Of a stretch of DNA of 64,000 bases, positions 1 to 64,000 are shown piece by piece. This stretch comes from a virus. Numbering within the stretch: the first letter of the stretch is position 1; the number at the start of each line of letters is the position of its first letter. Location: IMG/VR virus record IMGVR_UViG_3300032267_001142, positions 1-64,000 of that record; one strand, written 5' to 3'. Both the position numbers and the translations under genes were made by a program. The notes beneath the pieces were generated by a model that ran no database searches, had not been told where the DNA came from, and saw nothing but the letters and a program-made list of their open reading frames with translations.

Positions 1-1
1 A

Positions 2-280
2 ATGATTAAGCCTCAAAAACCGCCCGTCCCGTTTTTCTTTCCCGCTCGCACAGAGGTCAAGGATAAGATAGCTTATCCCAAAGTTTTGCTTGGTGAACTT
101 CGCGTACCTGAGCTTGGTGAATATATTCTTCCCGGACTCAGCGATATGCGCAGAGAATGCTTGAAGCGAAACTGCGCTCGGGGGGCTTATTTTATTCGTA
201 AAGCTACCGTATTCAACACGCGCCGCTTAGAATGGTGCGTGACTATCATCGAAGGAGACAAGGATGATAAAACCAGCTAA
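2..280 (+). CDS. Small MIK-family protein, first of the array
   Basis: A 92-residue protein of unknown function. It begins MIKPQKPP and carries the family core LGELRVPELGEYIL (about residues 30-43), then a C-terminal RRLEWCV. Its start context AATGATTAAG recurs at many genes of this array. The end overlaps the next start. It belongs to a family of small paralogs filling 1-2690. No catalytic motif is visible. The window starts 1 base upstream, so its promoter cannot be judged. Confidence 0.7.
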   Translation: MIKPQKPPVPFFFPARTEVKDKIAYPKVLLGELRVPELGEYILPGLSDMRRECLKRNCARGAYFIRKATVFNTRRLEWCVTIIEGDKDDKTS

Positions 281-500
281 ACCTCCAGCTCCAATCACTT
301 TTACCGGCAAGGACGGAAAAAAGTATCGCCTAGGGGAATATCGCATGGCTCAATCTGGCGAACGCTATCTGACGTTTTCCACTAACGTACGCTTGAACGC
401 CATCAGAAGGTGGATACAAAACTCGCTGTACACCGCAACAGGTTCGACCGTTGTTCGAGTGTGGACTTGCTCTGTAGTGAGGACCACAAAAAAGCCTTGA
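264..500 (+). CDS. Small MIK-family protein
   Basis: 78 residues, starting MIKPAKPPAP. The core YRLGEYRMAQSGERYLTF fits the array's YR....GE pattern. Its start lies inside the end of the previous gene, implying translational coupling. The C-terminus (VVRVWTCSVV) differs from the usual RW ending. Function unknown. Confidence 0.7.
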   Translation: MIKPAKPPAPITFTGKDGKKYRLGEYRMAQSGERYLTFSTNVRLNAIRRWIQNSLYTATGSTVVRVWTCSVVRTTKKP

Positions 501-524
501 GCCCCCGCGAAACCCTGCTACATT
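497..524 (+). promoter_or_regulatory. Promoter of the gene at 531
   Basis: -35 TTGAGC, 16-bp spacer, -10 TACATT, then 6 bases to the ATG. Same geometry as the other early promoters. Confidence 0.65.
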
Positions 525-530
525 CTGAAC

Positions 531-707
531 ATGTCTCTAATACGCTCCCGCATCAAAATGAAGAAGACCGTGCTTTTCCGTTCGGGCCATAAGCTCAAGA
601 GCGGCAAAACCTATTGGGCGGAAACGGGCTCCGATAACCGCACCTACGCCTCGGTGCGCGGCACAACTCTGTTCGTGAGGCGGACCATGTTTAATACTGT
701 AAAATGA
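531..707 (+). CDS. Small array protein, short
   Basis: 58 residues (MSLIRSRIKMKKTVLF...). The start is set by a promoter whose -10 ends 6 bases upstream, and the TGA overlaps the next ATG as ATGA. The middle (HKLKSGKTYWAETGS) resembles the core of its neighbours (LxSGxxY). Rich in Lys and Arg. Function unknown. Confidence 0.65.
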   Translation: MSLIRSRIKMKKTVLFRSGHKLKSGKTYWAETGSDNRTYASVRGTTLFVRRTMFNTVK

Positions 708-910
708 TTAAGGTCGCACCTGTCCGAAAATACGAACTGGTCTACAGGGCACCCAAAGTTGGGGAACTTTTTCTTTCATTTAGCTGCGGAAGGAGCAAAA
801 GTTGGGCCGAGGGCAGGATTCAAATTCGCGGAGCTTTAATGAAAAACTGCGGCAACTATTCTGACGAATTTGCTAGCCATCGGCGATGGGTCAAGCAGGA
901 AATCAAATGA
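704..910 (+). CDS. Small MIK-family protein
   Basis: 68 residues. It shows the family signature clearly: MIKVAP, then YELVYRAPKVGELFLSFS (about residues 10-27), a SWA element and a terminal RRWVKQEIK. ATGA overlaps on both sides suggest one polycistronic unit from the promoter at 497. No function can be assigned. Confidence 0.75.
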   Translation: MIKVAPVRKYELVYRAPKVGELFLSFSCGRSKSWAEGRIQIRGALMKNCGNYSDEFASHRRWVKQEIK

Positions 911-1101
911 TTAAACTCGCTCCTCCGGCAAAATACAACCTAGTTTACAGAGTGCCTAATAGTGGCGACAGTTTCGTTTTGTATAGCTACAATATGCCTA
1001 TCGAATGGGCGCTCCGCATGTTGTATCAAAAGGCTTACGCTGGAAAAGCGAGTCAGGACTACGACTCTCCCCGATGGGTAAAGGAGCCTATCAAAAAATG
1101 A
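907..1101 (+). CDS. Small MIK-family protein
   Basis: 64 residues, MIKLAPPAKYNLVYRVP..., ending SPRWVKEPIKK. An in-frame ATG exists at 886, but 907 is preferred because it gives the conserved AAATGATTAAA start and the ATGA overlap with the upstream stop. Close paralog of the genes at 704 and 1336. Confidence 0.75.
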   Translation: MIKLAPPAKYNLVYRVPNSGDSFVLYSYNMPIEWALRMLYQKAYAGKASQDYDSPRWVKEPIKK

Positions 1102-1343
1102 TTAAGCAAAAACGAAAAGTCCTAGTTGGAGTCGGCGACATCGTCATCTATACTGGTGGTCCCAAAGGAAAGAACGGCGTGCTCATTACCGCAGTGAACA
1201 CCGACAACTACGGCGATGGGCGACCGACCTTTCATGGGGTGTATATGGGTTCCGCTGGAGGGTTTTGGGATTTGAACCCGAAGCATATCAGAAAACAAGT
1301 AGGAAACAAAACGTTTCTAATTCACGGCTTTAGGAATGATTAA
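1098..1343 (+). CDS. Small array protein with a GDIV-type beta domain
   Basis: 81 residues. The start at 1098 (MIKQKRKV) is chosen for the ATGA coupling; the longer reading from 1005 overlaps the previous gene. The sequence VGDIVIYTGGPKGKNGVLITAV looks like a small SH3/KOW-like beta barrel, similar to the gene at 2449. Ends in FRND, like several neighbours. Function unknown. Confidence 0.7.
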   Translation: MIKQKRKVLVGVGDIVIYTGGPKGKNGVLITAVNTDNYGDGRPTFHGVYMGSAGGFWDLNPKHIRKQVGNKTFLIHGFRND

Positions 1344-1551
1344 GCTCAAGCCAAAACCCCAACTAGTCTATCGAGCGCCCCAAATTGGGGAAGAGTTCAT
1401 CTTCGGTAGTCATGGCGCGTCCCTGTCATGGGCTAAAACCGGATGTTTCCGAAAGAAAGCTAGGCTAATAGCGGAACGCAACTACGCCGAAGATGCTTTT
1501 TGGAAAGAGCGATGGGTCATAATTAAGACACCAGATGGTAAAGCTGCCTAA
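1336..1551 (+). CDS. Small MIK-family protein
   Basis: 71 residues. MIKLKPKPQLVYRAPQIGEEFIFGSHGASLSWA... and a terminal ERWVIIKTP make it a clear paralog of the genes at 704 and 907. Overlaps the previous gene by 8 bases. Confidence 0.75.
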   Translation: MIKLKPKPQLVYRAPQIGEEFIFGSHGASLSWAKTGCFRKKARLIAERNYAEDAFWKERWVIIKTPDGKAA

Positions 1552-1738
1552 AAATTATCGCGCATATTATGGGCTAGTCAAATCTGGCATGATTATTGTA
1601 GCTGGCTCTTCTTCATTTAACGAGGATGAAATCGCTGAAACTCTTAGCCTGCACGAGCCTCGTAGCCGTATATTCATTAAGGCGAATAAGATGTTCGAGT
1701 TGGAGCCAGAATGCCGATGGATTATCGAAAAGCCTTGA
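1535..1738 (+). CDS. Small MIK-family protein, divergent
   Basis: 67 residues. Starts MVKLPKNYRAYYGLVKSGMIIVAGSSS, and ends CRWIIEKP, keeping the G-turn and RW ending. The start overlaps the end of the preceding gene. Function unknown. Confidence 0.7.
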   Translation: MVKLPKNYRAYYGLVKSGMIIVAGSSSFNEDEIAETLSLHEPRSRIFIKANKMFELEPECRWIIEKP

Positions 1739-1762
1739 CGAAAACATAGACCCTGATACATT
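1735..1762 (+). promoter_or_regulatory. Promoter of the gene at 1769
   Basis: -35 TTGACG (overlapping the upstream TGA), 16-bp spacer, -10 TACATT, 6 bases to the ATG. Confidence 0.65.
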
Positions 1763-1768
1763 ACCGAT

Positions 1769-2038
1769 ATGACCCGACACGACGACCAGCAGAGCCAAAT
1801 ACTATTCAGTGCCGACGCCTGTAAGCTCAAGAGCCGCGTAAGTTTGGGAAGGAAGCGCTTTAGGCTTACTGAGCGTCGCCAATGTCGGCCTAGGGAGTTT
1901 TTCGTCGATGGCTGCGATGGTGATTCAGCGAAGCAGGTTGCCGACTGGTGCAGGACTGGATTAGCCATCGTTCTCAAGAATAATACCAAGACTCCCTCCT
2001 CGCAGAAACGTTGGCTATGCGTTCTCGTAAATGATTAA
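1769..2038 (+). CDS. Small array protein
   Basis: 89 residues, MTRHDDQQSQ..., with a core RLTERRQCRPREFFVDG and an ending SQKRWLCVLVND. It aligns by eye with the next gene (LSEYRECKSGEYFIDVSDG ... KKYWTCIPKND). The N-terminus lacks MIK, but the promoter 6 bases upstream supports this start. Confidence 0.7.
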   Translation: MTRHDDQQSQILFSADACKLKSRVSLGRKRFRLTERRQCRPREFFVDGCDGDSAKQVADWCRTGLAIVLKNNTKTPSSQKRWLCVLVND

Positions 2039-2297
2039 ACCCGCCCCACTTCCCAAGCCTATAGAATTTAACGGCTCCGTAAGCTCCCTGCATACGTTTA
2101 ATAATTTAGGCGTTAAATCATTTGCCCTTTCTGAATATCGCGAGTGCAAATCCGGAGAGTACTTCATTGATGTTTCCGACGGCCTAACTCGGCGCGTAGT
2201 GGCTGGATGGTGTAAATCCCGTTTGGGCGTTCTGTTGAATGACGGAGTCAGCGACACGCCGAAGAAGTATTGGACATGCATTCCTAAAAATGATTAA
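2031..2297 (+). CDS. Small MIK-family protein
   Basis: 88 residues, MIKPAPLPKPIEF..., core LSEYRECKSGEYFIDVSDG and ending YWTCIPKND. Nearest paralog of the gene at 1769. Overlaps both neighbours by 8 bases. Function unknown. Confidence 0.75.
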   Translation: MIKPAPLPKPIEFNGSVSSLHTFNNLGVKSFALSEYRECKSGEYFIDVSDGLTRRVVAGWCKSRLGVLLNDGVSDTPKKYWTCIPKND

Positions 2298-2456
2298 ACC
2301 CACTCCAAATACAAAATTCAGATATGAACTCGTTTATTGCAATATGGACAAACCCGGAAAATTACCCTTCGGGAGCCAATATCAGTGAGTGGGCGGGTCG
2401 TGAAAAGCGCGTCGGGGCGTCTTGAACTAGTCTGGCGGTACGAGGAAAATGATTAA
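2290..2456 (+). pseudogene. Frameshifted MIK-family copy
   Basis: Opens normally as MIKPTPNTKFRYELVY but stops after 32 codons. The next two frames hold the expected rest of the family: ANISEWAGREKR in frame +1 (compare ASLSWA of the gene at 1336), then GRLELVWRYEEND in frame +2. That last frame ends exactly where intact members end, overlapping the next ATG. Two frameshifts therefore separate three recognisable pieces. Decay is likely; sequencing error cannot be excluded. Confidence 0.6.
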
Positions 2457-2688
2457 ACTCGTCAAACCAAATCCATTCCAAATAGGCGACATCGTTGAAT
2501 CGAACGCGAAAGTTCGCTATTTCGTATCTGACCTTAAAGGACCAACGGAAATTCTAGTGACTCTGGTGGACGCTGAAGACATTAATCCTACCGTGCTGGA
2601 GTATTATTACACTTGCGACCCTTGGCCCATTAAAGCAAGGTATCTTAAATTGGTATGGAGACACGAAAGCCCTGAACAGCCGCAGTGA
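2449..2688 (+). CDS. Small array protein with a GDIV-type beta domain
   Basis: 79 residues, MIKLVKPNPFQIGDIVESNAK..., ending RYLKLVWRHESPEQPQ. The GDIV start of the domain resembles the gene at 1098; the VWR near the end resembles the MIK family. Last gene of the array. Confidence 0.7.
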   Translation: MIKLVKPNPFQIGDIVESNAKVRYFVSDLKGPTEILVTLVDAEDINPTVLEYYYTCDPWPIKARYLKLVWRHESPEQPQ

Positions 2689-2779
2689 TTTCAAATAAGT
2701 CGAAATAAGTCATATTCGAGGTATGGCCGTGATGAGGTGCGAAAAGGCAAATAAGAAAGGGTATAGGTATTTGCGCTTT

Positions 2780-2792
2780 CCTGGCCGCCCGG
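2780..2792. repeat. 13-bp boundary dyad
   Basis: CCTGGCCGCCCGG. Lies between the end of the small-gene array and the terminator of the minus-strand DUF932 gene. First of 30 copies. Confidence 0.7.
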
Positions 2793-2806
2793 CATGGGCA
2801 AAAAAA

Positions 2807-2832
2807 GAGGGACGCTCTCGCGAGCGCCCCTC
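2807..2832 (-). terminator. Intrinsic terminator of the DUF932 gene
   Basis: On the minus strand an 11-position stem (one mismatch) with a 4-base loop is followed at once by seven T residues. Lies 15 bases past the stop codon. Confidence 0.85.
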
Positions 2833-2846
2833 TGTGATTCTGCCGC

Positions 2847-3929
2847 CTAGACTTCGGCGGATTCGCTGCGGTCGGAACGGGCGATTTCGACAAGCGCCAA
2901 GCGTCCCGCCTCTTTCAGCTCGTTCACCTTTTCGGGCGAGAGCAGGAGGTTTGCGAATGCCTGCTTATGCTCAGAGGCATCGCCAAACTCAGCCTTGTAT
3001 GCCTTCGTTCCCGCGTCCGCCTTCTTGCCGGTGCCGTCGCCGGAAGTCCAGAACTCCGTCGCGCCGTTCAGCATGTCGTAAAGCGAGCGACCGTTGTTTC
3101 CCTTGCCACGGAGGAAAAGGCGAGCAATTTCGTTCGCCGAATTTTCCGCACGCTTTGAGATGAGCGGCTTGTCGCTTTCCTGCGCGAAGTAGCCGAACGC
3201 GATAAGGCGAGCGTCATCCGTCGTGCAAGGCACGCCCGCAAGATATTCCATATTGGAACGGAAGCGAGCGCGGCCCGTGAGGACTTGGTTGATGAGACCG
3301 CCGAGGTTTTTCATCGCGGACTGCGCGCCCTTGGAATGGTAAACCTTGAATTCGAGATTGCCCTTTGCGTCTTCCGTGAGACTAGCGCGGAGCGTGTTCA
3401 TGCAGACGATTCGCACAAACGAATCATAAGCGCACATGCCCAGCGTGCCGTCGTGAGAAGTCACGAAGTTAAGGTTGGCGCGGTATTCGTCACCGTTGAC
3501 GGTAAACTTGCCGTCGTCTTCGGCGAGCTTCACAGAGATGAAGAACTTTTTCGCGCCTTCCAGTGTGCCGATGCAAGTGACTGTTGCGCTCACGCCACGG
3601 ATGGCTTCCGACATAACAGTCCAGACTTCGCGGTTGGAAATCTGCTGGTACGACTTTTTCGGAATGTGAAGCGGCACGTAATGCTGCGGCTGGCCGTTCA
3701 AATCTGGACGCACTGCGCCGAGGTTGGCGATAAGCGCCTTATGCGCGCTCATGGACACGGGAGCGGTGCTGCCGGTGACGTTCGCGACGATAGGTGCCTC
3801 GAAGATGTCGAAGAGAAATGGCGACGCGACCGCATCGTCGATGACGGGCTTGACGATGGCGAGCCCGTGCCATTCCGCGCCGAGGGTGGAGATGATGTTG
3901 TCGATAGGTGCAATGATTCCGTGTGACAT
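2847..3929 (-). CDS. DUF932 family phage/plasmid-like protein
   Basis: 360 residues. The sequence fits the DUF932 (phage/plasmid-like TIGR03299) family: SNREVWTVMSEAI near residue 105, a central SFVRIVCMNTLRASL and the C-terminal KAYKAEFGDASEHKQAFANLLLS region. These proteins are common in phages and plasmids, and their biochemical role is not settled. The MSHGIIAP start at 3929 follows a leader of about 50 bases containing (CAA)7. A longer reading starting upstream would translate that leader as poly-Gln and is rejected. It has its own promoter and an intrinsic terminator, so it is a self-contained unit. Confidence 0.85.
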   Translation of the reverse strand: MSHGIIAPIDNIISTLGAEWHGLAIVKPVIDDAVASPFLFDIFEAPIVANVTGSTAPVSMSAHKALIANLGAVRPDLNGQPQHYVPLHIPKKSYQQISNREVWTVMSEAIRGVSATVTCIGTLEGAKKFFISVKLAEDDGKFTVNGDEYRANLNFVTSHDGTLGMCAYDSFVRIVCMNTLRASLTEDAKGNLEFKVYHSKGAQSAMKNLGGLINQVLTGRARFRSNMEYLAGVPCTTDDARLIAFGYFAQESDKPLISKRAENSANEIARLFLRGKGNNGRSLYDMLNGATEFWTSGDGTGKKADAGTKAYKAEFGDASEHKQAFANLLLSPEKVNELKEAGRLALVEIARSDRSESAEV

Positions 3930-3944
3930 AGTAGTGAGATGCTG

Positions 3945-3965
3945 TTGTTGTTGTTGTTGTTGTTG
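3945..3965 (-). repeat. (CAA)7 in a 5' leader
   Basis: Seven TTG units on the plus strand, giving (CAA)7 in the leader of the DUF932 mRNA. An unstructured CA-rich leader may take the place of a Shine-Dalgarno sequence, which is absent. Confidence 0.8.
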
Positions 3966-3987
3966 CGTGGCGTCTGCCACTGAAAAG

Positions 3988-4015
3988 AGAATAGCAGAGC
4001 GTCTAAAAAGAGCAA
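3988..4015 (-). promoter_or_regulatory. Promoter of the DUF932 gene
   Basis: -35 TTGCTC, 16-bp spacer, -10 TATTCT; leader of about 50 bases. Confidence 0.65.
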
Positions 4016-4070
4016 CACTTTTTCGCACAAATCGCCACTTATTTTTAGCCCCGCGCCGAGCCCGCAGGAG

Positions 4071-4083
4071 CCGGGCTGCCAGG
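4071..4083. repeat. 13-bp boundary dyad
   Basis: CCGGGCTGCCAGG, 25 bases upstream of the -35 box of the plus-strand gene at 4143, between divergent genes. Confidence 0.8.
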
Positions 4084-4108
4084 TATCTTCGCCTTTCAAA
4101 GTTTCCGA

Positions 4109-4136
4109 TTGACGAATACACAAAGCCCGCTAATGT
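4109..4136 (+). promoter_or_regulatory. Promoter of the gene at 4143
   Basis: -35 TTGACG, 16-bp spacer, -10 TAATGT, 6 bases to the ATG. Confidence 0.75.
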
Positions 4137-4142
4137 TCTGGC

Positions 4143-4856
4143 ATGGCATACACGCTCCTATCAGTCGGCAAAGACGCTAAAACGGTCAAAGGCGAAAAAT
4201 TCGGATACCTTACGGGTATTCTCTACATGCAACCGGCTAGCCTTTCCGGCGTCAATCTGTGTCGCGGCTCTAGTGCCGGATGCCGCGAAGCTTGCCTTTT
4301 TTCCGCTGGCATGGCGAAATTTCCGGCAGTCAAAAAGGGCCGCGCACGCAAGACCGCGATGTTTCTTAACCAGCCCGAAGAGTTTATGAAAGCTCTGAAA
4401 GCGGACGTTGCTTTGCTGGAAAAGCAAGCGAAAAAGAAGGGCATGGGCGCGGTCGTTCGCCTTAACGGTACGACGGACATTCCTTGGGAGGAGCATACTA
4501 TCGACGGCTTGACTATCTTCGAGCATTTTCCAAACGTCAATTTCATGGACTACACTAAAATCCTTAAGCGCATGCTAAAGGGTTCTGCGGCGCTTGCGCA
4601 TCCTAATTATCATTTGACATTCTCGCGCTCTGAGGCAAACGAGCGGCACGCTAGGCTGGTAATGTCTATCGGCGGCAATGTGGCCGTCGTGTTCGCTGGT
4701 AAGACTTTGCCGAAAACCTTTTTGCGCAAGCGTGTTGTCAATGGGGACGAAAGTGATTTGCGCTTTTTGGATAAGAAAGGCGTGGTTGTCGGCCTTTACG
4801 CGAAGGGCAAGGCGAAAAAGGATACTAGCGGATTCGTGGTAATCAACGCCCGCTAA
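4143..4856 (+). CDS. Gene 88-like phage protein with three-Cys motif
   Basis: 237 residues. The N-terminus has GILYMQPASLSG followed by CRGSSAGCREAC (C-x6-C-x3-C, about residues 40-51), then an FL-rich helix and VVRLNGTTDIPWE. This pattern matches my memory of the mycobacteriophage gene 88-like (GP88) phage family, which has been compared with radical-SAM proteins. Metal binding by the cysteines is inference. Start fixed by the promoter 6 bases upstream. Function unknown. Confidence 0.7.
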   Translation: MAYTLLSVGKDAKTVKGEKFGYLTGILYMQPASLSGVNLCRGSSAGCREACLFSAGMAKFPAVKKGRARKTAMFLNQPEEFMKALKADVALLEKQAKKKGMGAVVRLNGTTDIPWEEHTIDGLTIFEHFPNVNFMDYTKILKRMLKGSAALAHPNYHLTFSRSEANERHARLVMSIGGNVAVVFAGKTLPKTFLRKRVVNGDESDLRFLDKKGVVVGLYAKGKAKKDTSGFVVINAR

Positions 4857-4866
4857 TACTCTCACT

Positions 4867-4929
4867 ATGGGAATCATTGTTCTAGCAGTTTCCCTGTATG
4901 TCATCTGTAAGATAGGGGGAAGACTTTAA
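4867..4929 (+). CDS. Possible 20-residue hydrophobic peptide
   Basis: ATG at 4867 encodes MGIIVLAVSLYVICKIGGRL and a stop. A TAATAC box lies 7 bases upstream, but the -35 region is poor. A single hydrophobic segment with basic ends would suit a membrane micropeptide. It may be chance. Confidence 0.3.
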   Translation: MGIIVLAVSLYVICKIGGRL

Positions 4930-4966
4930 CACTCACAAATAAACCAGAGGCCCGCGCTCTGTTAGG

Positions 4967-4979
4967 CCGGGCAGCCAGG
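4967..4979. repeat. 13-bp boundary dyad between convergent genes
   Basis: CCGGGCAGCCAGG. Lies between the 3' ends of a plus and a minus gene, with no promoter next to it. Confidence 0.75.
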
Positions 4980-4991
4980 AATAAAAACCTA

Positions 4992-5429
4992 TCACCCGAT
5001 AGGAGTCACTTCATAAAGAGCCCGCACTTTGACACGCTTGCCAATGGGAAAGCGGTCATAAATCATGCCGTTAATTAGAGGAAAGACATGGCCGCGCACC
5101 GAAAAGACGAAGGTGCCAAGCTTATATTTTTGCTGGTAGTAGGAAACGGTCTTGCCTTTCTGAAATCCTTTCACGGGCTCCATTTTGATGCCGAAATTCT
5201 CAGCCTTCGCGACGACTTTATGAAAGTGCATTCCGCGCCTGTCTTTTCTGCCGAGCTTCGCCACTTCGGCGTGGCACGTCGTATAGTCTTTGCCGGAAGC
5301 ATGAACCATCGTGCCGACAACGCAATCGTGCCTTTCGTGCTCGAACCTGCCGCCTTCATAGATGGCGGTGTCAGCGAAGTACGGCTGTCTGATGACTACT
5401 CTGGCGATTCGGCGAGGCGGCACGTTCAT
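4992..5429 (-). CDS. Hypothetical protein, Arg/Lys/Val-rich
   Basis: 145 residues, MNVPPRRIARVVIRQ..., beta-rich, ending KRVKVRALYEVTPIG. The start at 5429 is set by a TTGACT/TATTCT promoter 10 bases upstream; a longer reading to 5516 would run through that promoter. No recognised domain. Confidence 0.65.
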   Translation of the reverse strand: MNVPPRRIARVVIRQPYFADTAIYEGGRFEHERHDCVVGTMVHASGKDYTTCHAEVAKLGRKDRRGMHFHKVVAKAENFGIKMEPVKGFQKGKTVSYYQQKYKLGTFVFSVRGHVFPLINGMIYDRFPIGKRVKVRALYEVTPIG

Positions 5430-5439
5430 AACTTCGTGA

Positions 5440-5467
5440 AGAATACAGGATTGACAAATACAGTCAA
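5440..5467 (-). promoter_or_regulatory. Promoter of the gene ending at 4992
   Basis: -35 TTGACT, 16-bp spacer, -10 TATTCT, 10 bases to the ATG. Confidence 0.65.
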
Positions 5468-5484
5468 CAACAATTTTCAGATGA

Positions 5485-5497
5485 CCTGGCAGCCCGG
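5485..5497. repeat. 13-bp boundary dyad
   Basis: CCTGGCAGCCCGG, 17 bases upstream of the -35 box at 5467. Confidence 0.8.
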
Positions 5498-5538
5498 CGT
5501 GCTGCCCAATAGTCAAAGATAATACCTCGTTAAGAAAG

Positions 5539-5612
5539 TGCGCCCGACAGGACTCGAACCTGTAACCTCGGGATTATGAGTCCCTCGCTCTAAACCGTTG
5601 AGCTACAAGCGC
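5539..5612 (-). tRNA. tRNA with CAT anticodon (Met or Ile2)
   Basis: A 74-nt cloverleaf on the minus strand: 7-bp acceptor stem (GCGCTTG/CGGGCGC with G-U pairs), D arm GCTC...GAGC, anticodon loop CTCATAA, T arm ACAGG-TTCGAGT-CCTGT, discriminator A. The CAT anticodon could be elongator or initiator Met, or lysidine-modified Ile. No CCA is encoded. It lies 12 bases past the gene at 5625, so it is probably cotranscribed with it. Confidence 0.85.
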
Positions 5613-5624
5613 TTATGTAGATTC

Positions 5625-5999
5625 TTAAATTGCTCCGCCGTCGATTTCGGCGAACGCTTCGGCCACCGTATTCGTTTCGCCGACCGTGTGACTGTTCCGC
5701 CAGAATTCGATTTTCCGACCGCGACGCTCCACGTTCACGCCTTCGCGCTGTGCGTGATAAACGAGGTTCTTGAATGTTGACGCTTTTCTTTTGACGATAA
5801 AGCGATAAGTGCCAATCGCCTTACAGTATATCGTGTCGGATAGGCTCACTTTTGCGATGCACCTTTCGACGTCGCGGGGCATGTGTCGATTCGCCGAATG
5901 CATGATATAGTATTCCCCCTCGATATTCGTCGGGCCAAAGCGAACGAGTTTCCAGTGACGAGCAACGGATGCGGGAAGTTTCGGGAGTGCGGGTGCCAT
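5625..5999 (-). CDS. Hypothetical basic protein
   Basis: 124 residues (MAPALPKLPASVARHWKLV...). Its promoter lies inside the 3' end of the next gene and places the ATG 7 bases after the -10. Basic central region (RFIVKRKAS, NVERRGRK), acidic end. No recognised domain. Confidence 0.6.
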   Translation of the reverse strand: MAPALPKLPASVARHWKLVRFGPTNIEGEYYIMHSANRHMPRDVERCIAKVSLSDTIYCKAIGTYRFIVKRKASTFKNLVYHAQREGVNVERRGRKIEFWRNSHTVGETNTVAEAFAEIDGGAI

Positions 6000-6006
6000 G
6001 TGTTAG

Positions 6007-6034
6007 AGCGTAGACTAGATTTTACGAATGTCAA
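6007..6034 (-). promoter_or_regulatory. Promoter of the gene at 5999
   Basis: -35 TTGACA, 16-bp spacer, -10 TACGCT, 7 bases to the ATG. Overlaps the end of the upstream coding sequence. Confidence 0.65.
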
Positions 6035-6332
6035 CAGGATAAGGGCCGTTTCTCGTGATTGAGATTCCCCAAAATTTGAGAGCCGCGTCCTCATATTTGC
6101 GAAACTTCTTGCCATGATGAATGCCACCCTCGCAAAAGTGAGTTACTTCATGGACAGCCATGTAGGTCGCGATTGTTTCGCTTTTCGTGAGAATCCACTT
6201 GGGCATCGTGATATACCCTTCATCGGTGAAAGCTTCGGCGCGGCACGTATCGCCCCAGACGACGCGAATCGGGCTCAGCTCCAAATGCTTTGCGGTCACG
6301 TTGACCACAGTTTCAAACATCGCTTTCGTCAT
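6015..6332 (-). CDS. Small zincin-like metallopeptidase domain protein
   Basis: 105 residues, MTKAMFETVVNV.... It carries HEVTHF (HExxH, about residues 61-66) after a hydrophobic helix, then a His pair (GGIHHG). HExxH with a later His is the zinc site of many small peptidases, including SprT/WLM-like proteins, so a peptidase fold is likely. Substrate unknown. Start placed 6 bases after a TACAGT -10 box. Confidence 0.65.
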   Translation of the reverse strand: MTKAMFETVVNVTAKHLELSPIRVVWGDTCRAEAFTDEGYITMPKWILTKSETIATYMAVHEVTHFCEGGIHHGKKFRKYEDAALKFWGISITRNGPYPVDIRKI

Positions 6333-6338
6333 GTGGAG

Positions 6339-6366
6339 ACTGTAGACGCTGGCACGGAGATAGCAA
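6339..6366 (-). promoter_or_regulatory. Promoter of the gene at 6332
   Basis: -35 TTGCTA, 16-bp spacer, -10 TACAGT, 6 bases to the ATG. Confidence 0.7.
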
Positions 6367-6383
6367 GAAGTATTTTCAACTAT

Positions 6384-6396
6384 CCGGGCAGCCAGG
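6384..6396. repeat. 13-bp boundary dyad
   Basis: CCGGGCAGCCAGG, 17 bases upstream of the promoter at 6339-6366. Confidence 0.8.
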
Positions 6397-6412
6397 AACA
6401 CCAGAGCAGAGT

Positions 6413-6877
6413 CTATTTCTCAAGAATGTATATTTCGTAACTTCCGTCTTTGCGCAGAGAGCGAAAAGGCAACTCGATGTATCCTTGCCAAGTCCCTTTA
6501 GAGGTGAAACCGTTTAACTTCCTTCTGTCTCTCCTGACAGTAAAGAACGCAGTGCCGTCATCTTGAAGCAGATTAAAGACCTTTTCGACGACCGCCATCC
6601 TATCTTCCTTTTCCGGAATGACATTGAGCACGAAGTTGCAAGTGATAGTTCTGAACTTACCACTTTTAGGAAGAACGAAGAAAGGAAAATAGTGAGGGTC
6701 GTACTTTTTGAATCCTATCGAGTCAGCGCACTTACCCCTTCCACATCCATAGTCAAGTCCATCGGGAATAAGCAACCCGCTCTTTTGCAGCCAGCGCATC
6801 GGGGATGATAGCTTGTTACGTCCTATGGCGGTTAAATGGCTCAAATCCTTTGGTGTTGTTCTGTGACTGTATCTCAT
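6413..6877 (-). CDS. Class I SAM-dependent methyltransferase
   Basis: 154 residues. The SAM-binding motif LDYGCGRGKCADS lies near residues 41-53, followed by a KKYDPHY acidic strand, ITCNFVLNVIP and a FFTVRRDRR strand. The opening HRTTPKDLSHLTAIGRNKLS and the NVIPEKEDR segment recall the phosphorothioation-associated putative methyltransferase family seen in phages and islands. The substrate (DNA, tRNA or small molecule) is unknown. The start MRYSHR lacks a clear promoter. Confidence 0.75.
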   Translation of the reverse strand: MRYSHRTTPKDLSHLTAIGRNKLSSPMRWLQKSGLLIPDGLDYGCGRGKCADSIGFKKYDPHYFPFFVLPKSGKFRTITCNFVLNVIPEKEDRMAVVEKVFNLLQDDGTAFFTVRRDRRKLNGFTSKGTWQGYIELPFRSLRKDGSYEIYILEK

Positions 6878-6909
6878 AGTAGTAGTGATGCAAGTTTTAT
6901 TTTGAAAAT

Positions 6910-6922
6910 CCTGGTTGCCCGG
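6910..6922. repeat. 13-bp boundary dyad, variant
   Basis: CCTGGTTGCCCGG; the left arm departs from consensus (T for C at position 6). Confidence 0.65.
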
Positions 6923-6932
6923 CATGATGAAA

Positions 6933-6956
6933 GCGCTGCGGGTTGCCCCGCAGCGC
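6933..6956 (-). terminator. Hairpin after the gene at 6971
   Basis: 10-bp perfect stem GCGCTGCGGG/CCCGCAGCGC with loop TTGC, 15 bases past the stop codon. No T run. Confidence 0.55.
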
Positions 6957-6970
6957 GTGAGGTCGCGTGA

Positions 6971-7387
6971 CTATTCGTAGTCGTTAAATGGTTTGCTGTC
7001 CACCGTTCCGCCCGTGTCGAAAACTGAGCCGCGACGGGCTGCGGGAACGTACCCAGACGATTCTTTCACGAGCGAGCCGAGGAATCCTTCGACCAAAGTA
7101 TTCAGCTCATGCTTGAATCCGTCCCGTTTGCCCTTCCACTTTGGCCCGATTTCTCGCGAAAGCTGAGCGCCAAAAACTCGCTGCAAACCCTTTTTCAGAT
7201 TGTCGCGATATGCGGAAAGGTTCACGGATGTTGATTCTCCGTCCTTGTAGTCGTCATCCTCTTTTAGCGGCATTACCGCACCGTAGTTGATTAAGTGATT
7301 GACAAGCACAGCAAGGTGCTTTGCGTCGCCGGAAAGGTTCAGGATATAGGTGCTGCCGTAGGGACGAATGGTGCCGGTGATGTTCAT
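6971..7387 (-). CDS. Hypothetical protein
   Basis: 138 residues, MNITGTIRPYGSTYILNLSG.... An N-terminal beta segment, an acidic linker (KEDDDYKDGE), a helical middle and a glycine-rich tail ending SKPFNDYE. No recognised domain. Start at 7387, 7 bases from a weak -10 box; a longer reading would enter the dyad. Confidence 0.6.
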   Translation of the reverse strand: MNITGTIRPYGSTYILNLSGDAKHLAVLVNHLINYGAVMPLKEDDDYKDGESTSVNLSAYRDNLKKGLQRVFGAQLSREIGPKWKGKRDGFKHELNTLVEGFLGSLVKESSGYVPAARRGSVFDTGGTVDSKPFNDYE

Positions 7388-7394
7388 GCGTGAA

Positions 7395-7422
7395 GAGTGC
7401 CATGCCCGCAAATAGAACGCAA
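7395..7422 (-). promoter_or_regulatory. Weak promoter of the gene at 7387
   Basis: -35 TTGCGT, 16-bp spacer, poor -10 GCACTC, 7 bases to the ATG. Position matches the other early promoters. Confidence 0.45.
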
Positions 7423-7439
7423 GCTTTTTCTTTGTAGAA

Positions 7440-7452
7440 CCTGGCAGCCCGG
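7440..7452. repeat. 13-bp boundary dyad
   Basis: CCTGGCAGCCCGG, 17 bases upstream of the promoter at 7395-7422. Confidence 0.8.
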
Positions 7453-7479
7453 ACATAAAATTCATACCTTGCTTTATGC

Positions 7480-7740
7480 CTATCGGTATAACTCTCGAAT
7501 TGATTTCGGCAACATTGGAACGCGTGCCCGCGCAGTAGCTTCATCGCATGACTCAGCTAGCTCAACAAGCTCTTGGACTTCCCAACGAAGACCCACATAA
7601 AACCCTTGTGGACTCAAATCGGTATACACCGAATAACCGTAGCTATAACCTTTCTGGAAGACGAAGATTTTGTTCGCCGAAGATATCGACTTGAAAAATG
7701 TCGCCTCGGCTGGCGGAGTAGTAGGACGAGGTTTAATCAT
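7480..7740 (-). CDS. Isolated MIK-family protein
   Basis: 86 residues, MIKPRPTTPPAEATFF..., with the AAATGATTAAACC start context of the array at 1-2690. It is thus a dispersed, opposite-strand member of that family. The YR....GE core is weaker here (YSVYTDLSPQGFYVGLRW). No promoter is seen next to it; it may be read from the gene at 7819. Confidence 0.6.
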   Translation of the reverse strand: MIKPRPTTPPAEATFFKSISSANKIFVFQKGYSYGYSVYTDLSPQGFYVGLRWEVQELVELAESCDEATARARVPMLPKSIRELYR

Positions 7741-7753
7741 TTAGTAAGAAGCC

Positions 7754-7777
7754 CTCGCCGCTTAGGACAACGGCGAG
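7754..7777 (-). terminator. Hairpin between the genes at 7819 and 7740
   Basis: 7-bp stem CTCGCCG/CGGCGAG with a 10-base loop. No T run, so it may be an mRNA processing or stability hairpin. Confidence 0.4.
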
Positions 7778-7818
7778 CGCTCTTAACATTTATTTTTAGT
7801 GCCCTTTTCGAGTCCGCG

Positions 7819-8061
7819 CTAACTAGAGCGCGTGCTGCGGCGCGGCGACTTTCGCTTGTTTTCGGTCTGCTTGCCTTCGGCGCGAGCCTTGGCGGCAGAG
7901 GCGAAAGAGCTGTCCACGGTCGTTCCCTTGGTGCTCGGGAACGCGGTGATGACGAGTGACGTGCCGAGCCCCGGCTTACCATCACGAGGAATGGAAGCGC
8001 CTTTGACGACGCCCGTGGAGAGGTTGACTTTGCGCAGTGCGCGAGTTTGACGATTGGCCAT
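7819..8061 (-). CDS. Small basic protein with CA-rich leader
   Basis: 80 residues, MANRQTRALRKVNLSTG..., strongly basic at both ends (KNRKSPRRSTRSS-like tail), suggesting nucleic-acid binding (inference). Its leader of about 30 bases is CA-rich and has no Shine-Dalgarno; it shares GTAAGCAACA with the leader of the gene at 18508. An overlapping reading frame at 7737-7985 lacks these signals and is left out. Confidence 0.65.
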   Translation of the reverse strand: MANRQTRALRKVNLSTGVVKGASIPRDGKPGLGTSLVITAFPSTKGTTVDSSFASAAKARAEGKQTENKRKSPRRSTRSS

Positions 8062-8094
8062 GTTGGTGTAGGTGTTGGTGTTGTTGCTTACAGT

Positions 8095-8418
8095 TCAGAG
8101 AGTATCGGATTTTGCGACAGTATCAAGGGGAACGTCCGCGATGGGCTGTTCCTCGACGCGAAGGGTTTTGCCGTTGTCGACGATGATGTGCCAATTCTTT
8201 CCGGCTTCGAGATGAAGAAACTGCACGGTGCCGTCGATGGAAAGTTCCACGGTCGCCTTTGGCGCTTCGACGGTTTCGGTGAATTCTTCAGACGTGCTTG
8301 AGGCGACGTCTTCAGCAGTGGCGGTCGCGAGGCGCGAAGTAGATGAGGTGACGCACGCGACGATGACGCCGATGAGAATGAGGACGCACAGGAAGTAGGA
8401 CAGTTTTGAGGTTTTCAT
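8095..8418 (-). CDS. Putative lipoprotein
   Basis: 107 residues. The N-terminus MKTSKLSYFLCVLILIGVIVAC is a basic start, a hydrophobic stretch and a Cys that fits a lipobox (IVAC). A Ser/Thr/Glu-rich linker and a beta-rich domain (VELSIDGTVQFLHLEAG) follow. It is likely anchored in a membrane. Could modify the host envelope; role unknown. Start 9 bases after a TAAACT -10 box. Confidence 0.65.
   Translation of the reverse strand: MKTSKLSYFLCVLILIGVIVACVTSSTSRLATATAEDVASSTSEEFTETVEAPKATVELSIDGTVQFLHLEAGKNWHIIVDNGKTLRVEEQPIADVPLDTVAKSDTL
8099..8126 (-). promoter_or_regulatory. Promoter of the gene at 8061
   Basis: -35 TTGATA, 16-bp spacer, -10 TACTCT; leader of about 30 bases. Lies inside the 3' end of the lipoprotein gene. 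Confidence 0.65.
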
Positions 8419-8427
8419 GATGTGAGG

Positions 8428-8455
8428 AGTTTACGGGCTTTTCTTATGATGTCAA
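8428..8455 (-). promoter_or_regulatory. Promoter of the lipoprotein gene
   Basis: -35 TTGACA, 16-bp spacer, -10 TAAACT, 9 bases to the ATG. Confidence 0.7.
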
Positions 8456-8644
8456 CTACAGAGCGCGAGCTGCGACAGCCGCGACCTTTACGGTGAAGCC
8501 GAGCGCTTTGAGCGCGGCGACGTGTCCATAGGTAATGGTTTCTGTGTTAGTGAGCGAGCGTACAGCGACGGCGTGTTCGGAAATGATATAAAGGCGGCGC
8601 TGACCGTATTGGATACGCTCTTCGACAATGATTTCGGTGTTCAT
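8456..8644 (-). CDS. Small hypothetical protein
   Basis: 62 residues from MNTEIIVEERIQYGQRRLYIISEH. The ATG lies 5 bases past the stop of the gene at 8650, suggesting coupling; an upstream in-frame ATG at 8668 is possible. A beta-rich N-terminal half and an Ala-rich end. Function unknown. Confidence 0.55.
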   Translation of the reverse strand: MNTEIIVEERIQYGQRRLYIISEHAVAVRSLTNTETITYGHVAALKALGFTVKVAAVAARAL

Positions 8645-8649
8645 GAAGT

Positions 8650-8961
8650 TCAGCCGATGAATGTGCATTCTTCACCGCCGACAAAAGCATCGTCTTCGTC
8701 GCAGCCGCAATCGGCGCAACGAGGGTGTCCGCCCATCGGAACAAAAAGGTGCGCGCCTTTACTACGCGCAGCGGTAAGCTGGGAAAGTTCGCAATCGAAT
8801 ACATCGTCTTCTTGGTCCCTGACTTGGAAAAGCGCTAGGCCGTCTGCGTCTTTATGACCTACGACTCGGCCCTGAAACTCATTCGCGAAGTCGCCGTCTT
8901 TAGGCGTAGCGATAACGGTAGAGCCGATGGGGAATGCGGAAAAGATAGAAGGTTTACTCAT
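8650..8961 (-). CDS. Hypothetical protein with SH3-like and Cys-rich segments
   Basis: 103 residues. The N-terminal FPIGSTVIATPKDGDFANEFQGRVVGH looks like a small beta barrel. The C-terminal HPRCADCGCDEDDAFVGGEEC has four Cys and a His, a possible metal site. Promoter TTGACT/TAATCT ends 6 bases before the ATG. Confidence 0.65.
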   Translation of the reverse strand: MSKPSIFSAFPIGSTVIATPKDGDFANEFQGRVVGHKDADGLALFQVRDQEDDVFDCELSQLTAARSKGAHLFVPMGGHPRCADCGCDEDDAFVGGEECTFIG

Positions 8962-8967
8962 GACGAA

Positions 8968-8995
8968 AGATTAGCGCAGCGCTTAGAAAAGTCAA
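8968..8995 (-). promoter_or_regulatory. Promoter of the gene at 8961
   Basis: -35 TTGACT, 16-bp spacer, -10 TAATCT, 6 bases to the ATG. Confidence 0.7.
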
Positions 8996-9013
8996 CAACT
9001 GATTTCGCTTACT

Positions 9014-9026
9014 CCTGGCAGCCAGG
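9014..9026. repeat. 13-bp boundary dyad, perfect
   Basis: CCTGGCAGCCAGG, 18 bases upstream of the promoter at 8968-8995. Confidence 0.8.
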
Positions 9027-9330
9027 TAACATTTCGAGCAGGAGTAAGTGTTAGTCTCGCGACTATCATCACGGCACGCGGCCCCTTTTCCTCCTGTCGA
9101 AATTGATTTGAAAGTTGACACTGGCCGGTTGCGACCTCAACCGTTTAACTAAGCCGTAACATGTAAAACGGCTTTGCACCAGCTATGGCAACAAGTGACC
9201 GATTATACCGCTAAGCTTCATGCAGCCTAGTTGAGCGAATCGGCACGCTCTGCGCGACCGGAGACTGCGGCGCGAATGGTGCGCGGCGTATTTGGATGTC
9301 CCTATTCTGGTCGCGTCTTACTTTCGCACC
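9027..9330. other. 304-base non-coding segment with hairpins
   Basis: No convincing gene. Two adjacent hairpins are visible: CGGTTG/CAACCG (9126-9143) and AAGCCGT/ACGGCTT (9151-9174). A TTGACA lies just upstream at 9115. It could encode a small RNA or be a terminator region. Confidence 0.4.
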
Positions 9331-9471
9331 CTAGAGTGCGCGTGCAGCACGAAGCCAACGTCGCTTGGTTTTCAAGCTCGCGAACTTGAAGCCCTTTCCC
9401 TCGTTAAGAAGGGATTGAACGTTTTGCTTGTTGCTAGCGCGGATGCGGAAGAGGAGCGAGGTGTTGTTCAT
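9331..9471 (-). CDS. 46-residue basic peptide
   Basis: MNNTSLLFRIRASNKQNVQS... ending KTKRRWLRAARAL. Supported by a strong promoter (TTGACT, 16 bp, TAGTAT) ending 7 bases before the ATG. Highly basic C-terminus, possibly nucleic-acid or membrane binding (inference). Confidence 0.55.
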   Translation of the reverse strand: MNNTSLLFRIRASNKQNVQSLLNEGKGFKFASLKTKRRWLRAARAL

Positions 9472-9478
9472 GTAGTAG

Positions 9479-9506
9479 ATACTAGCGGCTTTTCCCGTGG
9501 AGTCAA
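9479..9506 (-). promoter_or_regulatory. Promoter of the gene at 9471
   Basis: -35 TTGACT, 16-bp spacer, -10 TAGTAT, 7 bases to the ATG. Confidence 0.65.
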
Positions 9507-9850
9507 CGGCTTTTCTTGTAACGGAGTTTTGCTAGGCGGATGGCATTAAGATAAAGACAGCGCTCGTTAAGCGTTAATTCCCAATCGTGATGTTGCTGCG
9601 CGTGAATACTGCGCGATTGACGTTGTAGCTCTTGATATTTTTCCCTGAATTTTTTGGCGTGAGTGTAGAAATTTTCTTTACCACCTGCCGCGTAATAGGC
9701 ACGGGAGGCATCGTTCCACTCTTTCGATACTCGCGCTGTCTCAGAAGAAAGAGCGTTGATTTTGATGACCGCTTCAGCATCCGGCATCCAATGTTCAGCG
9801 CGGTAGGCTCGTGCTTGCGCCATTATCTTTTTGATGCTTGGAATTTTCAT
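9503..9850 (-). CDS. Hypothetical helical protein
   Basis: 115 residues from MKIPSIKKIMAQARAYRAEHW. Predominantly charged and helical, with a possible coiled coil around KKFREKYQELQRQSRS. No recognised domain. The ATG at 9850 sits 18 bases after the -10 box. Confidence 0.6.
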   Translation of the reverse strand: MKIPSIKKIMAQARAYRAEHWMPDAEAVIKINALSSETARVSKEWNDASRAYYAAGGKENFYTHAKKFREKYQELQRQSRSIHAQQHHDWELTLNERCLYLNAIRLAKLRYKKSR

Positions 9851-9868
9851 AGGTTCGGTCTTGAATCG

Positions 9869-9896
9869 AGGGTAGCCTATCAAATAAGGAAGTCAA
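9869..9896 (-). promoter_or_regulatory. Promoter of the gene at 9850
   Basis: -35 TTGACT, 16-bp spacer, -10 TACCCT; 18-base leader. Confidence 0.6.
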
Positions 9897-9912
9897 GAAT
9901 AAACCTCATATG

Positions 9913-9925
9913 CCTGGCAGCCCGG
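9913..9925. repeat. 13-bp boundary dyad
   Basis: CCTGGCAGCCCGG, 16 bases upstream of the promoter at 9869-9896. Confidence 0.8.
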
Positions 9926-9935
9926 TATAGCACGA

Positions 9936-9961
9936 GAAGGGCGACCTCGCGGTCGCCCTTC
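9936..9961 (-). terminator. Strong hairpin after the gene at 9978
   Basis: 11-bp perfect stem GAAGGGCGACC/GGTCGCCCTTC closed by a 4-base loop (GCGA on the transcribed strand). No T run. Confidence 0.6.
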
Positions 9962-9977
9962 GTGATTACTTTGTCGG

Positions 9978-10559
9978 TTAGGCGGTCACTCGGAAGTGAG
10001 ACTCGACCTTGCCGCCCTCGCCGATGATGCGGATTTCGTTCACGGATTCCAGCTTGTAAGTAATGACCGTGTTCTGGAATTTCACGCCGATGCCCTTTGC
10101 GGCCTGCCGTGACGAGGACGAAGAGCGTCGCACCAGAAACGGCTCGACCTTTTCGCGAGGAATGAGGACTTCGCTGCCGTCCGCTTTGATGCCGACATAT
10201 TGCGGAAGCACGGCCTCGGGATTGTGGACCTCCACGTAGTACTTGTCCTTGTGGCCGACGATGCACGGCGCGATTTTCTCGCCCCAAGCGCGTCCCGCGC
10301 TCACGAAGTCCGCTTTCTTGTGGCGGCGCTTCAGTTCAGCGTTGACATTCGCGGAATAGTTCTGCGCGATTTTGCCGCTGTGAATGGTGCTGCGCTTGTT
10401 GACGGCGACGAAGCCGAGCGACGCAAGAGTGGCTTCGCTCAGGTCGCACTTTGTGGAAGTCGTCATCTGAATGTCCCTTTCCTCCTTAATGCCGGAGAGG
10501 GCGACGAGAAGGGCGAGGGTGGTGACGTTTTTGACGGATGGAGTAAGAGTTTTGCTCAT
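9978..10559 (-). CDS. Hypothetical protein
   Basis: 193 residues. A helical N-terminus, a basic middle (ELKRRHKKADFVSAG), a segment IPREKVEPFLVRRSSSSSRQ, and a beta-rich C-terminus ending KVESHFRVTA. No recognised domain. Start 6 bases from the TACTGT -10 box; internal ATGs also exist. Confidence 0.65.
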   Translation of the reverse strand: MSKTLTPSVKNVTTLALLVALSGIKEERDIQMTTSTKCDLSEATLASLGFVAVNKRSTIHSGKIAQNYSANVNAELKRRHKKADFVSAGRAWGEKIAPCIVGHKDKYYVEVHNPEAVLPQYVGIKADGSEVLIPREKVEPFLVRRSSSSSRQAAKGIGVKFQNTVITYKLESVNEIRIIGEGGKVESHFRVTA

Positions 10560-10565
10560 GGGTCA

Positions 10566-10593
10566 ACAGTAGCACGGGGTGAGACGGACGCAA
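10566..10593 (-). promoter_or_regulatory. Promoter of the gene at 10559
   Basis: -35 TTGCGT, 16-bp spacer, -10 TACTGT, 6 bases to the ATG. Confidence 0.65.
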
Positions 10594-10638
10594 GACTTAT
10601 TTGGGCAATTGGGTATTTTTTTCCTCAACGCTTTTGTC

Positions 10639-10666
10639 TTGACTAAATAAGCGCATTAGCTATAAT
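10639..10666 (+). promoter_or_regulatory. Near-consensus promoter firing into a dyad
   Basis: -35 TTGACT, 16-bp spacer, perfect -10 TATAAT. The expected start site (about 10673) falls at the edge of the dyad at 10675. An ATG directly after the -10 opens only a 9-codon frame (MRNLAARNA). No plus-strand gene follows, so the product may be a short RNA or leader peptide. Confidence 0.6.
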
Positions 10667-10674
10667 ATGCGAAA

Positions 10675-10687
10675 CCTGGCAGCCAGG
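10675..10687. repeat. 13-bp boundary dyad, perfect, at a start site
   Basis: CCTGGCAGCCAGG. Unlike the others it overlaps the predicted start site of a plus-strand promoter instead of lying upstream of a -35 box. Confidence 0.8.
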
Positions 10688-10729
10688 AATGCATAATATA
10701 TGAGTGTGACATGCCTAATGTCCAAACCG

Positions 10730-11071
10730 CTAGTCTTCAAAGTCGCGCTCTTGACGACGCGACTCCCTTCGCGCCTGACGGTGGCTTGCGATTTTGGTAT
10801 ATTTGCGCGGATTTTCTCTGGTTCCCGCGTGTTTAGCGAGATGAATGAGTTCCGATACGGTATAAAGCCCGAGGCAGTAACCTAGGGACCAAATGACATA
10901 AACGTCTTTGCAGAAATTGTCTTTGACATTCTTGCCTGAACGGCGGCGATGACCAAGCGGCGTATGTTTGACTTCTTTTGCTACGGTCAACTTTTCGTCA
11001 GAGGTAGCGAGGCGCACGGACATGCCGCATTTACGGATTTTAGCGAGAGCTTCTTGGGTAGTCGTATCCAT
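10730..11071 (-). CDS. Hypothetical basic protein
   Basis: 113 residues, MDTTTQEALAKIRKCGMSVRL..., with a very basic C-terminus (RQARRESRRQERDFED). The start at 11071 is 7 bases from TAGTAT. Possible nucleic-acid binding (inference). No recognised family. Confidence 0.6.
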   Translation of the reverse strand: MDTTTQEALAKIRKCGMSVRLATSDEKLTVAKEVKHTPLGHRRRSGKNVKDNFCKDVYVIWSLGYCLGLYTVSELIHLAKHAGTRENPRKYTKIASHRQARRESRRQERDFED

Positions 11072-11078
11072 GAACGAG

Positions 11079-11106
11079 ATACTACAACAAATAGCGGAGG
11101 CGTCAA
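11079..11106 (-). promoter_or_regulatory. Promoter of the gene at 11071
   Basis: -35 TTGACG, 16-bp spacer, -10 TAGTAT, 7 bases to the ATG. Confidence 0.7.
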
Positions 11107-11122
11107 GGACTTTCTATGTGGC

Positions 11123-11135
11123 CCTGGCAGCCCGG
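11123..11135. repeat. 13-bp boundary dyad
   Basis: CCTGGCAGCCCGG, 16 bases upstream of the promoter at 11079-11106. The 130 bases to the next gene hold small hairpins, including GCCTAA/TTAGGC near 11222-11242. Confidence 0.8.
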
Positions 11136-11269
11136 TATAAACAATCTCCGCCCGCAGAAGCTTTTGCGACTACGGACGGAGGGTTATAACAAGATGCCTG
11201 TCTTGTGTTTAACTTCGCAGCCTAACGGCACCGATTAGGCCGCTGCATTCGCTGTGGCGACACTAACAA

Positions 11270-11857
11270 CTATTCGCGCATTTCAATCTCCTGAAGTTTG
11301 ATGTCGAGTTTCGCCGCGCCTTGTTGTGCGCTTTGATACGCCCGCTTCCACAGGCGCACATCGCCGCCGCGCATTTTCGACAAGAGGTGCATCTTTTCTT
11401 TCAGATACACCGCCGCGAAACTTGGGTCGCTTTGTGTGATATCTCCGGTGTTATGAATCAGGTCTACGAACTTGACAGTTTGCGCGTCGTCGGAAATCAG
11501 CGCCAGCCGCTCAGCTTCCTTCTCGTGCCGGATGCGGCGATTCCACTGAGGATAATTTTCCTTCGTATATTGGTCAGTCAGGTCGAAGATGATGCCAGCG
11601 ACGCGGTCCCCGAACATTTCGCGCACCTTGTTCAGCGAGTAGTACGGATTCAGTGGAAAGACATCTTCAATCAGGTCATGCCCGCCAGCCGCGATGATGA
11701 CCTCTTCGTCGTCCGTGACTTCCGCGACGATTGACGCAACGGGCACACAGTGGTTGTCGAAGTAAGGCAGGCCGCTATACTTGCGGACTTGTTTGATAGA
11801 TTCGTGGCCCTCACGAAAGAAAGCGAAAGCGGCCAGCACAGCAGGAGAAAAGGTCAT
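11270..11857 (-). CDS. HD-domain (p)ppGpp hydrolase-like protein
   Basis: 195 residues. The order of motifs fits the RelA/SpoT-type HD hydrolase domain, as in the single-domain MESH1-like enzymes: an early His (DNHCVPVASIV), AAGGHDLIEDV (HD..ED, about residues 57-67), FGDRVAGIIFDLTD, and KFVDLIHNTGDI. In that family the residues hold a metal and remove the 3' pyrophosphate of ppGpp. Length is right for a stand-alone domain. Substrate is inferred, not shown; other HD phosphohydrolases are possible. Single-gene cassette between two dyads. Confidence 0.75.
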   Translation of the reverse strand: MTFSPAVLAAFAFFREGHESIKQVRKYSGLPYFDNHCVPVASIVAEVTDDEEVIIAAGGHDLIEDVFPLNPYYSLNKVREMFGDRVAGIIFDLTDQYTKENYPQWNRRIRHEKEAERLALISDDAQTVKFVDLIHNTGDITQSDPSFAAVYLKEKMHLLSKMRGGDVRLWKRAYQSAQQGAAKLDIKLQEIEMRE

Positions 11858-11863
11858 GCGCGA

Positions 11864-11892
11864 ACACTACTTGAACTTCGGCGCGTTGTCAA
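11864..11892 (-). promoter_or_regulatory. Promoter of the HD hydrolase gene
   Basis: -35 TTGACA, 17-bp spacer, -10 TAGTGT, 6 bases to the ATG. Confidence 0.7.
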
Positions 11893-11920
11893 ATACAAAA
11901 GCAGCTTATCCTCAAGTATA

Positions 11921-11933
11921 CCTGGCGGCCAGG
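11921..11933. repeat. 13-bp boundary dyad, perfect arms
   Basis: CCTGGCGGCCAGG, 28 bases upstream of the -35 box. Confidence 0.8.
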
Positions 11934-11951
11934 ACTAAAGCCTTTCGGCCT

Positions 11952-12299
11952 TCACGAGAGGACTCCTTTTAGTTTCATCTGAGACCGCAGAGCTTCGAGA
12001 CGTAAATCTGCTAGGCTCAGGTCTTGCAGCGCCTCAGTGTCGAAATAGCTAAGTTCGTTATTTGCAGCGATGATTATAGAGTAGCACGCTTGGCGCGAAA
12101 GGTATCCGCTTTCGATGTCGAAGATATATTCCACTGTGTTGTGCGGACGGATTGCGCCGATACGCTTGATTGCGGCATCGCATCCCATAATCGTACCATC
12201 GTGCGGCTCGCTGCCAGTAGAAAGCGCTTTTCCAGATTCGCAGAAGATGAAGCTGTTGTGGCGCTCGTGGATGACGATGATGAGATGCGTTTTCTTCAT
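11952..12299 (-). CDS. Hypothetical protein
   Basis: 115 residues from MKKTHLIIVIHERHNSFIFC. Alternating beta and helix, ending in LADLRLEALRSQMKLKGVLS. No recognised domain. The start is 6 bases from TACTCT; the longer reading runs into the promoter. Confidence 0.6.
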   Translation of the reverse strand: MKKTHLIIVIHERHNSFIFCESGKALSTGSEPHDGTIMGCDAAIKRIGAIRPHNTVEYIFDIESGYLSRQACYSIIIAANNELSYFDTEALQDLSLADLRLEALRSQMKLKGVLS

Positions 12300-12305
12300 G
12301 TGGTC

Positions 12306-12333
12306 AGAGTAGCAGCGGCAAATATCGAAGCAA
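12306..12333 (-). promoter_or_regulatory. Promoter of the gene at 12299
   Basis: -35 TTGCTT, 16-bp spacer, -10 TACTCT, 6 bases to the ATG. Confidence 0.7.
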
Positions 12334-12350
12334 GTCTTTTCTTTGAGCAT

Positions 12351-12363
12351 CCTGGCAGCCAGG
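12351..12363. repeat. 13-bp boundary dyad, perfect
   Basis: CCTGGCAGCCAGG, 17 bases upstream of the promoter at 12306-12333. Confidence 0.8.
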
Positions 12364-12370
12364 TATAAAA

Positions 12371-12398
12371 GCTAAGCGGGGCTTTCGCCCCGCCTAGC
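12371..12398 (-). terminator. Terminator of the gene at 12405
   Basis: GCTA-GCGGGGC stem with a GAAA loop on the transcribed strand, followed by TTTTATA. Directly after the stop codon. Confidence 0.65.
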
Positions 12399-12404
12399 GC
12401 CCTT

Positions 12405-13208
12405 TTATTGCTTGCGCTTTGCCAGAAGCTTGCCGCTCAGCCACGCACGGATGCACGCGACCCTTTTGACGTCGACGCCATAGCGGCGGGCGATGATTTC
12501 GGAAGCCTCGCCGAATCGCGTGATGTCGTGACGAATACTTTCCCGCGTCTCGTTGTCGATTTTGCTCTTCTTCGGCGCTGGACGCCGGAAGATAAGCGTT
12601 GCCATACCGTTTACCGCGCCGGTGTTTTTGTAGTGGTCGGAATCGACAAACTCAAGGCCGGTTTTGCTGGTGATGTATGCGGCGATGGCTTTGTAGTCTT
12701 TGATGGACTCAACTGTGAATCCTGCCGGAAGTTTGGCGGTGTGCGTGGCACGGAAACTGCCGCGAATGATGATGGTGAGCGCTAAGACTTGGCTTCTCTT
12801 CGTAATGTCAATGACACTGTCGGCGAGATTGGCGGTAAACCAACTGCAAGTGTCGAAGTCCACGAATGTCGCCGTGCCGTAGATTGCCCAAGCTCCAAAT
12901 TTCGTGCTGTCGAAGCTCACGCTCGTAATCCCGCTTTCTTGTCCAAGCACATTGAACTTTTGACGAGCCTTGGGAATCTCGGCTGGGTTGTTGTTGAACG
13001 CGAAAATGTGGCACTTGATGGAATTGTGATTGCCGAATTTCACCAGCTCGGTCTCGAACTTTGCGGAAGCGCCGCACAGCGTGTAAACCCAATGGGTCGA
13101 GCCGCCAAGTGGCGCATAGTCTTTGAGCGCCTTCTTGGCGTGGCCAAGCTTGAAGAGACGATTTGCGGTTTTGACTGCGGAACGGTGATAAGAACGGGTG
13201 TTGCTCAT
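12405..13208 (-). CDS. Hypothetical protein with C-terminal HTH-like region
   Basis: 267 residues. The first 190 residues are alpha/beta without a motif I recognise. The C-terminal TRFGEASEIIARRYGVDVKR (about residues 228-247) then VACIRAWLSGKL reads as a helix-turn-helix, so DNA binding is plausible. It is among the few HTH-like proteins in the dyad region and therefore one candidate dyad-binding regulator (speculative). Start 6 bases from TACGGT. Confidence 0.6.
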   Translation of the reverse strand: MSNTRSYHRSAVKTANRLFKLGHAKKALKDYAPLGGSTHWVYTLCGASAKFETELVKFGNHNSIKCHIFAFNNNPAEIPKARQKFNVLGQESGITSVSFDSTKFGAWAIYGTATFVDFDTCSWFTANLADSVIDITKRSQVLALTIIIRGSFRATHTAKLPAGFTVESIKDYKAIAAYITSKTGLEFVDSDHYKNTGAVNGMATLIFRRPAPKKSKIDNETRESIRHDITRFGEASEIIARRYGVDVKRVACIRAWLSGKLLAKRKQ

Positions 13209-13214
13209 GGGAGA

Positions 13215-13242
13215 ACCGTATCAGGCGGAACCGATAAAACAA
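13215..13242 (-). promoter_or_regulatory. Promoter of the gene at 13208
   Basis: -35 TTGTTT, 16-bp spacer, -10 TACGGT, 6 bases to the ATG. Confidence 0.6.
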
Positions 13243-13301
13243 CAGAAATCCCGAGTGAAAAACATTCACTCAAATATGGCATGCCGCTTGCTATACGAGT
13301 T

Positions 13302-13314
13302 CCCGGCGGCCAGG
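13302..13314. repeat. 13-bp boundary dyad, variant
   Basis: CCCGGCGGCCAGG; the left arm has C where T or G is usual. Confidence 0.7.
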
Positions 13315-13345
13315 ATTAAAACCCTAACTATTTTTGGAAGGCTCA

Positions 13346-13588
13346 TCAGTTTTTAACGTGGAGGATTTTCTTGCCGCTGCATAGGAGTCGGGCCGCACGC
13401 ATCATTTTACGTTTGTCCGCGTTATATCGCCACGGATAAATTTCTTCACGATTGACGCACCGTCCGTTCTGCACTTTTTCCACAACGAGGCAGCGAAACT
13501 CCATTTCGCCCATCCTGCGTTTGAAATGAACTTCGAGAGCATACGCGCAGCCCTTGTCTTGATAGGTTGCTCGGCGGAAGGTCTTCAT
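13346..13588 (-). CDS. Small basic protein
   Basis: 80 residues from MKTFRRATYQDKGCAYALEV. Its ATG overlaps the TGA of the upstream gene (ATGA), so the two are coupled. Rich in Arg and Lys, with four Cys. Function unknown. Confidence 0.6.
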   Translation of the reverse strand: MKTFRRATYQDKGCAYALEVHFKRRMGEMEFRCLVVEKVQNGRCVNREEIYPWRYNADKRKMMRAARLLCSGKKILHVKN

Positions 13589-13827
13589 CGTTTTAGGATT
13601 TTGGCAACGTTGTGTGAGGCGCGAAAGAAACAGAGGTTCGAGTCGCTGTTCCATCCAATGAATGTATAGTTGCGCCCCTCGAATTGCAAGACTTTTTTGG
13701 AGATTTTCTTTACGTCGTTCCAGCCATCCGGCACGCTCACGCGAAGGTAATACGGATTCGGCTGCATGTCCTCGCGGTAATTCGGCGTGACTTCGATAAG
13801 GTCTTTCGCGACAGTGGCGGTGGGCAT
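13585..13827 (-). CDS. Small hypothetical protein
   Basis: 80 residues, MPTATVAKDLIEVTPNYRED.... Beta-rich middle (FEGRNYTFIGWNSDSNLCFF). First gene of a two-gene unit, read from a near-consensus promoter 6 bases upstream. Confidence 0.65.
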   Translation of the reverse strand: MPTATVAKDLIEVTPNYREDMQPNPYYLRVSVPDGWNDVKKISKKVLQFEGRNYTFIGWNSDSNLCFFRASHNVAKILKR

Positions 13828-13833
13828 GGACAG

Positions 13834-13861
13834 ACTCTAGCGTTTCCAAATACGAAGTCAA
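13834..13861 (-). promoter_or_regulatory. Promoter of the gene at 13827
   Basis: -35 TTGACT, 16-bp spacer TCGTATTTGGAAACGC, -10 TAGAGT, 6 bases to the ATG. The start TCGTATTTG of this spacer recurs at several other promoters. Confidence 0.75.
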
Positions 13862-13876
13862 CAAAGAAATCGAAAA

Positions 13877-13889
13877 CCTGGCAGCCCGG
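13877..13889. repeat. 13-bp boundary dyad
   Basis: CCTGGCAGCCCGG, 15 bases upstream of the promoter at 13834-13861. Confidence 0.8.
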
Positions 13890-14010
13890 CAACGAACGAG
13901 ACGCCAATCAGGTTTATCTGTTGGCGCTCGCCTCTGCTGCTGACCTTACGGTTTGACAAACAGAGATATTCTATAAAGTGGTGGACGTATCGTGCCCTTA
14001 CGCCGGATTT

Positions 14011-14160
14011 CTACCGGAAGTCATCGCGTTTGACTAGACGTTTGTTACCCGATTTGCCGACTTTTTGCGGAGCCGTTCCCTCTGCGCGCAAACGCAACGG
14101 GAAACTGTTTGTCAGTGCCTCTAGGCAAAGTGTTAAAAATTCTCTCTTGTAGGCGCGCAT
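14011..14160 (-). CDS. Small basic protein behind a tRNA-like gene
   Basis: 49 residues, MRAYKREFLTLCLEALTNSF..., with PLRLRAEGTAPQKVGKSGNKR, a Lys/Arg/Gly-rich tail typical of small RNA- or DNA-binding proteins. A longer frame opens inside the tRNA-like gene; this ATG is preferred. Probably read from the promoter at 14562-14589. Confidence 0.5.
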   Translation of the reverse strand: MRAYKREFLTLCLEALTNSFPLRLRAEGTAPQKVGKSGNKRLVKRDDFR

Positions 14161-14185
14161 TATGTGCCTCGCTATTCTTGCAAGA

Positions 14186-14312
14186 TGGCCCATACTGGAA
14201 TCGAACCAGTGCCTCTATCGTTAACGCCTGTCTGCTTACGCTACGTTTGCGCTCGCATTAGACTCGTCAGTCAAGCGCGTAGAAAGAAGTTCTGCCATTA
14301 AACTAATGGGCC
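14186..14312 (-). tRNA. tRNA-like gene with expanded anticodon region
   Basis: The minus strand has a perfect 7-bp acceptor stem (GGCCCAT/ATGGGCC), a good D arm (GTTT-AATGGCA-GAAC) and a good T arm (ACTGG-TTCGATT-CCAGT). The segment between D and T arms is about 77 nt instead of about 27. After the D arm comes TCTTT-CTACG, where ACG sits in the anticodon position, but no matching 3' stem follows. The extra sequence can fold (CTACG/CGTAG, GACT/AGTC). It could be an intron-bearing tRNA, a tRNA-like regulatory RNA or a pseudogene; identity is not assigned. Confidence 0.55.
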
Positions 14313-14329
14313 GTTATCGTTTCAACTAC

Positions 14330-14556
14330 CTTGCAACTCTGAGAGCGTTTTAGAACTGTTTGGCGTCGGCAAGGATAATCCCCTTGCAATTCGTCACATT
14401 ATGTGTATGGCTAAGACACATTTTTAGACTACTTCATCTTTTAAGTCAGCCCACGGCCAAGCGGAAACTTTAAGGATAGGCGTGTATCGCGCATCTCGCC
14501 GCCAAACAATTCTAAAACTTAGTTTTCAAAGAGCAGCGGGTGTCCCGCTCTGATAG
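14330..14556 (-). ncRNA. Candidate structured RNA upstream of the tRNA-like gene
   Basis: No ORF. Read from the promoter at 14562-14589. It starts with hairpin AGCGGG/CCCGCT and contains a 19-nt long-range inverted repeat (14347-14365 against 14500-14518, one mismatch, arm GTTTTAGAANTGTTTGGCG). Enclosed hairpins include GCAAGG/CCTTGC near 14370-14387 and ATGTGT/ACACAT near 14400-14425. Length, location and promoter argue for a real RNA. I cannot match it to a known class. Confidence 0.55.
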
Positions 14557-14561
14557 TTAAG

Positions 14562-14589
14562 AGATTAGCAACCTTCGCCGGAAAGACAA
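14562..14589 (-). promoter_or_regulatory. Promoter of the RNA/tRNA-like unit
   Basis: -35 TTGTCT, 16-bp spacer, -10 TAATCT. No ATG follows nearby, so the transcript starts with structured RNA. Confidence 0.65.
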
Positions 14590-14606
14590 GAGAAATCTTC
14601 GCGATT

Positions 14607-14619
14607 CCTGGCAGCCAGG
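14607..14619. repeat. 13-bp boundary dyad, perfect
   Basis: CCTGGCAGCCAGG, 17 bases upstream of the RNA promoter. Confidence 0.8.
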
Positions 14620-14628
14620 TATAACAAA

Positions 14629-14694
14629 GAGGGCTGACGCGCTGGAGCCTTTTGGGCTCTCGTGGCACGGTGGGCCACTTTCGCGTCAACCCTC
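14629..14694 (-). terminator. Three-way-junction terminator-like structure
   Basis: A 13-bp outer stem (one G-U pair; GAGGGTTGACGCG with CGCGTCAGCCCTC) encloses two hairpins (GTGG/CCAC and GAGCC/GGCTC). It is followed by TTTGTTATA. It lies 5 bases past the stop of the gene at 14700. Confidence 0.6.
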
Positions 14695-14699
14695 TGAGG

Positions 14700-14888
14700 T
14701 CACGAGCACATACAACTTCCGTATCGCTCGCAGCAAGTCATCGAATACATCCGGCACGATTCGCAATAAGTCATCTGCCCTAAGCATGAACTGCATTGCG
14801 CGGGGTCGCGCTCTTTTCGCATAGCGTCTTTCCGACGCTTACGCTCACGCCTAGAAAGGCTTTTGTCTGTGAGGAATCTTAATCCCAT
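14700..14888 (-). CDS. Small Cys-rich protein, probable zinc binding
   Basis: 62 residues. A basic N-terminal half (SRRERKRRKDAMRKERD), then CSSCLGQMTYCESC (two CxxC pairs) and CCERYGSCMC. The Cys pattern suggests a small zinc ribbon; nucleic-acid binding is inference. Starts 11 bases past the anticodon-less tRNA-like element. Confidence 0.6.
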   Translation of the reverse strand: MGLRFLTDKSLSRRERKRRKDAMRKERDPAQCSSCLGQMTYCESCRMYSMTCCERYGSCMCS

Positions 14889-14899
14889 AAAAGAAAGGA

Positions 14900-14957
14900 C
14901 GGACGCGACGGGACTCGAACCCGCAGTTTGAACGCTCTACCATTAAGCTACGCGCCC
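14900..14957 (-). tRNA. tRNA-like element lacking an anticodon arm
   Basis: A 58-nt minus-strand element with a 7-bp acceptor stem (GGGCGCG/CGCGTCC), D arm (GCTT-AATGGTA-GAGC) and T arm (GCGGG-TTCGAGT-CCCGT). Only nine bases, GTTCAAACT, lie between D and T arms, so the whole anticodon arm is missing. It cannot decode. It may be a deletion pseudogene, a processing signal or a tRNA mimic. Confidence 0.6.
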
Positions 14958-14965
14958 GATTGAAA

Positions 14966-15331
14966 TCAGTTAAGCTTGTCGAAGCTCACGTCTTCGCTGT
15001 AGTATCCGTTAGACTGGCCAAGCCAGCGGATTTCGACCGTGCCCCGCTCAGTCGAGATAAAGAAACGTGACCATGTACCGCTTTCATAAATCTCTTCGCC
15101 GTGATTTTCGGGTTCATCATCGTTCTCCACCGCGTTCGTGATAGGGAAGCCGATGATGCTCGGAAGGTCGCCGAACGTGCCGAGCACCTTCACGCTTTCG
15201 CAGCAGTCTTGAACGTGATGCATCATGTAGCGCTCACCAGAGGCGCACTCGAAGATGACGCTATCGTCGTTTATAAAAAGGTTCCGAATCGTTTGACCGA
15301 GAAGGGACTTAAGCTTGAGTTCGGGAGACAT
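14966..15331 (-). CDS. Hypothetical acidic protein
   Basis: 121 residues from MSPELKLKSLLGQTIRNLFI. Acidic linker NDDEPENHGEEIYES, then a beta-rich end (GTVEIRWLGQSNGYY). The ATG lies 4 bases after the stop of the TM protein at 15336, so they form an operon. No recognised domain. Confidence 0.65.
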   Translation of the reverse strand: MSPELKLKSLLGQTIRNLFINDDSVIFECASGERYMMHHVQDCCESVKVLGTFGDLPSIIGFPITNAVENDDEPENHGEEIYESGTWSRFFISTERGTVEIRWLGQSNGYYSEDVSFDKLN

Positions 15332-15335
15332 AGTA

Positions 15336-15491
15336 TTAGGAATTTGAAATTGCAGCGTAGACACTGTATCCGACCCAGCCGAAGGTTGCAAGAAGAATTG
15401 CGACCACGACGGTCACATAGATGCGTTGCAGCCAAGCGAGGGCCGTGGAGGTTTCGTCGAGTTGTTTCAGAAGTGAAGTGCGGTTTTTCAT
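15336..15491 (-). CDS. 51-residue single-pass membrane protein
   Basis: MKNRTSLLKQLDETSTALAW then a hydrophobic segment IYVTVVVAILLATFGWVGYS (about residues 24-43) and a short tail. Promoter TTGCTT/TACAGT ends 9 bases before the ATG. Role unknown; an inner-membrane effector is possible. Confidence 0.65.
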   Translation of the reverse strand: MKNRTSLLKQLDETSTALAWLQRIYVTVVVAILLATFGWVGYSVYAAISNS

Positions 15492-15500
15492 AACGAGGTC

Positions 15501-15528
15501 ACTGTAGCAGCGCCAAATACGAAAGCAA
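15501..15528 (-). promoter_or_regulatory. Promoter of the gene at 15491
   Basis: -35 TTGCTT, 16-bp spacer, -10 TACAGT, 9 bases to the ATG. Confidence 0.7.
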
Positions 15529-15545
15529 GGATTATTTTAGGATAT

Positions 15546-15558
15546 CCGGGCAGCCAGG
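15546..15558. repeat. 13-bp boundary dyad
   Basis: CCGGGCAGCCAGG, 17 bases upstream of the promoter at 15501-15528. Confidence 0.8.
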
Positions 15559-15561
15559 TAT

Positions 15562-15597
15562 TGACAGAGGCCGCGCCCACTCAGGCGCGGCATGTCA
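15562..15597 (-). terminator. Hairpin after the gene at 15610
   Basis: 8-bp GC-rich stem GCCGCGCC/GGCGCGGC, extended by TGACA/TGTCA with small bulges, next to the stop codon. Confidence 0.55.
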
Positions 15598-15609
15598 GCT
15601 ATGAAAATT

Positions 15610-16140
15610 CTAGTAGTTTTCGAGTTCTTTCCGTAGAAACTCGATTTGTGCTCGTGTCAGAGCTTTTTCGACTTTTCTCAGACTTTCGCGGCACGCTTCA
15701 TGCGTACGGAGCGCCGAAATCGAATCGTCATCGTAGCCAAAATTCGCGCAAAATTCGGAAAAATTGCAATCGCCCGCGTCCATATCGTTGAGAATCGCGT
15801 AGAAAAAACCCTTCGGGTCTGGCTTTGAGAGGTTTACGATGTCGGCGCATAGGCGGCGCACGTCGCGGTCATCGGCGTTCTTGTGAATCTTCACGCGTCC
15901 GCTCAGAATGTGGCCCAGCAAATCGCCGAGCCGAGAGTTGGTGTAGCCGAAAGAACGCGAGAGCTTTGTAAGGGCGTCTTTTTCGAGAAATGCCCGAATG
16001 CCTCCTGAATACTCAAAGCGCTGACCTTTCAGTATCACGGCAAAGCAGACCTGTTCTTTCAGGTAATCGAATCCGATGCTAAAAAATTCAGGTTTGGGAA
16101 TATCGTCCCAAGTAGTGATAGCGTCTTTCGTGGTTTTCAT
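15610..16140 (-). CDS. Phage hypothetical protein with a FC..FGYD..S motif
   Basis: 176 residues. The C-terminal half, FFYAILNDMDAGDCNFSEFC then ANFGYDDDSISALRTHEACRE, matches a pattern I recall from many uncharacterised phage proteins (sFe.FC..fGYd.DS). No function is known to me. Mostly helical. Start 9 bases from TATCTT. Confidence 0.65.
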   Translation of the reverse strand: MKTTKDAITTWDDIPKPEFFSIGFDYLKEQVCFAVILKGQRFEYSGGIRAFLEKDALTKLSRSFGYTNSRLGDLLGHILSGRVKIHKNADDRDVRRLCADIVNLSKPDPKGFFYAILNDMDAGDCNFSEFCANFGYDDDSISALRTHEACRESLRKVEKALTRAQIEFLRKELENY

Positions 16141-16149
16141 AACGTGATG

Positions 16150-16177
16150 AAGATAGCAGACCCAAATACTAACACAA
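16150..16177 (-). promoter_or_regulatory. Promoter of the gene at 16140
   Basis: -35 TTGTGT, 16-bp spacer, -10 TATCTT, 9 bases to the ATG. Confidence 0.65.
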
Positions 16178-16194
16178 GAACTTTCTTCAACTAT

Positions 16195-16207
16195 CCTGGC
16201 AGCCCGG
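16195..16207. repeat. 13-bp boundary dyad
   Basis: CCTGGCAGCCCGG, 17 bases upstream of the promoter at 16150-16177. Confidence 0.8.
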
Positions 16208-16223
16208 ACTAAAGGCCGCAGCC

Positions 16224-16403
16224 TTATTCGATATGCTCCCTCACCGTTCCGTCTTTGTCGCGATACCTTACCTTCAAGAACCACATAACACAGGAGTCGT
16301 CAACATCTTCCAAAACTCCTAAACGCTCCGAAAGTTCCTCACGCTCTTTTCTGTACGCGTCGCAGGCGGCTTTCGCCTCCGTGATGTTGTCGTGAACTTT
16401 CAT
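16224..16403 (-). CDS. 59-residue helical protein
   Basis: MKVHDNITEAKAACDAYRKE... then VMWFLKVRYRDKDGTVREHIE. The ATG starts 1 base after the TGA of the gene at 16405, so it is the second gene of a two-gene unit. Coiled-coil-like N-terminal half. Function unknown. Confidence 0.6.
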   Translation of the reverse strand: MKVHDNITEAKAACDAYRKEREELSERLGVLEDVDDSCVMWFLKVRYRDKDGTVREHIE

Positions 16404-16404
16404 G

Positions 16405-16647
16405 TCAGAAGGATAAGCGGAACTCGCGGAATACAGGAATGACGTTTGGCATGTTACCCGCTAAGACGCGGCGATAGGCTGCGGCCTTTTCGGGCGTATT
16501 GATTGGCAGAATCGCCAAAGTATCGCGCACCAGCTTCTTTTGCAAAGCGATTTCCGCCAGTACGACTTGAGAAACAATCGGCCCACGGCCCAAGGGCCGA
16601 ACTCCAATGTTAGCTTTCTCTGCACCTTCGGCGTATTCCAGTGACAT
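16405..16647 (-). CDS. Small hypothetical protein
   Basis: 80 residues, MSLEYAEGAEKANIGVRPLGRG..., helical centre (VSQVVLAEIALQKKLVRDTL), basic end. Start 6 bases from TATTCT. No recognised domain. Confidence 0.6.
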   Translation of the reverse strand: MSLEYAEGAEKANIGVRPLGRGPIVSQVVLAEIALQKKLVRDTLAILPINTPEKAAAYRRVLAGNMPNVIPVFREFRLSF

Positions 16648-16653
16648 ACTGAG

Positions 16654-16681
16654 AGAATAGCGCGACTGCGCGGAATAGCAA
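16654..16681 (-). promoter_or_regulatory. Promoter of the gene at 16647
   Basis: -35 TTGCTA, 16-bp spacer, -10 TATTCT, 6 bases to the ATG. Confidence 0.7.
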
Positions 16682-16697
16682 GAAGTATTTTAGGATA

Positions 16698-16710
16698 CCT
16701 GGCAGCCCGG
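16698..16710. repeat. 13-bp boundary dyad
   Basis: CCTGGCAGCCCGG, 16 bases upstream of the promoter at 16654-16681. Confidence 0.8.
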
Positions 16711-16748
16711 TGATGACAGGGGCCGCTCATGAAGGTGGGGCTTGGTTT

Positions 16749-16946
16749 TCATTCGAGCCATTTAGCGATTTTGTGAACAAATGCAGCGATTAGAGGAATG
16801 CAGAAACACACAACCAAAATGCCAATAGTTGTCCCTTCCGGATTCGCGAGATACATCGCGATAAGTAGCATAGCGAAAAACGTCGCGCCCGATAGGAAGA
16901 ACAGGGCGATTAGAGTGGCGATGAAGTAACGAAGGGACTTTGGCAT
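16749..16946 (-). CDS. Small two-pass membrane protein
   Basis: 65 residues from MPKSLRYFIATLIALFFLSG. Two hydrophobic segments (about residues 8-32 and 40-58) join at a short NPEGTT turn. Ends HKIAKWLE. Role unknown. Confidence 0.65.
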   Translation of the reverse strand: MPKSLRYFIATLIALFFLSGATFFAMLLIAMYLANPEGTTIGILVVCFCIPLIAAFVHKIAKWLE

Positions 16947-16953
16947 ATTGATG

Positions 16954-16981
16954 ACTCTAGCAGGTGCAAATACGAAGTCAA
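16954..16981 (-). promoter_or_regulatory. Promoter of the gene at 16946
   Basis: -35 TTGACT, 16-bp spacer (again starting TCGTATTTG), -10 TAGAGT, 7 bases to the ATG. Confidence 0.75.
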
Positions 16982-16997
16982 CGGCTTTCTTTGTAAA

Positions 16998-17010
16998 CCT
17001 GGCAGCCAGG
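16998..17010. repeat. 13-bp boundary dyad shared by divergent promoters
   Basis: CCTGGCAGCCAGG, perfect. It lies 16 bases from the -35 box of each of two diverging promoters (16954-16981 minus, 17027-17054 plus). Confidence 0.85.
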
Positions 17011-17026
17011 AAAACGAACATTTCTC

Positions 17027-17054
17027 TTGCTTAGCGTGTCGTGTCATGTATAGT
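17027..17054 (+). promoter_or_regulatory. Promoter of the gene at 17064
   Basis: -35 TTGCTT, 16-bp spacer, -10 TATAGT, 9 bases to the ATG. Confidence 0.7.
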
Positions 17055-17063
17055 TCTCTCGCT

Positions 17064-17309
17064 ATGAACATCGTCGCCAATCCCGCCGCCCGTCTTTTGT
17101 CTGCAATCGAACGCCTTAGCTCGGCAATGCGCCGCCTGCGTAATCGCGGCCAGTGTGCGGATTCGGTTGCGCGTTTTGGGGATTTGGAAACTGATAGGGC
17201 GCTGCGCGCTCGGCTTTTTGCTGATGTTCGTGACGAATCCCGCTCTGTTCGTGAACACATTCGCGAGTGTGCCGTCATCGCATACGGATATGCGGCCTGT
17301 CTAAAGTAA
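17064..17309 (+). CDS. Small Arg-rich helical protein
   Basis: 81 residues from MNIVANPAARLLSAIERLSS. Many Arg residues on helices (SAMRRLRNRG, RALRARLFADVRDESRS). An upstream in-frame ATG overlaps the -10 box and is rejected. Function unknown. Confidence 0.6.
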   Translation: MNIVANPAARLLSAIERLSSAMRRLRNRGQCADSVARFGDLETDRALRARLFADVRDESRSVREHIRECAVIAYGYAACLK

Positions 17310-17345
17310 AAGGAACAAATATCGGCCACCTCGAAAGCTTCAATA

Positions 17346-17358
17346 CCGGGCTGCCAGG
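17346..17358. repeat. 13-bp boundary dyad
   Basis: CCGGGCTGCCAGG, 17 bases upstream of the plus-strand promoter at 17376. Confidence 0.8.
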
Positions 17359-17375
17359 AATCTAAAACAAAACTG

Positions 17376-17403
17376 TTGACTGCACGCGCTGAGCTGGTAG
17401 AGT
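17376..17403 (+). promoter_or_regulatory. Promoter of the gene at 17413
   Basis: -35 TTGACT, 16-bp spacer, -10 TAGAGT, 9 bases to the ATG. Confidence 0.75.
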
Positions 17404-17412
17404 CTTCACGTT

Positions 17413-17811
17413 ATGACGATTCACGCTCCTTTCCTTATCACCCCGCGTTTAATGGCAGGCGTCCGCGTTGGCGGCGCGTTCATTTCCATCGGTGGCGGGC
17501 CTCGCAATTCTGAGAACCGTACGCGATACGGCGTTTTTATTGACCTTCCCGAAGGAAAAGAGTTTGAAATCACTGACCTTCGTTCCGGTTGCGGCGGTGG
17601 CGACCTCAAGAGCGGAATGGAGTCGCTGCTTTCTTTTCTGGGCGCGGCGGCTGAGTCGTTCAGGTATCGCGGAGCGCTTTGGGAGAATGTGGAGGCAGAT
17701 GACAACGCCAACCTTTTCCCTCGTGAGGTCACCGAGTGGGCATATCAGAACGGCGACGAAATTTCAATGCTGGAAATCGAGATTCAAGAATCGGACTGCA
17801 TCGGGGAGTGA
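17413..17811 (+). CDS. Hypothetical protein
   Basis: 132 residues, MTIHAPFLITPRLMAGVRVGG.... Beta-rich N-terminus, then FEITDLRSGCGGGDLKSGME, and an acidic C-terminus (EISMLEIEIQESDCIGE). No recognised domain. Confidence 0.65.
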   Translation: MTIHAPFLITPRLMAGVRVGGAFISIGGGPRNSENRTRYGVFIDLPEGKEFEITDLRSGCGGGDLKSGMESLLSFLGAAAESFRYRGALWENVEADDNANLFPREVTEWAYQNGDEISMLEIEIQESDCIGE

Positions 17812-17852
17812 GGCGGAAGCGGTAAATAAGACAGGACCGCCACTGTCAGATA

Positions 17853-17865
17853 CCTGGCAGCCAGG
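17853..17865. repeat. 13-bp boundary dyad between convergent genes
   Basis: CCTGGCAGCCAGG, perfect. Lies between the 3' ends of a plus and a minus gene, with no promoter beside it. Confidence 0.8.
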
Positions 17866-17895
17866 TATTAGAGCCGCAGGCGCTCTAGTGGCTCG

Positions 17896-18120
17896 CTATG
17901 TCAGTTTGCGCCTGCAACATGGGCAGGTATCGGTGTCGGTAGTGATACGCTTCACTCCCGCACCGAGGTTGTAAACACGAAACGGTGTCGAACGATTTGC
18001 CAGCTCAGCCACAAGCCACGCGGCGGGCTTGTTATTCGTCAGCGTTTCATCAATAGACAAAGCCGAATCCATTCGGATAGTCATGTTGCGCTGCCATGTG
18101 GGATTGATGATTGTTGCCAT
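17896..18120 (-). CDS. Small hypothetical protein with C-terminal CPCC
   Basis: 74 residues, MATIINPTWQRNMTIRMD..., ending DTDTCPCCRRKLT. The CxCC tail may bind metal. Start 6 bases from TAGCTT. Function unknown. Confidence 0.6.
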   Translation of the reverse strand: MATIINPTWQRNMTIRMDSALSIDETLTNNKPAAWLVAELANRSTPFRVYNLGAGVKRITTDTDTCPCCRRKLT

Positions 18121-18126
18121 GTGCAG

Positions 18127-18154
18127 AAGCTAACAGACTCGCGGCTGGAGTCAA
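18127..18154 (-). promoter_or_regulatory. Promoter of the gene at 18120
   Basis: -35 TTGACT, 16-bp spacer, -10 TAGCTT, 6 bases to the ATG. Confidence 0.7.
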
Positions 18155-18170
18155 TAGTTATTTTTGAAAA

Positions 18171-18183
18171 CCTGGCAGCCCGG
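18171..18183. repeat. 13-bp boundary dyad
   Basis: CCTGGCAGCCCGG, 16 bases upstream of the promoter at 18127-18154. Confidence 0.8.
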
Positions 18184-18238
18184 AATAAAAGCTGACGCGC
18201 CCGCCACCGCAGTAGCGAGCGCGCCGTGCTATGAAAAA

Positions 18239-18508
18239 CTAGCGGCGACGGAACTTGTAATCCGGCGACTTCGGGTCGTACGTCTTCGTGAGCGGGACGT
18301 AGCGCGTTTCCACGTTGTCGCCGTGCGTGACGGTGATTTCGCGGGCGACTTCCCACTTGCTTTCGCGCATGACTTCCGCGCCCTTCTGTTCAGCCTGCGA
18401 GACGTCGGTGAAGCCCGACTCGCCGCCGTGCAGCGTGGGAGTCATGGTGCCCGCCAAGATGAGAGAGGCGGAGAGGATGATGATGCGATAGGAGATGCGG
18501 CGTTTCAT
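18239..18508 (-). CDS. Small secreted protein
   Basis: 89 residues. MKRRISYRIIILSASLILAG is a typical signal peptide (basic start, hydrophobic core). The mature part is charged and ends YKFRRR. The leader is CA-rich (CAACACCAACAACAC) without Shine-Dalgarno, like that of the gene at 8061. Role unknown, probably envelope-associated. Confidence 0.6.
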   Translation of the reverse strand: MKRRISYRIIILSASLILAGTMTPTLHGGESGFTDVSQAEQKGAEVMRESKWEVAREITVTHGDNVETRYVPLTKTYDPKSPDYKFRRR

Positions 18509-18541
18509 GGTGTTTGTGTTGTTGGTGTTGCTTACTTGGAC

Positions 18542-18569
18542 ACTGTAGCACGGCCCCGCTGAGTTGCAA
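18542..18569 (-). promoter_or_regulatory. Promoter of the gene at 18508
   Basis: -35 TTGCAA, 16-bp spacer, -10 TACAGT; CA-rich leader of about 27 bases. Confidence 0.6.
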
Positions 18570-18596
18570 GAGGAAAATGCAGATTTCTATGATAAT

Positions 18597-18609
18597 CCTG
18601 GCTGCCCGG
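18597..18609. repeat. 13-bp boundary dyad
   Basis: CCTGGCTGCCCGG, 27 bases upstream of the -35 box at 18569. Confidence 0.8.
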
Positions 18610-18619
18610 TATAAAGGGT

Positions 18620-18651
18620 GAGCCTCGGAACCTATAATCAGGCCGAGGCTC
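18620..18651 (-). terminator. Hairpin after the gene at 18689
   Basis: 9-bp stem GAGCCTCGG/CCGAGGCTC with a 14-base loop, then CACCCTTTATA on the transcribed strand. Confidence 0.5.
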
Positions 18652-18688
18652 GAATGGATTTCGCGCTTGCGCGCTAGGCTCACGTAAC

Positions 18689-18958
18689 CTATTCGCCCCC
18701 GAAGAACTCAGGCGATTCGTCGTGCTCGCAGTCGTCCGGATACATATGGCTGTCGTCCGTGCGGTCCTCGTACGACGCGTCGAGATAGGCGTCTTCGCGC
18801 CCGTCGAGTTCGGAGTCTTCGTAGTCGTCGTCATCGCGACCGCCAGCGCGGATTTCCGCGAGGATGTCGAGCGCGTCGAGTTCTTCGCGCCCCGCGAGTT
18901 CGCTCGCGGCGGCGTGCATGTCTTCGGCTTCAGTGGAGAAGTGCATTTCAGGATTCAT
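18689..18958 (-). CDS. Small, very acidic protein
   Basis: 89 residues, dominated by Asp and Glu (GRDDDDYEDSELDGREDAY, DDCEHDESPEFFGGE). Such DNA-mimic-like composition occurs in some phage inhibitors; that function is speculative. Start 9 bases from TACAGT. Confidence 0.65.
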   Translation of the reverse strand: MNPEMHFSTEAEDMHAAASELAGREELDALDILAEIRAGGRDDDDYEDSELDGREDAYLDASYEDRTDDSHMYPDDCEHDESPEFFGGE

Positions 18959-18967
18959 AGCGTGATG

Positions 18968-18995
18968 ACTGTAGCATGGACAAATATGGCGTCAA
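18968..18995 (-). promoter_or_regulatory. Promoter of the gene at 18958
   Basis: -35 TTGACG, 16-bp spacer, -10 TACAGT, 9 bases to the ATG. Confidence 0.7.
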
Positions 18996-19011
18996 CATGT
19001 ATTTTTCGATA

Positions 19012-19024
19012 CCGGGCAGCCAGG
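19012..19024. repeat. 13-bp boundary dyad
   Basis: CCGGGCAGCCAGG, 16 bases upstream of the promoter at 18968-18995. Confidence 0.8.
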
Positions 19025-19034
19025 GATAAAGGGT

Positions 19035-19063
19035 GAGGGCGCGGCCTTTGCGACCGCGCCCTC
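19035..19063 (-). terminator. Hairpin after the gene at 19084
   Basis: 10-bp stem GAGGGCGCGG/CCGCGCCCTC, 9-base loop, then ACCCTTTAT on the transcribed strand. Confidence 0.6.
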
Positions 19064-19083
19064 TTTAGGTGTTGCGCTTGTGT

Positions 19084-19419
19084 TTAGTTTGCTTGGCGGA
19101 TTTTGTTGATGGCGCGCTCGGCCCATCCGTCATTCTTGTACGGGAAGAGTTCGGGGAACGCCTTGCGGTAGTTGCTGACACGCACGGCTGCGGAGGTCAT
19201 CTGAATACCCCAGACCGCGCTCAATTCGCGGATTGTCAGACGGCTGTACTGCTCGGCGTAGACGAGGGCGAGAGCTTTGGAACGCAGCGGACGCCCTTTG
19301 CGAAAGTGGCTCTTCGCGGGCGTTTTGTGAGGTGTCGTAGGCTGTTGCATCGCCTGATTAAAGGCGGTGATTGCTGCGGCGAGTGCGATGAGGAGTTGGT
19401 TGTTGTTTGTTGCTTTCAC
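19084..19419 (-). CDS. HTH-like basic protein, GTG start
   Basis: 111 residues. A basic linker (KSHFRKGRPLRSK) precedes RLTIRELSAVWGIQMTSAAVR, which reads as a helix-turn-helix, so DNA binding is likely. The GTG at 19419 is chosen because a TGGACA/TAGGCT promoter ends 7 bases upstream. Another candidate regulator of the small-gene region. Confidence 0.6.
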   Translation of the reverse strand: MKATNNNQLLIALAAAITAFNQAMQQPTTPHKTPAKSHFRKGRPLRSKALALVYAEQYSRLTIRELSAVWGIQMTSAAVRVSNYRKAFPELFPYKNDGWAERAINKIRQAN

Positions 19420-19426
19420 GAGGAAG

Positions 19427-19454
19427 AGCCTATCTGAAAAAAAGGAATTGTCCA
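19427..19454 (-). promoter_or_regulatory. Promoter of the gene at 19419
   Basis: -35 TGGACA, 16-bp spacer, -10 TAGGCT, 7 bases to the GTG. Confidence 0.55.
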
Positions 19455-19493
19455 AAAGAATCAAAAACAAGTTTCATGCCAGCTATGGAGCTT

Positions 19494-19506
19494 CCGGGCT
19501 GCCAGG
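19494..19506. repeat. 13-bp boundary dyad
   Basis: CCGGGCTGCCAGG, only 6 bases upstream of the -35 box at 19513. Confidence 0.8.
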
Positions 19507-19512
19507 TTTCCA

Positions 19513-19540
19513 TTGACTCTTCGTGCCCCTCTGCTATTGT
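19513..19540 (+). promoter_or_regulatory. Promoter of the gene at 19547
   Basis: -35 TTGACT, 16-bp spacer, -10 TATTGT, 6 bases to the ATG. Confidence 0.75.
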
Positions 19541-19546
19541 TCACCC

Positions 19547-19741
19547 ATGACTAAAGGCCACTTCAACAGCTCAACCAACGAGGGTATTTCCAATCGCGGC
19601 GTCCACTTTCACATCGCGAGGGAAGCCGACCGCGACGAGCCCGACAACACGCGTTTCGAGTATAACATTCACCCAGTCAGCGGCCCAGTCATTTCGCGTG
19701 ACACGCTGAAGGAAGCCGTCGAAAGGGCGATGGAGCTGTAG
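19547..19741 (+). CDS. Small RDEPDN-family protein
   Basis: 64 residues, MTKGHFNSSTNEGIS.... The core ADRDEPDNTRFEYNIHP and the DTLKEAVERAMEL ending align by eye with the gene at 22946, so the two are paralogs. Function unknown. Confidence 0.65.
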   Translation: MTKGHFNSSTNEGISNRGVHFHIAREADRDEPDNTRFEYNIHPVSGPVISRDTLKEAVERAMEL

Positions 19742-19792
19742 CATTCTGAGTGGTTGGTAGCCAAATAAGGTTGCCAGCCGCTCTCGGCTATA

Positions 19793-19805
19793 CCGGGCAG
19801 CCAGG
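19793..19805. repeat. 13-bp boundary dyad
   Basis: CCGGGCAGCCAGG, 7 bases upstream of the -35 box at 19813. Confidence 0.8.
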
Positions 19806-19812
19806 ATTGTTG

Positions 19813-19840
19813 TTGACTTGTCGGTCTGTTCAAGTATCTT
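19813..19840 (+). promoter_or_regulatory. Promoter of the gene at 19847
   Basis: -35 TTGACT, 16-bp spacer, -10 TATCTT, 6 bases to the ATG. Confidence 0.75.
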
Positions 19841-19846
19841 TCCCGC

Positions 19847-20023
19847 ATGAGCACCGCCGCTATTGACATCCTGCAAATCAAAATCGTTCTCGCCGTCTAT
19901 AAGGAGACGAAGACTAAAGGTGAAGCTTTCGAGCTAGCTCGACAGCGCGGCTTTGTCATGGGCAGTCGAGACTTTGGATTGATGTGGGAAACCGTTGACG
20001 CGTGTGCGTGGGACGCGGCTTGA
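19847..20023 (+). CDS. 58-residue helical protein
   Basis: MSTAAIDILQIKIVLAVYKE... then FELARQRGFVMGSRDFGLMW and an end DACAWDAA. Start 6 bases from the -10. Its TGA is part of the next promoter's -35 box. Function unknown. Confidence 0.6.
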   Translation: MSTAAIDILQIKIVLAVYKETKTKGEAFELARQRGFVMGSRDFGLMWETVDACAWDAA

Positions 20024-20047
20024 CATTAGCGAAAGCTCTGATATTTT
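20020..20047 (+). promoter_or_regulatory. Promoter of the gene at 20054
   Basis: -35 TTGACA (overlapping the upstream TGA), 16-bp spacer, -10 TATTTT, 6 bases to the ATG. Confidence 0.75.
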
Positions 20048-20053
20048 CACAAC

Positions 20054-20239
20054 ATGTACAACGTCTGCCCAGTTCGGTCTTCACTCATTCACGAAATCAC
20101 GGAGGTTTCAGGCCATGCGCCTAACATCACCGGCAAGGAAAGCGAGGCTGTGCTCAAGGAAATCCTCGCCCGCGCTCGCTACGCCAAGCACGCGGAAACC
20201 TATCCCGACAATCGCAACACCGTCCGCCATGAAGTGTAA
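20054..20239 (+). CDS. 61-residue hypothetical protein
   Basis: MYNVCPVRSSLIHEITEVSG... with a helical middle SEAVLKEILARARYAKHAE. Start fixed by the promoter 6 bases upstream. Function unknown. Confidence 0.6.
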   Translation: MYNVCPVRSSLIHEITEVSGHAPNITGKESEAVLKEILARARYAKHAETYPDNRNTVRHEV

Positions 20240-20308
20240 AGTGTAACTCACCGCCTCGCGGATACTACTAGTTCAGTCAAATAACCATCTAGCCCCAATC
20301 TCGGCAAG

Positions 20309-20321
20309 CCGGGCTGCCAGG
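20309..20321. repeat. 13-bp boundary dyad between convergent genes
   Basis: CCGGGCTGCCAGG. Between the end of the plus gene at 20054 and the end of the minus gene at 20377. Confidence 0.8.
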
Positions 20322-20376
20322 TAACAAGAGAAAGCACCCGCGTCGTGCGGATGCGCCCCCTTGCTATGATGAAAGT

Positions 20377-20604
20377 TCAGAAGACTCGAATGACAATCGG
20401 CGGGCAGAAGTTGGGCCGGATTTCACGAAGTTCATGCACGTTGACCGGACGGAACACATTAGGAATGCCGAGCGTACGAAACGCGGCGTGCATGGCGAGA
20501 TTTTCAGGGACTTTGGTTTCTTCGTGTCCATTAGCGAGCCAGCGCAGACGGATGCGAGCGGCCACCATTTTCTTGCGCTGCTCAGGAGTAACGAGGTTGT
20601 TCAT
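20377..20604 (-). CDS. Small basic protein
   Basis: 75 residues from MNNLVTPEQRKKMVAARIRL. Arg-rich N-terminal helix, then VFRPVNVHELREIRPNFCPP. Start 9 bases from the -10 box. Function unknown. Confidence 0.6.
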   Translation of the reverse strand: MNNLVTPEQRKKMVAARIRLRWLANGHEETKVPENLAMHAAFRTLGIPNVFRPVNVHELREIRPNFCPPIVIRVF

Positions 20605-20613
20605 AGCGTCGAG

Positions 20614-20642
20614 ACTATGACATGTGCCTAGGTGTATGTCGA
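20614..20642 (-). promoter_or_regulatory. Promoter of the gene at 20604
   Basis: -35 TCGACA, 17-bp spacer, -10 CATAGT, 9 bases to the ATG. Confidence 0.5.
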
Positions 20643-20730
20643 GAGAAATCCAAAACAATTTCCGTGCCAACCCAAAGCCCTTGATACCTATAGACTAGCC
20701 AAATATAGTCCATAACATTAACCAAAAAGA

Positions 20731-20743
20731 CCTGGCTGCCCGG
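20731..20743. repeat. 13-bp boundary dyad
   Basis: CCTGGCTGCCCGG. Followed at once by the CTCATT repeat cluster. Confidence 0.75.
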
Positions 20744-20884
20744 CTTTCTCATTTTTGAGAGTCCGATTTTCTCATTTCTGATAATTCTCAAAAGTAAGAG
20801 TGAGAGGTCGTTCTCATTTCTTAGAGTTTCTCATTCTTGTTTTTGCGAGGCTCTCATTCTCATTATTAATACTCTCAAACACGA

Positions 20885-20916
20885 GAAGCCCGCCCTCATT
20901 TCTGAGAGCGGGCTTC
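20885..20916 (-). terminator. Hairpin after the gene at 20936
   Basis: 9-bp perfect stem GAAGCCCGC/GCGGGCTTC. The loop carries CTCATTTCTGAGA, a copy of the local repeat. Confidence 0.6.
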
Positions 20917-20935
20917 GGTAGGTTGTTCGGGCTCG

Positions 20936-21292
20936 CTAGCTGGGAAGCTGCAAGGGAAATTCCGAGGGTTTGACTGGACGCTCGACAAGGTCTGGCATGA
21001 CTTGCGCGCCACGTAGGTCAATCACGACGCCATGCACGGTCTTTTTCCAGTCGTAGCACGACGAACCGGAAGGCACGGCGGTCCACCCATCTGTGCCGAA
21101 AATTTCGGCGGCGCGCACAAGTCGCGATTCGTCATGCTCAACATAGCTGAAGAGCGTCGGAGTGGAAAGGTCAGAGACTCCGAAGTCGGAAAGGTTAGTC
21201 CCTTCCGGTAGCTTGGCCAGCATGCTGTCGAAAGTGGCGAGCTTCGTGCGTTGCGCGTTGAGTGAATCGGCGATGTGTTGGTTGTTTTTCAT
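20936..21292 (-). CDS. Hypothetical protein
   Basis: 118 residues, MKNNQHIADSLNAQRTKLAT.... A helical N-terminus then an alpha/beta end (DWKKTVHGVVIDLRGAQVMP). Start 9 bases from TAGAGT. No recognised domain. Confidence 0.65.
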   Translation of the reverse strand: MKNNQHIADSLNAQRTKLATFDSMLAKLPEGTNLSDFGVSDLSTPTLFSYVEHDESRLVRAAEIFGTDGWTAVPSGSSCYDWKKTVHGVVIDLRGAQVMPDLVERPVKPSEFPLQLPS

Positions 21293-21301
21293 AACGCAAC
21301 C

Positions 21302-21329
21302 ACTCTATCACGAGCGGGCCGCATGTCAC
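21302..21329 (-). promoter_or_regulatory. Promoter of the gene at 21292
   Basis: -35 GTGACA, 16-bp spacer, -10 TAGAGT, 9 bases to the ATG. Mirror image of the next promoter. Confidence 0.7.
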
Positions 21330-21362
21330 GTTAATTTTCTGTCATCTTGGTCTAGCAATGTT

Positions 21363-21396
21363 CGTGCCAGACGCATTTTCTTTTTAGTTTGGCATG
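21363..21396. promoter_or_regulatory. Paired TGGCAYG elements between divergent promoters
   Basis: CGTGCCAG (21363-21370) and TTGGCATG (21389-21396) are inverted copies of TGGCAYG, one facing each divergent gene. The same element precedes the genes at 19419, 20604, 22418 and 22600. Confidence 0.5.
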
Positions 21397-21418
21397 AAAC
21401 TATTTTTTGAAAGAATGC

Positions 21419-21446
21419 GTGACATGGCTGTGGCAGGGTGTATAGT
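21419..21446 (+). promoter_or_regulatory. Promoter of the gene at 21456
   Basis: -35 GTGACA, 16-bp spacer, -10 TATAGT, 9 bases to the ATG. Confidence 0.7.
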
Positions 21447-21455
21447 CGGGACGCT

Positions 21456-21698
21456 ATGAAAAACACCGCTTCAATCACTCACTACTCGCAACTGCTCAAG
21501 GGCGCAATCTATGTCGTCGAAGGGCGCACAGCGCGCTTCACTGGCGTCGTCAAACGTGTCGCACCGCTCTTTACGCGTCGCCCCATTTTCAGGGAACACG
21601 GCGTGCGATTCTCCGCCAAGATTACCAAGGTGCGCCGCGCCACCATTCCCGAGGTTGCCGCCTACCTTGGCAAGACGGTGGCAGACATGCGCGGTTAG
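21456..21698 (+). CDS. Small SQLxKG-family protein
   Basis: 80 residues from MKNTASITHYSQLLKGAIYV. The stretch HYSQLLKGAIYVVEGRTARF and the ending PEVAAYLGKTVADMRG align by eye with the gene at 22600 (HFSQLRKGSIYLAKGVLARF ... VRAYLGRR), so these are paralogs. Beta-rich; function unknown. Confidence 0.7.
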   Translation: MKNTASITHYSQLLKGAIYVVEGRTARFTGVVKRVAPLFTRRPIFREHGVRFSAKITKVRRATIPEVAAYLGKTVADMRG

Positions 21699-21716
21699 CT
21701 ATCAACGCCCGCTAAG

Positions 21717-21746
21717 GTTCCGAGGGGGTTCCAACCCCCTCGGAAC
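21717..21746 (+). terminator. Strong hairpin after the gene at 21456
   Basis: 14-base perfect inverted repeat GTTCCGAGGGGGTT / AACCCCCTCGGAAC with only CC between, 18 bases past the stop codon. Confidence 0.65.
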
Positions 21747-21926
21747 TGAGAGTTTCAGAAGTGAGATTCTCATTCTTGCTTTTGAGAATTCGCAGCGTTG
21801 AGAGTCTCGGTGTTGCGTTTGAGAGTCTCAAATATGAGGCTATTCTCATTTTTGCAAAGCCGGGCCTCCGGGTTCGGTGATGAACCTCAGAGGAGCAAAT
21901 ATATCGTATAGGCGTATCTTTGGAAG

Positions 21927-21939
21927 CCTGGCCGCCCGG
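21927..21939. repeat. 13-bp boundary dyad, last copy
   Basis: CCTGGCCGCCCGG. Thirtieth and last copy seen; I found none downstream. Confidence 0.75.
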
Positions 21940-22065
21940 TTTCTCATTTTTGAGAATGAGAGTCTCATTCTTGTTTTCGCGAATTCTCAGGTTTGCGATG
22001 TTGTTATTGAGAATTTCTCATTTCTGATATGTCAATTGTGAGGATTCTCATTCGCACAAACGAGA

Positions 22066-22093
22066 GCGAGGCCCTCATTCCTGAGAGCCTCGC
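22066..22093 (-). terminator. Hairpin after the gene at 22113
   Basis: 7-bp stem GCGAGGC/GCCTCGC whose loop again holds CTCATTCCTGAGA. Confidence 0.5.
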
Positions 22094-22112
22094 ATTCGTG
22101 AGAGTGGCGCGT

Positions 22113-22418
22113 TTACTTTGCTTCCGCTTGCTTTCGCGCAGCGTGGAATGCGTGGCGCAGTGTGTCTTCTTGCTGCTCCGATGTTTCGTTCAACTTAAGG
22201 TCCGCGTAGGCAGCGCCTACGCTGTTGCCTACAAGCACGGACACGATGACGCGCAGGGCTGGCGCTTTGGCGTCGTCTGTCAGGACTTCCAAGGGCTCAA
22301 ACCTTGCGACACTTAAAGGCATGGAATATGCTTTGTGATTCTGTGACCGGAAGCGGTCAACGGTGCGAAGGGCGGCGGAGCATAGGCGAAGGGCGGCGAT
22401 TGCGGAGAGGTCTTGCAT
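22113..22418 (-). CDS. Hypothetical protein
   Basis: 101 residues, MQDLSAIAALRLCSAALRTV..., central hydrophobic stretch ALRVIVSVLVGNSVGAAYAD and a helical basic end. Start 6 bases from TAGAGT. No recognised domain. Confidence 0.6.
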   Translation of the reverse strand: MQDLSAIAALRLCSAALRTVDRFRSQNHKAYSMPLSVARFEPLEVLTDDAKAPALRVIVSVLVGNSVGAAYADLKLNETSEQQEDTLRHAFHAARKQAEAK

Positions 22419-22424
22419 GGGAAG

Positions 22425-22452
22425 ACTCTAGCACATGGGGCGCGTGTGTCTA
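22425..22452 (-). promoter_or_regulatory. Promoter of the gene at 22418
   Basis: -35 TAGACA, 16-bp spacer, -10 TAGAGT, 6 bases to the ATG. Confidence 0.6.
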
Positions 22453-22462
22453 GTGAATTTCT

Positions 22463-22552
22463 TGTAATGTTTGGCTAGCATGTAGCGTGCCACGCAAGAA
22501 ACTTTCCGCACTTGGCATGGCGTATGCTACGCATCTAGCCTGAAAGATTACA
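22463..22552. promoter_or_regulatory. Imperfect inverted repeat between divergent promoters
   Basis: TGTAAT...GGCTAGCATGTAGCG on the left and CGTATGCTACGCATCTAGCC...ATTACA on the right form a long imperfect dyad. It encloses CGTGCCAC and TTGGCATG elements. Probably a shared regulatory site. Confidence 0.45.
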
Positions 22553-22562
22553 GAAAATTTAG

Positions 22563-22590
22563 GTGACAAGCTGCGCCCATGTGTTAATCT
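22563..22590 (+). promoter_or_regulatory. Promoter of the gene at 22600
   Basis: -35 GTGACA, 16-bp spacer, -10 TAATCT, 9 bases to the ATG. Confidence 0.7.
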
Positions 22591-22599
22591 CTTAACGCT

Positions 22600-22944
22600 A
22601 TGGGAAACAAAAAAACAATCTACGGGGGAAAGGCTGTCAGCCATTTCTCACAACTGCGCAAAGGTTCAATCTATCTCGCCAAAGGGGTGCTCGCACGCTT
22701 CACTGGCGACACGAAGAAAGTCGGACTCCTTCGTCGGGAGCGTCCGGTTTTCTCTTCGCACGGCAAACGCTACACGGCAAAGGTAACGGAAATTTCCACG
22801 GTTGACGGTGACGGCGTGCGCGCCTACCTTGGGCGTCGCGAGGACGAGCCCCTGCGCGGCACGAATGACCGCGTGCAAGCGTCCCTCTCCGCGCCCATGC
22901 TCGCCGAGTTTGAGAAAGTTACGAAAACCATCAAAGTCCGCTAA
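22600..22944 (+). CDS. SQLxKG-family protein
   Basis: 114 residues. Residues 14-75 align with the gene at 21456 (HFSQLRKGSIYLAKGVLARF, AKVTEIS, VRAYLG). The C-terminal 40 residues are an added helical tail. Function unknown. Confidence 0.7.
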   Translation: MGNKKTIYGGKAVSHFSQLRKGSIYLAKGVLARFTGDTKKVGLLRRERPVFSSHGKRYTAKVTEISTVDGDGVRAYLGRREDEPLRGTNDRVQASLSAPMLAEFEKVTKTIKVR

Positions 22945-22945
22945 C

Positions 22946-23137
22946 ATGCTAGCCACATTCAACAAATCCACAATGACCGGCACAAGCTTCAACGGCGTGA
23001 CCTTCTTCGTAGACAAGACAGTCAACAGGGACGAGCCAGACAACTCACGCACCGAATACCTCGTGCATGCGAAAGGTCAACCGCCAATTCAGTGCGACAC
23101 GCTGGACGAGGCGCTTCTCAAAGCTGAGAAACTTTAG
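22946..23137 (+). CDS. Small RDEPDN-family protein
   Basis: 63 residues, MLATFNKSTMTGTSFNGVTF.... The core VNRDEPDNSRTEYLVHAKGQ and the DTLDEALLKAEKL ending mark it as a paralog of the gene at 19547. Starts 1 base after the previous stop, so it is coupled to it. Confidence 0.65.
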   Translation: MLATFNKSTMTGTSFNGVTFFVDKTVNRDEPDNSRTEYLVHAKGQPPIQCDTLDEALLKAEKL

Positions 23138-23204
23138 TTCATAGCATCTCATTCTTGCGAGTTCGACCCTCGCAGGAATGGGAGCATGACTCTCAAAAAA
23201 GAGA

Positions 23205-23223
23205 CCCACCCCTGTTTATGAAA
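23205..23223 (+). repeat. 19-bp direct repeat, copy 1
   Basis: Begins CCCACCCCTG and ends TTTATGAAA; identical to 23366-23384. Confidence 0.85.
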
Positions 23224-23365
23224 TTTATTGACATTACAGGTTCGCGAAATACCGGGTGGGTATGAATTTTATTTCCACCTACAGGAAAAAAGAGGAGTAG
23301 CTACTATCATTGGGTACGGAGGTGTGTATCTCTATACCTTATGTATTCATACTCCTATACATACC

Positions 23366-23384
23366 CCCACCCCTGTTTATGAAA
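23366..23384 (+). repeat. 19-bp direct repeat, copy 2
   Basis: Identical to 23205-23223, 161 bases downstream. Confidence 0.85.
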
Positions 23385-23435
23385 CACTCGGGCATCGGAA
23401 GAGCTGCCAATAAGCTGTTTCCAAAAAACCTGGAC

Positions 23436-23448
23436 GGGTTAAAAACCC
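23436..23448 (-). terminator. Possible terminator of the minus-strand fibre operon
   Basis: GGGTT/AACCC stem with a 3-base loop, then CGTCCAGGTTTTTT on the transcribed strand. Weak. Confidence 0.35.
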
Positions 23449-23474
23449 CTAGGGCATTTTCATTATATATGCCG

Positions 23475-24254
23475 TTAACCAAGTCCGTTTAGTGGCGGGA
23501 CTGTGATTCTTGGGCTGAAAGTGCCTCCGCCTGCCGCGAAGCCCACGTCAGGCGTTACTCCTGAGATTGTCCACCTAGAGCCGTTCCACTGAAAAGAGGC
23601 TGTCGATGCGGGAGAATAGGTGCCACCTTTGAACCAGTTGTTTATTGATTTCGCCGTTGTCGCGTGAGCGTAAGTTATAGACATCCTATACTCACTAGCT
23701 AATGACGCGGATGATTCGTCAGCGCCAAAACCGCTGGTAGGCCCAAGCGTAATTAGGCCATTGAAAAGGCCACCGGTGATATAAAGTCCATTACCCGTGA
23801 TACCGCCATTAAAGGTTCCTCCGGTGATGTAAAGCAAGTAGACGATTAGAAAGGGCGTTCCGTTATTGATTATCGTCCTAAGAAATCTTGTGTTGATATT
23901 CCCGTTGAACGTTCCCGCTGTGATTTTTAGCGTGCCTAAGCCTGGAGAGTCGGGATAACCGTTAGTCTCCGCAAAACTGATGTTCCCGTTCCAGATTGTG
24001 TTGGTATTGAGGGAAGCTCTTTGACCAATTATTATGTTACCGCCGAAACTGCCGGAGGTTGGTCCTGTAGTGATAGACATATCATCAAGAACAACAACAG
24101 TATCCGAATCATTCGGCACCCGACCTAATGGTATTCCTGGAATTGTGCCTTTGCCAGTATAAGCCGAAGGCGTCGAATACCAGTTTGCTAAGTTATTCCA
24201 GTTTCCCGAAAGACCACCTGAAGCTGAGCCGTCGCCATAATAAACAGTAGCCAT
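23475..24254 (-). CDS. Putative tail fibre or spike protein, beta-helix-like
   Basis: 259 residues. The middle contains repeating turns (ITAGTFNGNIN, YITGGTFNGGITGNG, YITGGLFNGLITLG) typical of a beta-helix or beta-roll. It starts MATVYYGDGSASGGLSGNWN and ends in a glycine/proline-rich tip. It is last in the minus-strand virion operon. ATG overlaps the previous stop (TAATG). Probably an adsorption protein (inference). Confidence 0.6.
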   Translation of the reverse strand: MATVYYGDGSASGGLSGNWNNLANWYSTPSAYTGKGTIPGIPLGRVPNDSDTVVVLDDMSITTGPTSGSFGGNIIIGQRASLNTNTIWNGNISFAETNGYPDSPGLGTLKITAGTFNGNINTRFLRTIINNGTPFLIVYLLYITGGTFNGGITGNGLYITGGLFNGLITLGPTSGFGADESSASLASEYRMSITYAHATTAKSINNWFKGGTYSPASTASFQWNGSRWTISGVTPDVGFAAGGGTFSPRITVPPLNGLG

Positions 24255-24814
24255 TAGCGATTAATGTAAACCTCCGGATTCACTACCGCAGCGGCAGCTT
24301 TTTCATCGAACTTGAACTCTGTGGTGTTAACCCACGAGGCGACCCGCGCTATCTCTTTAGTTGGGTCTTTAACTACGGTGTCGTAATCTAATACGAGGAA
24401 TTTAGTCGCATTGTCCGTAAGTATTTTTTGCCATCTTGGATATTGTGATTCCGCTTTGTCCCTAGCTGCGATAAGTGTTGTAACATCCGCTTGATGTTCT
24501 GCAAATCTCTCAATTACCGCGTTCCAAGAAGCTAATATCTTAGGCAAAGCCCTACCCATGAAAATGAACCTATAATCGTCAGGCACGCTATCTAGGTAAC
24601 GGATGTTCGCGAGCTTAAACGAGTTCTCAAACTTTCCGGCCACGATGTTCTGGTGGTTTTCGTGCATACCATTCGGAAGTCTCATCAAATCAAGCGTAAG
24701 TTGGGCTGCGCGAGGAGATTCATCAATAATCAAACCTCCAGCCTGAAGCACTTCCATCATCATAGATGAGCCGCTTCGCCCCTGCGTGCATAAACAAACT
24801 CTTGGTATATTCAT
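24254..24814 (-). CDS. Sulfotransferase-family protein
   Basis: 186 residues. The N-terminal CTQGRSGSSMMMEVLQAGG fits the 5' phosphosulfate-binding loop of PAPS-dependent sulfotransferases (GRSGSS...). RFIFMGRALPKILASWNAV near residue 80 fits the second (3' phosphate-binding) motif, with Arg then Ser after it. LVLDYDTVVKDPTKEIARVA resembles the usual C-terminal 'Y(E/D)dl..dp...' element. Shorter than most full enzymes. Target unknown; the fibre-gene setting suggests virion or host glycan. Confidence 0.7.
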   Translation of the reverse strand: MNIPRVCLCTQGRSGSSMMMEVLQAGGLIIDESPRAAQLTLDLMRLPNGMHENHQNIVAGKFENSFKLANIRYLDSVPDDYRFIFMGRALPKILASWNAVIERFAEHQADVTTLIAARDKAESQYPRWQKILTDNATKFLVLDYDTVVKDPTKEIARVASWVNTTEFKFDEKAAAAVVNPEVYINR

Positions 24815-24815
24815 A

Positions 24816-25133
24816 TTAGTATCCTGGTAGAAATCCTACGACGTCCCATTTTGGACCGCTAGACCTATACATGACCTTAACGATATCAAAGCGCCCATTA
24901 GCTGTGGACAACGTTATAGAATATGGGCCAAAATTGAAAATCGCGTTCCAAGTAGCCGTTCCTGGGCTACCGCTTGAAGGTTGATAAAGACGATAGATTA
25001 TTTCTTGACCGTCGAAAGGAGAGCCGCTTGGAGAGGCTATAGTATTCGCGCCATTTGACAGGTTGACGTTTACGATTGTGCATTTCTCGAAATTACCCGT
25101 CTCTGACTTAATCTCGTTAGCTAAAATTTCCAT
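24816..25133 (-). CDS. Small virion-like protein
   Basis: 105 residues, MEILANEIKSETGNFEKCTI.... Ser/Gly/Pro-rich beta sequence (QPSSGSPGTATWNAIFNFG) ending KWDVVGFLPGY, as in fibre-associated or head-fibre domains. A GTGTAAAA motif lies just upstream. Confidence 0.5.
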   Translation of the reverse strand: MEILANEIKSETGNFEKCTIVNVNLSNGANTIASPSGSPFDGQEIIYRLYQPSSGSPGTATWNAIFNFGPYSITLSTANGRFDIVKVMYRSSGPKWDVVGFLPGY

Positions 25134-25141
25134 GCGAGTGA

Positions 25142-25321
25142 TTATTTTACACTAACCGATACGTCATTGACTAAATCAGTGAGTATAGTTAACAGCGCTG
25201 AAGCCTTGATTGAAGCTTCGGTTAGAGACTTGGACGCTCCACATCCCTCTATTTGCCAACAGACTTCCATAGCCGCGTCTCGGGCGGCGTTAATTCTGGT
25301 TTTGATATCTGGAGCGCTCAT
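25142..25321 (-). CDS. 59-residue helical protein
   Basis: MSAPDIKTRINAARDAAMEV..., then SLTEASIKASALLTILTDLV. Its 3' end contains the late-type motif GTGTAAAA that serves the next gene. Function unknown. Confidence 0.55.
   Translation of the reverse strand: MSAPDIKTRINAARDAAMEVCWQIEGCGASKSLTEASIKASALLTILTDLVNDVSVSVK
25145..25154 (-). promoter_or_regulatory. Late-type motif before the gene at 25133
   Basis: TAGTGTAAAA on the minus strand, 11 bases before the ATG. Confidence 0.55.
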
Positions 25322-25324
25322 ATT

Positions 25325-25537
25325 TTATCGTGTTTGAAGATATGGGTCGGCCTCTTCAATAGGGTCACGGGCGGAGTCGTTCTCACGCGCCTCATCATGA
25401 ATGGCGCTGAATACGCCGTCTTTCTCAACTGTTTCTACCGCGTTATGAGCTAGGACTTTGTGTTGTAATCTGCGTATAGCTTTCAGTCCGGTAGGAGGGA
25501 AGGTGCCAGCGTAATGAAATTTGGTATAATCGTCCAT
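25325..25537 (-). CDS. Small charged protein
   Basis: 70 residues, MDDYTKFHYAGTFPPTGLKA..., basic middle (IRRLQHKVLAHN), acidic C-terminus (DPIEEADPYLQTR). It has an early-type promoter 8 bases upstream, unusual in this late block. Function unknown. Confidence 0.55.
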   Translation of the reverse strand: MDDYTKFHYAGTFPPTGLKAIRRLQHKVLAHNAVETVEKDGVFSAIHDEARENDSARDPIEEADPYLQTR

Positions 25538-25545
25538 GTGCTTTT

Positions 25546-25574
25546 ATAGTAGCCCCGTTTGATAACGACGGCAA
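25546..25574 (-). promoter_or_regulatory. Sigma70-type promoter of the gene at 25537
   Basis: -35 TTGCCG, 17-bp spacer, -10 TACTAT, 8 bases to the ATG. Confidence 0.5.
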
Positions 25575-25582
25575 GTTTTAAC

Positions 25583-26038
25583 TTAGCAAACTAAGGCTTT
25601 GAAGCCCTCCTTTAGCTTCACCAACTCCGAAGACTGAGACATCATTGAATCTGGAGTCTTCAAACCGTCTATTACCGCCAGCGCTCCCAACTTGTCTCCG
25701 CAGCGTCTCATTTCTCTAACGGCTGCGAAGTCACGCCCAAAAGCGGCACGAATTGGAAGAGGTAGGGACAAGAATGACAACTGTAGCGCTGCATCAACTT
25801 TTTGGTCAACCAATTCATCTGATGGCCACTCTATCTCTTCAGTGTCCCCGAACTTTCTAAGGACTTCTCCGTTAAGCTTGAACCTCACGTAATACCCATA
25901 TAATCCAGAAGGATACCTAGCGCCGATACCTTCTAACAGCATAGCTGCGCCCAAAGTAAAATTTCGGGAGTAACCTCCGTTCTGTCGCCCCGTTGCGAGC
26001 TGCTGATTCATTAAGGATTCGATATGGGAGGTGTTCAT
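25583..26038 (-). CDS. Hypothetical virion-region protein
   Basis: 151 residues, MNTSHIESLMNQQLATGRQN.... Mixed alpha/beta; a helical C-terminal half ends SSELVKLKEGFKALVC. Start overlaps the stop of the Ig-like gene. Could be a fibre chaperone or attachment protein, from position only. Confidence 0.5.
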   Translation of the reverse strand: MNTSHIESLMNQQLATGRQNGGYSRNFTLGAAMLLEGIGARYPSGLYGYYVRFKLNGEVLRKFGDTEEIEWPSDELVDQKVDAALQLSFLSLPLPIRAAFGRDFAAVREMRRCGDKLGALAVIDGLKTPDSMMSQSSELVKLKEGFKALVC

Positions 26039-27732
26039 TATATCGTTATTTCATTACTATAAGCCTCTCCGGTACCAGTCGCTCCTGGTCTCTGAACCCG
26101 AACTCTGTATGCTAACATCGGGGAAAGCGTAAATAAGGTGTAGTAATTGCGATTAGAAAATTCTAATGTCATGTTTTCGTCCATCACCCACCCACCTATG
26201 CCTGCATCATATCTCTCCAAGACGGCTGATGAAGTGCTAAAACCTCCAACTGAACTATATCTCCAAGTTCCCTCTGTGCAAATTGAGATGTTTCCGTCGT
26301 AAGTCAAAACTGGCGATACTGTGCAGTAAGGAGTACCTTCAACAGGGAGGTACCCCGCACTTACTGTCTGATATCCGAAAGATGTCGTTGCGGTGATTTC
26401 GCAGTTTAGAATGTCCATTGCTTCGGTAACCATAATAAATTCGTATGGTCCAGCACTGTTGTTCCAATAGTAACTGATAGTTCCTTCTGAGCTACTAAAA
26501 ATAGCAAAAACTTGGTCCCCGACGAACGCCGCGCTGACGGGCGAGCCCAGAATAGTATAAGAGGCACCATTGACCGAGCCTCTCAATCCAGTAGTGAGTG
26601 CGCCTGTCGTGTAAGTATGTGAGCCTGATGAGTTCGTGGCCGTTACTGAGCATCTTATTAGACTATCATCATTCACCATGAACGTCGCGACCCCTCCGGA
26701 CTCTAGCCACTGACTATTCACCGAATCATAGGATTCCCATAAGTAAGTATATGTTGGCGTCGGGGTTCCTTGAGAAAGTGTAATAGTCACTCCGTGCTGG
26801 TAGCCTATAGCTCCAGGGTTAGCTAGCGTTCCAGCGCCACCTGCGCTAGGATTAGTTAGTCTTATTGATACCGAAGAAATTATCGGAGGTATACCGTCTA
26901 CGTCCCTACTGCTCGAAATGACATTAGCAGAGCCTCTTGAATTTGTAGCCGTTACCGATACCCTGACCGACTCAGAGGCAGTGACAACATAAGTAGCGGA
27001 AGTCGCTCCTGAAATGTTCACCCAAGCGCCAGTCCTAAAAGCCTGCCACTGATAAGAATACGATGGGGCTGGCCAGCCCAACCAAGTGCCGCTGCTGGAC
27101 GTCAAAGTCTGACCTACAGCGTTGGTTCCTGAAATGCTTGGCGCTACAGTATTTACAGGTGAGAAGTAAAAATCCCCAACAACTGTCCATCTGCTCGCAT
27201 CGGTTCCAGAAGAGCCAGGATAAATTAAGCTATAAAGATTGTGGTCGTCCTTCTGACCTACGAGGGCTCCTAACTCTCTCGTCGTGGATAGTGCGTACCT
27301 TTGAGCGCTATTGGTGACGACGTCCAGAGTATGAGACGATGCCATTGAGTCAGACACTCTCCATCCGATTGTCGAATTCACATAAACCGCAGTCAACTGC
27401 CCACCAGCAACGTTTGCTAAATAGTCTGCGTAGAAGCTGTTAATTTTGGAGCCGTTTCTGGATAAAGTCAGAGCGTTATCATGCCAAGACGAGGAAGGGT
27501 CATTAATAAGCACTTCATCTCCTTCGGATGGGCTCGAAGGTAGAGTTAGCGACCAAGTTCCTCCGGAAGTGTCCGCGAGGATTTTTTCACCAGAGGTAGC
27601 GTTGTAATTTGCTGTCTTTAGCGACCAAGAAGAGTTCGCTACTAAATTACTCCCGTTAATCTGGAGTTGACCACCAGACTCAGTCAGGGTAGCGGACCCC
27701 AGTTTAATTGAATTGGCGGAAAAAGATGACAT
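26038..27732 (-). CDS. Ig-like repeat tail fibre or adhesin protein
   Basis: 564 residues. The N-terminal 200 residues look like a fibre base (ITGSNL, GGTWSLTLPSSPSEGDEVLI, GWRVSD). Several Ig-like repeats follow: each reads P.ISG....G.TL..S.G.W...P.P.Y.Y.WQ, then A.Y.V......R..VTATNS.G, at about residues 200-285, 285-370 and onward. Such repeats decorate phage fibres and may bind carbohydrate. Probably part of the adsorption apparatus. Confidence 0.75.
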   Translation of the reverse strand: MSSFSANSIKLGSATLTESGGQLQINGSNLVANSSWSLKTANYNATSGEKILADTSGGTWSLTLPSSPSEGDEVLINDPSSSWHDNALTLSRNGSKINSFYADYLANVAGGQLTAVYVNSTIGWRVSDSMASSHTLDVVTNSAQRYALSTTRELGALVGQKDDHNLYSLIYPGSSGTDASRWTVVGDFYFSPVNTVAPSISGTNAVGQTLTSSSGTWLGWPAPSYSYQWQAFRTGAWVNISGATSATYVVTASESVRVSVTATNSRGSANVISSSRDVDGIPPIISSVSIRLTNPSAGGAGTLANPGAIGYQHGVTITLSQGTPTPTYTYLWESYDSVNSQWLESGGVATFMVNDDSLIRCSVTATNSSGSHTYTTGALTTGLRGSVNGASYTILGSPVSAAFVGDQVFAIFSSSEGTISYYWNNSAGPYEFIMVTEAMDILNCEITATTSFGYQTVSAGYLPVEGTPYCTVSPVLTYDGNISICTEGTWRYSSVGGFSTSSAVLERYDAGIGGWVMDENMTLEFSNRNYYTLFTLSPMLAYRVRVQRPGATGTGEAYSNEITI

Positions 27733-28220
27733 TACGAGGTTAGCGCCGCTATTTCAGCTTCCGCTTGAGCTTTGGCTGCTCTAGCTGCCTCTAGGCGTCT
27801 TTCGTTCGGTCCTTTCGAGGCTTCGGAAAGAATCGCGACAAGACTCGATACGTTCTCTTTGAATGTTTCGTCCTGCGAGCTGACAGAAAGAGACACAAAG
27901 TATTCGATGACTGGCCGAGCGAGAGTTACGGCTGCGTCGCTGATTCTCTGATGCGCCAAGAGGAGTTCGTTGAGTCCGTCTTCTTTTGCTTGCTTTGCGG
28001 CGAGAGCGGCGTCGCTTGCAGTTTTGTCCGAAAGAATCTTTGCGTCTTTCGTGGCCATCTCTGAGGCGTGTCTGGCAACGAGGGTCGAGTGATACGCCTG
28101 AAGTGCGCGCTGCACGTCAGAGGCCCACTGAGTGTTATTTACCGCAAAATCAACAGCCGCTCCTGAAGCTGCGCCGTCTACTGTGATATCGTCTGGAGTG
28201 TTTATGATGATGGTTGGCAT
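27732..28220 (-). CDS. Coiled-coil virion-region protein
   Basis: 162 residues. The N-terminus is beta-like (MPTIIINTPDDITVDGAASG); the rest is a long Ala/Lys/Glu coiled coil (KILSDKTASDAALAAKQAKE, LEAARAAKAQAEAEIAALTS). Probably a trimeric fibre stalk or fibre assembly factor (inference from composition and place). Confidence 0.55.
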   Translation of the reverse strand: MPTIIINTPDDITVDGAASGAAVDFAVNNTQWASDVQRALQAYHSTLVARHASEMATKDAKILSDKTASDAALAAKQAKEDGLNELLLAHQRISDAAVTLARPVIEYFVSLSVSSQDETFKENVSSLVAILSEASKGPNERRLEAARAAKAQAEAEIAALTS

Positions 28221-28223
28221 ATA

Positions 28224-29108
28224 TTAGAAGTTCATTACTGTAGCTCTAAAGCCAGAGCTTGCTGGGTTTTGGTCAGCTCCGCTGTAATTAGAGAACCTTA
28301 TTGTCACCGTGTCTGCGGCGGATACCCAAGCGTGATAAGAGCACGCTGCCGAAGGCATCGCCGCTGCTGGTATTCCTAGATGAACGGTGCTGGTCGTGGT
28401 AGCCCCTGTGACTGAAATGTTCAAATCTGAATAGCTTCCGGAGGTTGTGTTACCGAAGTCCAAAGTAGCGGAAGTTGAGTTTATACTTTTGATTACTGCT
28501 GCGTTAGCGAGACCGACGCACATCGACCCTGTAATGTTTACTTTGCCTGTGCCCTTTGGCACTAAGTTGATATCAATGTTAGTTGAGTTACCGGCAGCGG
28601 TAAGTTTTGGAGAACCCGTTACGCCGGAGGCCGTTATATAGTCTACGGAAGTGACGTTACACGCTACAGAAAAAGCTAAAGCGTTTCCGTCTCCGGCAGA
28701 AGCAAATCTAACAGCATTACCGGCAAGAACACCTTGACTTGTTAGGTTACCAAAAATAACCCACGCAGAGTTGCTCCCACCTACTAGACGTAGGCATGTA
28801 TCGTTACCCAAGCTAAGCGTTCCTAACACTCCCATGCCACCAGAAAGAAGAACCGACCCAGTAGTAGGTGTGGTGCTATTGGTCGTCGAAGTGAAAGCTA
28901 CTGCGCCATTCGCTGCGAGGCTCGTGAAAGCTCCGGAGCCGCGAGTGGACGCGCCGATTGAGCAGTTGTTAATCGTGCTCGCCGCAGTCGGATTAAGCGT
29001 CACCGAACCTATCGGCGAGATGGTTACGTTTCCTGAAGTCGACAGGTTAATATCGCCTGTCAATATAGAAAAGTTGCTTGATTGAATACTGTCTAAAAGA
29101 ATCTGCAT
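28224..29108 (-). CDS. Tail fibre protein
   Basis: 294 residues. Typical fibre-stalk phrases: STTNSTTPTTGSVLLSGGMG then VLGTLSLG, and NIDINLVPKGTGKVNITGS. The C-terminal domain (residues 200-294, ending SSGFRATVMNF) is beta-rich. These phrases recur in phage fibres with shared trimer-stalk repeats. Likely a side or tail fibre. Confidence 0.75.
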   Translation of the reverse strand: MQILLDSIQSSNFSILTGDINLSTSGNVTISPIGSVTLNPTAASTINNCSIGASTRGSGAFTSLAANGAVAFTSTTNSTTPTTGSVLLSGGMGVLGTLSLGNDTCLRLVGGSNSAWVIFGNLTSQGVLAGNAVRFASAGDGNALAFSVACNVTSVDYITASGVTGSPKLTAAGNSTNIDINLVPKGTGKVNITGSMCVGLANAAVIKSINSTSATLDFGNTTSGSYSDLNISVTGATTTSTVHLGIPAAAMPSAACSYHAWVSAADTVTIRFSNYSGADQNPASSGFRATVMNF

Positions 29109-29476
29109 TATTTAGCGATAGTATTGATTGCGTAGCTGCTGTTAGGAACGGCGGCAGAAAACGCCACGAGGTAACCCGAAGTACTTTTGTTGACTATCAT
29201 ATGGGCCAGAATACCAGTGTTGCCAACTATAGTAGCCGCCACTACCGGAATACTTGTGAAATTCGTAGGAAAAGAAATAAACTGACCTGTTGCACCACTT
29301 GTAAGATTCGTAACGAAAGCCTGTATTGACGAAGCTCCGCCAATGTTCAAAAGGTCTACTACGTCAAGCGGGCGATAACCTCCTCTACCTCCGTTGACGG
29401 CGGCGTCGTAGATGACCATAGCTTGACAATTCAGGTCGGTGTCGGGAAGATTTGGCCAAATGATAGAAGATGACAT
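29108..29476 (-). CDS. Fibre-associated beta domain protein
   Basis: 122 residues. The C-terminal half (FISFPTNFTSIPVVAATIVG ... ILAHMIVNKSTSGYLVAFSA, ending NSSYAINTIAK) aligns by eye with the protein at 39625, so both carry the same small beta domain. That domain resembles an H-type-lectin-like sandwich (fold guess only). Confidence 0.6.
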   Translation of the reverse strand: MSSSIIWPNLPDTDLNCQAMVIYDAAVNGGRGGYRPLDVVDLLNIGGASSIQAFVTNLTSGATGQFISFPTNFTSIPVVAATIVGNTGILAHMIVNKSTSGYLVAFSAAVPNSSYAINTIAK

Positions 29477-29485
29477 ATAAGGTTA

Positions 29486-29491
29486 TTACAC
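29486..29491 (-). promoter_or_regulatory. Late-type motif before the gene at 29476
   Basis: GTGTAA on the minus strand, 9 bases before the ATG. Confidence 0.45.
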
Positions 29492-29496
29492 CGTTT

Positions 29497-30312
29497 TTAG
29501 AGTTTTGGTGCCCAGTCTTCTATTTTTGTATCGACTTGAAAGGGCTTTTCTTTTACACGGGTTTCCCTCGGCGCGGACTCTAATTTTTCGATGATGTAAT
29601 GAAGGACTCCGCTTCGCACGATGTCGGACCTATCGAATTTAACGCAATGAATTCCTTCATTCCGGCTCTGTTCATCGTTAAAGATGTCTATCATTTTCTT
29701 AAAACCAGACTGTCCGTATAAGTCTGCCTGCATTGGGTCGCCGATAACAAGCATCTTTGAATGATTGCCTATTCTCGTTAATGCCGTAGTAAGCTCCTGA
29801 AAGCTGAAGTTTTGGGCCTCTTCGAGAATGATATATTTTACGTTGAACGACGCTCCCCTTAAGTGGTTGATTGGCATGCCTTTGATGCGCTCATCCTTGA
29901 GCAACTTTTCGGACTGAGATTTACTAAGAAGCTCTTCCAATTTATCCATCAAGGGCATAAGAAACGGACCTATCTTCTCTTCTAGGGTGCCCGGAAGGAA
30001 CCCTAGTGATTTCGATGCAGACTCAACAATCGTTCTTATGAAGATTAGCTGGTCAGCGCGCTTCATATTAAGCATGCGGAGACCACAAAGCGCGGAAAGG
30101 TGAGTCTTTGCCGTTCCTGCTGGCCCCTCAAGAAAGACAATCTTAGTGTCCTTCCTTTCCACGAGTTCTATGAACGCTTTTTGCTTTTCGGTATAAGGGA
30201 ATTCCCTGATGTTCAAGTCGAAATCTATTTTCGCCCTTTGCGAAATAAATGCCTTACCGAGTTTATCTTCTGACGCGCTATCGACTATTGCCGATTTTGG
30301 TTTTTTACTCAT
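29497..30312 (-). CDS. phoH: PhoH-like ATPase
   Basis: 271 residues. Walker A GPAGTAKTHL (about residues 59-68), Walker B YIILEEAQN (about 161-169) and a sensor-like VIGDPMQADL segment match the PhoH family, which are P-loop NTPases common in phages and linked to RNA metabolism. Length fits a compact PhoH. The NLRGASFN stretch before Walker B is also typical. Its exact role in infection is not established. Confidence 0.9.
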   Translation of the reverse strand: MSKKPKSAIVDSASEDKLGKAFISQRAKIDFDLNIREFPYTEKQKAFIELVERKDTKIVFLEGPAGTAKTHLSALCGLRMLNMKRADQLIFIRTIVESASKSLGFLPGTLEEKIGPFLMPLMDKLEELLSKSQSEKLLKDERIKGMPINHLRGASFNVKYIILEEAQNFSFQELTTALTRIGNHSKMLVIGDPMQADLYGQSGFKKMIDIFNDEQSRNEGIHCVKFDRSDIVRSGVLHYIIEKLESAPRETRVKEKPFQVDTKIEDWAPKL

Positions 30313-30339
30313 TATAGTGTATATTTACTACGAAACAGA

Positions 30340-30347
30340 TTACACTA
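30340..30347 (-). promoter_or_regulatory. Late-type motif before the ph
   Basis: TAGTGTAA on the minus strand, 28 bases before the phoH-like ATG. A second AGTGTATA lies close by on the plus strand. Confidence 0.4.
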
Positions 30348-30398
30348 TTTTTCTAAAATGACACGATGAATTTCCTAGGGCAGTAAATATAATCAGGT

Positions 30399-31844
30399 AT
30401 GACTAAGACTTCTTTCTCTTTCAGGTCGGCATGCACGGTCGCCACTCAAGAACTATTCAGTGAAGTAGCTATAGCTATAATCAGTCTCACTATACTTTAT
30501 CCAAAGCTTCCAATTATTATCATTGTACCTTTAGGACAGGCGAGACTACTTGACGCGTCAATACGAAAAAACCGCAATGTAAAGATTATAGAAAGAGACT
30601 TCTCTCCTTCGCCAGAATACAAAAAACACAATAACTATCATCAAATATCTCCAATTCTCATGAAGATGGAAGCGATGAAGGTGGGTATTGATACTTACGG
30701 AGACTGCTTGTTTTTCGATGCCGACCTAACGTTCTTCGAGAAGATTGACGGCCCAGAAGATTGCGAGTTAGCTCTGTCCCTGAACCTACCCCAAGAGAAT
30801 CAAGACGGTAACGGAATGAAATACGGATTCTATAACGCGGGACTGATTTGGAGTAATAATCCGACCTTTCCTAATTGGTGGAAAGAGAAGACTCTTGAAT
30901 CTAAGGGCTTTTACGAACAGGGCTGTCTAAATATGACAGGTTCGACTTTCAGATGCGGCTTCTTCGACTTGAAGCATAATCACGGATTCTGGAGGGGCTC
31001 TATTGGAGGAAGGACAGTGAAGTCCCTGCATCTTCATCTCTCGAAAGCTCTCGACGTAGGAATGCCGAAAAATATGGTAAATAAGGTCAGAGAGGTCAGA
31101 AAAGAGGCTTGGCAATCACTATTCCCTAACACTGACCCTAGGTTAGTTTCTGAGTCAAGACGCCTTTTGGGCTTACCTCAGAAGCTATGGTTCGTTCATT
31201 ACGGCAAAGCTGCCGGAATCTATACCAACAAAATACTCAAAAACCAAGTTCTAAAGAAATACGAAATATTCGATTCTTGGGACAAGAAGCTTGGGCGAGA
31301 CTGGACTAAAGCTGAGCTGCAAGAAATTATCTTAACGGCGAAAGGGCCTACCTTTCTTCACCAGCACCACATAAATATATCAAAAGAGGAGATGTCGCTC
31401 GCCAAGAAGAACGGCTGGACGACCTTTTCTTTTCTTAGAAACCCCGCTGACATACTTTGTTCGTTGTATCACTGGAATAACGACCGTGCGGCTTCGGGCT
31501 TAGCGAAAAGCGAGGGACTAAACGCTCTTACCTCGTTGCCTTTCAGGGACTACTGGATGGAGATGCTAAAACCAGCGAACTTACATCTATGGACGGTTCC
31601 AGACTACTATGATGATATAGATTACGTCTGTGAATTCTCAGAAGACGCATTGGCTGGCCTGATATATCACCTGTTCGGCTTCGTTCATACCAAAAGTGAA
31701 CCAAAAAATGTAAGTTCAAGCAAGGGGCTTCAGGGAATGATAGCTAGCGATGAAATTGACGAGGAGATGCTGGCGGCGATATACGGACACTCTGAATATG
31801 AAAGGTTTCTGGCCTTCAGGTCTCGTAACGTTTTTACTTTTTAG
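30399..31844 (+). CDS. Glycosyltransferase-sulfotransferase fusion protein
   Basis: 481 residues, two parts. Residues 1-265 look like a nucleotide-sugar glycosyltransferase: an N-terminal ACTVATQELFSEV strand-loop, then CLFFDADLTFF (DxD, about residues 105-115) and YNAGLIWSNNP, as in GT8-like enzymes. Residues 270-481 look like a sulfotransferase: LWFVHYGKAAGIYTNKIL for the 5' phosphosulfate loop, then FSFLRNPADILCSLYHW for the 3' phosphate motif. The protein could add and sulfate a sugar on virion or host surface. Activity is inferred from motifs only. Confidence 0.7.
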   Translation: MTKTSFSFRSACTVATQELFSEVAIAIISLTILYPKLPIIIIVPLGQARLLDASIRKNRNVKIIERDFSPSPEYKKHNNYHQISPILMKMEAMKVGIDTYGDCLFFDADLTFFEKIDGPEDCELALSLNLPQENQDGNGMKYGFYNAGLIWSNNPTFPNWWKEKTLESKGFYEQGCLNMTGSTFRCGFFDLKHNHGFWRGSIGGRTVKSLHLHLSKALDVGMPKNMVNKVREVRKEAWQSLFPNTDPRLVSESRRLLGLPQKLWFVHYGKAAGIYTNKILKNQVLKKYEIFDSWDKKLGRDWTKAELQEIILTAKGPTFLHQHHINISKEEMSLAKKNGWTTFSFLRNPADILCSLYHWNNDRAASGLAKSEGLNALTSLPFRDYWMEMLKPANLHLWTVPDYYDDIDYVCEFSEDALAGLIYHLFGFVHTKSEPKNVSSSKGLQGMIASDEIDEEMLAAIYGHSEYERFLAFRSRNVFTF

Positions 31845-32133
31845 TCGCATCGTGATTTAGCCTGAATCCGACTTTGTAAAGGAAAGAAGATAGGTCGTTA
31901 GCGACGTCAACTACCGTCTCTTCACTCAAAAACCAAAGGCAGGCATGCAGACCTTCGTGTAAGCAGGTATCCAAGAACTCCTGCTCCTTGGCTTGGGGAT
32001 TAATGGTCATCTCTGGAGCTTTCTCTTCTGGACTGTCACATAACCCATCGCATCCTCTCGGTTTAGCCCACCTAAGTTTATACTTCTTCTTGTTGAAGGT
32101 GTGGGTTTTAACTTTAGGAATCAATCTCTTCAT
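31834..32133 (-). CDS. Small HExxH zincin-like protein
   Basis: 99 residues. CLHEGLHACLWFLSEE (HExxH, about residues 58-62) after a charged helix. Lone minus-strand gene among plus-strand genes; its end overlaps the preceding gene's 3' end by 11 bases. A basic N-terminus (VKTHTFNKKKYKLRWAK) and a CDGLCD pair precede the zinc motif. Probable metallopeptidase, target unknown. Confidence 0.65.
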   Translation of the reverse strand: MKRLIPKVKTHTFNKKKYKLRWAKPRGCDGLCDSPEEKAPEMTINPQAKEQEFLDTCLHEGLHACLWFLSEETVVDVANDLSSFLYKVGFRLNHDATKK

Positions 32134-32173
32134 GGGTTGAAGTTCTGAGGTTTTTCTTTATAATTAAGTGAAT

Positions 32174-32566
32174 ATGAATACTGAAAAATTTAGTGCGGCG
32201 GTAGCCTTCTTGATGCTCGCGTGGTTTTACACTACTGTCTTAATAGACTACGCCAAACTTTTCAAAATTGAAAATGTTTTCAAAAATAAGGAATGGGAAG
32301 CCTTCGTAATGCGGCAAAAGTTACCGCAAGACATCAAATACCCGCTCTTTTTGCGAGAAGTCTTTCCGTGCTGGTTAACTAAGCTTCTCGGATGCCCGAT
32401 ATGCCTGTCTGGGTTCTCGCATGGCTTGTCAGCGCTCCTTTCTATAATTTGCGGCGCTAATGCTTACTGTAGTTTGGTGGATGCTTTTTATGGCGCGTGG
32501 CTAACGATAATTTTGTTTTTTATTTCGGAACTCCTATTGAAAAAAGTGTATTACGAAGGAAAATAG
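32174..32566 (+). CDS. Membrane protein with a CPICLSG motif
   Basis: 130 residues. A hydrophobic N-terminal segment (FSAAVAFLMLAWFYTTVLI), then LLGCPICLSGFSHGLSALLS and a last hydrophobic stretch (FYGAWLTIILFFISELLL). The 'Cp.C.sgf' plus flanking helices recalls the small DUF1360-type membrane proteins. Alternative GTG start at 32168. Function unknown. Confidence 0.6.
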   Translation: MNTEKFSAAVAFLMLAWFYTTVLIDYAKLFKIENVFKNKEWEAFVMRQKLPQDIKYPLFLREVFPCWLTKLLGCPICLSGFSHGLSALLSIICGANAYCSLVDAFYGAWLTIILFFISELLLKKVYYEGK

Positions 32567-32574
32567 TGTAAACA

Positions 32575-32583
32575 CAAACTGAA
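32575..32583 (+). promoter_or_regulatory. Late-type motif before the gene at 32591
   Basis: AGTGTAAAC, 7 bases before the ATG. Confidence 0.5.
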
Positions 32584-32590
32584 CATAAAA

Positions 32591-33013
32591 ATGCCTGTAA
32601 TATACTGCTCATCTTGCGGTTCGCCTAATAAATACGATTTCTCGAAACCGGAGAAATGTTCTGAATGTCACGGAGACGTGTCATCTTTCGTTACGACCTC
32701 GCCAAAGAAATACACTGAAGCTAGCGCCGTCGCTCCCGTAAGAAAAGTTCAGCCCAAACTGCCGCGTTATCATAATGACGATGAACCATTGGACGACGAA
32801 TTAGATTTCGTAGATTTCTCTTCCATAAAGAAACTTGAAGTAAAAATCAACATTCCAGAGCGGGAAATCGTTAAGGCTAGCGACGTCGTTGGGACAGGCC
32901 CTTCTGGCTTCCAGTCAGAAAAGAAGAGGAAGAGAAGCAGTAATAAAGTCCTAGAAGATTTTCGCGAAAAGATATCCGGCAGAACGGTGATTGACATTGG
33001 CGAAGATGAGTAA
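32591..33013 (+). CDS. Zinc-ribbon protein
   Basis: 140 residues. N-terminal CSSCGSPNKYDFSKPEKCSEC (two CxxC pairs, about residues 6-26) forms a zinc ribbon. A long acidic and basic disordered region follows, then KKRKRSSNK and a C-terminal helix. It overlaps the sigma-like gene by 8 bases. A role with transcription or packaging is possible from position only. Confidence 0.65.
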   Translation: MPVIYCSSCGSPNKYDFSKPEKCSECHGDVSSFVTTSPKKYTEASAVAPVRKVQPKLPRYHNDDEPLDDELDFVDFSSIKKLEVKINIPEREIVKASDVVGTGPSGFQSEKKRKRSSNKVLEDFREKISGRTVIDIGEDE

Positions 33014-33719
33014 TTCAACCGAAGAAGTTGCTATTTTGACTAATACACGAACATTCGAGGAGTGCTATCCAGAGATAGAGGCGATTATCGAAAAGAAGAG
33101 GGGAAGTTGGACGTATAAAGCCGACTTAATGATGGACTTTGATGATGTAAAGATGCAAATTATCGCCCACATCAACGCTCAGTGGCCAAAATATGACCAA
33201 GCGAGACATTTGGGTGGGTGGGTGAGCACTATCTTCAAGAGAAAGTTCATTAACTTATTGCGCGACCTTTATATGTCGACAAGCTCTCCGTGCAATCGTT
33301 GCGCGTGTAATCTTGGCAATTCCATTTGCTCTATGTATGGCGAGCAAGGGGTCGAGTGCCCGTTATACGCGAAATGGAGCAAGAGTAAAAGACACTCTCA
33401 CGAAGTGAGGATGCCACTTCCTTTAGAAAACCATATTCAGGAAGTCTGCGCCATTCCTCAAGAATCCCTCGATTTAGATAGGGCGGCAGAAGGCTTACAC
33501 GCGAAGATTAAAGAGAAGCTCACCCAAAGCGAGTGGGAGGTTTATAGGCGTTTGTATATCGAAGGTCAGGATGAAGCCAAAATAGCTGAAGAATTAGGAT
33601 TCAAGACTACAGAATCAGGGCGCAAAAGGGGATACAAGAGGATACTTCAAGTCAAGGCGCTGGCGTATAAACACGGTTCCGAAATACTTAAGAACGACGG
33701 AATAGAAGGTCTTTATTAG
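33006..33719 (+). CDS. Sigma-factor-like protein, probable late sigma
   Basis: 237 residues. Residues 55-85 (AQWPKYDQARHLGGWVSTIF, KRKFINLLRDLY) look like sigma region 2 helices. A Cys cluster (CNRCACNLGNSIC...EC, about 96-118) follows. Residues 170-215 (LTQSEWEVYRRLYIEGQDEA, KIAEELGFKTTESGRKRGYK) read as a region 4 helix-turn-helix. The layout suits a small phage sigma, like the gp55-type late factors. The GTGTAAA motif before late genes is the natural target. Promoter recognition is inference. Confidence 0.65.
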   Translation: MSNSTEEVAILTNTRTFEECYPEIEAIIEKKRGSWTYKADLMMDFDDVKMQIIAHINAQWPKYDQARHLGGWVSTIFKRKFINLLRDLYMSTSSPCNRCACNLGNSICSMYGEQGVECPLYAKWSKSKRHSHEVRMPLPLENHIQEVCAIPQESLDLDRAAEGLHAKIKEKLTQSEWEVYRRLYIEGQDEAKIAEELGFKTTESGRKRGYKRILQVKALAYKHGSEILKNDGIEGLY

Positions 33720-33724
33720 AATTC

Positions 33725-34867
33725 ATGGCTGGAGAACCTTTCGATTTTGAAGTAGACCCTTTCGCGGACGACTCTCTTCCTGCTGTATCTATATCAACCG
33801 GCCCATACGAGTTGACCGATGACGAAAAGAAGAAAGCTTTAGACGCCTGGAACTCCGGAAAGAGCAAGCTCAAAGATATCATAGTTGCATCAGTCGGCCC
33901 GAACTACGACGGACGTAGTCGTCAAGGATTAGCCGTAAAATCTTATCTCGCCTCCCTCAAAATCTCTCCTACGCCAGCTCAGGAATACCAGAGGAAGACT
34001 GATGATATGGAGCTTACGGAGGCTCACAAAGAGTATATCCGCAATCATGCCGCTACCAACACGGCGTTGGCCCTAGCTAGAGAAATTTACAACGACCCTT
34101 CACTACAGCACCTTTCTGCTAAAGCCCGCGTAGTGAACACTTTCTACAACTCTCTGGACCCATCATTGAGGATGAAGAGTAATGTAGTCGAAAACCCTGA
34201 CTACAACCCTCCTAGGAGCGTCGAACAGACCGTCTACCGCATAAACAAATATGTGCTAGACGCTATTGACCCGAAGAACCTTTCCGAAAAAAATAAAGCG
34301 TGCATTACCGCACTGACTAGGTATATGCACGTTCACCAATACCTTTTCAGCATTAGGGAATACACGGACAAAACTGAAAGAGAGCTTTTTGAATCCGCAT
34401 ACGTCCGCTTCTGTTACGACAAGCCCGATTTAAGCGAGGAAGAGATAACCCTTTATCTAAACCTTTGTTCCGATATCGTCAATCTGAAAAGGCTTCAGAA
34501 AGACCTCACGGGACTCATCGCGGTTCGAGACGAAGTGCTAGATGAGACGAAAAAGATGCCGATGCCAATAGTGGAGGCTATTGGAAAGACGTATAAAGAA
34601 ATCGACGACAACCAGAAACGGCAAAAGGTCATCTCTGATACCTTGAGCGGTAAGCGCTCTGAGAGAATGGCAAAGAGAAAGCAAGAGACCGCTAGCGTTT
34701 TGCAGTTAGTAGAGATGTGGAAAAACGAAGAGCACCGCTTACAGCTAATAAAGCTTGCGGAGGCTAGAAAAAACAAAATCAAAGATGAGGTCCAGCGTCT
34801 AGAGACGATGGAAGACTTGAGATTCCAGCTTTGGGGAATCGGAAAAGAAGAGCTACTGAACTACTAA
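33725..34867 (+). CDS. Protein upstream of the large terminase, helical
   Basis: 380 residues, directly upstream of and nearly abutting the terminase large subunit. An acidic N-terminus, an HTH-like early segment (WNSGKSKLKDIIVASVGPNY), then long charged helices (RQKVISDTLSGKRSERMAKRK). Position would suit a small terminase subunit or packaging partner, but it is longer than usual and no motif proves it. Confidence 0.5.
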   Translation: MAGEPFDFEVDPFADDSLPAVSISTGPYELTDDEKKKALDAWNSGKSKLKDIIVASVGPNYDGRSRQGLAVKSYLASLKISPTPAQEYQRKTDDMELTEAHKEYIRNHAATNTALALAREIYNDPSLQHLSAKARVVNTFYNSLDPSLRMKSNVVENPDYNPPRSVEQTVYRINKYVLDAIDPKNLSEKNKACITALTRYMHVHQYLFSIREYTDKTERELFESAYVRFCYDKPDLSEEEITLYLNLCSDIVNLKRLQKDLTGLIAVRDEVLDETKKMPMPIVEAIGKTYKEIDDNQKRQKVISDTLSGKRSERMAKRKQETASVLQLVEMWKNEEHRLQLIKLAEARKNKIKDEVQRLETMEDLRFQLWGIGKEELLNY

Positions 34868-34868
34868 T

Positions 34869-36746
34869 ATGGCTTGGGAAGAGGGAGCACAACAAAAACT
34901 AATCGCACCGATTTCTGACTATAATCAGGTCGCTAAGCTTCTTAAAGGTAACTTGGACGATAAAAAGGCCAAGATAACTCTAGCTACCTTTCTGAGGAGA
35001 AATCTAGGCTTCACATTCGAGTTGATGTCAGGGATGAGACTTCTTCCTCAACAGGAGATTGTTCTCAAGTCCCTGTTTATGAGGGACAACGGATTAGTCG
35101 TCGCGGGTCGAGGTTACGGTAAATCTACGTTGATTGCGATGTTTTGCACTCTTTTCCCGATATTCTGTCAACGAGCAAAAATCTGCTTAATTTCGGCGAA
35201 CTTTCGAGGCGCTCGACGAATCTTCGACGAAGCCGAAAAGATGGTAAAAGGAGAAAAGGCACACTTACTAAGGGAGTGTTTCTCGTCGGAGCCTAGCAAA
35301 AAGAACGACATCATGTCTTGGAAACTAGACAACGGCTCCGATATTTTCGCTCTACCGCTTTCTTCTGGGGATGGTCTCCGAGGAACTAGAGCGTCTGTCG
35401 TGTTCGTTGACGAAGGATTGTTGATTAGCGAGGAGATTCAGAAGAAGATTATCAGACCCTTCTTGACCGCTCGCCAGAACTATCTCGAAGAGGTGGAAAC
35501 GAAAGAAGCGGAGGATGAGCTAATTAAAGCTGGGCTCCTTACTGAATCTGATAGAGTTTCATTTCCGAAGAACAAATATCTGATATGCAGCTCCGCAAGC
35601 TACGACTTTGACTATCTGTATAGCATCTACAGGGACTATATCAACAACATAATGCAGCCACCCGAGATAACAGAGCGAGGCGAAAGCCCTCCTACTTATT
35701 TCGTAGTTAGGTCATCTTATGAATCTCTACCTGATGACTCTTTCATCGACCACGCCGCCATTGAATCGGCAAAAGCCAATGGTGGAGAGGACAGCGACTA
35801 TTTCAAACGAGAATACAGAGCGATGTTCTCTAATGGCGGAGACAGCTTCTTCAACCCGAAGAACATGAAAGAATGCACGGTTCTTGACGGTAGTGAGCCG
35901 ACGGTTTTGTTAAGAGGGAAATCTAACGAGTCCTACGGTCTGGCAATCGACCCCTCCTATTCTGAATCTAAATCTTCCGACTTTTTCGCTATTGGCGTAT
36001 ACGCAATACACGCAGAAAATAAGTCGATGACGCTAGTGCATTCTTACGGCGTTGCGGGACGCAATCTGAGCGAGCACTACAAGTATCTCTTGTATCTGCT
36101 CACTCACTTTAACATAGAATGGATTACTATTGACGCGTCCGGTTCCGAATTTATAGACTCGTTCAATCAATCTTCGATAGCGCAAGAGGCGGGAATAAAG
36201 CTGTCGTTCCTGACTGCGGAACTCCACAAGGAAGACCCTAAAGACTACCAAGAGCAGCTAAGAAAGTTCAAAAGCGAATACAATGTCCAAGCTCGCCGAT
36301 ACGTTTATCGACAGCCGTTCTCCAGCCCGACGATTCGTATGATGAACGAACGCCTACAAGCCGGAATTGGAGAAAAGAAGGTTTGGTGGGCGTCGAGACT
36401 TAATATGGACGAGTCCGCATTCCAGCGGGCAATATCTCATCCGCCTTCGTATTTTCCTCCTGACGCCTCCGGTAAAGACATTTCGATATCGGAATTCATT
36501 GACATGCAGGATGACTGGCAAAATGAGACCAAGAAGCAGCTTTCTTTGATTGAGGTTAGCTCGACTGCTAATGGCCATATGCAGTTTGACCTGCCCAACC
36601 ATATTCGCAAAAGTAAGTCAACTACTAAACCGAGACGAGATAATTATACTTGTATGCTTATGGCTTACATGATGATTAAACACTATACGGACATGCTAAA
36701 CCTAAAAGAAGTTAATTCGTCGGGCTTCGTGCCGTTCGCTATCTAA
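34869..36746 (+). CDS. terL: Terminase large subunit
   Basis: 625 residues. Walker A VVAGRGYGKSTLIAMF (about residues 77-92), Walker B ASVVFVDEGLL, and a coupling segment CSSASYD. The C-terminal nuclease domain starts LAIDPSYSESKSSDFFAIGVY (catalytic Asp) and contains ITIDASG. This is the ATP-driven motor and nuclease that packages DNA through the portal. Length and motif order resemble T4 gp17-type enzymes. Confidence 0.92.
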   Translation: MAWEEGAQQKLIAPISDYNQVAKLLKGNLDDKKAKITLATFLRRNLGFTFELMSGMRLLPQQEIVLKSLFMRDNGLVVAGRGYGKSTLIAMFCTLFPIFCQRAKICLISANFRGARRIFDEAEKMVKGEKAHLLRECFSSEPSKKNDIMSWKLDNGSDIFALPLSSGDGLRGTRASVVFVDEGLLISEEIQKKIIRPFLTARQNYLEEVETKEAEDELIKAGLLTESDRVSFPKNKYLICSSASYDFDYLYSIYRDYINNIMQPPEITERGESPPTYFVVRSSYESLPDDSFIDHAAIESAKANGGEDSDYFKREYRAMFSNGGDSFFNPKNMKECTVLDGSEPTVLLRGKSNESYGLAIDPSYSESKSSDFFAIGVYAIHAENKSMTLVHSYGVAGRNLSEHYKYLLYLLTHFNIEWITIDASGSEFIDSFNQSSIAQEAGIKLSFLTAELHKEDPKDYQEQLRKFKSEYNVQARRYVYRQPFSSPTIRMMNERLQAGIGEKKVWWASRLNMDESAFQRAISHPPSYFPPDASGKDISISEFIDMQDDWQNETKKQLSLIEVSSTANGHMQFDLPNHIRKSKSTTKPRRDNYTCMLMAYMMIKHYTDMLNLKEVNSSGFVPFAI

Positions 36747-36753
36747 AGTCATC

Positions 36754-37671
36754 ATGAAATGTAAAATCTGCGGCGAAGAATTCGTCGAACCTTCTAAATT
36801 CCATCGGCATTTACCGTCCAAGCACAAAACGACGATGGAGAAGTATTACCATCAGTATCATCCGCGCCATGACCTACTGACTGGTGACCCGATTCTTTTC
36901 AAGAGTTACGATTGGTACTTCTCTTCGTTATTCAATAGTCGCTCGAACATGATTACTTTTTTCAAAAGTCATCCGAACCGTAAGGAAGAAATTTGCGCTA
37001 GGTTGATTAAGTTAGCCAAGAAAAGAAAGCAGCTCACGACCGCTCCTGATACGGTATACTCTAGGACTTCGATGCTCTTGACTCCAGCCCAGATAGCCAA
37101 AATCGGTTTGGATTACTCCTCCTTATGCGCCGCCGAAGATTTGAAGCTGACTCGTGATTACTCTATCCGCAGTATCGCAGGAAAGATTCCGGAAGATTTT
37201 GAGATAACGGTAGATACCAGAGAGCAGAAGCCTTTGGCATTCAGTGGTTTCCGATTAGTCGCTGATAAGCTCGACTTTGGAGATTACGCCTCAATTTCTC
37301 ATTTCAAGAGAGTCTTTGTAGAGAGGAAGAGCCTATCAGATTTATGCGGGACTCTTTCTGGAGGGTTTGAGCGTTTCCAAAACGAAATAAAAAGAGCGGC
37401 GGAGATGTCTTGCAATTTGGTCGTCGTGTGCGAATCTCCTATAGAGGATTTAGTCAATCTTTCTAGTTCTGTGAAGTTTACAAAAGCCTCTTCGGAGTTC
37501 ATATGTCACCGTGTTAGAGAGCTATTAAGCGCGTTTAATAACCTACAGTTCTTATTTTTGAAAAGCCGTCAAGACATGGAGATTATAGTGCCTAAGCTGC
37601 TTTATGCCGATTTCGATTTCTTCAAAGCCGACCTTCAGTATATTTATGATTGTGGCGGACTGCAAGCCTAA
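36754..37671 (+). CDS. Zinc-finger ERCC4-type nuclease
   Basis: 305 residues. A C2H2-like finger at the start (CKICGEEFVEPSKFHRHLPSKH). Then an ERCC4/XPF-type nuclease domain: ITVDTREQKPL (about residues 150-160), LDFGDY and VFVERKSLSDLCGTL (ERKxxxD). ERCC4 nucleases cut branched DNA. Beside terminase and portal it may resolve branches in replicating DNA before packaging; that role is inference. Confidence 0.8.
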   Translation: MKCKICGEEFVEPSKFHRHLPSKHKTTMEKYYHQYHPRHDLLTGDPILFKSYDWYFSSLFNSRSNMITFFKSHPNRKEEICARLIKLAKKRKQLTTAPDTVYSRTSMLLTPAQIAKIGLDYSSLCAAEDLKLTRDYSIRSIAGKIPEDFEITVDTREQKPLAFSGFRLVADKLDFGDYASISHFKRVFVERKSLSDLCGTLSGGFERFQNEIKRAAEMSCNLVVVCESPIEDLVNLSSSVKFTKASSEFICHRVRELLSAFNNLQFLFLKSRQDMEIIVPKLLYADFDFFKADLQYIYDCGGLQA

Positions 37672-37675
37672 GTTC

Positions 37676-37685
37676 AGTGTAAATA
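37676..37685 (+). promoter_or_regulatory. Late-type motif before the portal gene
   Basis: AGTGTAAATA, 12 bases before the ATG. One of the fullest matches to the late consensus. Confidence 0.6.
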
Positions 37686-37697
37686 GCTAACGGTATC

Positions 37698-39635
37698 ATG
37701 TCAAAAGTCAAGAAATCCATCAAAAAACAAACAGCCGCATCTATCGGAAGCAATATCACGCTGAAAGATTTGGCGGATGATGGCGGAAGAGGTATGATTT
37801 TCGCAGACACCGAAAAGCCGATGAGGGTTTCCGCTTCTCGTTCTGTAGCTAAGTCGCGGGTCAACAAGTGGTTACAATCCGAAAACGACTCTCTTTATCC
37901 GAATATCCGCACATTAGTTGACCCTATTTCTTCCAACGGAGGAGACTCCGTAGATGCTAGGGACGCTATCATGCTATGCCAGAAAGCGTATCGAGGCTTT
38001 CCGTTACTCAGGAACATTATCGACGTGATGACGGAGCTTTGCAACAGCCGACTTTTCTTAAAAGGGGGCAATAAAAGCACCAGAGATTACATCATGGGAT
38101 GGTGGGATACTATCAATATTTGGCAGTTGCGAGAGCAATTTTTCCGCGAATTTTTCCGTTCGGGCAATGTTTTCATTTACAGGCTAGAGGGGCAGTTTAA
38201 GCGTAGCGACCAACTAAAGCTAGCTCAGTCTTTCGGCTCGGTTCGAGATGACGCCAAAGTCCCTGTAAAATACATGATATTAGACCCTAAAGAAATCAAA
38301 ATTGACTCAAACGTCTCGCTTCAGGAGCCGATATACCAAAAGATTCTAAACTCTTTTGAACTGTCCAGAATCATCAAGCCCCAGACTCCCGACGACAAAG
38401 CGATAAGAGACTCCTTGAGTCCCGAATCTCTAAGGGCACTAAGAGATAACGTCTCTTCTTCGATGCCGCTGGACCCCAAGTCTATCGTCGCTGTCTTCTA
38501 TAAAAAACAGCCATACGAAGCTTTTGCTGTTCCTTTTGCGTTTCCTGTCTTAAGGGATATCGACGCTAAGCTTGAGTTGAAGTCGATTGATATGCGCGTA
38601 GCTAGGCAGCTAGAGCGAGCGTTCCTTCTCATTACTGCTGGAGCCAAGATAGAAGATGGAGGCGTCAGCGCCGCAACGATGCAGGCGCTACAAAATCTTT
38701 TCGCAAACGAGTCTCTAGTAAGGACTTTGGTGGCCGATTACACCGTAAAAGCTGAATGGCTGATTCCTGATGTTAACAAAGTCCTTGGCACCGCAAAATA
38801 TGAGCAGCTAGATAAGGATATCGCCGCTGGATTGAACGCCATACTGTTCTCCCAATCCGAAGCTTTCGCGAACACTAGCATCAAAGTGCAGGTCTTTATT
38901 GAGCGGCTAAAGGAAGCTAGGCAGGCTTTCTTGACCAGCTTTTTGATTCCTGAAATAAAGAGGCTCTGCATTGCTATTAACGCAAAATCATGTCCCGAGC
39001 CCCTATTCGAGGAATTGAATCTAAAGGACGAACTGCAATACTGCAAGATGTTCACTACTCTGGCTCAGTTTGGCCTTCTCACTCCAAAGGAGCTTTTTGA
39101 GGCTATCGACGGTGGAAAGCTTCCTAATCCAGAAGAAAGCCTTGCTAACCAAGAGGAGTTCCTCGGTCAGAAGGAGCGCGGATTCTACGCGCCGTTAGTG
39201 ATGTCTGGCAATTCCGATAATACAGATAAAGGAGGTAGACCTCAAGGCTCCAAAGCTCCTCAATCTACAAAAGAGATTACTCCTATCGGCCAATCTAACG
39301 CTTCTATCGGTTTTGGCGTCAAGGCTTTTGCGGAAAACTTGGAGAAACTAAATGACCTTCATCAAACCGTGGCGACAGAACTAAGAAAGACCTTCAAAGT
39401 CAGAAAGTTCAACGATATTCAAAATAGAGCCTGTAAGAGTCTTACGGAGGTCATCGTAGCCAACGAACCTGTTGAAAATTGGCATACCTCTATAGCTAAC
39501 TATATAGGCTCCGACAAAGTTGCTCCCGACGAGTTCGAGAAAGAAGTTGATTCAATAATCGGAGAATACGGAGTGGATAAACTAACGGCTATCGCCCTCA
39601 AACTCTCGAAAACGACTATTCCAGATGGACAATAG
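37698..39635 (+). CDS. Portal protein
   Basis: 645 residues. Recognised from its place after terminase and from EQFFREFFRSGNVFIYRLEG (about residues 141-160), then KVPVKYMILDPKEIKIDSN and DMRVARQLERAFLLITAGAK, a pattern seen in portals. It forms the dodecameric channel at the capsid vertex. The C-terminal 150 residues are helical. Overlaps the next gene by 11 bases. Confidence 0.8.
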   Translation: MSKVKKSIKKQTAASIGSNITLKDLADDGGRGMIFADTEKPMRVSASRSVAKSRVNKWLQSENDSLYPNIRTLVDPISSNGGDSVDARDAIMLCQKAYRGFPLLRNIIDVMTELCNSRLFLKGGNKSTRDYIMGWWDTINIWQLREQFFREFFRSGNVFIYRLEGQFKRSDQLKLAQSFGSVRDDAKVPVKYMILDPKEIKIDSNVSLQEPIYQKILNSFELSRIIKPQTPDDKAIRDSLSPESLRALRDNVSSSMPLDPKSIVAVFYKKQPYEAFAVPFAFPVLRDIDAKLELKSIDMRVARQLERAFLLITAGAKIEDGGVSAATMQALQNLFANESLVRTLVADYTVKAEWLIPDVNKVLGTAKYEQLDKDIAAGLNAILFSQSEAFANTSIKVQVFIERLKEARQAFLTSFLIPEIKRLCIAINAKSCPEPLFEELNLKDELQYCKMFTTLAQFGLLTPKELFEAIDGGKLPNPEESLANQEEFLGQKERGFYAPLVMSGNSDNTDKGGRPQGSKAPQSTKEITPIGQSNASIGFGVKAFAENLEKLNDLHQTVATELRKTFKVRKFNDIQNRACKSLTEVIVANEPVENWHTSIANYIGSDKVAPDEFEKEVDSIIGEYGVDKLTAIALKLSKTTIPDGQ

Positions 39636-39963
39636 AATTCGACTATCTCAAATATATCTTCCCGAGCTTTATGATTATCTGCAAAAACAGTTTGCGGTGT
39701 TCAGTAACGCGAGCGGCAGCAGTGGGTATATCCAAAGCTTCAATAGAACTCTCAATTCGGGAGTATCATCTCAGCGTATAACGCTTCCAACGCCGTATTC
39801 TGGCAGTTTACCGGTAGTTACGACTACCCTCGTTCATCCTTCCGGTTCGCCGATTATAGCTCACGGCATTGATGTAAAGACTGGATATTTTGATATTTTC
39901 TTAACTGCGGCTATTCCTTCGAGCGGTTACAGCGTAAATGTTTTAGTCGGGACTCGTATGTAG
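39625..39963 (+). CDS. Small beta-domain virion protein
   Basis: 112 residues. The stretch ITLPTPYSGSLPVVTTTLVH ... IIAHGIDVKTGYFDIFLTAA then SSGYSVNVLVG aligns by eye with the fibre-region protein at 29108. It may be a head decoration or fibre domain. Overlaps the portal gene end. Confidence 0.6.
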   Translation: MDNRIRLSQIYLPELYDYLQKQFAVFSNASGSSGYIQSFNRTLNSGVSSQRITLPTPYSGSLPVVTTTLVHPSGSPIIAHGIDVKTGYFDIFLTAAIPSSGYSVNVLVGTRM

Positions 39964-39971
39964 TGTAAATA
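39962..39971 (+). promoter_or_regulatory. Late-type motif before the lysis genes
   Basis: AGTGTAAATA, 5 bases before the GTG at 39977 and overlapping the upstream stop. Confidence 0.6.
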
Positions 39972-39976
39972 AAATA

Positions 39977-40213
39977 GTGAGAGTCGCGTTTTTTACATTT
40001 TTAGTTTGTCTGAGTTTCTCCGGCTGTGCTACGCGTGACACCGGAGCTGGTCAGAAATTAGTCAATGAGCAGGTGAGCTATAACGCTTATGCCGTTGATG
40101 ATAGCATTCGGTTGGGCAGATTTGACTTGGCTAAAAAATACAGCGGTCAAACAGTTAGACTTATAGCTCCTCCAGAAAAACGGGCTGTCATTAGGGCTAT
40201 TTATGAAGATTAG
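39977..40213 (+). CDS. Small lipoprotein, possible outer spanin
   Basis: 78 residues, GTG start. MRVAFFTFLVCLSFSGC is a lipoprotein signal peptide with Cys at 17. A short polar domain follows. It sits first in a cassette with a membrane protein, a holin-like protein and an endolysin, so an o-spanin-like role is reasonable but unproven. Confidence 0.55.
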   Translation: MRVAFFTFLVCLSFSGCATRDTGAGQKLVNEQVSYNAYAVDDSIRLGRFDLAKKYSGQTVRLIAPPEKRAVIRAIYED

Positions 40214-40703
40214 TGTGTTCATTTTAGCTTTTCTTTTACTTCTCGCTCCTCATGTTGAAGCGAGAAAGCCAGTCGTCGTGCTTCCTCAAGAATTCGCCGG
40301 AAGAACGGTCTATATCGAAGGCTCTACAGAGTTTTATAAACTGGTTCAAGGCCATACCGAGTTGGAGAAGCAACTGGAAGAAGAGAAGCGCGAGTTTGAG
40401 GCTTCCGTCAAGCTAAATGATGAAGCCCTACGCCAGAGAGAGAAAGACATAGAGTCTCTTCGTGAGAGTCTAGCTAAAGCTCGCTCAGAAAAGAGCTTTC
40501 TTTCTAGTTTATTTAAGTGGAGCTGGGGCTTGTTCGGGTTGTCTATTCTCGCTTTGGGCGTTTTGTGCGTTTTCAACCCTGCTATTTTAGTAAGCATCAT
40601 CAACGTCACTGTCAATATTGTAAAATTCGTGGCGAGGTTTTTCGGAAAGGCTGTCGACGGATTAGACAAAATTACTTCCGCCGCAAGTAAAACTCAACAC
40701 TAA
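40203..40703 (+). CDS. Membrane coiled-coil protein of the lysis cassette
   Basis: 166 residues. A signal peptide (MKISVFILAFLLLLAPHVEA), a coiled coil (HTELEKQLEEEKREFEASVK, DIESLRESLAKARSEKSFL) and a hydrophobic region at about 98-145. Such a layout might suit an inner-membrane spanin or holin partner. Overlaps the previous gene. Confidence 0.5.
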   Translation: MKISVFILAFLLLLAPHVEARKPVVVLPQEFAGRTVYIEGSTEFYKLVQGHTELEKQLEEEKREFEASVKLNDEALRQREKDIESLRESLAKARSEKSFLSSLFKWSWGLFGLSILALGVLCVFNPAILVSIINVTVNIVKFVARFFGKAVDGLDKITSAASKTQH

Positions 40704-40713
40704 CTAATACCAT

Positions 40714-41121
40714 ATGGAAATCCAAGACTTCAAAGAGCCGGTAAGGCGACTAAAAAAATCAGCAACATGGCAGCGCATCACGGTAGCTCTGTTGGGTATC
40801 GCTGTAGAAGTTGGTATTTGGCAGTGGGCGGTTTGGCATCTATATTCACTTCCTCCGGAATCCGTGTCATCGTTTACGACTATCACAGTAAACTGTTTTT
40901 ATGTCATCGCTGCTCTGGTCCTGTTCTTCGTTACAGGCAAGTTGATTTACGACCTCAAAGTCGACACAGTCGCCCAAGTAGTGACTGAAGGCAAAGCTCT
41001 CATCGAGAAGAAGTATGAGAAAATCGAAAAACTTGAACACGTCATAATAGAAGGAGACGTCGGCGCTCCTGAAAGGCGACCTTTTAACCCTGACTCTAAA
41101 CACGACGAAGAGGAGGCTTAA
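40714..41121 (+). CDS. Two-pass membrane protein, holin candidate
   Basis: 135 residues. Two hydrophobic segments (ITVALLGIAVEVGIWQWAVW and FTTITVNCFYVIAALVLFFV) separated by a short loop, then a charged tail ending HDEEEA. Directly upstream of the endolysin gene. Holin by position and topology only. Confidence 0.5.
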   Translation: MEIQDFKEPVRRLKKSATWQRITVALLGIAVEVGIWQWAVWHLYSLPPESVSSFTTITVNCFYVIAALVLFFVTGKLIYDLKVDTVAQVVTEGKALIEKKYEKIEKLEHVIIEGDVGAPERRPFNPDSKHDEEEA

Positions 41122-41123
41122 TT

Positions 41124-41810
41124 ATGAATCCAGCTACGACGCCAGCATATATTCGCACCTACACCACGTTTCTGAATTTAGCAGAGAACGATAGCGGTTC
41201 ACCTAATACCGACTACCGCTCTGTGTATATTTACGCAGACGGTAATAATAGTCGTAAGCAAGTTACTCTAGCAAGAGGATTTACGCAGGACGGTGGCAAT
41301 TTATGGAAAGTTTTGCAGCGCTATATCCAGAAGGGCGGAGATAGGTCTCAGTTTTTCGCAGCGTATAAGTCAAAGATGGGTAGCGCCGTTCTGTATAAGG
41401 ACTCTGCCTTTATTAAGGCGTTGCGCGATTCTTCTATTGAGCAGAAAATGAAAGACGCTCAAGATGAGGTTTTCAATGAGGTTTACCTTTCTCCGGCGCT
41501 TAGTTGGGCAGAGAATAACGGGTTTAAGCTTCCTCTTTCTTATGCTGTTGCCGTGGACTCATATCTGCACAGCGGAAAAATGAGTGACAGAGTCACAAAA
41601 AGAATGTCACAGAAAACCCCAAGCAAGGGTGGCGACGAAAAGGCTTGGATAACTGAGTATTTGAAGATTCGATTAAGCTGGTTCGCTGGAGCCTCTGGCG
41701 CGCTCAAAACTTGCACGTTTCGTCCTAAGTTTTTCTTGGGTGAGATAGATAAGGGCAATTGGAATATGTCCTGTCCGCTATCCGTTACTGGAAAAGGCAA
41801 GATTTGCTAA
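41124..41810 (+). CDS. Endolysin, GH46 chitosanase/lysozyme-like
   Basis: 228 residues. An early Glu (LNLAENDSG) and later Asp (YRSVYIYADGNNSRKQ), then VTLARGFTQDGGNLWKVLQR, KMKDAQDEVFNEVYLSPALS and AVAVDSYLHSG follow the order of GH46-type chitosanase/lysozyme domains. Being next to a holin-like gene, it probably cuts peptidoglycan at lysis. No signal peptide, so a holin would be needed. Confidence 0.65.
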   Translation: MNPATTPAYIRTYTTFLNLAENDSGSPNTDYRSVYIYADGNNSRKQVTLARGFTQDGGNLWKVLQRYIQKGGDRSQFFAAYKSKMGSAVLYKDSAFIKALRDSSIEQKMKDAQDEVFNEVYLSPALSWAENNGFKLPLSYAVAVDSYLHSGKMSDRVTKRMSQKTPSKGGDEKAWITEYLKIRLSWFAGASGALKTCTFRPKFFLGEIDKGNWNMSCPLSVTGKGKIC

Positions 41811-41830
41811 TTTCCCTCTGAAGCCTATTA

Positions 41831-41838
41831 AGTGTAAC
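41831..41838 (+). promoter_or_regulatory. Late-type motif before the gene at 41848
   Basis: AGTGTAAC, 9 bases before the ATG. Confidence 0.5.
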
Positions 41839-41847
41839 TCCTGCTAT

Positions 41848-42237
41848 ATGAACATTCCTGAAGTAATTAAAGATTCCATCTCCCAGCTAGCTAAACTCCA
41901 AGCTGTCGTTTCCAAGATTCCTGGATATCAGACTCAAGCCGACTGCTGCATCGCGGAGTGCGATTCGGAAGAACGCCCCGAGGTGTCTTATGAAGACCTC
42001 AATCGCGTTTATCGTTACATCGACGAAATGACGAAGTATTTGTCTGACCGACTGTCTTCTTTGCAGGAATCATTCTGGACCCACAAGGAACAAGGTCATC
42101 TTCCCGCTATTCTTAGTCCTTCTTTGATGAAAGACGCACTCAAGGCCATTGGACTAGACGGCGATTACGAAGTTCAAAAGAAGGTCGTGTATGCTAGCAC
42201 TGGAGAACCTGTCGAGACTATTCTCTCAATCAAGTAA
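41848..42237 (+). CDS. Head-region hypothetical protein
   Basis: 129 residues, MNIPEVIKDSISQLAKLQAV..., helical, with a CCIAECDSEE cluster. Its stop abuts the GTG of the protease gene, so they are cotranslated. Possibly a head assembly factor, from position only. Confidence 0.5.
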   Translation: MNIPEVIKDSISQLAKLQAVVSKIPGYQTQADCCIAECDSEERPEVSYEDLNRVYRYIDEMTKYLSDRLSSLQESFWTHKEQGHLPAILSPSLMKDALKAIGLDGDYEVQKKVVYASTGEPVETILSIK

Positions 42238-43743
42238 GTGAAAGACCCAGAAAGCTACAAATACAAAGCTCGGTTCTCCGCCTCACTTAGATGTGATGCG
42301 GATTTCGGTGGTCTCGCGGATAAAAAGCTTTCGATAGCCTCTTTAGATGGGCTCTCTAAAATCCTTCCTACTTACGAAAAGGTCGACGACTTTCAAGACC
42401 TTCTTCCTGTAGTAGGAAACGCTTGCGTTATTAACTACGCGAATCTTCGAGACGAGATGGTCGATACCGCAACCGGTCTCAACCTGAAAAGATGCTTCGC
42501 TAATAAGTTCATGAACGTCGAGCACGACCGCAAAACGGTCGTCGGCCACTGGAAAGACGCTTTTTATACAAAGTTTCATCCTGAATATAGATTAGGCAAA
42601 GGCTCTGAGATTATTCCAGACGAAGAAATTGAGGGAATGACCGAGCCTTTCAATATCGCCCTATCGGGATTCGTTTATGGAGTGGCTTATCCCGCGCTAG
42701 CTAAACAAATAGTAATAGCGAACGACCCTGACAGCGAAGATTACTTGAGTATATGTATTTCTTGGGAATTAGCTTTTGATTCCTATAGCATCGCTTTGGG
42801 TTCGTCTAGGAAGTTGTCTGATTGTGAAATTCTAACTTCGGAAGCTGATATAGAAAAATACACCCCATATCTTATCACCGAAGGCGGAAGAGGTGTCGCG
42901 CCTGATGGACGCAGAGTATTCAAGCTCATCAATAACGGCGTGTTGCCTCTCGGGGCGGCTTTGACTTATCAACCAGCCGCACAAGTAGCCGGTCTCGTAG
43001 CTGATGCTCCCAATAAAAAACTTACTACAGACGCAAATATAATTGAGGATTCTTCAAAAAACATTTCCCAAGAACATCCTGAGCTTGTAATGACTAATAG
43101 CACAATGAACACTCTCAATTCTCTAGCCGACATTAAGGCACTTACCGAAGAAGACGCAAAGCAGTATACTCTCGCTAGCGTTAAGGGCCTAATCGAAACA
43201 GAAATTCAGCAACTAGTCGAAGCTCACGACAAGAAGGCTCAAGAAGAAGCCCAACGCGCCGCTACTGCCGAAAAGAAAGCAAATGAAGCGCTCGCAAGTT
43301 TGGGTTCACTTAAGTCCGAACTCGAAGCACTCAAGCTCGCCGAAGCGCAGCGAGCCGCCGCAGAAGCTTTTAATAACCGCATGTCGGCTCTTGATGAGTC
43401 CTTCGTATTGACAGTTCCTCAGAGGACTGCCATCGCAAGCCAAATCAAAGACCTCGACGAAACTCAGTTCTCGAACTGGAAGACTTCCGTTTTTGAACCT
43501 TTCGCAGTAAAGCGCGAAGCGGTCGTAACGAAGAGCCAGACTGTCGCTTCCGTTACCGCTCCGATTCCTCCAGTAGCCGACGTCAGAAGTGTCGCCGCAG
43601 AAGCGGTCGCCGCAGTCCAACAGCCAGCGACTCCAGTTGTCGCAATCGCTGCCGCTCAGGCTCCAGAACCAATTTCCGAAACTCTTCGCAAGGCTTTTTC
43701 AACCGAAGCTGGCGGAGGTCTCACAATCGTAACCAGAAACTAA
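42238..43743 (+). CDS. Prohead protease fused to scaffold
   Basis: 501 residues, GTG start. Residues 1-240 look like an HK97-type prohead protease: FMNVEHDRKTVVGHWKDAFY (His near residue 95), then ALSGFVYGVAYPAL and DYLSICISWELAFDSYSIAL. Residues 275-410 are a charged coiled coil (AHDKKAQEEAQRAATAEKKA...) typical of scaffolds. An Ala/Pro-rich linker and a short tail (EAGGGLTIVTRN) end it. It would shape and then cleave the prohead. Confidence 0.7.
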   Translation: MKDPESYKYKARFSASLRCDADFGGLADKKLSIASLDGLSKILPTYEKVDDFQDLLPVVGNACVINYANLRDEMVDTATGLNLKRCFANKFMNVEHDRKTVVGHWKDAFYTKFHPEYRLGKGSEIIPDEEIEGMTEPFNIALSGFVYGVAYPALAKQIVIANDPDSEDYLSICISWELAFDSYSIALGSSRKLSDCEILTSEADIEKYTPYLITEGGRGVAPDGRRVFKLINNGVLPLGAALTYQPAAQVAGLVADAPNKKLTTDANIIEDSSKNISQEHPELVMTNSTMNTLNSLADIKALTEEDAKQYTLASVKGLIETEIQQLVEAHDKKAQEEAQRAATAEKKANEALASLGSLKSELEALKLAEAQRAAAEAFNNRMSALDESFVLTVPQRTAIASQIKDLDETQFSNWKTSVFEPFAVKREAVVTKSQTVASVTAPIPPVADVRSVAAEAVAAVQQPATPVVAIAAAQAPEPISETLRKAFSTEAGGGLTIVTRN

Positions 43744-43768
43744 TAACACACTTTAGCAATATCCCATT

Positions 43769-44320
43769 ATGAAAATCCGTCCTCTAAACGACTACTCCGA
43801 ACACGACGTTATCAACTTTTTCGCGCTTGACACCGCGACTGGTGCCGCAGGCACTCTGGTCAAGGTCAAGGGCTCGGGCTTCTTGAACGACGCTAACCTC
43901 ACGATTAGCCAAGATATGTCCACCATCAAGAACGCCTATATCCCTCGTTGGGAAGTGCCTCACAAGGTAACTCGCGTTTCTAGCGGCGAACTTCCTCTCG
44001 GATTCCTGCGCTTTGAAGTCAAGGAAGTCAACTTCGAGGGCGTCTCCTTTAAGCACGACCCTACCCGCAAGGCCGAAGCTCAGGTCGTCTGCTCTGGCGA
44101 AGCAGTTCCGGTAGTAAGAAAGGGTCTGTTCCTCGTTGGCGACTGGCCATCCGGCCAAGTTCCTCTTCCGGGCAAGGCCGTCGTCGCTCTCGACAATGGT
44201 GATTGGGGTGTTCGCTCCGCGAGCGCTTCCGGTGACGCAAATGTCTTCGGTCAGTGCCTTGGCGCACTCGATTCAAAGGGCGACGCGCTGGTCGTTGTCG
44301 ACTTCAACCGCGCTCGTTAA
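43769..44320 (+). CDS. Head decoration or capsid-stabilising protein
   Basis: 183 residues between the protease-scaffold and capsid genes. Beta-rich, with VVRKGLFLVGDWPSGQVPLP and a GDWGVRSASASGDANVFGQC end. Codon use and strong conservation of position suggest an abundant virion protein. Identity by position. Confidence 0.6.
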   Translation: MKIRPLNDYSEHDVINFFALDTATGAAGTLVKVKGSGFLNDANLTISQDMSTIKNAYIPRWEVPHKVTRVSSGELPLGFLRFEVKEVNFEGVSFKHDPTRKAEAQVVCSGEAVPVVRKGLFLVGDWPSGQVPLPGKAVVALDNGDWGVRSASASGDANVFGQCLGALDSKGDALVVVDFNRAR

Positions 44321-44354
44321 TCTTAACAACTTACGCTCTTAGAAAAACAAAAAT

Positions 44355-45491
44355 ATGAAAATCCAATTCAATAAGTCTCCCGAACAGTTGCAGCTCATCG
44401 CCGCGATGGGCCACAAGGACAAGGCTATCTCCGTTCCCGCACAGGAAACGTTTGCTAACCTGCTCGCTCCCACCCTTGGCAAAGTGTTCTCTCAGGCCGA
44501 TACGTCTACCGCGTTTTATCGCGATATGCCATTCGCCGCTGACAGTGACCCGACCTTCCCTCTGGAACTCTTCACTGACACCCCTGAAGGATACTTCTCT
44601 ATCTGGTCTCAGGCGATGCCGGGCGGTCTTCCTACTAACACCGTTCACCAGCCAATCGAGGAAGTTCGTTTCCACACCTACAATCTCGATACTGCGGTGT
44701 CCTATCTAGCGAAGTATGCTCGTCAGACCCGTCTGCCGGTCATCGCTCGCGCTCTTGAGCGTCTGGTGAATACCGTGCTCGTCAAGACGCAGGGTAACGC
44801 TTGGATGGTTCTCTTCGCTGCTCTCGCAAAGGCGGAAACAAACGCAAAGAAGCACGTCTGGGCTTCTGAAAACGCTGGAGCTTTCAGCTTGACTGACTAC
44901 AACAAGTTGCTGACCTTCTTCCGCAGGCTGAACCGCTCTTGGGCAGGCGGAACTCCTGTTGGAGTTTCCTCTCGTCCAACTGACTTGGTGATTTCACCAG
45001 AAGTCATGGAAAGTTTCCGTGCGCTGGCTTACAACCCAGTCAACAGCAAGGGCGCTAACAACGTCGCTGGAACTCAATATTCGGGCGTCGTCGCCCTGCC
45101 TGACGAAGAGCGTAAGAAAATCTTCGCTACCGCACAGGCTCCTGAGTTCTTCGGTGTGAACCTGATTGAGCTTGTCGAACTCGGCAAGGGGATGCCTTAC
45201 AACATCCTGTTCAAGAACCAGATTGGTTCAACGGCCATCGCTAAGCTTGACCCAGCCGTCGCCGGAACGGTTACCTTCGATAAGGACGCTAATGAAGTCC
45301 TTCTAGCAATCGACGGAAGCCAAGATTTCGCCTACCGCGCAATCCAAGAAGACGCAGAAACGGGAAGCACCTTCTCGCTTCAGCCTGACGACCAGTTCAC
45401 GTCACGCAGCGGCAAAATCGGTCAGGTCGGCGGAATCACTGAGGGTCGTATGGTCCTCAACGCCCGTCCTCTGGTCGGTCTGGTTCTCTAA
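44355..45491 (+). CDS. Major capsid protein
   Basis: 378 residues. Placed after protease-scaffold and decoration protein, and followed by a strong intrinsic terminator. N-terminal helices (LLAPTLGKVFSQADTSTAFY), a YFSIWSQAMPGGLPTNTVHQ region and an RFRALAYNPVNSKG-type loop (ESFRALAYNP) suit a capsid subunit. No sequence motif proves the HK97 fold, but context is strong. Confidence 0.8.
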   Translation: MKIQFNKSPEQLQLIAAMGHKDKAISVPAQETFANLLAPTLGKVFSQADTSTAFYRDMPFAADSDPTFPLELFTDTPEGYFSIWSQAMPGGLPTNTVHQPIEEVRFHTYNLDTAVSYLAKYARQTRLPVIARALERLVNTVLVKTQGNAWMVLFAALAKAETNAKKHVWASENAGAFSLTDYNKLLTFFRRLNRSWAGGTPVGVSSRPTDLVISPEVMESFRALAYNPVNSKGANNVAGTQYSGVVALPDEERKKIFATAQAPEFFGVNLIELVELGKGMPYNILFKNQIGSTAIAKLDPAVAGTVTFDKDANEVLLAIDGSQDFAYRAIQEDAETGSTFSLQPDDQFTSRSGKIGQVGGITEGRMVLNARPLVGLVL

Positions 45492-45519
45492 GTTAAGAAC
45501 GGTTTCTCAAAAACATCAC

Positions 45520-45550
45520 AAAAGCCGCCCTTCGGGCGGCTTTTTGTTTT
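45520..45550 (+). terminator. Intrinsic terminator after the capsid gene
   Basis: GCCGCCC-TTC-GGGCGGC hairpin with AAAA before it and TTTTTGTTTT after it. Confidence 0.95.
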
Positions 45551-45567
45551 CCCTATTATAGTCTTTT

Positions 45568-45576
45568 CGTGTAAAG
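45568..45576 (+). promoter_or_regulatory. Late-type motif before the gene at 45601
   Basis: CGTGTAAAG, 24 bases before the ATG, right after the capsid terminator. Confidence 0.55.
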
Positions 45577-45600
45577 CCCTCGAACACAAGGAATCAAATT

Positions 45601-45978
45601 ATGAAAAGGTCATCAATCAAAGAAAAGAAGCAAACCAACGGTAAAAAGGAAGTAGGCCCAACAGCAAGAACACTAGAAGAGCTTATCAAGGGGCCTTCGA
45701 CAGGAAGGTTCTCCGCTAAAACTGAAGAGGAGTTTAAGGGCGAGCTGAATTTGATGAACATAATCGACATCCAGAGGGAGGCTATTAGAGTGGGTCTACA
45801 GCCTCATACGAATCGCGTTAAGATGATTGAACTTCTGTTGCGCGAATTCCGCAGAGATGCGGCGCTAGTAGCTACGGCAGGAGAGTTCGAGAGGGTGAAC
45901 TCTATCGCTACGAGCAATAAGGTTCCTGACGAGCTGCGAAGATTTCTTGAAACAATTGGCGGCAACGCTTTGGCATAA
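45601..45978 (+). CDS. SAP-domain-like protein
   Basis: 125 residues. A basic N-terminus, then MNIIDIQREAIRVGLQPHTN and RVKMIELLLREF, which read as a SAP-type helix-extended-helix DNA-binding motif. In the head-tail connector block. DNA contact in the head or neck is possible (inference). Confidence 0.55.
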   Translation: MKRSSIKEKKQTNGKKEVGPTARTLEELIKGPSTGRFSAKTEEEFKGELNLMNIIDIQREAIRVGLQPHTNRVKMIELLLREFRRDAALVATAGEFERVNSIATSNKVPDELRRFLETIGGNALA

Positions 45979-45980
45979 AG

Positions 45981-46295
45981 ATGCGTCTCGACCTGTCTTG
46001 CTATTTTTTGCTTCCGTTTTCGGCTAGAGTTCTCGTCACTGGGGACTCTGGACTTCCGATAAATCTGAGCGGATATAGTGGATGTATCGGGGACATCTTC
46101 CCTCAGTATGGAGAATCGGCTATAGCAGCACTTAACTGTTCCATTCCTTCGGGAGTATCTGGAGCTTTAGACTTGAGCTTTGCTACCGGAATTTATACAG
46201 GAGTGCCGCCTTCTGAACATCGTTATTTCGTAGATGCCACTAGCGGAAACTTGACTGAGCGTCTTTTAGAGGGATATTTTCGAGTCCTTCCTTAA
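45981..46295 (+). CDS. Small virion-region protein
   Basis: 104 residues, MRLDLSCYFLLPFSARVLVT..., beta-rich (DLSFATGIYTGVPPSEHRYF). Starts 2 bases after the previous gene. Possibly a fibre or neck piece; unknown. Confidence 0.5.
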   Translation: MRLDLSCYFLLPFSARVLVTGDSGLPINLSGYSGCIGDIFPQYGESAIAALNCSIPSGVSGALDLSFATGIYTGVPPSEHRYFVDATSGNLTERLLEGYFRVLP

Positions 46296-46308
46296 TTTTG
46301 GCCGTCTA

Positions 46309-46318
46309 GGTGTAAAGA
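46309..46318 (+). promoter_or_regulatory. Late-type motif before the gene at 46325
   Basis: GGTGTAAAGA, 6 bases before the ATG. Confidence 0.5.
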
Positions 46319-46324
46319 GAAGAT

Positions 46325-46819
46325 ATGAACGTTGCATCTTTAGCCGACCAAATACACAGAGAACTCGACTCCCCCGATGATGTTTCCATTGCGAGTTTGA
46401 TTTTTTGGCTGCGAACCAATCTAGGCAGATTGAATAGCAGGCTAGAGATATCATTAGCGATAGACGATGGCGGCGAATTCAGCGGGGATTATTCGATTGA
46501 AGCTTGCGACGTTTACAAGGAGATGTATAAGTTGAATTATTATACAAGAAAGACGGCTGCGCACGCAGGCGCAGCAGGTTACGACTCGTCAATATTGGAA
46601 ATGAAAGAGGGCGATGTAACAGTGAAAAAGGTTAACAGAAATGAAATCGCTAAAGTCTTTCTTAGTCTGAAAAGAGATACTGAGGCTGGGTTAGACAGGC
46701 TAGTCGGGACGTTTAAGCTCAATGCCGCTAAACCGATTCAGGTGGCCGGTGAGTTGCCTTATACTGAGGTTTTTAACTACATTGGAGAGGATAGGCGCAG
46801 TCGTCGCGATTTTTACTAA
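46325..46819 (+). CDS. Putative head-tail connector protein
   Basis: 164 residues, MNVASLADQIHRELDSPDDV.... Mostly helical, with FWLRTNLGRLNSRLEISLA, as in gp6-like adaptor proteins. Assigned by position between capsid and tail genes. Confidence 0.5.
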   Translation: MNVASLADQIHRELDSPDDVSIASLIFWLRTNLGRLNSRLEISLAIDDGGEFSGDYSIEACDVYKEMYKLNYYTRKTAAHAGAAGYDSSILEMKEGDVTVKKVNRNEIAKVFLSLKRDTEAGLDRLVGTFKLNAAKPIQVAGELPYTEVFNYIGEDRRSRRDFY

Positions 46820-46820
46820 A

Positions 46821-47267
46821 ATGACGTTTTCCACTTCTGAAAAAGCTGAAGTCGAAGCCATGCGACATGCGGCGTTTGAGTTCAAAAGAGAGCAGATTCT
46901 AGTTTGGTCCGAACCGGAGACTTCTAGTATTTCCGACGGCCCGTCTCTTAATTTCGCATATAGCGAGGAGAATATCTCAGAAGGCGTAACGAAAACGTAC
47001 TCTCCGGTCTCGACCGCTATTTGGGCAACAGTCCAACCCGCTAATCTTATGAAGGAATCGGAGGTTATCGGGCAAATCGGAGAGGCGAGATTCATAAAGT
47101 CAAAAAACTTAACAAAGATAAACATCGAAAGCTCGAATTTAGACTTAGTAAGCAAAAGCGAATCAATCTCATTGAATGGAAAGCATTACGTTATTGTGGC
47201 TGGACCTACGCGACGCAAGATTTTGGGTGCGGAATATTATGATTTTTGGATAGACATCGAAGCTTAA
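46821..47267 (+). CDS. Putative neck/tail completion protein
   Basis: 148 residues. The start MTFSTSEKAEVEAMRHAAFE at 46821 is 1 base after the previous stop; longer readings are rejected. Mixed alpha/beta, ending YYDFWIDIEA. Role from position only. Confidence 0.5.
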   Translation: MTFSTSEKAEVEAMRHAAFEFKREQILVWSEPETSSISDGPSLNFAYSEENISEGVTKTYSPVSTAIWATVQPANLMKESEVIGQIGEARFIKSKNLTKINIESSNLDLVSKSESISLNGKHYVIVAGPTRRKILGAEYYDFWIDIEA

Positions 47268-47268
47268 A

Positions 47269-47853
47269 ATGGCCAAAATTGATTACCAGTCATTAATGAA
47301 CTCGCTGAACGCGAACGGTCTGCCGGAGTCTTTACTAGCCCAGACCTATCGCGGTAAGTTTGATTTGGCCAAAAAGAATTTGATTAGAGACTTCTTGGCG
47401 CACCCAGTCACGCAAGAAATCCTAGCTGGTCCTACCGCGTCGAACATATCGGGAACACTAAACGGTCGAGGAAACCTGTTCTCTTTTATTGGATTTCCTG
47501 AAGGAAGTAAGCCTATTAATGATGTTTTGTCCGCCATAGAGCAAGGACTCACGCTACGACCCTTCACGAAAAAGGTAGGAATCCGTAATATCGCCATATC
47601 TTATAGCATCAAAATACCTCTTGAAGAGATTGAAGACGCGTCTCCTCTACCGTTCGAGCCGGGACTATCGTGGGTTACAGGAATAGAAGAAGGTATTTCC
47701 GGATTCGGCAGCTACGTTTCACTGATAAAGAAAGCAGGAAGCTCGCGTTCTGGATACGGAATTCAAAGCGACTCGGCAAAATTGCCGGGCGAGTTTCACA
47801 CGCGTCCATACATGAGCGTTCTTTTTAATAGTTTGCTGGAGGCTTTAGAATAA
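47269..47853 (+). CDS. Putative tail completion protein
   Basis: 194 residues, MAKIDYQSLMNSLNANGLPE.... The end (GEFHTRPYMSVLFNSLLEAL) resembles that of minor tail/neck proteins, but I do not recognise a family. One base after the previous stop. Confidence 0.45.
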   Translation: MAKIDYQSLMNSLNANGLPESLLAQTYRGKFDLAKKNLIRDFLAHPVTQEILAGPTASNISGTLNGRGNLFSFIGFPEGSKPINDVLSAIEQGLTLRPFTKKVGIRNIAISYSIKIPLEEIEDASPLPFEPGLSWVTGIEEGISGFGSYVSLIKKAGSSRSGYGIQSDSAKLPGEFHTRPYMSVLFNSLLEALE

Positions 47854-47855
47854 AT

Positions 47856-48731
47856 ATGAAAGAGAATTTTGATGTACTACTTAAAGCCTCGATTGGTTTG
47901 TGGGTCGACTATGTACTCTGCGATTTAGGTAAAGCCTTTAAGACCGAAACGTCTAATTTCCAAAAAGTGTCAACTAAAATTGGCGGCTACGACGCGTTCA
48001 AATGTCGCAGAAATCAGTTAGTTTATGATGAGTCGATAGATGGCGTTACCGTGCCGAAGGCGGCAACCATAAACGGAGTATCGACAAACCTTCATGTTGG
48101 ACAAATCTCAGGAAGTTCTGATAATATCTTGGATTACAATAACGGTAGGGTATTGGTAAAAAAGTCTAACGCTGTTGCCTCCGTGTCTGCGACTTACAGC
48201 TATAAAGAGGTCGAAGTTCGTTTTTCGTCTTTGACCGAGGCCCAACTAGTATTCCAAGACAAATACGCGTCTACATTCCGAGACGAAGAGAAGCTTCCCG
48301 ACACTGAAAAGCAAACCGCTGGACCTATCATTTACATAAAATACTCCGCTGGCGAAAATGCCCCTTGGTGCCTCGGCGGAGTTGATAAAACAGAAACAAA
48401 GGCTCGCCTAGTGTTTCTGTCTCAAGACTCTTATCTATTTGATGGCGTCTGTGGTCTTTTCAGAGACCAAGAGAAAAAGATGATGTCCGTTTTCCCTTCA
48501 AATCTGCTACCATTTAACGCGCTAGGAGGTCTGAAATACGTCAATGCCGGATTGACTTTTGACTATTCTGCCGCCCTGCAAGCTAACTTGCAAGCCAATA
48601 CCAATCTCTGCGAGGTTAGCAAGGTCAGGATTTCCGAATTCGGAGAGGATGTCAACCATCTAATCGGCCCAGAAGTCCGTGGGGGCTTTATTGATGTGAA
48701 TATATCAGCACTAAGGACTCCTAGACTATAA
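47856..48731 (+). CDS. Putative tail terminator or neck protein
   Basis: 291 residues, MKENFDVLLKASIGLWVDYV.... The central part is beta-rich (VLVKKSNAVASVSATYSYKE); the C-terminal part ends LIGPEVRGGFIDVNISALRT. Sits before the tail tube gene. Role by position only. Confidence 0.45.
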   Translation: MKENFDVLLKASIGLWVDYVLCDLGKAFKTETSNFQKVSTKIGGYDAFKCRRNQLVYDESIDGVTVPKAATINGVSTNLHVGQISGSSDNILDYNNGRVLVKKSNAVASVSATYSYKEVEVRFSSLTEAQLVFQDKYASTFRDEEKLPDTEKQTAGPIIYIKYSAGENAPWCLGGVDKTETKARLVFLSQDSYLFDGVCGLFRDQEKKMMSVFPSNLLPFNALGGLKYVNAGLTFDYSAALQANLQANTNLCEVSKVRISEFGEDVNHLIGPEVRGGFIDVNISALRTPRL

Positions 48732-48755
48732 AAATCTTTCACATTGCCTCTTCTT

Positions 48756-48765
48756 CGTGTAAATG
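48756..48765 (+). promoter_or_regulatory. Late-type motif before the tail tube gene
   Basis: CGTGTAAATG, 37 bases before the ATG. Confidence 0.5.
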
Positions 48766-48802
48766 TTTCGTAACTTACAATTTCGTACAAGTTTAACCTC
48801 TT

Positions 48803-49846
48803 ATGTCACAGCGCCAAATTTATAACCAGCAAGCCGTTTTCGTCACCAATTCCCCTGCAACTGGGGCGGTCACAAGTATTTCCCAGCTACACCGTATTAC
48901 GGCCTGTAACTGGTCCGACTCGATTGCTCGTGAAGACATTAACCAAGCCGGTCAGCTAGCCGCTCTTGACCGTATCATTCTGAACGCTCCGTCAGTGTCT
49001 CTCGACCTGAATTACCATGTCGCCGGTATTTGGAACGAAACCGCAGTTGGTTTCCGCACGGATGCGGTAGCTAACGCTATCTCTTATTTGATTGACGGAA
49101 CGCAATCCGACAAGAACTACTTGGTGAGATTGGTTCCCGAGGGTAACGACGCTGTCGGTTACACCGGAACGGACGGAGGGGTTATCGGTTTCGGCAACGC
49201 TTTCATTTCTTCTTACAGCACCCAAGGAGCCGTCGGAGCTATTCCTTCGGCCTCGCTAAGACTCGAAGCTTCGCACGTCAAATACGACGTTAGCTCTAGC
49301 GGTATCATCACTCCCGCCGTAAACGTTACGAACGGACAGCTACTAGCTCACACTCTTACTGTTCCTACTGCAAAGACCGGAGAGGCAGGACAGTTGTCGG
49401 CGCTTCAACCGGGTCAAATCGTAGTGAACGTTTCTGGCGCGTTCGGTATTCAGAATCACTGTATCCAGAGCTATAATCTTGGCCTTGATATGAGACGCGA
49501 GCCCCTTCAGTGCCTCGGTTCCCGTTTCCCATTCGCTCGTGTTGTAACTTTCCCTGTTACGGCGAGCTTGGATATCGAAACTAACGTTCAGGATTTCGGA
49601 ACTGGCTCGCTGGCCGATATCATCTGCAACGACCGTTCTTACGACCTCTCAGTGACGCTTTATGCTCCTTCCTGCACCGGATACGGCGTAATGAAGGCGC
49701 GCTATACCCTCAAGGGCGCTAAGCTGGACTCGCAGAACATCTCGACCTCTATCGGACCTAACACGAGAGCCTCTCTCAAGTATTCCGCTCAGGTCGGTGG
49801 CCCTCAAGACACGACTCGCGGTCTATTCATCGACGGCTCTAACTAA
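48803..49846 (+). CDS. Major tail tube protein
   Basis: 347 residues. Beta-rich throughout, Ser/Gly/Ala-rich (RLEASHVKYDVSSSGIITPA), with no coiled coil. Its own late motif, an intrinsic terminator after it, and location before the chaperone-position genes and tape measure fit the highly expressed tube subunit. Confidence 0.7.
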   Translation: MSQRQIYNQQAVFVTNSPATGAVTSISQLHRITACNWSDSIAREDINQAGQLAALDRIILNAPSVSLDLNYHVAGIWNETAVGFRTDAVANAISYLIDGTQSDKNYLVRLVPEGNDAVGYTGTDGGVIGFGNAFISSYSTQGAVGAIPSASLRLEASHVKYDVSSSGIITPAVNVTNGQLLAHTLTVPTAKTGEAGQLSALQPGQIVVNVSGAFGIQNHCIQSYNLGLDMRREPLQCLGSRFPFARVVTFPVTASLDIETNVQDFGTGSLADIICNDRSYDLSVTLYAPSCTGYGVMKARYTLKGAKLDSQNISTSIGPNTRASLKYSAQVGGPQDTTRGLFIDGSN

Positions 49847-49873
49847 GAGTCAAAAGGTTAAATTCAAAAAAGC

Positions 49874-49898
49874 AAGCGGCTTATGGCCGCTTTCTTTT
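49874..49898 (+). terminator. Intrinsic terminator after the tail tube gene
   Basis: AAGCGGC/GCCGCTT stem with a short loop, followed by TCTTTTTG. Confidence 0.85.
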
Positions 49899-49924
49899 TG
49901 TACTTATTTCCCGCCAGAGATTTT

Positions 49925-49934
49925 TTGTGTAATA
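49925..49934 (+). promoter_or_regulatory. Late-type motif before the gene at 49956
   Basis: TTGTGTAATA, 21 bases before the ATG. Confidence 0.45.
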
Positions 49935-49955
49935 CCGTACGGTAAAAGGAACATT

Positions 49956-50249
49956 ATGAGCGATAATCTCAAAGCAAAGGAACTTTGCCTATTTCAAATT
50001 AGGCAGCAGGTGTCTTCGATTTATAAATACTATCTTTCTTGTCTGGAGGATTTGTATATCGAACACCAAGAAATCTTGTCGAAAATCAACGCGTCGCTTC
50101 CTGACGGCTCAGGTGTGAACGTCGAGGCAGTTGATAGCTTCACGGAGAATAAGTTCAAGCATCTAAGAAAGAGGGTTTTGGATTATGGCAATGATGCGAT
50201 TCGTGGTCTTAGCGACCAAATTCTAAGATTCAAGATAGACTTTCAATAA
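49956..50249 (+). CDS. Small helical tail-region protein
   Basis: 97 residues from MSDNLKAKELCLFQIRQQVS. All-helical, ending LSDQILRFKIDFQ. An AAAAGGA sequence precedes the ATG, a possible weak ribosome-binding site. Role unknown. Confidence 0.55.
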   Translation: MSDNLKAKELCLFQIRQQVSSIYKYYLSCLEDLYIEHQEILSKINASLPDGSGVNVEAVDSFTENKFKHLRKRVLDYGNDAIRGLSDQILRFKIDFQ

Positions 50250-50263
50250 CAAGGTATAAGAAC

Positions 50264-51052
50264 ATGAGCAATAAAGAGACAAAGGAAATGTATAAGTTCG
50301 TCTTCCCTCAGAAGACGATTATTGATGACAGAGAAGTCAAAGTCGACGAGTCTGGCAACGAAACGACAGTAATAACCAAAAAGCCGTCTTTTGTAGACCG
50401 CTCAATTAGACTGACCGTAGCTACTCGCCGCCAAATGGACGATGCTGAACTTTATTACAACGTGCTGGTAAGCAAGGGCATTCAGGCCGGTCTGATGAGC
50501 CGTCAGCTTTTGCAAAAGCGCTTTCTCGATGATGGTGGTCTTTTGGCAGAGGGGCAGAAATCCAAAGAGAAGTCCCTTTATGAATCCTTGAGCGAAAAAG
50601 AGTCGCAGTATTACTCTTTGCTCACGAAGCAGGACAAAACCCAAGAGGATACTGAGTCTCTCGCCAAGATTCAAAAAGAGCTGGCGCTGTTGAAGCATGA
50701 ACTTCAGTCTTGGGAGATGAGCAAGATGTCTATCTACGACATCACGGCGGAAAACCGAGCGCGCAACAAGACTATCCTCTGGTGGCTTTTTGAACTTAGC
50801 CAGATTAAGAATGATAAAGGCGAATGGGTGGCTCTATTTCCAGGAAAAACGACAGAAGAAAAATCAGACAAGTATCATTCACTCTTAGAGGGCGAGGGTT
50901 TAACTAAGGAAGACACGGAATTCTATCAAAACGTTATTTCTAAGTGTCTCATTTCTGTTTCCTATTGGTATTATGGCCGAGCCGAGTCGCAAGAGGATTT
51001 CGAGAAAGCTCAGCAAGAAATAGACAGGGACTCTAAGCTTCTTGCGGAGTAA
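50264..51052 (+). CDS. Putative tail assembly chaperone
   Basis: 262 residues. A beta-like N-terminus then long charged helices (LSEKESQYYSLLTKQDKTQE, ELALLKHELQSWEMSKMS). It lies where tail chaperones usually are, upstream of the tape measure. I see no slippery frameshift site linking it to the next gene. Function by position. Confidence 0.5.
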   Translation: MSNKETKEMYKFVFPQKTIIDDREVKVDESGNETTVITKKPSFVDRSIRLTVATRRQMDDAELYYNVLVSKGIQAGLMSRQLLQKRFLDDGGLLAEGQKSKEKSLYESLSEKESQYYSLLTKQDKTQEDTESLAKIQKELALLKHELQSWEMSKMSIYDITAENRARNKTILWWLFELSQIKNDKGEWVALFPGKTTEEKSDKYHSLLEGEGLTKEDTEFYQNVISKCLISVSYWYYGRAESQEDFEKAQQEIDRDSKLLAE

Positions 51053-51058
51053 AACAGG

Positions 51059-52066
51059 ATGAGCGAGACTTCAGCGAAGTCTATCGCTTTTTTGCGAAGG
51101 GTTTACTCTGAGATATTCTCTGGGTATACGCCTTTTATTGACCCGATAAGTGGAAATAGGGCGTTCATCCGTCACGTCTCTTCTTCGGAGCAGTCGGAGC
51201 TGGATGCCCGATACGAAGAGATTCTTGAAGACATCGTCTCTAAAGGCGTCCCGAATGAGGCGTCAGCACTTGCTATCGCTAAAGAGCGCGGTTTCTGGAA
51301 AGACTCTACTGACAAAGAGTTAGAAATAAAAAGAGAAGAGCTTCGTCAATTGAGGGATACGAAGAAGTGTCTGATTTTACCTTCTCAGATATGCAGCATC
51401 GACAAATCTATCGCTGATGCCGAAAGTTACATTCGGGGCGTCGAAATTGAGCGCGAGGAAGCTTTAGGTGTGACAGCGGAATCTCTTGCGATGGCTAGAT
51501 TGAATAACGTCTATATCCAACTAATGATGTTCTGCGACAAAAAGTTGGAAGTCCCGCTTTTTCCACCGGAAAGGTTCGATACGCTACAATATCGAGAGGT
51601 AACTAACGTGACGGCGGCATATAACGCCGCGATGTCTAAATTCGCGAACGTGAACATTAAGAATCTTTCGGTCGCCGCGTTTGTGCAAAATATGTTCAAT
51701 CTAGCTGGCAAGAAGCCATATTCTTTTTTCGGCAAAGCTATAGGCGGTCTGACCTTTTATCAAATAGAGTTGATGAATTATGTCGCTTATTTTTCTGCGC
51801 TTTTGTCTTCAGAAAACAGACCTCCTGACAGTATAATGGACGACCCAGAAAAAATCGTCAACTGGTATACTGCGGAAAAGAACAGTCGTGAAGCGCTTAA
51901 GTCTGGCAATGGGTCAGTGTCTATCGCCGGAGCGACTCAAGAAGATTTACAGCAATTGGGTGTCGCGAATAAAGTCGTAGATTTGGCAGCGATAGCCAAG
52001 AAAAAAGGCTCAACGGGCCTGACTATGGATGAGTTAATGTCTATTTCCCGTGGTGCGTCGTCATAA
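51059..52066 (+). CDS. Putative second tail assembly protein
   Basis: 335 residues, helical. Contains VSSSEQSELDARYEEILEDI and a GKKPYSFFGKAIGGLTFYQI hydrophobic patch near residue 225. Starts 6 bases after the previous gene with CAGG before the ATG. Between chaperone-like gene and tape measure, so probably a tail assembly partner. Confidence 0.5.
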   Translation: MSETSAKSIAFLRRVYSEIFSGYTPFIDPISGNRAFIRHVSSSEQSELDARYEEILEDIVSKGVPNEASALAIAKERGFWKDSTDKELEIKREELRQLRDTKKCLILPSQICSIDKSIADAESYIRGVEIEREEALGVTAESLAMARLNNVYIQLMMFCDKKLEVPLFPPERFDTLQYREVTNVTAAYNAAMSKFANVNIKNLSVAAFVQNMFNLAGKKPYSFFGKAIGGLTFYQIELMNYVAYFSALLSSENRPPDSIMDDPEKIVNWYTAEKNSREALKSGNGSVSIAGATQEDLQQLGVANKVVDLAAIAKKKGSTGLTMDELMSISRGASS

Positions 52067-52069
52067 TAA

Positions 52070-52079
52070 GGTGTAAATA
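52070..52079 (+). promoter_or_regulatory. Late-type motif before the tape measure gene
   Basis: GGTGTAAATA, 23 bases before the ATG. Confidence 0.6.
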
Positions 52080-52102
52080 AGCTATAGGTATAAGGATTCG
52101 TC

Positions 52103-55100
52103 ATGCCAACTAGCGTTACTAACATACAGGCTAATTTAGACATGGTGCCAGTGAGCACCAAGGTCGACAACTATCTGTCCGGACTGGAGAGAAAGACTTA
52201 CAAAATCAAATTCGACGCTCAGCCGCTTGGTCACTTAAGCGGAAAAGCCTCCGAGTTTGAAAAGTCTCTCGAAGCTGCTAATGCGCGTGTCGTCGCGTTC
52301 GGTGCGTCGGCAAGCCTGATTGCTGGCGTAGGAACCGCCATGAAAGCGATGGTCAGGGAAGCCGTTCTCGTCGACAGAGAACTTACTGACATCAATGCTA
52401 TATTGCAGGCGTCTACCGGAAACCTCCAAAAGTTTGGTGATAGTCTGTTCGATATCGCAAAAAATACAGGCTCGTCCTTCTCTCAGGTTGCCGACGCCGC
52501 TAAGGAATTTGCTCGTCAAGGTCTTTCAATGGAGGAAACGTTGTCGAGAACGAACGGAGCGCTCGTCTTGACGCGTTTGTCGGGTTTGGAAGTCCAAGAC
52601 TCTGTAAAGGCTTTGACTGGAACTCTCAATACTTTCACGAAAGAGGCTCTAGGAGTTTGGGAAGTCGTGAACCGTCTCGCGAATGTTGACGCCGCTTTCG
52701 CCGTAAGCTCGGCTGACTTGGCCACAGCTATATCCCGCGTAGGTAACGTCGCTGAAGACTCGAAAATCAGTCTTAATGAACTTCTTGCTGCGGTTACCGC
52801 AGTTCAACAGAGAACTGCACGAGGCGGCGCGACTATCGGTGAAGCTTTCAAGACCATCTTTACTCGTCTTGAGCGTTCTGACACCATCGAGAAGCTTGGT
52901 CAGCTAGGTATCGCCACAAAGAACGTAGAAGGTCAGTTGCTTCCAGCAATGCAGGTGATGGAGACCCTTGCTGACAGGTTCTATACCCTTAGCGATTCTC
53001 AGCAGTCTTACATTGCCGAAGCGGTCGGTGGAGTTCGTCAGTTAAACATTCTGAAAGCTCTTCTCAAGGACTTGGGCTCGGAATATTCGATTTATAAAAG
53101 CTCCTTAGACGTAGCCAACAATACGACTAACGAGGCTACGACCAGAAATAACCTTCTCAATCAATCATTAGCCGCTCTTAAAAATAGGGCGTCGGTAGAT
53201 TTTTCTAAGTTTTCTGCGGCGACTCAGACAGCTTTCGCTCCCGCTTTGGAAAAGATATTTGGAGGATTTTCAGAAGTCGTCGCGGGCACGAATCTAGAAT
53301 CTAGTGGTAAGAGCATGGGAGACGCCATATTGAAAGGTCTGGGCTCAGTTATCTCGGGGCCGGTCTTGCAAGCCGTCACCGTTTTGGGTGTTAAATTCCT
53401 AGCTCAGTTTTCCGGTTTCGCGGCGAAGTCGTTGCAGCAGGTTCTTAATATCGGTAGCGTTTCTCGTAACGAGCTAGCCTTGCAGAAGGACATAAACGCC
53501 GTATTAGCTCAGACGCCTCACCTATATGACCAGATTCTTACAAAAGCTAAAAGTACTGTAGATGTTGTTCGTATTCTTTCCGAACACACAAAAGAACTAC
53601 AACTTGCAGGAGCGAGACAAACAAATATAGTAGGAGGCTCAGCCGCGCTACTCAACTCGTTAGGAGCTAAAGGCTCGTCTGAAGGAAATGGAAATTTTAA
53701 GCTAAAAGCTTCTGGATTCGTGCCTAATTTTGTAGACCCTATCGCGGCAATGGGGGAAGTCGCTAGTGCAAAACGCGCAGGGTATAACATATCACCTTCT
53801 GAGGTGCGCTCTATGCGGGCGCGTATTGACGGACGTAGCACTGAGGTTGTTTACAACACCCGCGAGACTGTAATCCCTAATTTTGCAGGGACCGGAGAAC
53901 CGGCGATAGTTCCTCCTAACGCGTCTATCTCTGACCTTATTAGCAGAAAATATGCCGCGAAAGGCGTCATGCCGGGCGGGCAAGAGCTAATTGGAAAAGG
54001 CTCATATCGCCGAGTATATACTCACGAAAAGGGAATAGAAAGCATTCCTCGTTCTGCTGAAGAGGTTTATCCTTCTGTTTCTAAGTTCATGACGCTGGAC
54101 GACGTTAGGGAGCTTATGGCCAGAGAAAGGCGTACGCGGCCAGCGTTGCAGAAGTCTATTGGAGACTTGGGCCTCGGACCAAAAGTATTCGATATTAGGG
54201 AAGACGGTTCTTATGTGGCCGAAAGAGTTTTGATGCCAAAGCTATCGGAGGCTTTAGCCGCAGGAACGATGACCAGTAAGGAAGCTTCTTCCATTCTGGA
54301 GAAAGCAAAGAAATCGCTAAAGGCCAAGGGTCTCGGAAATCTAAACGACGTAACATTTAATAATGTTGCCGGTAACGTAAACACGGGCAAGTTTTCTGTT
54401 TTAGATTTTGGTGGCGGGTTCGTCCCTAATTTTGCGAATTATTTTTCCGCGCCTACGAAGCGCTCAGAGCAACTGCCAGCCGATTTCCTTGAAAAGCTTC
54501 GTTTTCAAGGCCACATGCCTCGCGTTAGAATTCCCGCTAAAGATTTGGCGGTTTTTACGCCTGAGACTTTTAATTTCGGCATAGGTGATGGTTATGCTAG
54601 CCCTTTGGAGGCTGGGACTCAGCTTTACGGATACGGCAAAGAGGACATCGCTGAAAAACTAAGAGTTCCAACCGTGAACGGCGTGGCTTATGACGCCGGT
54701 ATTTCTGCTAGATACGGTAATCTAATGAAGGGTTTAGCTGGGCGAGGCGAGGCTGGAGCGGTGCTTCAGTCCATATTTGAAGACCAAGCTAAGAAAGGTA
54801 ACGACCGCATTATGCACGGTTTAGCTGTCGACGCTGGCGCGGTTTTCAGTTTGAAGACCGATGCCGGAAAGTCTCGTAGCTATCGCGATAACGGCCCCGA
54901 CAGTAGTGGCAAAACTTTTGAATCTGATTTCTTTAGGCAATATTTGAGTGGTTCACCTCTGCCGTCCTCAAACCAGCCGGTAGACGTCTCGGCAGCGAAT
55001 ATTGAAAAACTTAGGTCTGGAGATTTCAAAGCCTCATTGCCCTCTTGGATAACCCGTGGAGAATTAAAGATTTCGGCCTTTGAGTATTCTCAGCGCCGTG

Positions 55101-58100
55101 GCAAATCAACAGGAGCTTCTCCTAGCATCAGCCGTATCGTCGCTAATGAGCTTGTGTCGCGCCTCGACGAAGCCCTGCCAGCGATAATCTCTGACCCATC
55201 GGAGCTGAGAAGGGCTCTCAACGAAAAAACCAGAAAAGGAGAGACTTTCGGCTCAGTCCTGTCCAGAACTGCAAAATTGAACCCCGCCATATACAAGGGG
55301 CGCGGATTCGTTCCTAATTTTAGCTCCTCTCAAATTTCAGCGAGAGAGGCTATCGCGAGCGGTCTTACCTCTCAGATTCCTGGTCTCGGCGAAGCGATTT
55401 CTAGAGAAGTTTCTGGAACAGGCGTCTCTTTGGATGATACGAGAGTAAACCTCGGCGGACATTTGCCAGTTTCAGTAACAAACGTCAGAGACGAGGGACC
55501 ATTAGCTCTGCCTGAAATAGGCGCTGCCAGAGTTTCTAGAAGAGGCGGAAATCCTCGCTTAGCAGGAAGCGGAAAAGAGTATCTATCAAGAGGTTACGTT
55601 CCTAACTTTGCGACCGAAGACGACGAAGGTTTATTGATGCCTAGCAGCTCAAATCTGCCGGATAGAATTGTCGTTGTTGAGGTTAAAAATGCAAACGAGC
55701 TTGGACAAAAAATAGGCAATGCCGTAGCCGATGCAGACAAAAAGGCCAGCACTTCCGCTGGGACCGACACTAAAAATACGCCAACCGCTCCGAAGGTCGT
55801 CACTCCTCCTGTTTCAAGCTCCGAGAGCTTTCTTGACGGGGGAGACATAGCCCCGTCTAAGGACAAAGAGGAGGCTATAAGAAAAGACAAAGAAGATACT
55901 CGCAGAAATCAACTCGCCTTGGAGAGGGAGGGCGAAGCTTATCAAAAACGCAGGGAGTCCAAGGCTAAATGGGAGCAAAGGGCGATATACGGAAGCCTTG
56001 GCGTTTCGTTCTTAGGTGGCGCTATATCTAGTCAGTTTGGTGGAGATACTATCTCTGATAGAAAGACGGGCAGAAGAGTCGACGCCGCTGGAGAAGCCAT
56101 CTCTACTGGCTTAGGTGCATTTTCTGCAACAGGCAACGTTTACGTTGGAGCTGCTGCTGCGGTTGGTAGTTTGTTATTCAATTTAGGCAAACTAGGGACG
56201 ACTTTTGAGGACTTAGCAAAAGAGAGCGAAAAGCTTACCGCGAAGCATGCTGAAGTGACTCAGTCGCTTTCTGGGTTCTCGGTCGCGGTATCGCAGACTG
56301 ATGACTTAATCAAAGGCGGAGCCTCTAAGTCTGCTATTTTCCGAGCGCAGCAAGCTGAACAGGAGGCGTTCAATAGAACTCCGAAGGAATTACAGTCCAA
56401 GCTTCTCGCGGCGAATCGCGACCAAGAGACTCTCGCTAAAATACAAATAGACATAGCCAAAGAGCAAGAAAAAGAAGCTGCATTCGCAAATCTTTCTACC
56501 GTATCTAAAGGATATCAAGAAAAGGCTTACAAAAACCGAGGCTTTTTCGAGAGAGTGGGTTCAGGATTGGGACTTCCTTCGCTTGCTAACTTCGTCGCTG
56601 GAGCCACCGGCTTGAAGAAAACGGACGAGCTTAGTTCAAGTAACTACGATAAAGATGCTTATAAAGAAATCTCCGCCCTAATCCAAAAAACCGGCATTCT
56701 AGATAATCTCGACAACTCTCAACTGTCAGAATTGCGTGATAAACTAAAAGCCGCTCAATATACAAGTGCTAACGATTCTGCTTCGCTGACTCCTAATCAA
56801 AATACCCAAGCTAGAATTGCCGCTGTCGTAAAGCAACAAACTGGAGCGTCGTTGCCCGAAGAGTTTTCAGAGACCAATGGGACTATCGCCATCAAGGCGT
56901 TCTTGAGCGCCATCACTGGACAAGAAAATCTAAAGAGGTTTACTGACGCGCAGAAATCAGCTCAAGCTTTTTATATTTCGATTCGTTCGCTTTCTACCGC
57001 GTTTCAAGAATCGCAGAGGGCTACGTCAGCTTACGATAGCTTCGTGACTCAGAAAAGCTCTTCCGCCGCAGGTCTGGCTTTTGGCGGACTCCGTGGTATT
57101 GCGTCGTTAAACGAGCCATTTACATCTAGCGATTCAAAAATTCAAGAATCTTACAGAATTTCTAAAGCAGAAATCGAAACTTCAAGAAGTCTTGAACTCG
57201 AAAAAGCTCGTAACGAAGCAAGGGTTAACTTGAGTCAGGCAGTCTCTCCTCAAGTTATCGAGGAGGCGGTCTCAGGTAAGGGAGGAATAGCGTTTAAGGC
57301 CAACTTGAGGGAAGTTCTCGCGCAGGCGCAAACCGGAGACCCTTCTGTTATCGTCGCGAGACTATTATCATCTTTGGAGAATGCGAAAAATGGGAAAGCT
57401 GAAGGCGTTAGCGTAAGTGACTCCGCAGGAGCAGAACTCATAAGTACGCTCAAGACTTTACTATTCAATCAAAACTCGACAAAAGCCTCAATCAACGCGT
57501 CATTTAACGACAAATCTAACGATGCGTTTCAACAGGCCGGACTCGCTAGGACGGGAGCTGCGCTGGATTTCATAGGCAATCAGTTCAGGGGCTCTAAAGC
57601 CTTTTCGAGTGATGGTCAAGACATTTCGACTTCTTCTAAGGGATTTGCGGCGATACTAGAGGGAATAACGTTAACCAACGATAAGAGCGCGCAGAGACGT
57701 TTCAGACAGAGCTACAATAATCCCGTCGGCCCATTCGGTCCTGCGAGAGCTAATTTGGTATATGACGCCGAGCAAAAGAAGCTGCCGATATACGAAAACA
57801 TTGCGGCAGGAATCAAGGACGACGCCGCAAGCGGTCTTGGACCTACTCAGGAATTGGTTGATTTTCTAAACCGACAGGGTCGCTCGGCTGAAGCGGAAAA
57901 AGCCGCGAAAGGTCTTGCTCGAAATAGAGCCAGACTAGAAGGAGCTTACAGCGCGCAAGGCAAGAGCTTTCTGCAAAAAAACGGACTCGCTGATTTCGCT
58001 CAATTCAAAGACGCCATAAAAGGTGATGTCTTCGAGGGCTCATCTGGAGGTCGAGTTGATATATCTAGGACTTTGAATGATGTAGAAGCTGCCGTTAAGT

Positions 58101-59071
58101 CTACTGACTTCGGAAAAGCGCAAAGTCTTCTTTCGGGTTTGAGAACTTCTGCCAGCCCAATAGCCGCTAAGAAAATCGACGAATTTTCACAAAGAATCGG
58201 CGGTCTTAAGAGTCAGTCAGAATTACTGGGCGTCTCTGCGAATCTGCAAGCCGCTAAGGACTTGAAAGGCGGCGCTGGCCCACTTACAAATGATAAATAT
58301 TGGGAGGGCGTAATAAAGCTTTATGGCGCGTTGGTATCAAGGTTGACTTATTCGGAAAACCGCGAAGCGGTCGATACCGTAATGGGTTCTTCATTAGGCG
58401 CACTCAAAAATATTACATCTCTTGGGGCGAATCCCGCTGCAATTTTTACTTCTGGGGCTTTCAGCACCACGGGCGCAAAACTCAATAGCGAGGTTGAGGC
58501 TACTAGACTCTCATTGAGTGCCGCGATGGATAAGGCCACTCCTAAATTTGTAGACCCAAGACTGCCTCAGTATTCCGAAATTTATGCAGGACCGCAAAGA
58601 AGAGTGCAGGACGCTATAACTGCTTTACCTGCTGGCACTGGTGTCGATAAGAGCATGGTGGCCATCATGAGTGATGGTTACGGCGCTGACAGGGAGTCTA
58701 CCGATAGAAGGGTTTATGAGGACTTCGCTAGAATTCTGCGTGAAAATAACAAAGTCGGCTCGTTGCTAGGTTCGACTCCTACTAATGACATAGTGGGTAG
58801 CGTTATGAACGCGGTTAATGATGCGCTGCGTCGCGACGTAGGCAATCGTTACGAATCTGGGAATCTCGGCAAGGATATCAAGGTAAACACTGATGGGACA
58901 ATTACTCTCAACGCTTCTGTAAATATCAAAGCCGACGAGTCGGATGTAGCTCAGAGAGTTAAATCGGAATTCGATAAGGTGTTTGAAAATCTTCAGTATC
59001 AGATTCAACAAATCATCAATCAAACTGGGGCGGTAATTCCTCCTAGGTCGTTCAGTCAGCCTGTTCAATAA
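52103..59071 (+). CDS. Tail tape measure protein with embedded kinase-like module
   Basis: 2322 residues. The N-terminal 400 residues are typical of tape measures: GVGTAMKAMVREAVLVDREL, a VADAAKEFARQGLSMEETLS repeat region and ISLNELLAAVTAVQQRTARG (TP901-type core). From residue about 535 to 1170 the motif GFVPNF recurs five times (535, 588 as VIPNF, 770, 1066, 1163 as GYVPNF), dividing the chain into blocks. The block at 625-770 looks like a small protein kinase: GKGSYRRVY loop, SKFM lysine, ERV-LMPKL hinge, ND...NN, and LDFGG. The block at 776-1066 is alpha/beta of unknown type (a FE..E.K-like nuclease is only a guess). The rest is helical with a hydrophobic stretch near 1300-1370. It sets tail length and may deliver the blocks into the host. 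Confidence 0.9.
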   Translation: MPTSVTNIQANLDMVPVSTKVDNYLSGLERKTYKIKFDAQPLGHLSGKASEFEKSLEAANARVVAFGASASLIAGVGTAMKAMVREAVLVDRELTDINAILQASTGNLQKFGDSLFDIAKNTGSSFSQVADAAKEFARQGLSMEETLSRTNGALVLTRLSGLEVQDSVKALTGTLNTFTKEALGVWEVVNRLANVDAAFAVSSADLATAISRVGNVAEDSKISLNELLAAVTAVQQRTARGGATIGEAFKTIFTRLERSDTIEKLGQLGIATKNVEGQLLPAMQVMETLADRFYTLSDSQQSYIAEAVGGVRQLNILKALLKDLGSEYSIYKSSLDVANNTTNEATTRNNLLNQSLAALKNRASVDFSKFSAATQTAFAPALEKIFGGFSEVVAGTNLESSGKSMGDAILKGLGSVISGPVLQAVTVLGVKFLAQFSGFAAKSLQQVLNIGSVSRNELALQKDINAVLAQTPHLYDQILTKAKSTVDVVRILSEHTKELQLAGARQTNIVGGSAALLNSLGAKGSSEGNGNFKLKASGFVPNFVDPIAAMGEVASAKRAGYNISPSEVRSMRARIDGRSTEVVYNTRETVIPNFAGTGEPAIVPPNASISDLISRKYAAKGVMPGGQELIGKGSYRRVYTHEKGIESIPRSAEEVYPSVSKFMTLDDVRELMARERRTRPALQKSIGDLGLGPKVFDIREDGSYVAERVLMPKLSEALAAGTMTSKEASSILEKAKKSLKAKGLGNLNDVTFNNVAGNVNTGKFSVLDFGGGFVPNFANYFSAPTKRSEQLPADFLEKLRFQGHMPRVRIPAKDLAVFTPETFNFGIGDGYASPLEAGTQLYGYGKEDIAEKLRVPTVNGVAYDAGISARYGNLMKGLAGRGEAGAVLQSIFEDQAKKGNDRIMHGLAVDAGAVFSLKTDAGKSRSYRDNGPDSSGKTFESDFFRQYLSGSPLPSSNQPVDVSAANIEKLRSGDFKASLPSWITRGELKISAFEYSQRRGKSTGASPSISRIVANELVSRLDEALPAIISDPSELRRALNEKTRKGETFGSVLSRTAKLNPAIYKGRGFVPNFSSSQISAREAIASGLTSQIPGLGEAISREVSGTGVSLDDTRVNLGGHLPVSVTNVRDEGPLALPEIGAARVSRRGGNPRLAGSGKEYLSRGYVPNFATEDDEGLLMPSSSNLPDRIVVVEVKNANELGQKIGNAVADADKKASTSAGTDTKNTPTAPKVVTPPVSSSESFLDGGDIAPSKDKEEAIRKDKEDTRRNQLALEREGEAYQKRRESKAKWEQRAIYGSLGVSFLGGAISSQFGGDTISDRKTGRRVDAAGEAISTGLGAFSATGNVYVGAAAAVGSLLFNLGKLGTTFEDLAKESEKLTAKHAEVTQSLSGFSVAVSQTDDLIKGGASKSAIFRAQQAEQEAFNRTPKELQSKLLAANRDQETLAKIQIDIAKEQEKEAAFANLSTVSKGYQEKAYKNRGFFERVGSGLGLPSLANFVAGATGLKKTDELSSSNYDKDAYKEISALIQKTGILDNLDNSQLSELRDKLKAAQYTSANDSASLTPNQNTQARIAAVVKQQTGASLPEEFSETNGTIAIKAFLSAITGQENLKRFTDAQKSAQAFYISIRSLSTAFQESQRATSAYDSFVTQKSSSAAGLAFGGLRGIASLNEPFTSSDSKIQESYRISKAEIETSRSLELEKARNEARVNLSQAVSPQVIEEAVSGKGGIAFKANLREVLAQAQTGDPSVIVARLLSSLENAKNGKAEGVSVSDSAGAELISTLKTLLFNQNSTKASINASFNDKSNDAFQQAGLARTGAALDFIGNQFRGSKAFSSDGQDISTSSKGFAAILEGITLTNDKSAQRRFRQSYNNPVGPFGPARANLVYDAEQKKLPIYENIAAGIKDDAASGLGPTQELVDFLNRQGRSAEAEKAAKGLARNRARLEGAYSAQGKSFLQKNGLADFAQFKDAIKGDVFEGSSGGRVDISRTLNDVEAAVKSTDFGKAQSLLSGLRTSASPIAAKKIDEFSQRIGGLKSQSELLGVSANLQAAKDLKGGAGPLTNDKYWEGVIKLYGALVSRLTYSENREAVDTVMGSSLGALKNITSLGANPAAIFTSGAFSTTGAKLNSEVEATRLSLSAAMDKATPKFVDPRLPQYSEIYAGPQRRVQDAITALPAGTGVDKSMVAIMSDGYGADRESTDRRVYEDFARILRENNKVGSLLGSTPTNDIVGSVMNAVNDALRRDVGNRYESGNLGKDIKVNTDGTITLNASVNIKADESDVAQRVKSEFDKVFENLQYQIQQIINQTGAVIPPRSFSQPVQ

Positions 59072-60690
59072 TGATAGCGTTTGACAATGTAACATTGCTG
59101 TCTTACTCGCATTCTCCGTCCTTCTTCGGTTTCGGATTACGCTACAAAGTTCAAAAGACCTTTTCTATAGAGGGCGTCCTTGTCGATTTATCTAATACGG
59201 ACGGTCTTACAGGGACGTGGACTAAAGCTGAGCTTCTAAATCTGAGCGCCAAAGATTACGAAGATATCATAATCAACGGAAAGAGCTTTGGTAAAGGTAA
59301 AGTTAGGTCTATTTCTTTCGCGGCGGGAAACCATGTTCAACAGCAGAAATACTCATTAAATATAGAGGCTTATTCTACTGGTGACCTGTCTTTGTCGCTC
59401 CCTCCAGAATATGACGGTTTGGACTTTTCAACAATCGCCTGCGTAGACTCGTTTAACGATTCTCTTTCGTTTACGCGTGATGAATCCAAGGACCAAGCAT
59501 ATCAGCACTCTTTGAATATTAGATTCAATCGTAACATCGCTTCACTTACGCAGAATCCGACAGATTTGGCGAAAGCTTTAGCCATTAATTTCTTTTCCAA
59601 TACAAATCTGTCTTCTTTTATCGGCGATTTCGATGGATTAGTAGTCAACAAGTATCATACCGAAACTTATAACGCGGTCGATTTCTCTTGTTCTATTTCT
59701 GAAACTTGGAAGATACCTAACGCTTCTGCCGGTGACTATTCCATTTCCTTCTTTCATACACTGACTCTTTCAGAAAAGGGCATTGTTTCCGCTTCCGAGA
59801 AGGGCTCTATTACAGCTCTGGCAACTCCGCGTCAGGCTTCGGCAGCTTTAGGTTTTGCTACTGAAGCGACGGACGCGCTGGTTTACGGACGCGTAAATAG
59901 TATCTATGCCAATTACAATTGGTCTATACTGCCCCTTCATGAAATCGTAATAAGCTCAGAGGTCTCCGATAACAAGTTCGAGGGAAAAATCGAGTATACC
60001 AAAACATTTACAAATGACCCAAAAGTCTTTGAATACGCTATTTGGGATAAAACTTTGTCATTCTCTAGGTCGGAACAGAACTATATCACCGTTTCTGAAC
60101 GCGGAAGTGTCAGAGGCATAGGAAGGCCGCTTGTGAATAAATTTGAAAGAGCTAAGGACTTTTACAATTCTAGTGTTTTATCCGGAATTGCCGCAAGAGC
60201 TTTGGCCTTTTACAACTACTGTGGCGGCACCAACGCCGCGTCGCTAGTTGTGGACAAGGTGGGTTATTCTGAGGCTAAATACGCAGGGGCGATAGACTAC
60301 GAGCGCTCTTGGACCGATAATCGTCAGTATATCATGGCAGCGGACATAAAAAAACAGGAAGTTTCGGTGTCTACTGAATATCCCGTTCATCTTACCTCCG
60401 TTTTCAATATTTTCAATGAAAAGCAGCTCATTCAACCCCAAAATACTTCTACCGTAGGAAATAGGAGTATCGAAATCAAGCTTCAGGGCGCTCGCTCAAC
60501 CACACTCGCGCAATATGTAGCCGCCGCAAAAGCAATCATAGTCGCTAATTCTTATCATCTAATCGGCACGGACCCAATAATATCATCAGCCAACTACTCT
60601 TTACAAAAGAACCGAAACCGTTTCTCTATGTCTGTAAGGCTCAGTTTTTTTGGTTTCTATCGAGCCTTCGAGAGGCTCTCTCTGTCTTAA
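59071..60690 (+). CDS. Distal tail protein, copy 1
   Basis: 539 residues, beginning MIAFDNVTLLSYSHSPSFFG. Beta-rich with repeats of the type FSCSISETWKIPNASAGDYS and a C-terminal LQKNRNRFSMSVRLSFFGFY. It resembles the next gene in N-terminal pattern (NNV.L..) and overall beta layout. Overlaps the tape measure stop by one base. Probably part of the tail tip. Confidence 0.55.
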   Translation: MIAFDNVTLLSYSHSPSFFGFGLRYKVQKTFSIEGVLVDLSNTDGLTGTWTKAELLNLSAKDYEDIIINGKSFGKGKVRSISFAAGNHVQQQKYSLNIEAYSTGDLSLSLPPEYDGLDFSTIACVDSFNDSLSFTRDESKDQAYQHSLNIRFNRNIASLTQNPTDLAKALAINFFSNTNLSSFIGDFDGLVVNKYHTETYNAVDFSCSISETWKIPNASAGDYSISFFHTLTLSEKGIVSASEKGSITALATPRQASAALGFATEATDALVYGRVNSIYANYNWSILPLHEIVISSEVSDNKFEGKIEYTKTFTNDPKVFEYAIWDKTLSFSRSEQNYITVSERGSVRGIGRPLVNKFERAKDFYNSSVLSGIAARALAFYNYCGGTNAASLVVDKVGYSEAKYAGAIDYERSWTDNRQYIMAADIKKQEVSVSTEYPVHLTSVFNIFNEKQLIQPQNTSTVGNRSIEIKLQGARSTTLAQYVAAAKAIIVANSYHLIGTDPIISSANYSLQKNRNRFSMSVRLSFFGFYRAFERLSLS

Positions 60691-60691
60691 C

Positions 60692-62293
60692 ATGATTACA
60701 GTTTTATACAACAACGTTGACTTATTTTCCGGTATCTGCCCTGTGCCGTTTATCGGCAGGGACGTGACGATACTAGAGTTCGGGGACCGTTGGGGAGAAA
60801 GGGAGACGTTCAAAATGAACGGCGTCATAACCGGTGGGTGTTCCGGTTTTTCCGGTATACTGGCGCGGCAAGAGACTCTCATCTCTAGGCTGTCTTCTGA
60901 TTATAAAGGCTTTGAGATTTCTCAGGGGGGCTTTTCCGTCTTTTCTCGCCCAGTCGTCGAGGTAGGAAATCTCAATTTTCAAGACTCTAATTTGGCTTAC
61001 TCGCTGCCATTTTCTTTAGAAATGCACGCCTATCCATCTGGGTATTTTTCTGGTGCTTATGGAGTCCTTGACCCTAAAAACGAGTTCTCATACTCGGAAT
61101 CCGAGGGTGGAATAATGTCTCTAGTGCATACGGTCAGCGCGAAGGGATTTAATACTAGCGCCTCGCAGAATAACGCCTTAGCTAACGCGAAGGCTTGGGT
61201 TTCTTCAAAGACGGGTTTAGGTTCGTTAGTCCTACCGGCTTTCATTGATTACAACTATCAGGCTTTTTGTCCGACAACAATTTCAGAGCAAATAAGTCGA
61301 ATCTCCGCGACTTACGAGGTAAGAGAGTCTTATACCACCGACCTTATGCAGGCGGGATTCGGTATACTGAGATACACAGTGCAGTCTTCCGAGAACTCTG
61401 AAGACGGGAAGATTACGATAACCGTTCAGGGCGATATTGCTGGGTGCAGCAACGGAACTATGGAGCAAGTGCGACAGCGTTTCGCTTCTTTTGACGCGTA
61501 TAGCGCTGCGAAAACATTTTATTTCATTGTCAGCGGCAATACCGACCTGAATTCTCAGTTCGTTTCTCGTGGCGTGTCTGAAGACCCACAAAAATTGAGG
61601 CTGTCTTTTTCTTTCGTTTTTGATAATAGTTTAGAGCTTCTAACTAAATTCGAGTATACAACCAAATTCAACTACGATATTACCGAAGACCTTATTTCGG
61701 CAGAAATAGAGGGCACAGTATCGTCTAGGTCGGAGCTTGGCGGCAGATGGGAAATCGTGAAAGCTTATGCTAATTCTTTAGACCTATTTTCTATTCTTAA
61801 TGCGTCCTACGCGTTATACGCAAGTAGTGTTGGAGTATCGTATCCGCTCAATCCTTACAAGCGCTCCGAATCGCGCTCAGAAAATGAATTTACGTGCGAA
61901 ATTAAGCTGTCTCAGACCTACACTAACGCGCCAATACCTCCGAACGGCTTCCTTGAGCAAGACGTTAGTATCGAAATCTCCCCGTCTCTTCGTCAGTATT
62001 CTTTCAATCCGTGCTTAGACGGCTCAGGAAATTACGTCGTTACTGACTTAGGTTACTCGACGAGACAAAGAGCCTCATTTTCCATCGCCTCCGTCGCCGC
62101 GACTGGCTCTTCTACAGAGGCGGCTTTAGCCTCGATGAAGGGGCAAATGGTGGAATTGTTCAATATCTTTTTGGGAGGCGTCCGGCCAAATTTAGAGTCC
62201 CAATCACAGACTGTATCAGATGAGGCGTTTGGTCTCGCACCGTCGCTTTCTTGCTCTTATACATCCGAAGGGCCTATTTTCACTATCCCATAA
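60692..62293 (+). CDS. Distal tail protein, copy 2
   Basis: 533 residues from MITVLYNNVDLFSGICPVPF, one base after the previous stop; an earlier in-frame start is rejected. Beta-rich. QKLRLSFSFVFDNSLELLTK and EFTCEIKLSQTYTNAPIPPN echo elements of copy 1. It is probably a second tail-tip ring or baseplate-hub protein. Confidence 0.55.
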   Translation: MITVLYNNVDLFSGICPVPFIGRDVTILEFGDRWGERETFKMNGVITGGCSGFSGILARQETLISRLSSDYKGFEISQGGFSVFSRPVVEVGNLNFQDSNLAYSLPFSLEMHAYPSGYFSGAYGVLDPKNEFSYSESEGGIMSLVHTVSAKGFNTSASQNNALANAKAWVSSKTGLGSLVLPAFIDYNYQAFCPTTISEQISRISATYEVRESYTTDLMQAGFGILRYTVQSSENSEDGKITITVQGDIAGCSNGTMEQVRQRFASFDAYSAAKTFYFIVSGNTDLNSQFVSRGVSEDPQKLRLSFSFVFDNSLELLTKFEYTTKFNYDITEDLISAEIEGTVSSRSELGGRWEIVKAYANSLDLFSILNASYALYASSVGVSYPLNPYKRSESRSENEFTCEIKLSQTYTNAPIPPNGFLEQDVSIEISPSLRQYSFNPCLDGSGNYVVTDLGYSTRQRASFSIASVAATGSSTEAALASMKGQMVELFNIFLGGVRPNLESQSQTVSDEAFGLAPSLSCSYTSEGPIFTIP

Positions 62294-62303
62294 GGGTCAT
62301 TTG

Positions 62304-62313
62304 CGTGTAAACC
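62304..62313 (+). promoter_or_regulatory. Late-type motif before the fibre gene at 62335
   Basis: CGTGTAAACC, 21 bases before the ATG. Confidence 0.5.
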
Positions 62314-62334
62314 TTTATTGGTAAAAGGTATTAC

Positions 62335-63996
62335 ATGGCTCTATCAGGTCTTAGCTATTTCTTCAGGGAGGCTGGGTTATCCAGCGCGTCTATCCCGGCT
62401 TACTACGATTTTCGTGTTTCTGGAGCTTTTGCCCGCTCGGTAGCTCCCTCTGATGGTCTCAATTCAGGAATCTTGTCTGGGCTTTCTCCCTCTTTTTGGG
62501 CGAGGGCTCATTCTGGGCTGTTTATTGGCGGTTTTGTGCAGCCTTCTCAACGGAATCGGATGGTTTCCGATTACTGGACGCATCTTTTCATCTATCAGAG
62601 AAACAACGCTGGACACGCTGTATTATTTGATAGTTACTCTGGTGGTTCTGGCTATACAATAGGAATGACGGCGACGAATAACGTATATTTTTCGTCCGAT
62701 AGCGAGCGTGGGCCGCAAACTTTGGTGAGTAAGATATCTTCTCCAGATAAGTCTGCTTTCGCCGTAGTTAAGGCGGATGGAGCTATCGCTTTCTATCATT
62801 TGCGTCCTGATGTGATGAGCGTATATAGCGATGCCGCAAGATGTTATCCATTCTTGGAGAACGCGTCGTATTGCAGGCTAGGTTCTAATTATGGACTTAC
62901 TCCCGACATTGCTCGCGGATATTTGGATGAATACGCCTATCTGAATCTTGCTGCTGACGCGAATCTTGTGAAATCGCTGTTTTCGGGAATGTTTTCTCAG
63001 TATACTGTGTCGGCAGCGCCAGTAAGCTATACGGGCTACATTGGCATAACCGGATATCGTCAAGCCCTCACCGGAATTACCGGCGTGACTGGATATCAAT
63101 ATTCAACCACACCGACCGGATACGATACTTTCGGCGACCCAATGTTTAGTCCTTCAGGAATCGCTATGACCGGATATATTATGTCTGGATTGGCTCAGAT
63201 ACCCATGACTGGATGGATTAACGTGCCGATGACGGGTGCGGCATCAGGTTCGTTTGTTGTTGATACTGGTTTTATCCTTAAAACCTTCGGATACAACAAG
63301 ATATCTTTTATCCACCAAATCAGTCCGGACGACGCTATTAGCGCTGTAGGCTACCAAAAAACAATTGGTGACACATATAACAAGACTGCTGAATTTGATT
63401 CCATAAAGGGCAAGTTTGAAATGGATGCGCCATATCGCTCAGGCGACATCATGATGTTTAGAAATGGTGTTTTGCAAAAAATTGATGCCATCTCTGGGGT
63501 TGTCGGCCTTTATTCCACGACCCCTGTGACGGTAGGAGATTGTGGCGTCACAGGGCATGATATTCTATTCGCTACTCCAGCGACCTATAATGAAACCGTC
63601 GTGTATGACTTGGCTTATGCCGACATCAGAGCTTTCGGAACCGGCCACTACAATAGCGGCGAGCTAATGCCGGTAACACCCACTGCAATTGATAGGGTTT
63701 TCGTGAACGGCTTACTCCAGTATAGCGGCCTAGACTATTCTATTTCTGGCGCTAGCGGGTATTGGAATAGGGACGTCGATGGTGAGATTCTATTTTCGAC
63801 GCTTTACGGGCAAACCGTAGACTTAACCGGCAATCCACCATTGCGTAATTTCGTGATTGGAAGCTCACAGGTTTTCAGAAATGGGGCTAGACAGACTTTG
63901 GGTTCTAACTATGTCGAATCTAGCACATTTTCTCTTCTCGGCTTTAGTGGGATATTTGAGACTGTGACAGACGAAGTATATAATACAGAAGTTTAA
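62335..63996 (+). CDS. Tail fibre or receptor-binding protein
   Basis: 553 residues. The N-terminal 210 residues look like a lectin-type beta sandwich (SGLFIGGFVQPSQRNRMVSD, FAVVKADGAIAFYHL). Residues 220-310 hold a TGY/TGW-rich repeat (SYTGYIGITGYRQALTGITG ... MTGWINVPMTG). The C-terminal part has beta repeats (VFVNGLLQYSGLDYSISGAS). A tail-tip adhesin is likely. The next gene starts at 63998, outside the window. Confidence 0.65.
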   Translation: MALSGLSYFFREAGLSSASIPAYYDFRVSGAFARSVAPSDGLNSGILSGLSPSFWARAHSGLFIGGFVQPSQRNRMVSDYWTHLFIYQRNNAGHAVLFDSYSGGSGYTIGMTATNNVYFSSDSERGPQTLVSKISSPDKSAFAVVKADGAIAFYHLRPDVMSVYSDAARCYPFLENASYCRLGSNYGLTPDIARGYLDEYAYLNLAADANLVKSLFSGMFSQYTVSAAPVSYTGYIGITGYRQALTGITGVTGYQYSTTPTGYDTFGDPMFSPSGIAMTGYIMSGLAQIPMTGWINVPMTGAASGSFVVDTGFILKTFGYNKISFIHQISPDDAISAVGYQKTIGDTYNKTAEFDSIKGKFEMDAPYRSGDIMMFRNGVLQKIDAISGVVGLYSTTPVTVGDCGVTGHDILFATPATYNETVVYDLAYADIRAFGTGHYNSGELMPVTPTAIDRVFVNGLLQYSGLDYSISGASGYWNRDVDGEILFSTLYGQTVDLTGNPPLRNFVIGSSQVFRNGARQTLGSNYVESSTFSLLGFSGIFETVTDEVYNTEV

Positions 63997-63997
63997 T

Positions 63998-64000
63998 ATG
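63998..64000 (+). CDS. Start codon of a further gene, truncated by the window
   Basis: ATG 1 base after the fibre stop codon; nothing more can be read. Confidence 0.3.

Follow-up and report, generated by a model that had tools for sequence, protein, structure and literature searches.

The tape measure protein (TMP) encoded in the stretch of DNA analyzed here (64,000 nt, referred to below as the window and part of a virus record of 186,105 bases) appears to carry a minimal kinase-like domain, with an N-lobe, a catalytic loop, and a DFG motif and without a C-lobe, as one exchangeable cassette. The TMP belongs to a family with a conserved scaffold and exchangeable cassettes whose borders lie at a short peptide motif, and several cassette families have kept their catalytic residues. 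We favor, at a probability of roughly 60%, a model in which the kinase-like module is one swappable cargo cassette of the TMP and the cassettes are most likely delivered to the host at injection.

Organization of the tape measure protein

The ORF at 52103-59071 (Table 1) matches PF10145 in Pfam over residues 119 to 309 (E = 1.5e-28) and many PHROG TMP families (best value, 1.9e-52), and the terminase and portal genes sit upstream of it. Its N-terminal scaffold (residues 22 to 608) has a mean column identity of 61% in a 13-sequence alignment. A pattern search of the window returned four G[FY]VPNF matches, compared with 0 expected, and all four lie within TMP residues 538 to 1169. The first is followed by a linker, unit A, which is matched by a profile built from other TMPs (i-Evalue, 9.8e-9); a second linker, unit B, lies ahead of the last motif, and its profile match is weak (E = 0.0016 against the window TMP alone). 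The cassette next to the kinase-like one (TFESDFF ... RGELKIS) is tentatively PD-(D/E)XK-like: it gave no match in Pfam, and its resemblance to module cluster 9 is weak (E = 3e-4 in a database of three sequences; score, 8.2).

Two other interpretations of this layout were rejected. A VIPNF sequence at residue 591 is not a cassette border, as it falls within linker unit A; a comparable VPNFAG is seen there in L156 and L178. An assembly chimera is contradicted by the unbroken ORF and by family similarity on both sides of the cassettes, over residues 22 to 608 before them and, weakly, over residues 1059 to 1185 after them (E of ~2e-4).

Table 1. Features of the TMP gene in the window
Feature	Position (nt)	Strand	Basis
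TMP, 2322 aa, single uninterrupted ORF	52103..59071	+	PF10145, PHROG TMP families
Conserved N-terminal TMP scaffold, residues 22-608	52166..53926	+	Similarity to other TMP ORFs
Border motif 1, GFVPNF, residues 538-543	53714..53731	+	Pattern search
Linker unit A, residues 551-608	53753..53926	+	Profile match
Kinase-like cassette (probable), residues 617-771	53951..54415	+	Motifs, motif statistics, hhalign, end-to-end alignment, A7 columns
Border motif GFVPNF, immediately 3' of DFGG	54416..54433	+	Pattern search
Second cassette, residues ~778-1067, tentatively PD-(D/E)XK-like	54434..55303	+	Weak cluster 9 match
Border motif GFVPNF	55304..55321	+	Pattern search
Diverged linker unit B, residues 1095-1158	55385..55576	+	Weak profile match
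Last border motif, GYVPNF	55592..55609	+	Pattern search
TMP C-terminal part after the array, presumed rest of the ruler	55610..59068	+	Length comparison with complete TMPs

Three other genes of the window, all on the plus strand, deserve mention. The gene at 41124-41810 encodes a glycosyl hydrolase family 46 (chitosanase family) domain (E = 2.6e-14) and is found among the structural genes, between the portal and tail genes, an unusual place; its product is possibly a lysis or wall-degrading enzyme. Directly 3' of the large terminase gene is an ERCC4-type nuclease gene (36754-37671; Pfam, 4.8e-8; PHROG, 1.3e-13), and the gene at 30399-31844 has a weak match to a PHROG annotated as galactose-3-O-sulfotransferase (E = 5e-4).

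A TMP family with a repertoire of cassettes

Short-peptide patterns found no direct relatives of the module, of the TMP, or of the ORF at 44355-45491 in IMG/VR; a DNA pattern for the border motif then retrieved the family. Scanning IMG/VR for DNA encoding GFVPNFA, GFIPNFA, or GYIPNFA gave at least 272 motif-bearing ORFs besides that of the window. At least ~160 IMG/VR ORFs match the first 608 residues of the window TMP, and identity to its N terminus is 30 to 47% for at least 149 TMP ORFs from other contigs aligned over >400 aa. In most best matches, the similarity stops at residues 604 to 624, just ahead of the glycine-rich loop (G-loop) of the kinase-like module at residue 629. The cargo region of these TMPs consists of cassettes, most of them enzymatic, delimited by G[FY][VI]PNFA peptides. 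This array, of which the kinase-like module is one cassette, is a larger pattern that the sequence-only reading of this DNA had missed. A separate group (L022, L069, L087, L111, and L199) has ORFs of ~1820 aa with a single GFVPNF at ~1630, near the C terminus.

At least 347 sampled intermotif modules of at least 105 aa fell into at least 94 clusters by single linkage. Cluster 8, whose profile matches PDB over positions 10 to 132 (E = 6.3e-10), is a thermonuclease; such staphylococcal-thermonuclease-like cassettes are found in the TMPs at L002:3269-3892, L063:1744-2340, L052:8751-9344, and L109:588-1127, with invariant residues in the catalytic region. The E, D, K pattern of PD-(D/E)XK nucleases is kept in 16 sequences of cluster 1, and the R, S-x3-S, E-x-E pattern of ADP-ribosyltransferases (ARTs) is kept in cluster 13 at 30 to 80% identity. 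Cluster 12 is GNAT-like (Pfam, 9e-4), cluster 2 is a P-loop family, cluster 14 is HAD-like (D-x-D-x-T), and L020 holds a HIGH-NTase-associated region (3.4e-8). Apart from the thermonuclease, the HIGH-NTase-associated region, and in part the GNAT-like family, these putative labels come from conserved catalytic patterns rather than from significant database matches. The HAD-like (A10) and ART-like (A12) profiles gave nothing significant in comparison with PDB.

The commonest cassettes are those of cluster 0 (at least 104 modules; for example, L096:5773-6909) and cluster 1 (at least 37; L005:4739-5497), the former with a weaker form of the PD-(D/E)XK pattern of the latter; their occurrence in most arrays suggests that they perhaps have a core function. 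Cluster 22 (L121:3233-3832 and L173:812-1393) contains an HExxH stretch, FHEASH, and is perhaps a zincin able to process the chain.

We considered whether the cassettes could be cell-wall-degrading domains of the type long known in TMPs. Muralytic TMPs do exist, and those of the SPbeta group, annotated as lytic transglycosylases, are distant relatives of the TMP described here. However, no muralytic family was detected in Pfam comparisons of 64 module representatives, and the cassettes that could be recognized look like enzymes whose substrates are nucleic acids, proteins, or nucleotides, making this explanation scarcely credible.

Kinase-like cassettes of at least five types are present in the motif-bearing TMPs, represented by the window and L085; L219, L214, and L157; L150; L008; and L080. 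In L219, L214, and L157, the Lys, Glu, DLHxxN, and DPG residues are invariant, and the L080 cassette is similar to actin-fragmin kinase (E = 0.011). Kinase cluster A8 had no match in PDB or to the PHROG 4301 profile, so its assignment as a kinase is drawn solely from its invariant catalytic residues. The Lys, Asp, and DFG residues, or close variants of them, are kept by the kinase-like cassettes of other TMPs rather than lost in all relatives, the outcome that the sequence-only reading of this DNA had set against its own claim.

The kinase-like cassette of the window

That reading had quoted six kinase motifs within the TMP, and all six are present in its plus-strand ORF in the order given, spanning residues 629 to 771: the G-loop LIGKGSYRRVY (residues 629 to 639, nt 53987 to 54019), SKFM (660 to 663), RELMARE (669 to 675), YVAERVLMPKL (704 to 714), LNDVTFNN (747 to 754), and VLDFGG (766 to 771, nt 54398 to 54415). 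The G-loop, D749, N754, and the DFG at residues 768 to 770 follow kinase order and kinase spacing, with N754 five residues after D749 and D768 14 residues past N754. The HRD His is absent, as is the C-lobe, since the cassette stops at DFGG and the next border motif starts at once. Candidates for the beta-3 Lys (K661) and the helix-C Glu (E670 or E675) are present, although the profile alignment places none of them firmly; the Lys of SKFM is loosely placed, ~10 residues farther from the G-loop than in free-standing relatives.

The pattern D-x4-N followed by hydrophobic-hydrophobic-D-[FY]-[GA] arose with a frequency of 1.75e-4 in 200,000 shuffles of residues 641 to 776, and the same pattern with an upstream Lys and Glu arose with a frequency of 2e-5; both values are optimistic, because the patterns were written after the motifs had been seen. 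Among the 273 motif-bearing ORFs listed (459,675 residues), only those of the window and L085 combine the G-loop with the catalytic pattern, a combination found in 0 of 200 shuffles of the whole motif-bearing ORF set.

Compared alone with Pfam, PHROG, and PDB, the module gave chance-level matches only, and PHROG 4301 was not among its PHROG matches. A DNA pattern for the G-loop, applied to IMG/VR, retrieved L085, chance matches, and small free-standing phage proteins (L222, L224, and L225) that are members of PHROG 4301, a family listed as being of unknown function; its homologues in Pseudomonas phages sometimes carry a kinase annotation. PHROG 4301 (L222:2288-2812, L314:124-738, and relatives) seems to be a family of phage kinases that lack the C-lobe, because a profile of nine such proteins matched only kinases in PDB (23 of 23 matches, at weak E values of 0.18 to 1.4). 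When 512 intermotif modules were searched with this profile, L085 ranked first (1.7e-5) and the window second (0.031).

In hhalign, the L085 cassette matched the PHROG 4301 profile at 92% over 114 columns. The corresponding value for the window cassette was 59%, with only the G-loop aligned confidently, and it rose to 79% against a wider kinase profile (A13, from which the window was excluded), the confident part being the 15-residue G-loop. A forced end-to-end alignment of the window cassette extends over the hinge region, D-x4-N, and D[FY]G. It has a global score of 29.0, whereas the best of 150 full shuffles scored 13.1. When the G-loop was preserved in the shuffles, 1 of 150 attained the global score and 7 of 150 attained the local score. 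When nine kinase-like sequences were aligned without supervision (A7), the invariant columns correspond to window residues G631, G633, D749, N754, G757, and G770, and the A7 profile, which includes the window, matched only kinases in PDB (33 of 33, at weak E values of 0.03 to 3.2).

The module might not be a kinase at all: its glycine-rich loop, similar to the one in PHROG 4301 proteins, could belong to an unrelated fold, with the motifs after it arising by chance. The shortness of the confident profile match, the shuffles that attained the local score, and the lack of a Pfam or PDB match for the module by itself are what such a protein would be expected to give. In contrast, the low probability, by composition, of the catalytic loop plus DFG, the near absence of shuffles reaching the global score, and the clearer kinase-like cassettes in other TMPs of the family argue for a kinase, and we regard a chance resemblance as quite unlikely.

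Structure prediction did not corroborate the kinase-like module that the sequence-only reading had placed inside the TMP, whereas the profiles and motifs upheld it. The AlphaFold models of the cassette had a pLDDT of 42 for the single sequence and 53 with the nine-sequence A7 alignment, and Foldseek returned no match to them at E values of ≤0.001. Sequence thus makes the kinase reading probable, and the low-confidence models and the Foldseek comparison do not show it.

These poor models, together with the displaced beta-3 Lys and the absence of the HRD His and C-lobe, are also compatible with a pseudokinase or structural domain, derived from a kinase and noncatalytic, which would bind ATP or proteins or would fill space in the tail or plug it. 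No close relative of the window module was found by which constraint on its residues could be gauged. On the other hand, D749, N754, and D768 are all retained at kinase spacing, the sister family of L219, L214, and L157 has invariant catalytic residues, and the ART-like and nuclease-like cassettes retain theirs. A noncatalytic role thus seems unlikely.

Cassette exchange at the motif

Cassettes are gained, lost, and swapped by recombination with borders in the motif-coding DNA. The N termini of L204, L193, L074, and L003 are 89 to 95% identical, and those of L061 and L093 are 93.6% identical, yet their cassettes differ. The L193 and L204 reading frames are 89% identical in DNA up to nt 1908 of the alignment, the first motif ending at 1905; similarity restarts at 2433/2439, seven bases ahead of the FIPNF codons of the next motif (2440/2446). 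An extra cassette in L193 lies between two motif copies, with similarity lost at 3126 and regained at 3966. Since DNA similarity ends and restarts only a few bases from the motif, the motif-coding DNA is the cassette seam.

In 50 complete TMPs, the array measures 422 ± 214 aa and the C-terminal part measures 1321 ± 177 aa, with a correlation between the two of 0.17. This weak correlation of protein lengths would fit a ruler with an independently varying payload.

Fate of the cassettes

For other phages, it has been established that the TMP travels within the tail and arrives at the inner membrane as the genome is injected. The lambda TMP is labeled next to the inner-membrane protein ManYZ during injection and is recognized by the SNIPE nuclease (PMC13190303). 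In the model that we propose, the TMP with its cassettes would ride in the tail to the inner membrane during genome injection; because TMPs reach this site, the cassettes would most likely be delivered into or onto the host cytoplasm. There they would fold and act ahead of phage transcription, either on host proteins by modifying them or against defense by blocking it; for the kinase cassette, this would mean phosphorylation of a host target. The sequence-only reading had likewise proposed that an enzyme embedded in the TMP could act in the host at DNA entry. Delivery into the host and catalysis by the cassettes are thus what we infer. A point against delivery is that domains of 150 to 400 aa must cross the tail tube, probably unfolded.

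The cassettes could instead work in the cell that makes the virions or while these are assembled, for instance by being excised at the motif as the tail forms, and never be injected. A folded domain is hard to fit into the tail tube, and the A-[AS]-x-G sequence that flanks the motif, ahead of [FY][IV]PNFA, might be a cleavage site for a protease. However, rapid exchange suits a conflict with the recipient host, and the nuclease, ART-like, GNAT, and kinase domains make up a repertoire similar to that of proteins whose injection along with DNA is predicted (PMC5512222). We therefore consider action confined to the producing cell an improbable account, and prefer delivery at injection.

Hosts and significance

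In INPHARED (50,697 phage records), no close member of the family was found, the TMP matches being only ~24 to 29% identical, and one relative (L030) had no nucleotide match among named phages. Seven family loci lie in contigs of bacterial metagenome-assembled genomes (MAGs; Flavobacteriales, Neomarinimicrobiota, Halobacteriovorax, Verrucomicrobiales, and others). Together, these observations assign the family to uncultured phages; the MAG-binned contigs (Flavobacteriales and other aquatic bacteria) are host leads, and the hosts are putative. A literature search, with preprints and most subscription journals outside its scope, found no description of such enzyme cassettes in phage TMPs or of the motif.

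TMPs are usually viewed as rulers and membrane channels, with at most cell wall enzymes attached. We give even odds to a broader model, in which widespread uncultured tailed phages use the TMP as a modular carrier of enzymes (kinases, nucleases, ARTs, and acetyltransferases), shuffled at GFxPNFA, to deliver a rapidly evolving arsenal for host takeover or counterdefense into the host cytoplasm before phage genes are expressed. If true, this would be a route of virion delivery whose payload is joined to a component already bound to cross the envelope alongside the DNA. It would permit action before any phage transcription, at the point where membrane-bound SNIPE recognizes TMPs (PMC13190303). 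Many uncharacterized, phage-selected enzyme domains could be found via one short motif, and the passage of large domains through the tail tube and their folding beyond it become testable.

Comparison with known systems

Muralytic TMPs of the SPbeta YomI group also hold an enzyme domain within a TMP, and their N-terminal homology to the window family is distant (24 to 29%). Theirs are cell wall hydrolases, in contrast to the cytoplasm-acting enzymes proposed here, and we know of no cassette exchange among them. T4 Alt is packaged in the head and the T7 kinase is made after entry; unlike the cassettes, neither belongs to a TMP. Alt, an enzyme carried by the virion, is injected along with the DNA, and T7 gp0.7 is a phage kinase that acts on host proteins (PMC5512222).

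The PHROG 4301 proteins (for example, in Sphingobium phage Lacusarx and Pseudomonas phage AN14) resemble the window cassette in their G[KE]GS[YS]RxVY G-loop, D-x4-N, and DYG, and their chains end soon after, but they are encoded by free-standing genes of 140 to 260 aa outside the TMP, at ~20% identity to the window module. Sle1 and Tme, TMP-related effectors of Streptomyces contractile injection systems, combine a TMP-like scaffold with exchangeable functional domains and are loaded into a tail-like tube (PMC13277306; PMC11126660). These are bacterial injection systems, however, with one C-terminal domain in each effector, no internal array, and no border motif described.

Polyvalent proteins of phages and conjugative elements contain kinases, ARTs, GNATs, and nucleases, and their injection alongside the DNA has been predicted (Iyer et al. 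2017, PMC5512222). As in these proteins, several disparate activities are combined in one chain in the TMP family, the window having a kinase-like and a tentative nuclease-like cassette. Their kinases have lost the C-terminal subdomain with the active site kept (PMC5512222), and the window cassette, which ends at DFGG, likewise lacks this subdomain. PMC5512222 makes no mention of TMPs, however, and polyvalent proteins have no GFxPNFA seam, while the carrier here is a conserved tail ruler. The window system would thus be a variant of injected multienzyme proteins with the TMP as the carrier; its nearest counterparts are the polyvalent proteins in kind and Sle1 and Tme in carrier.
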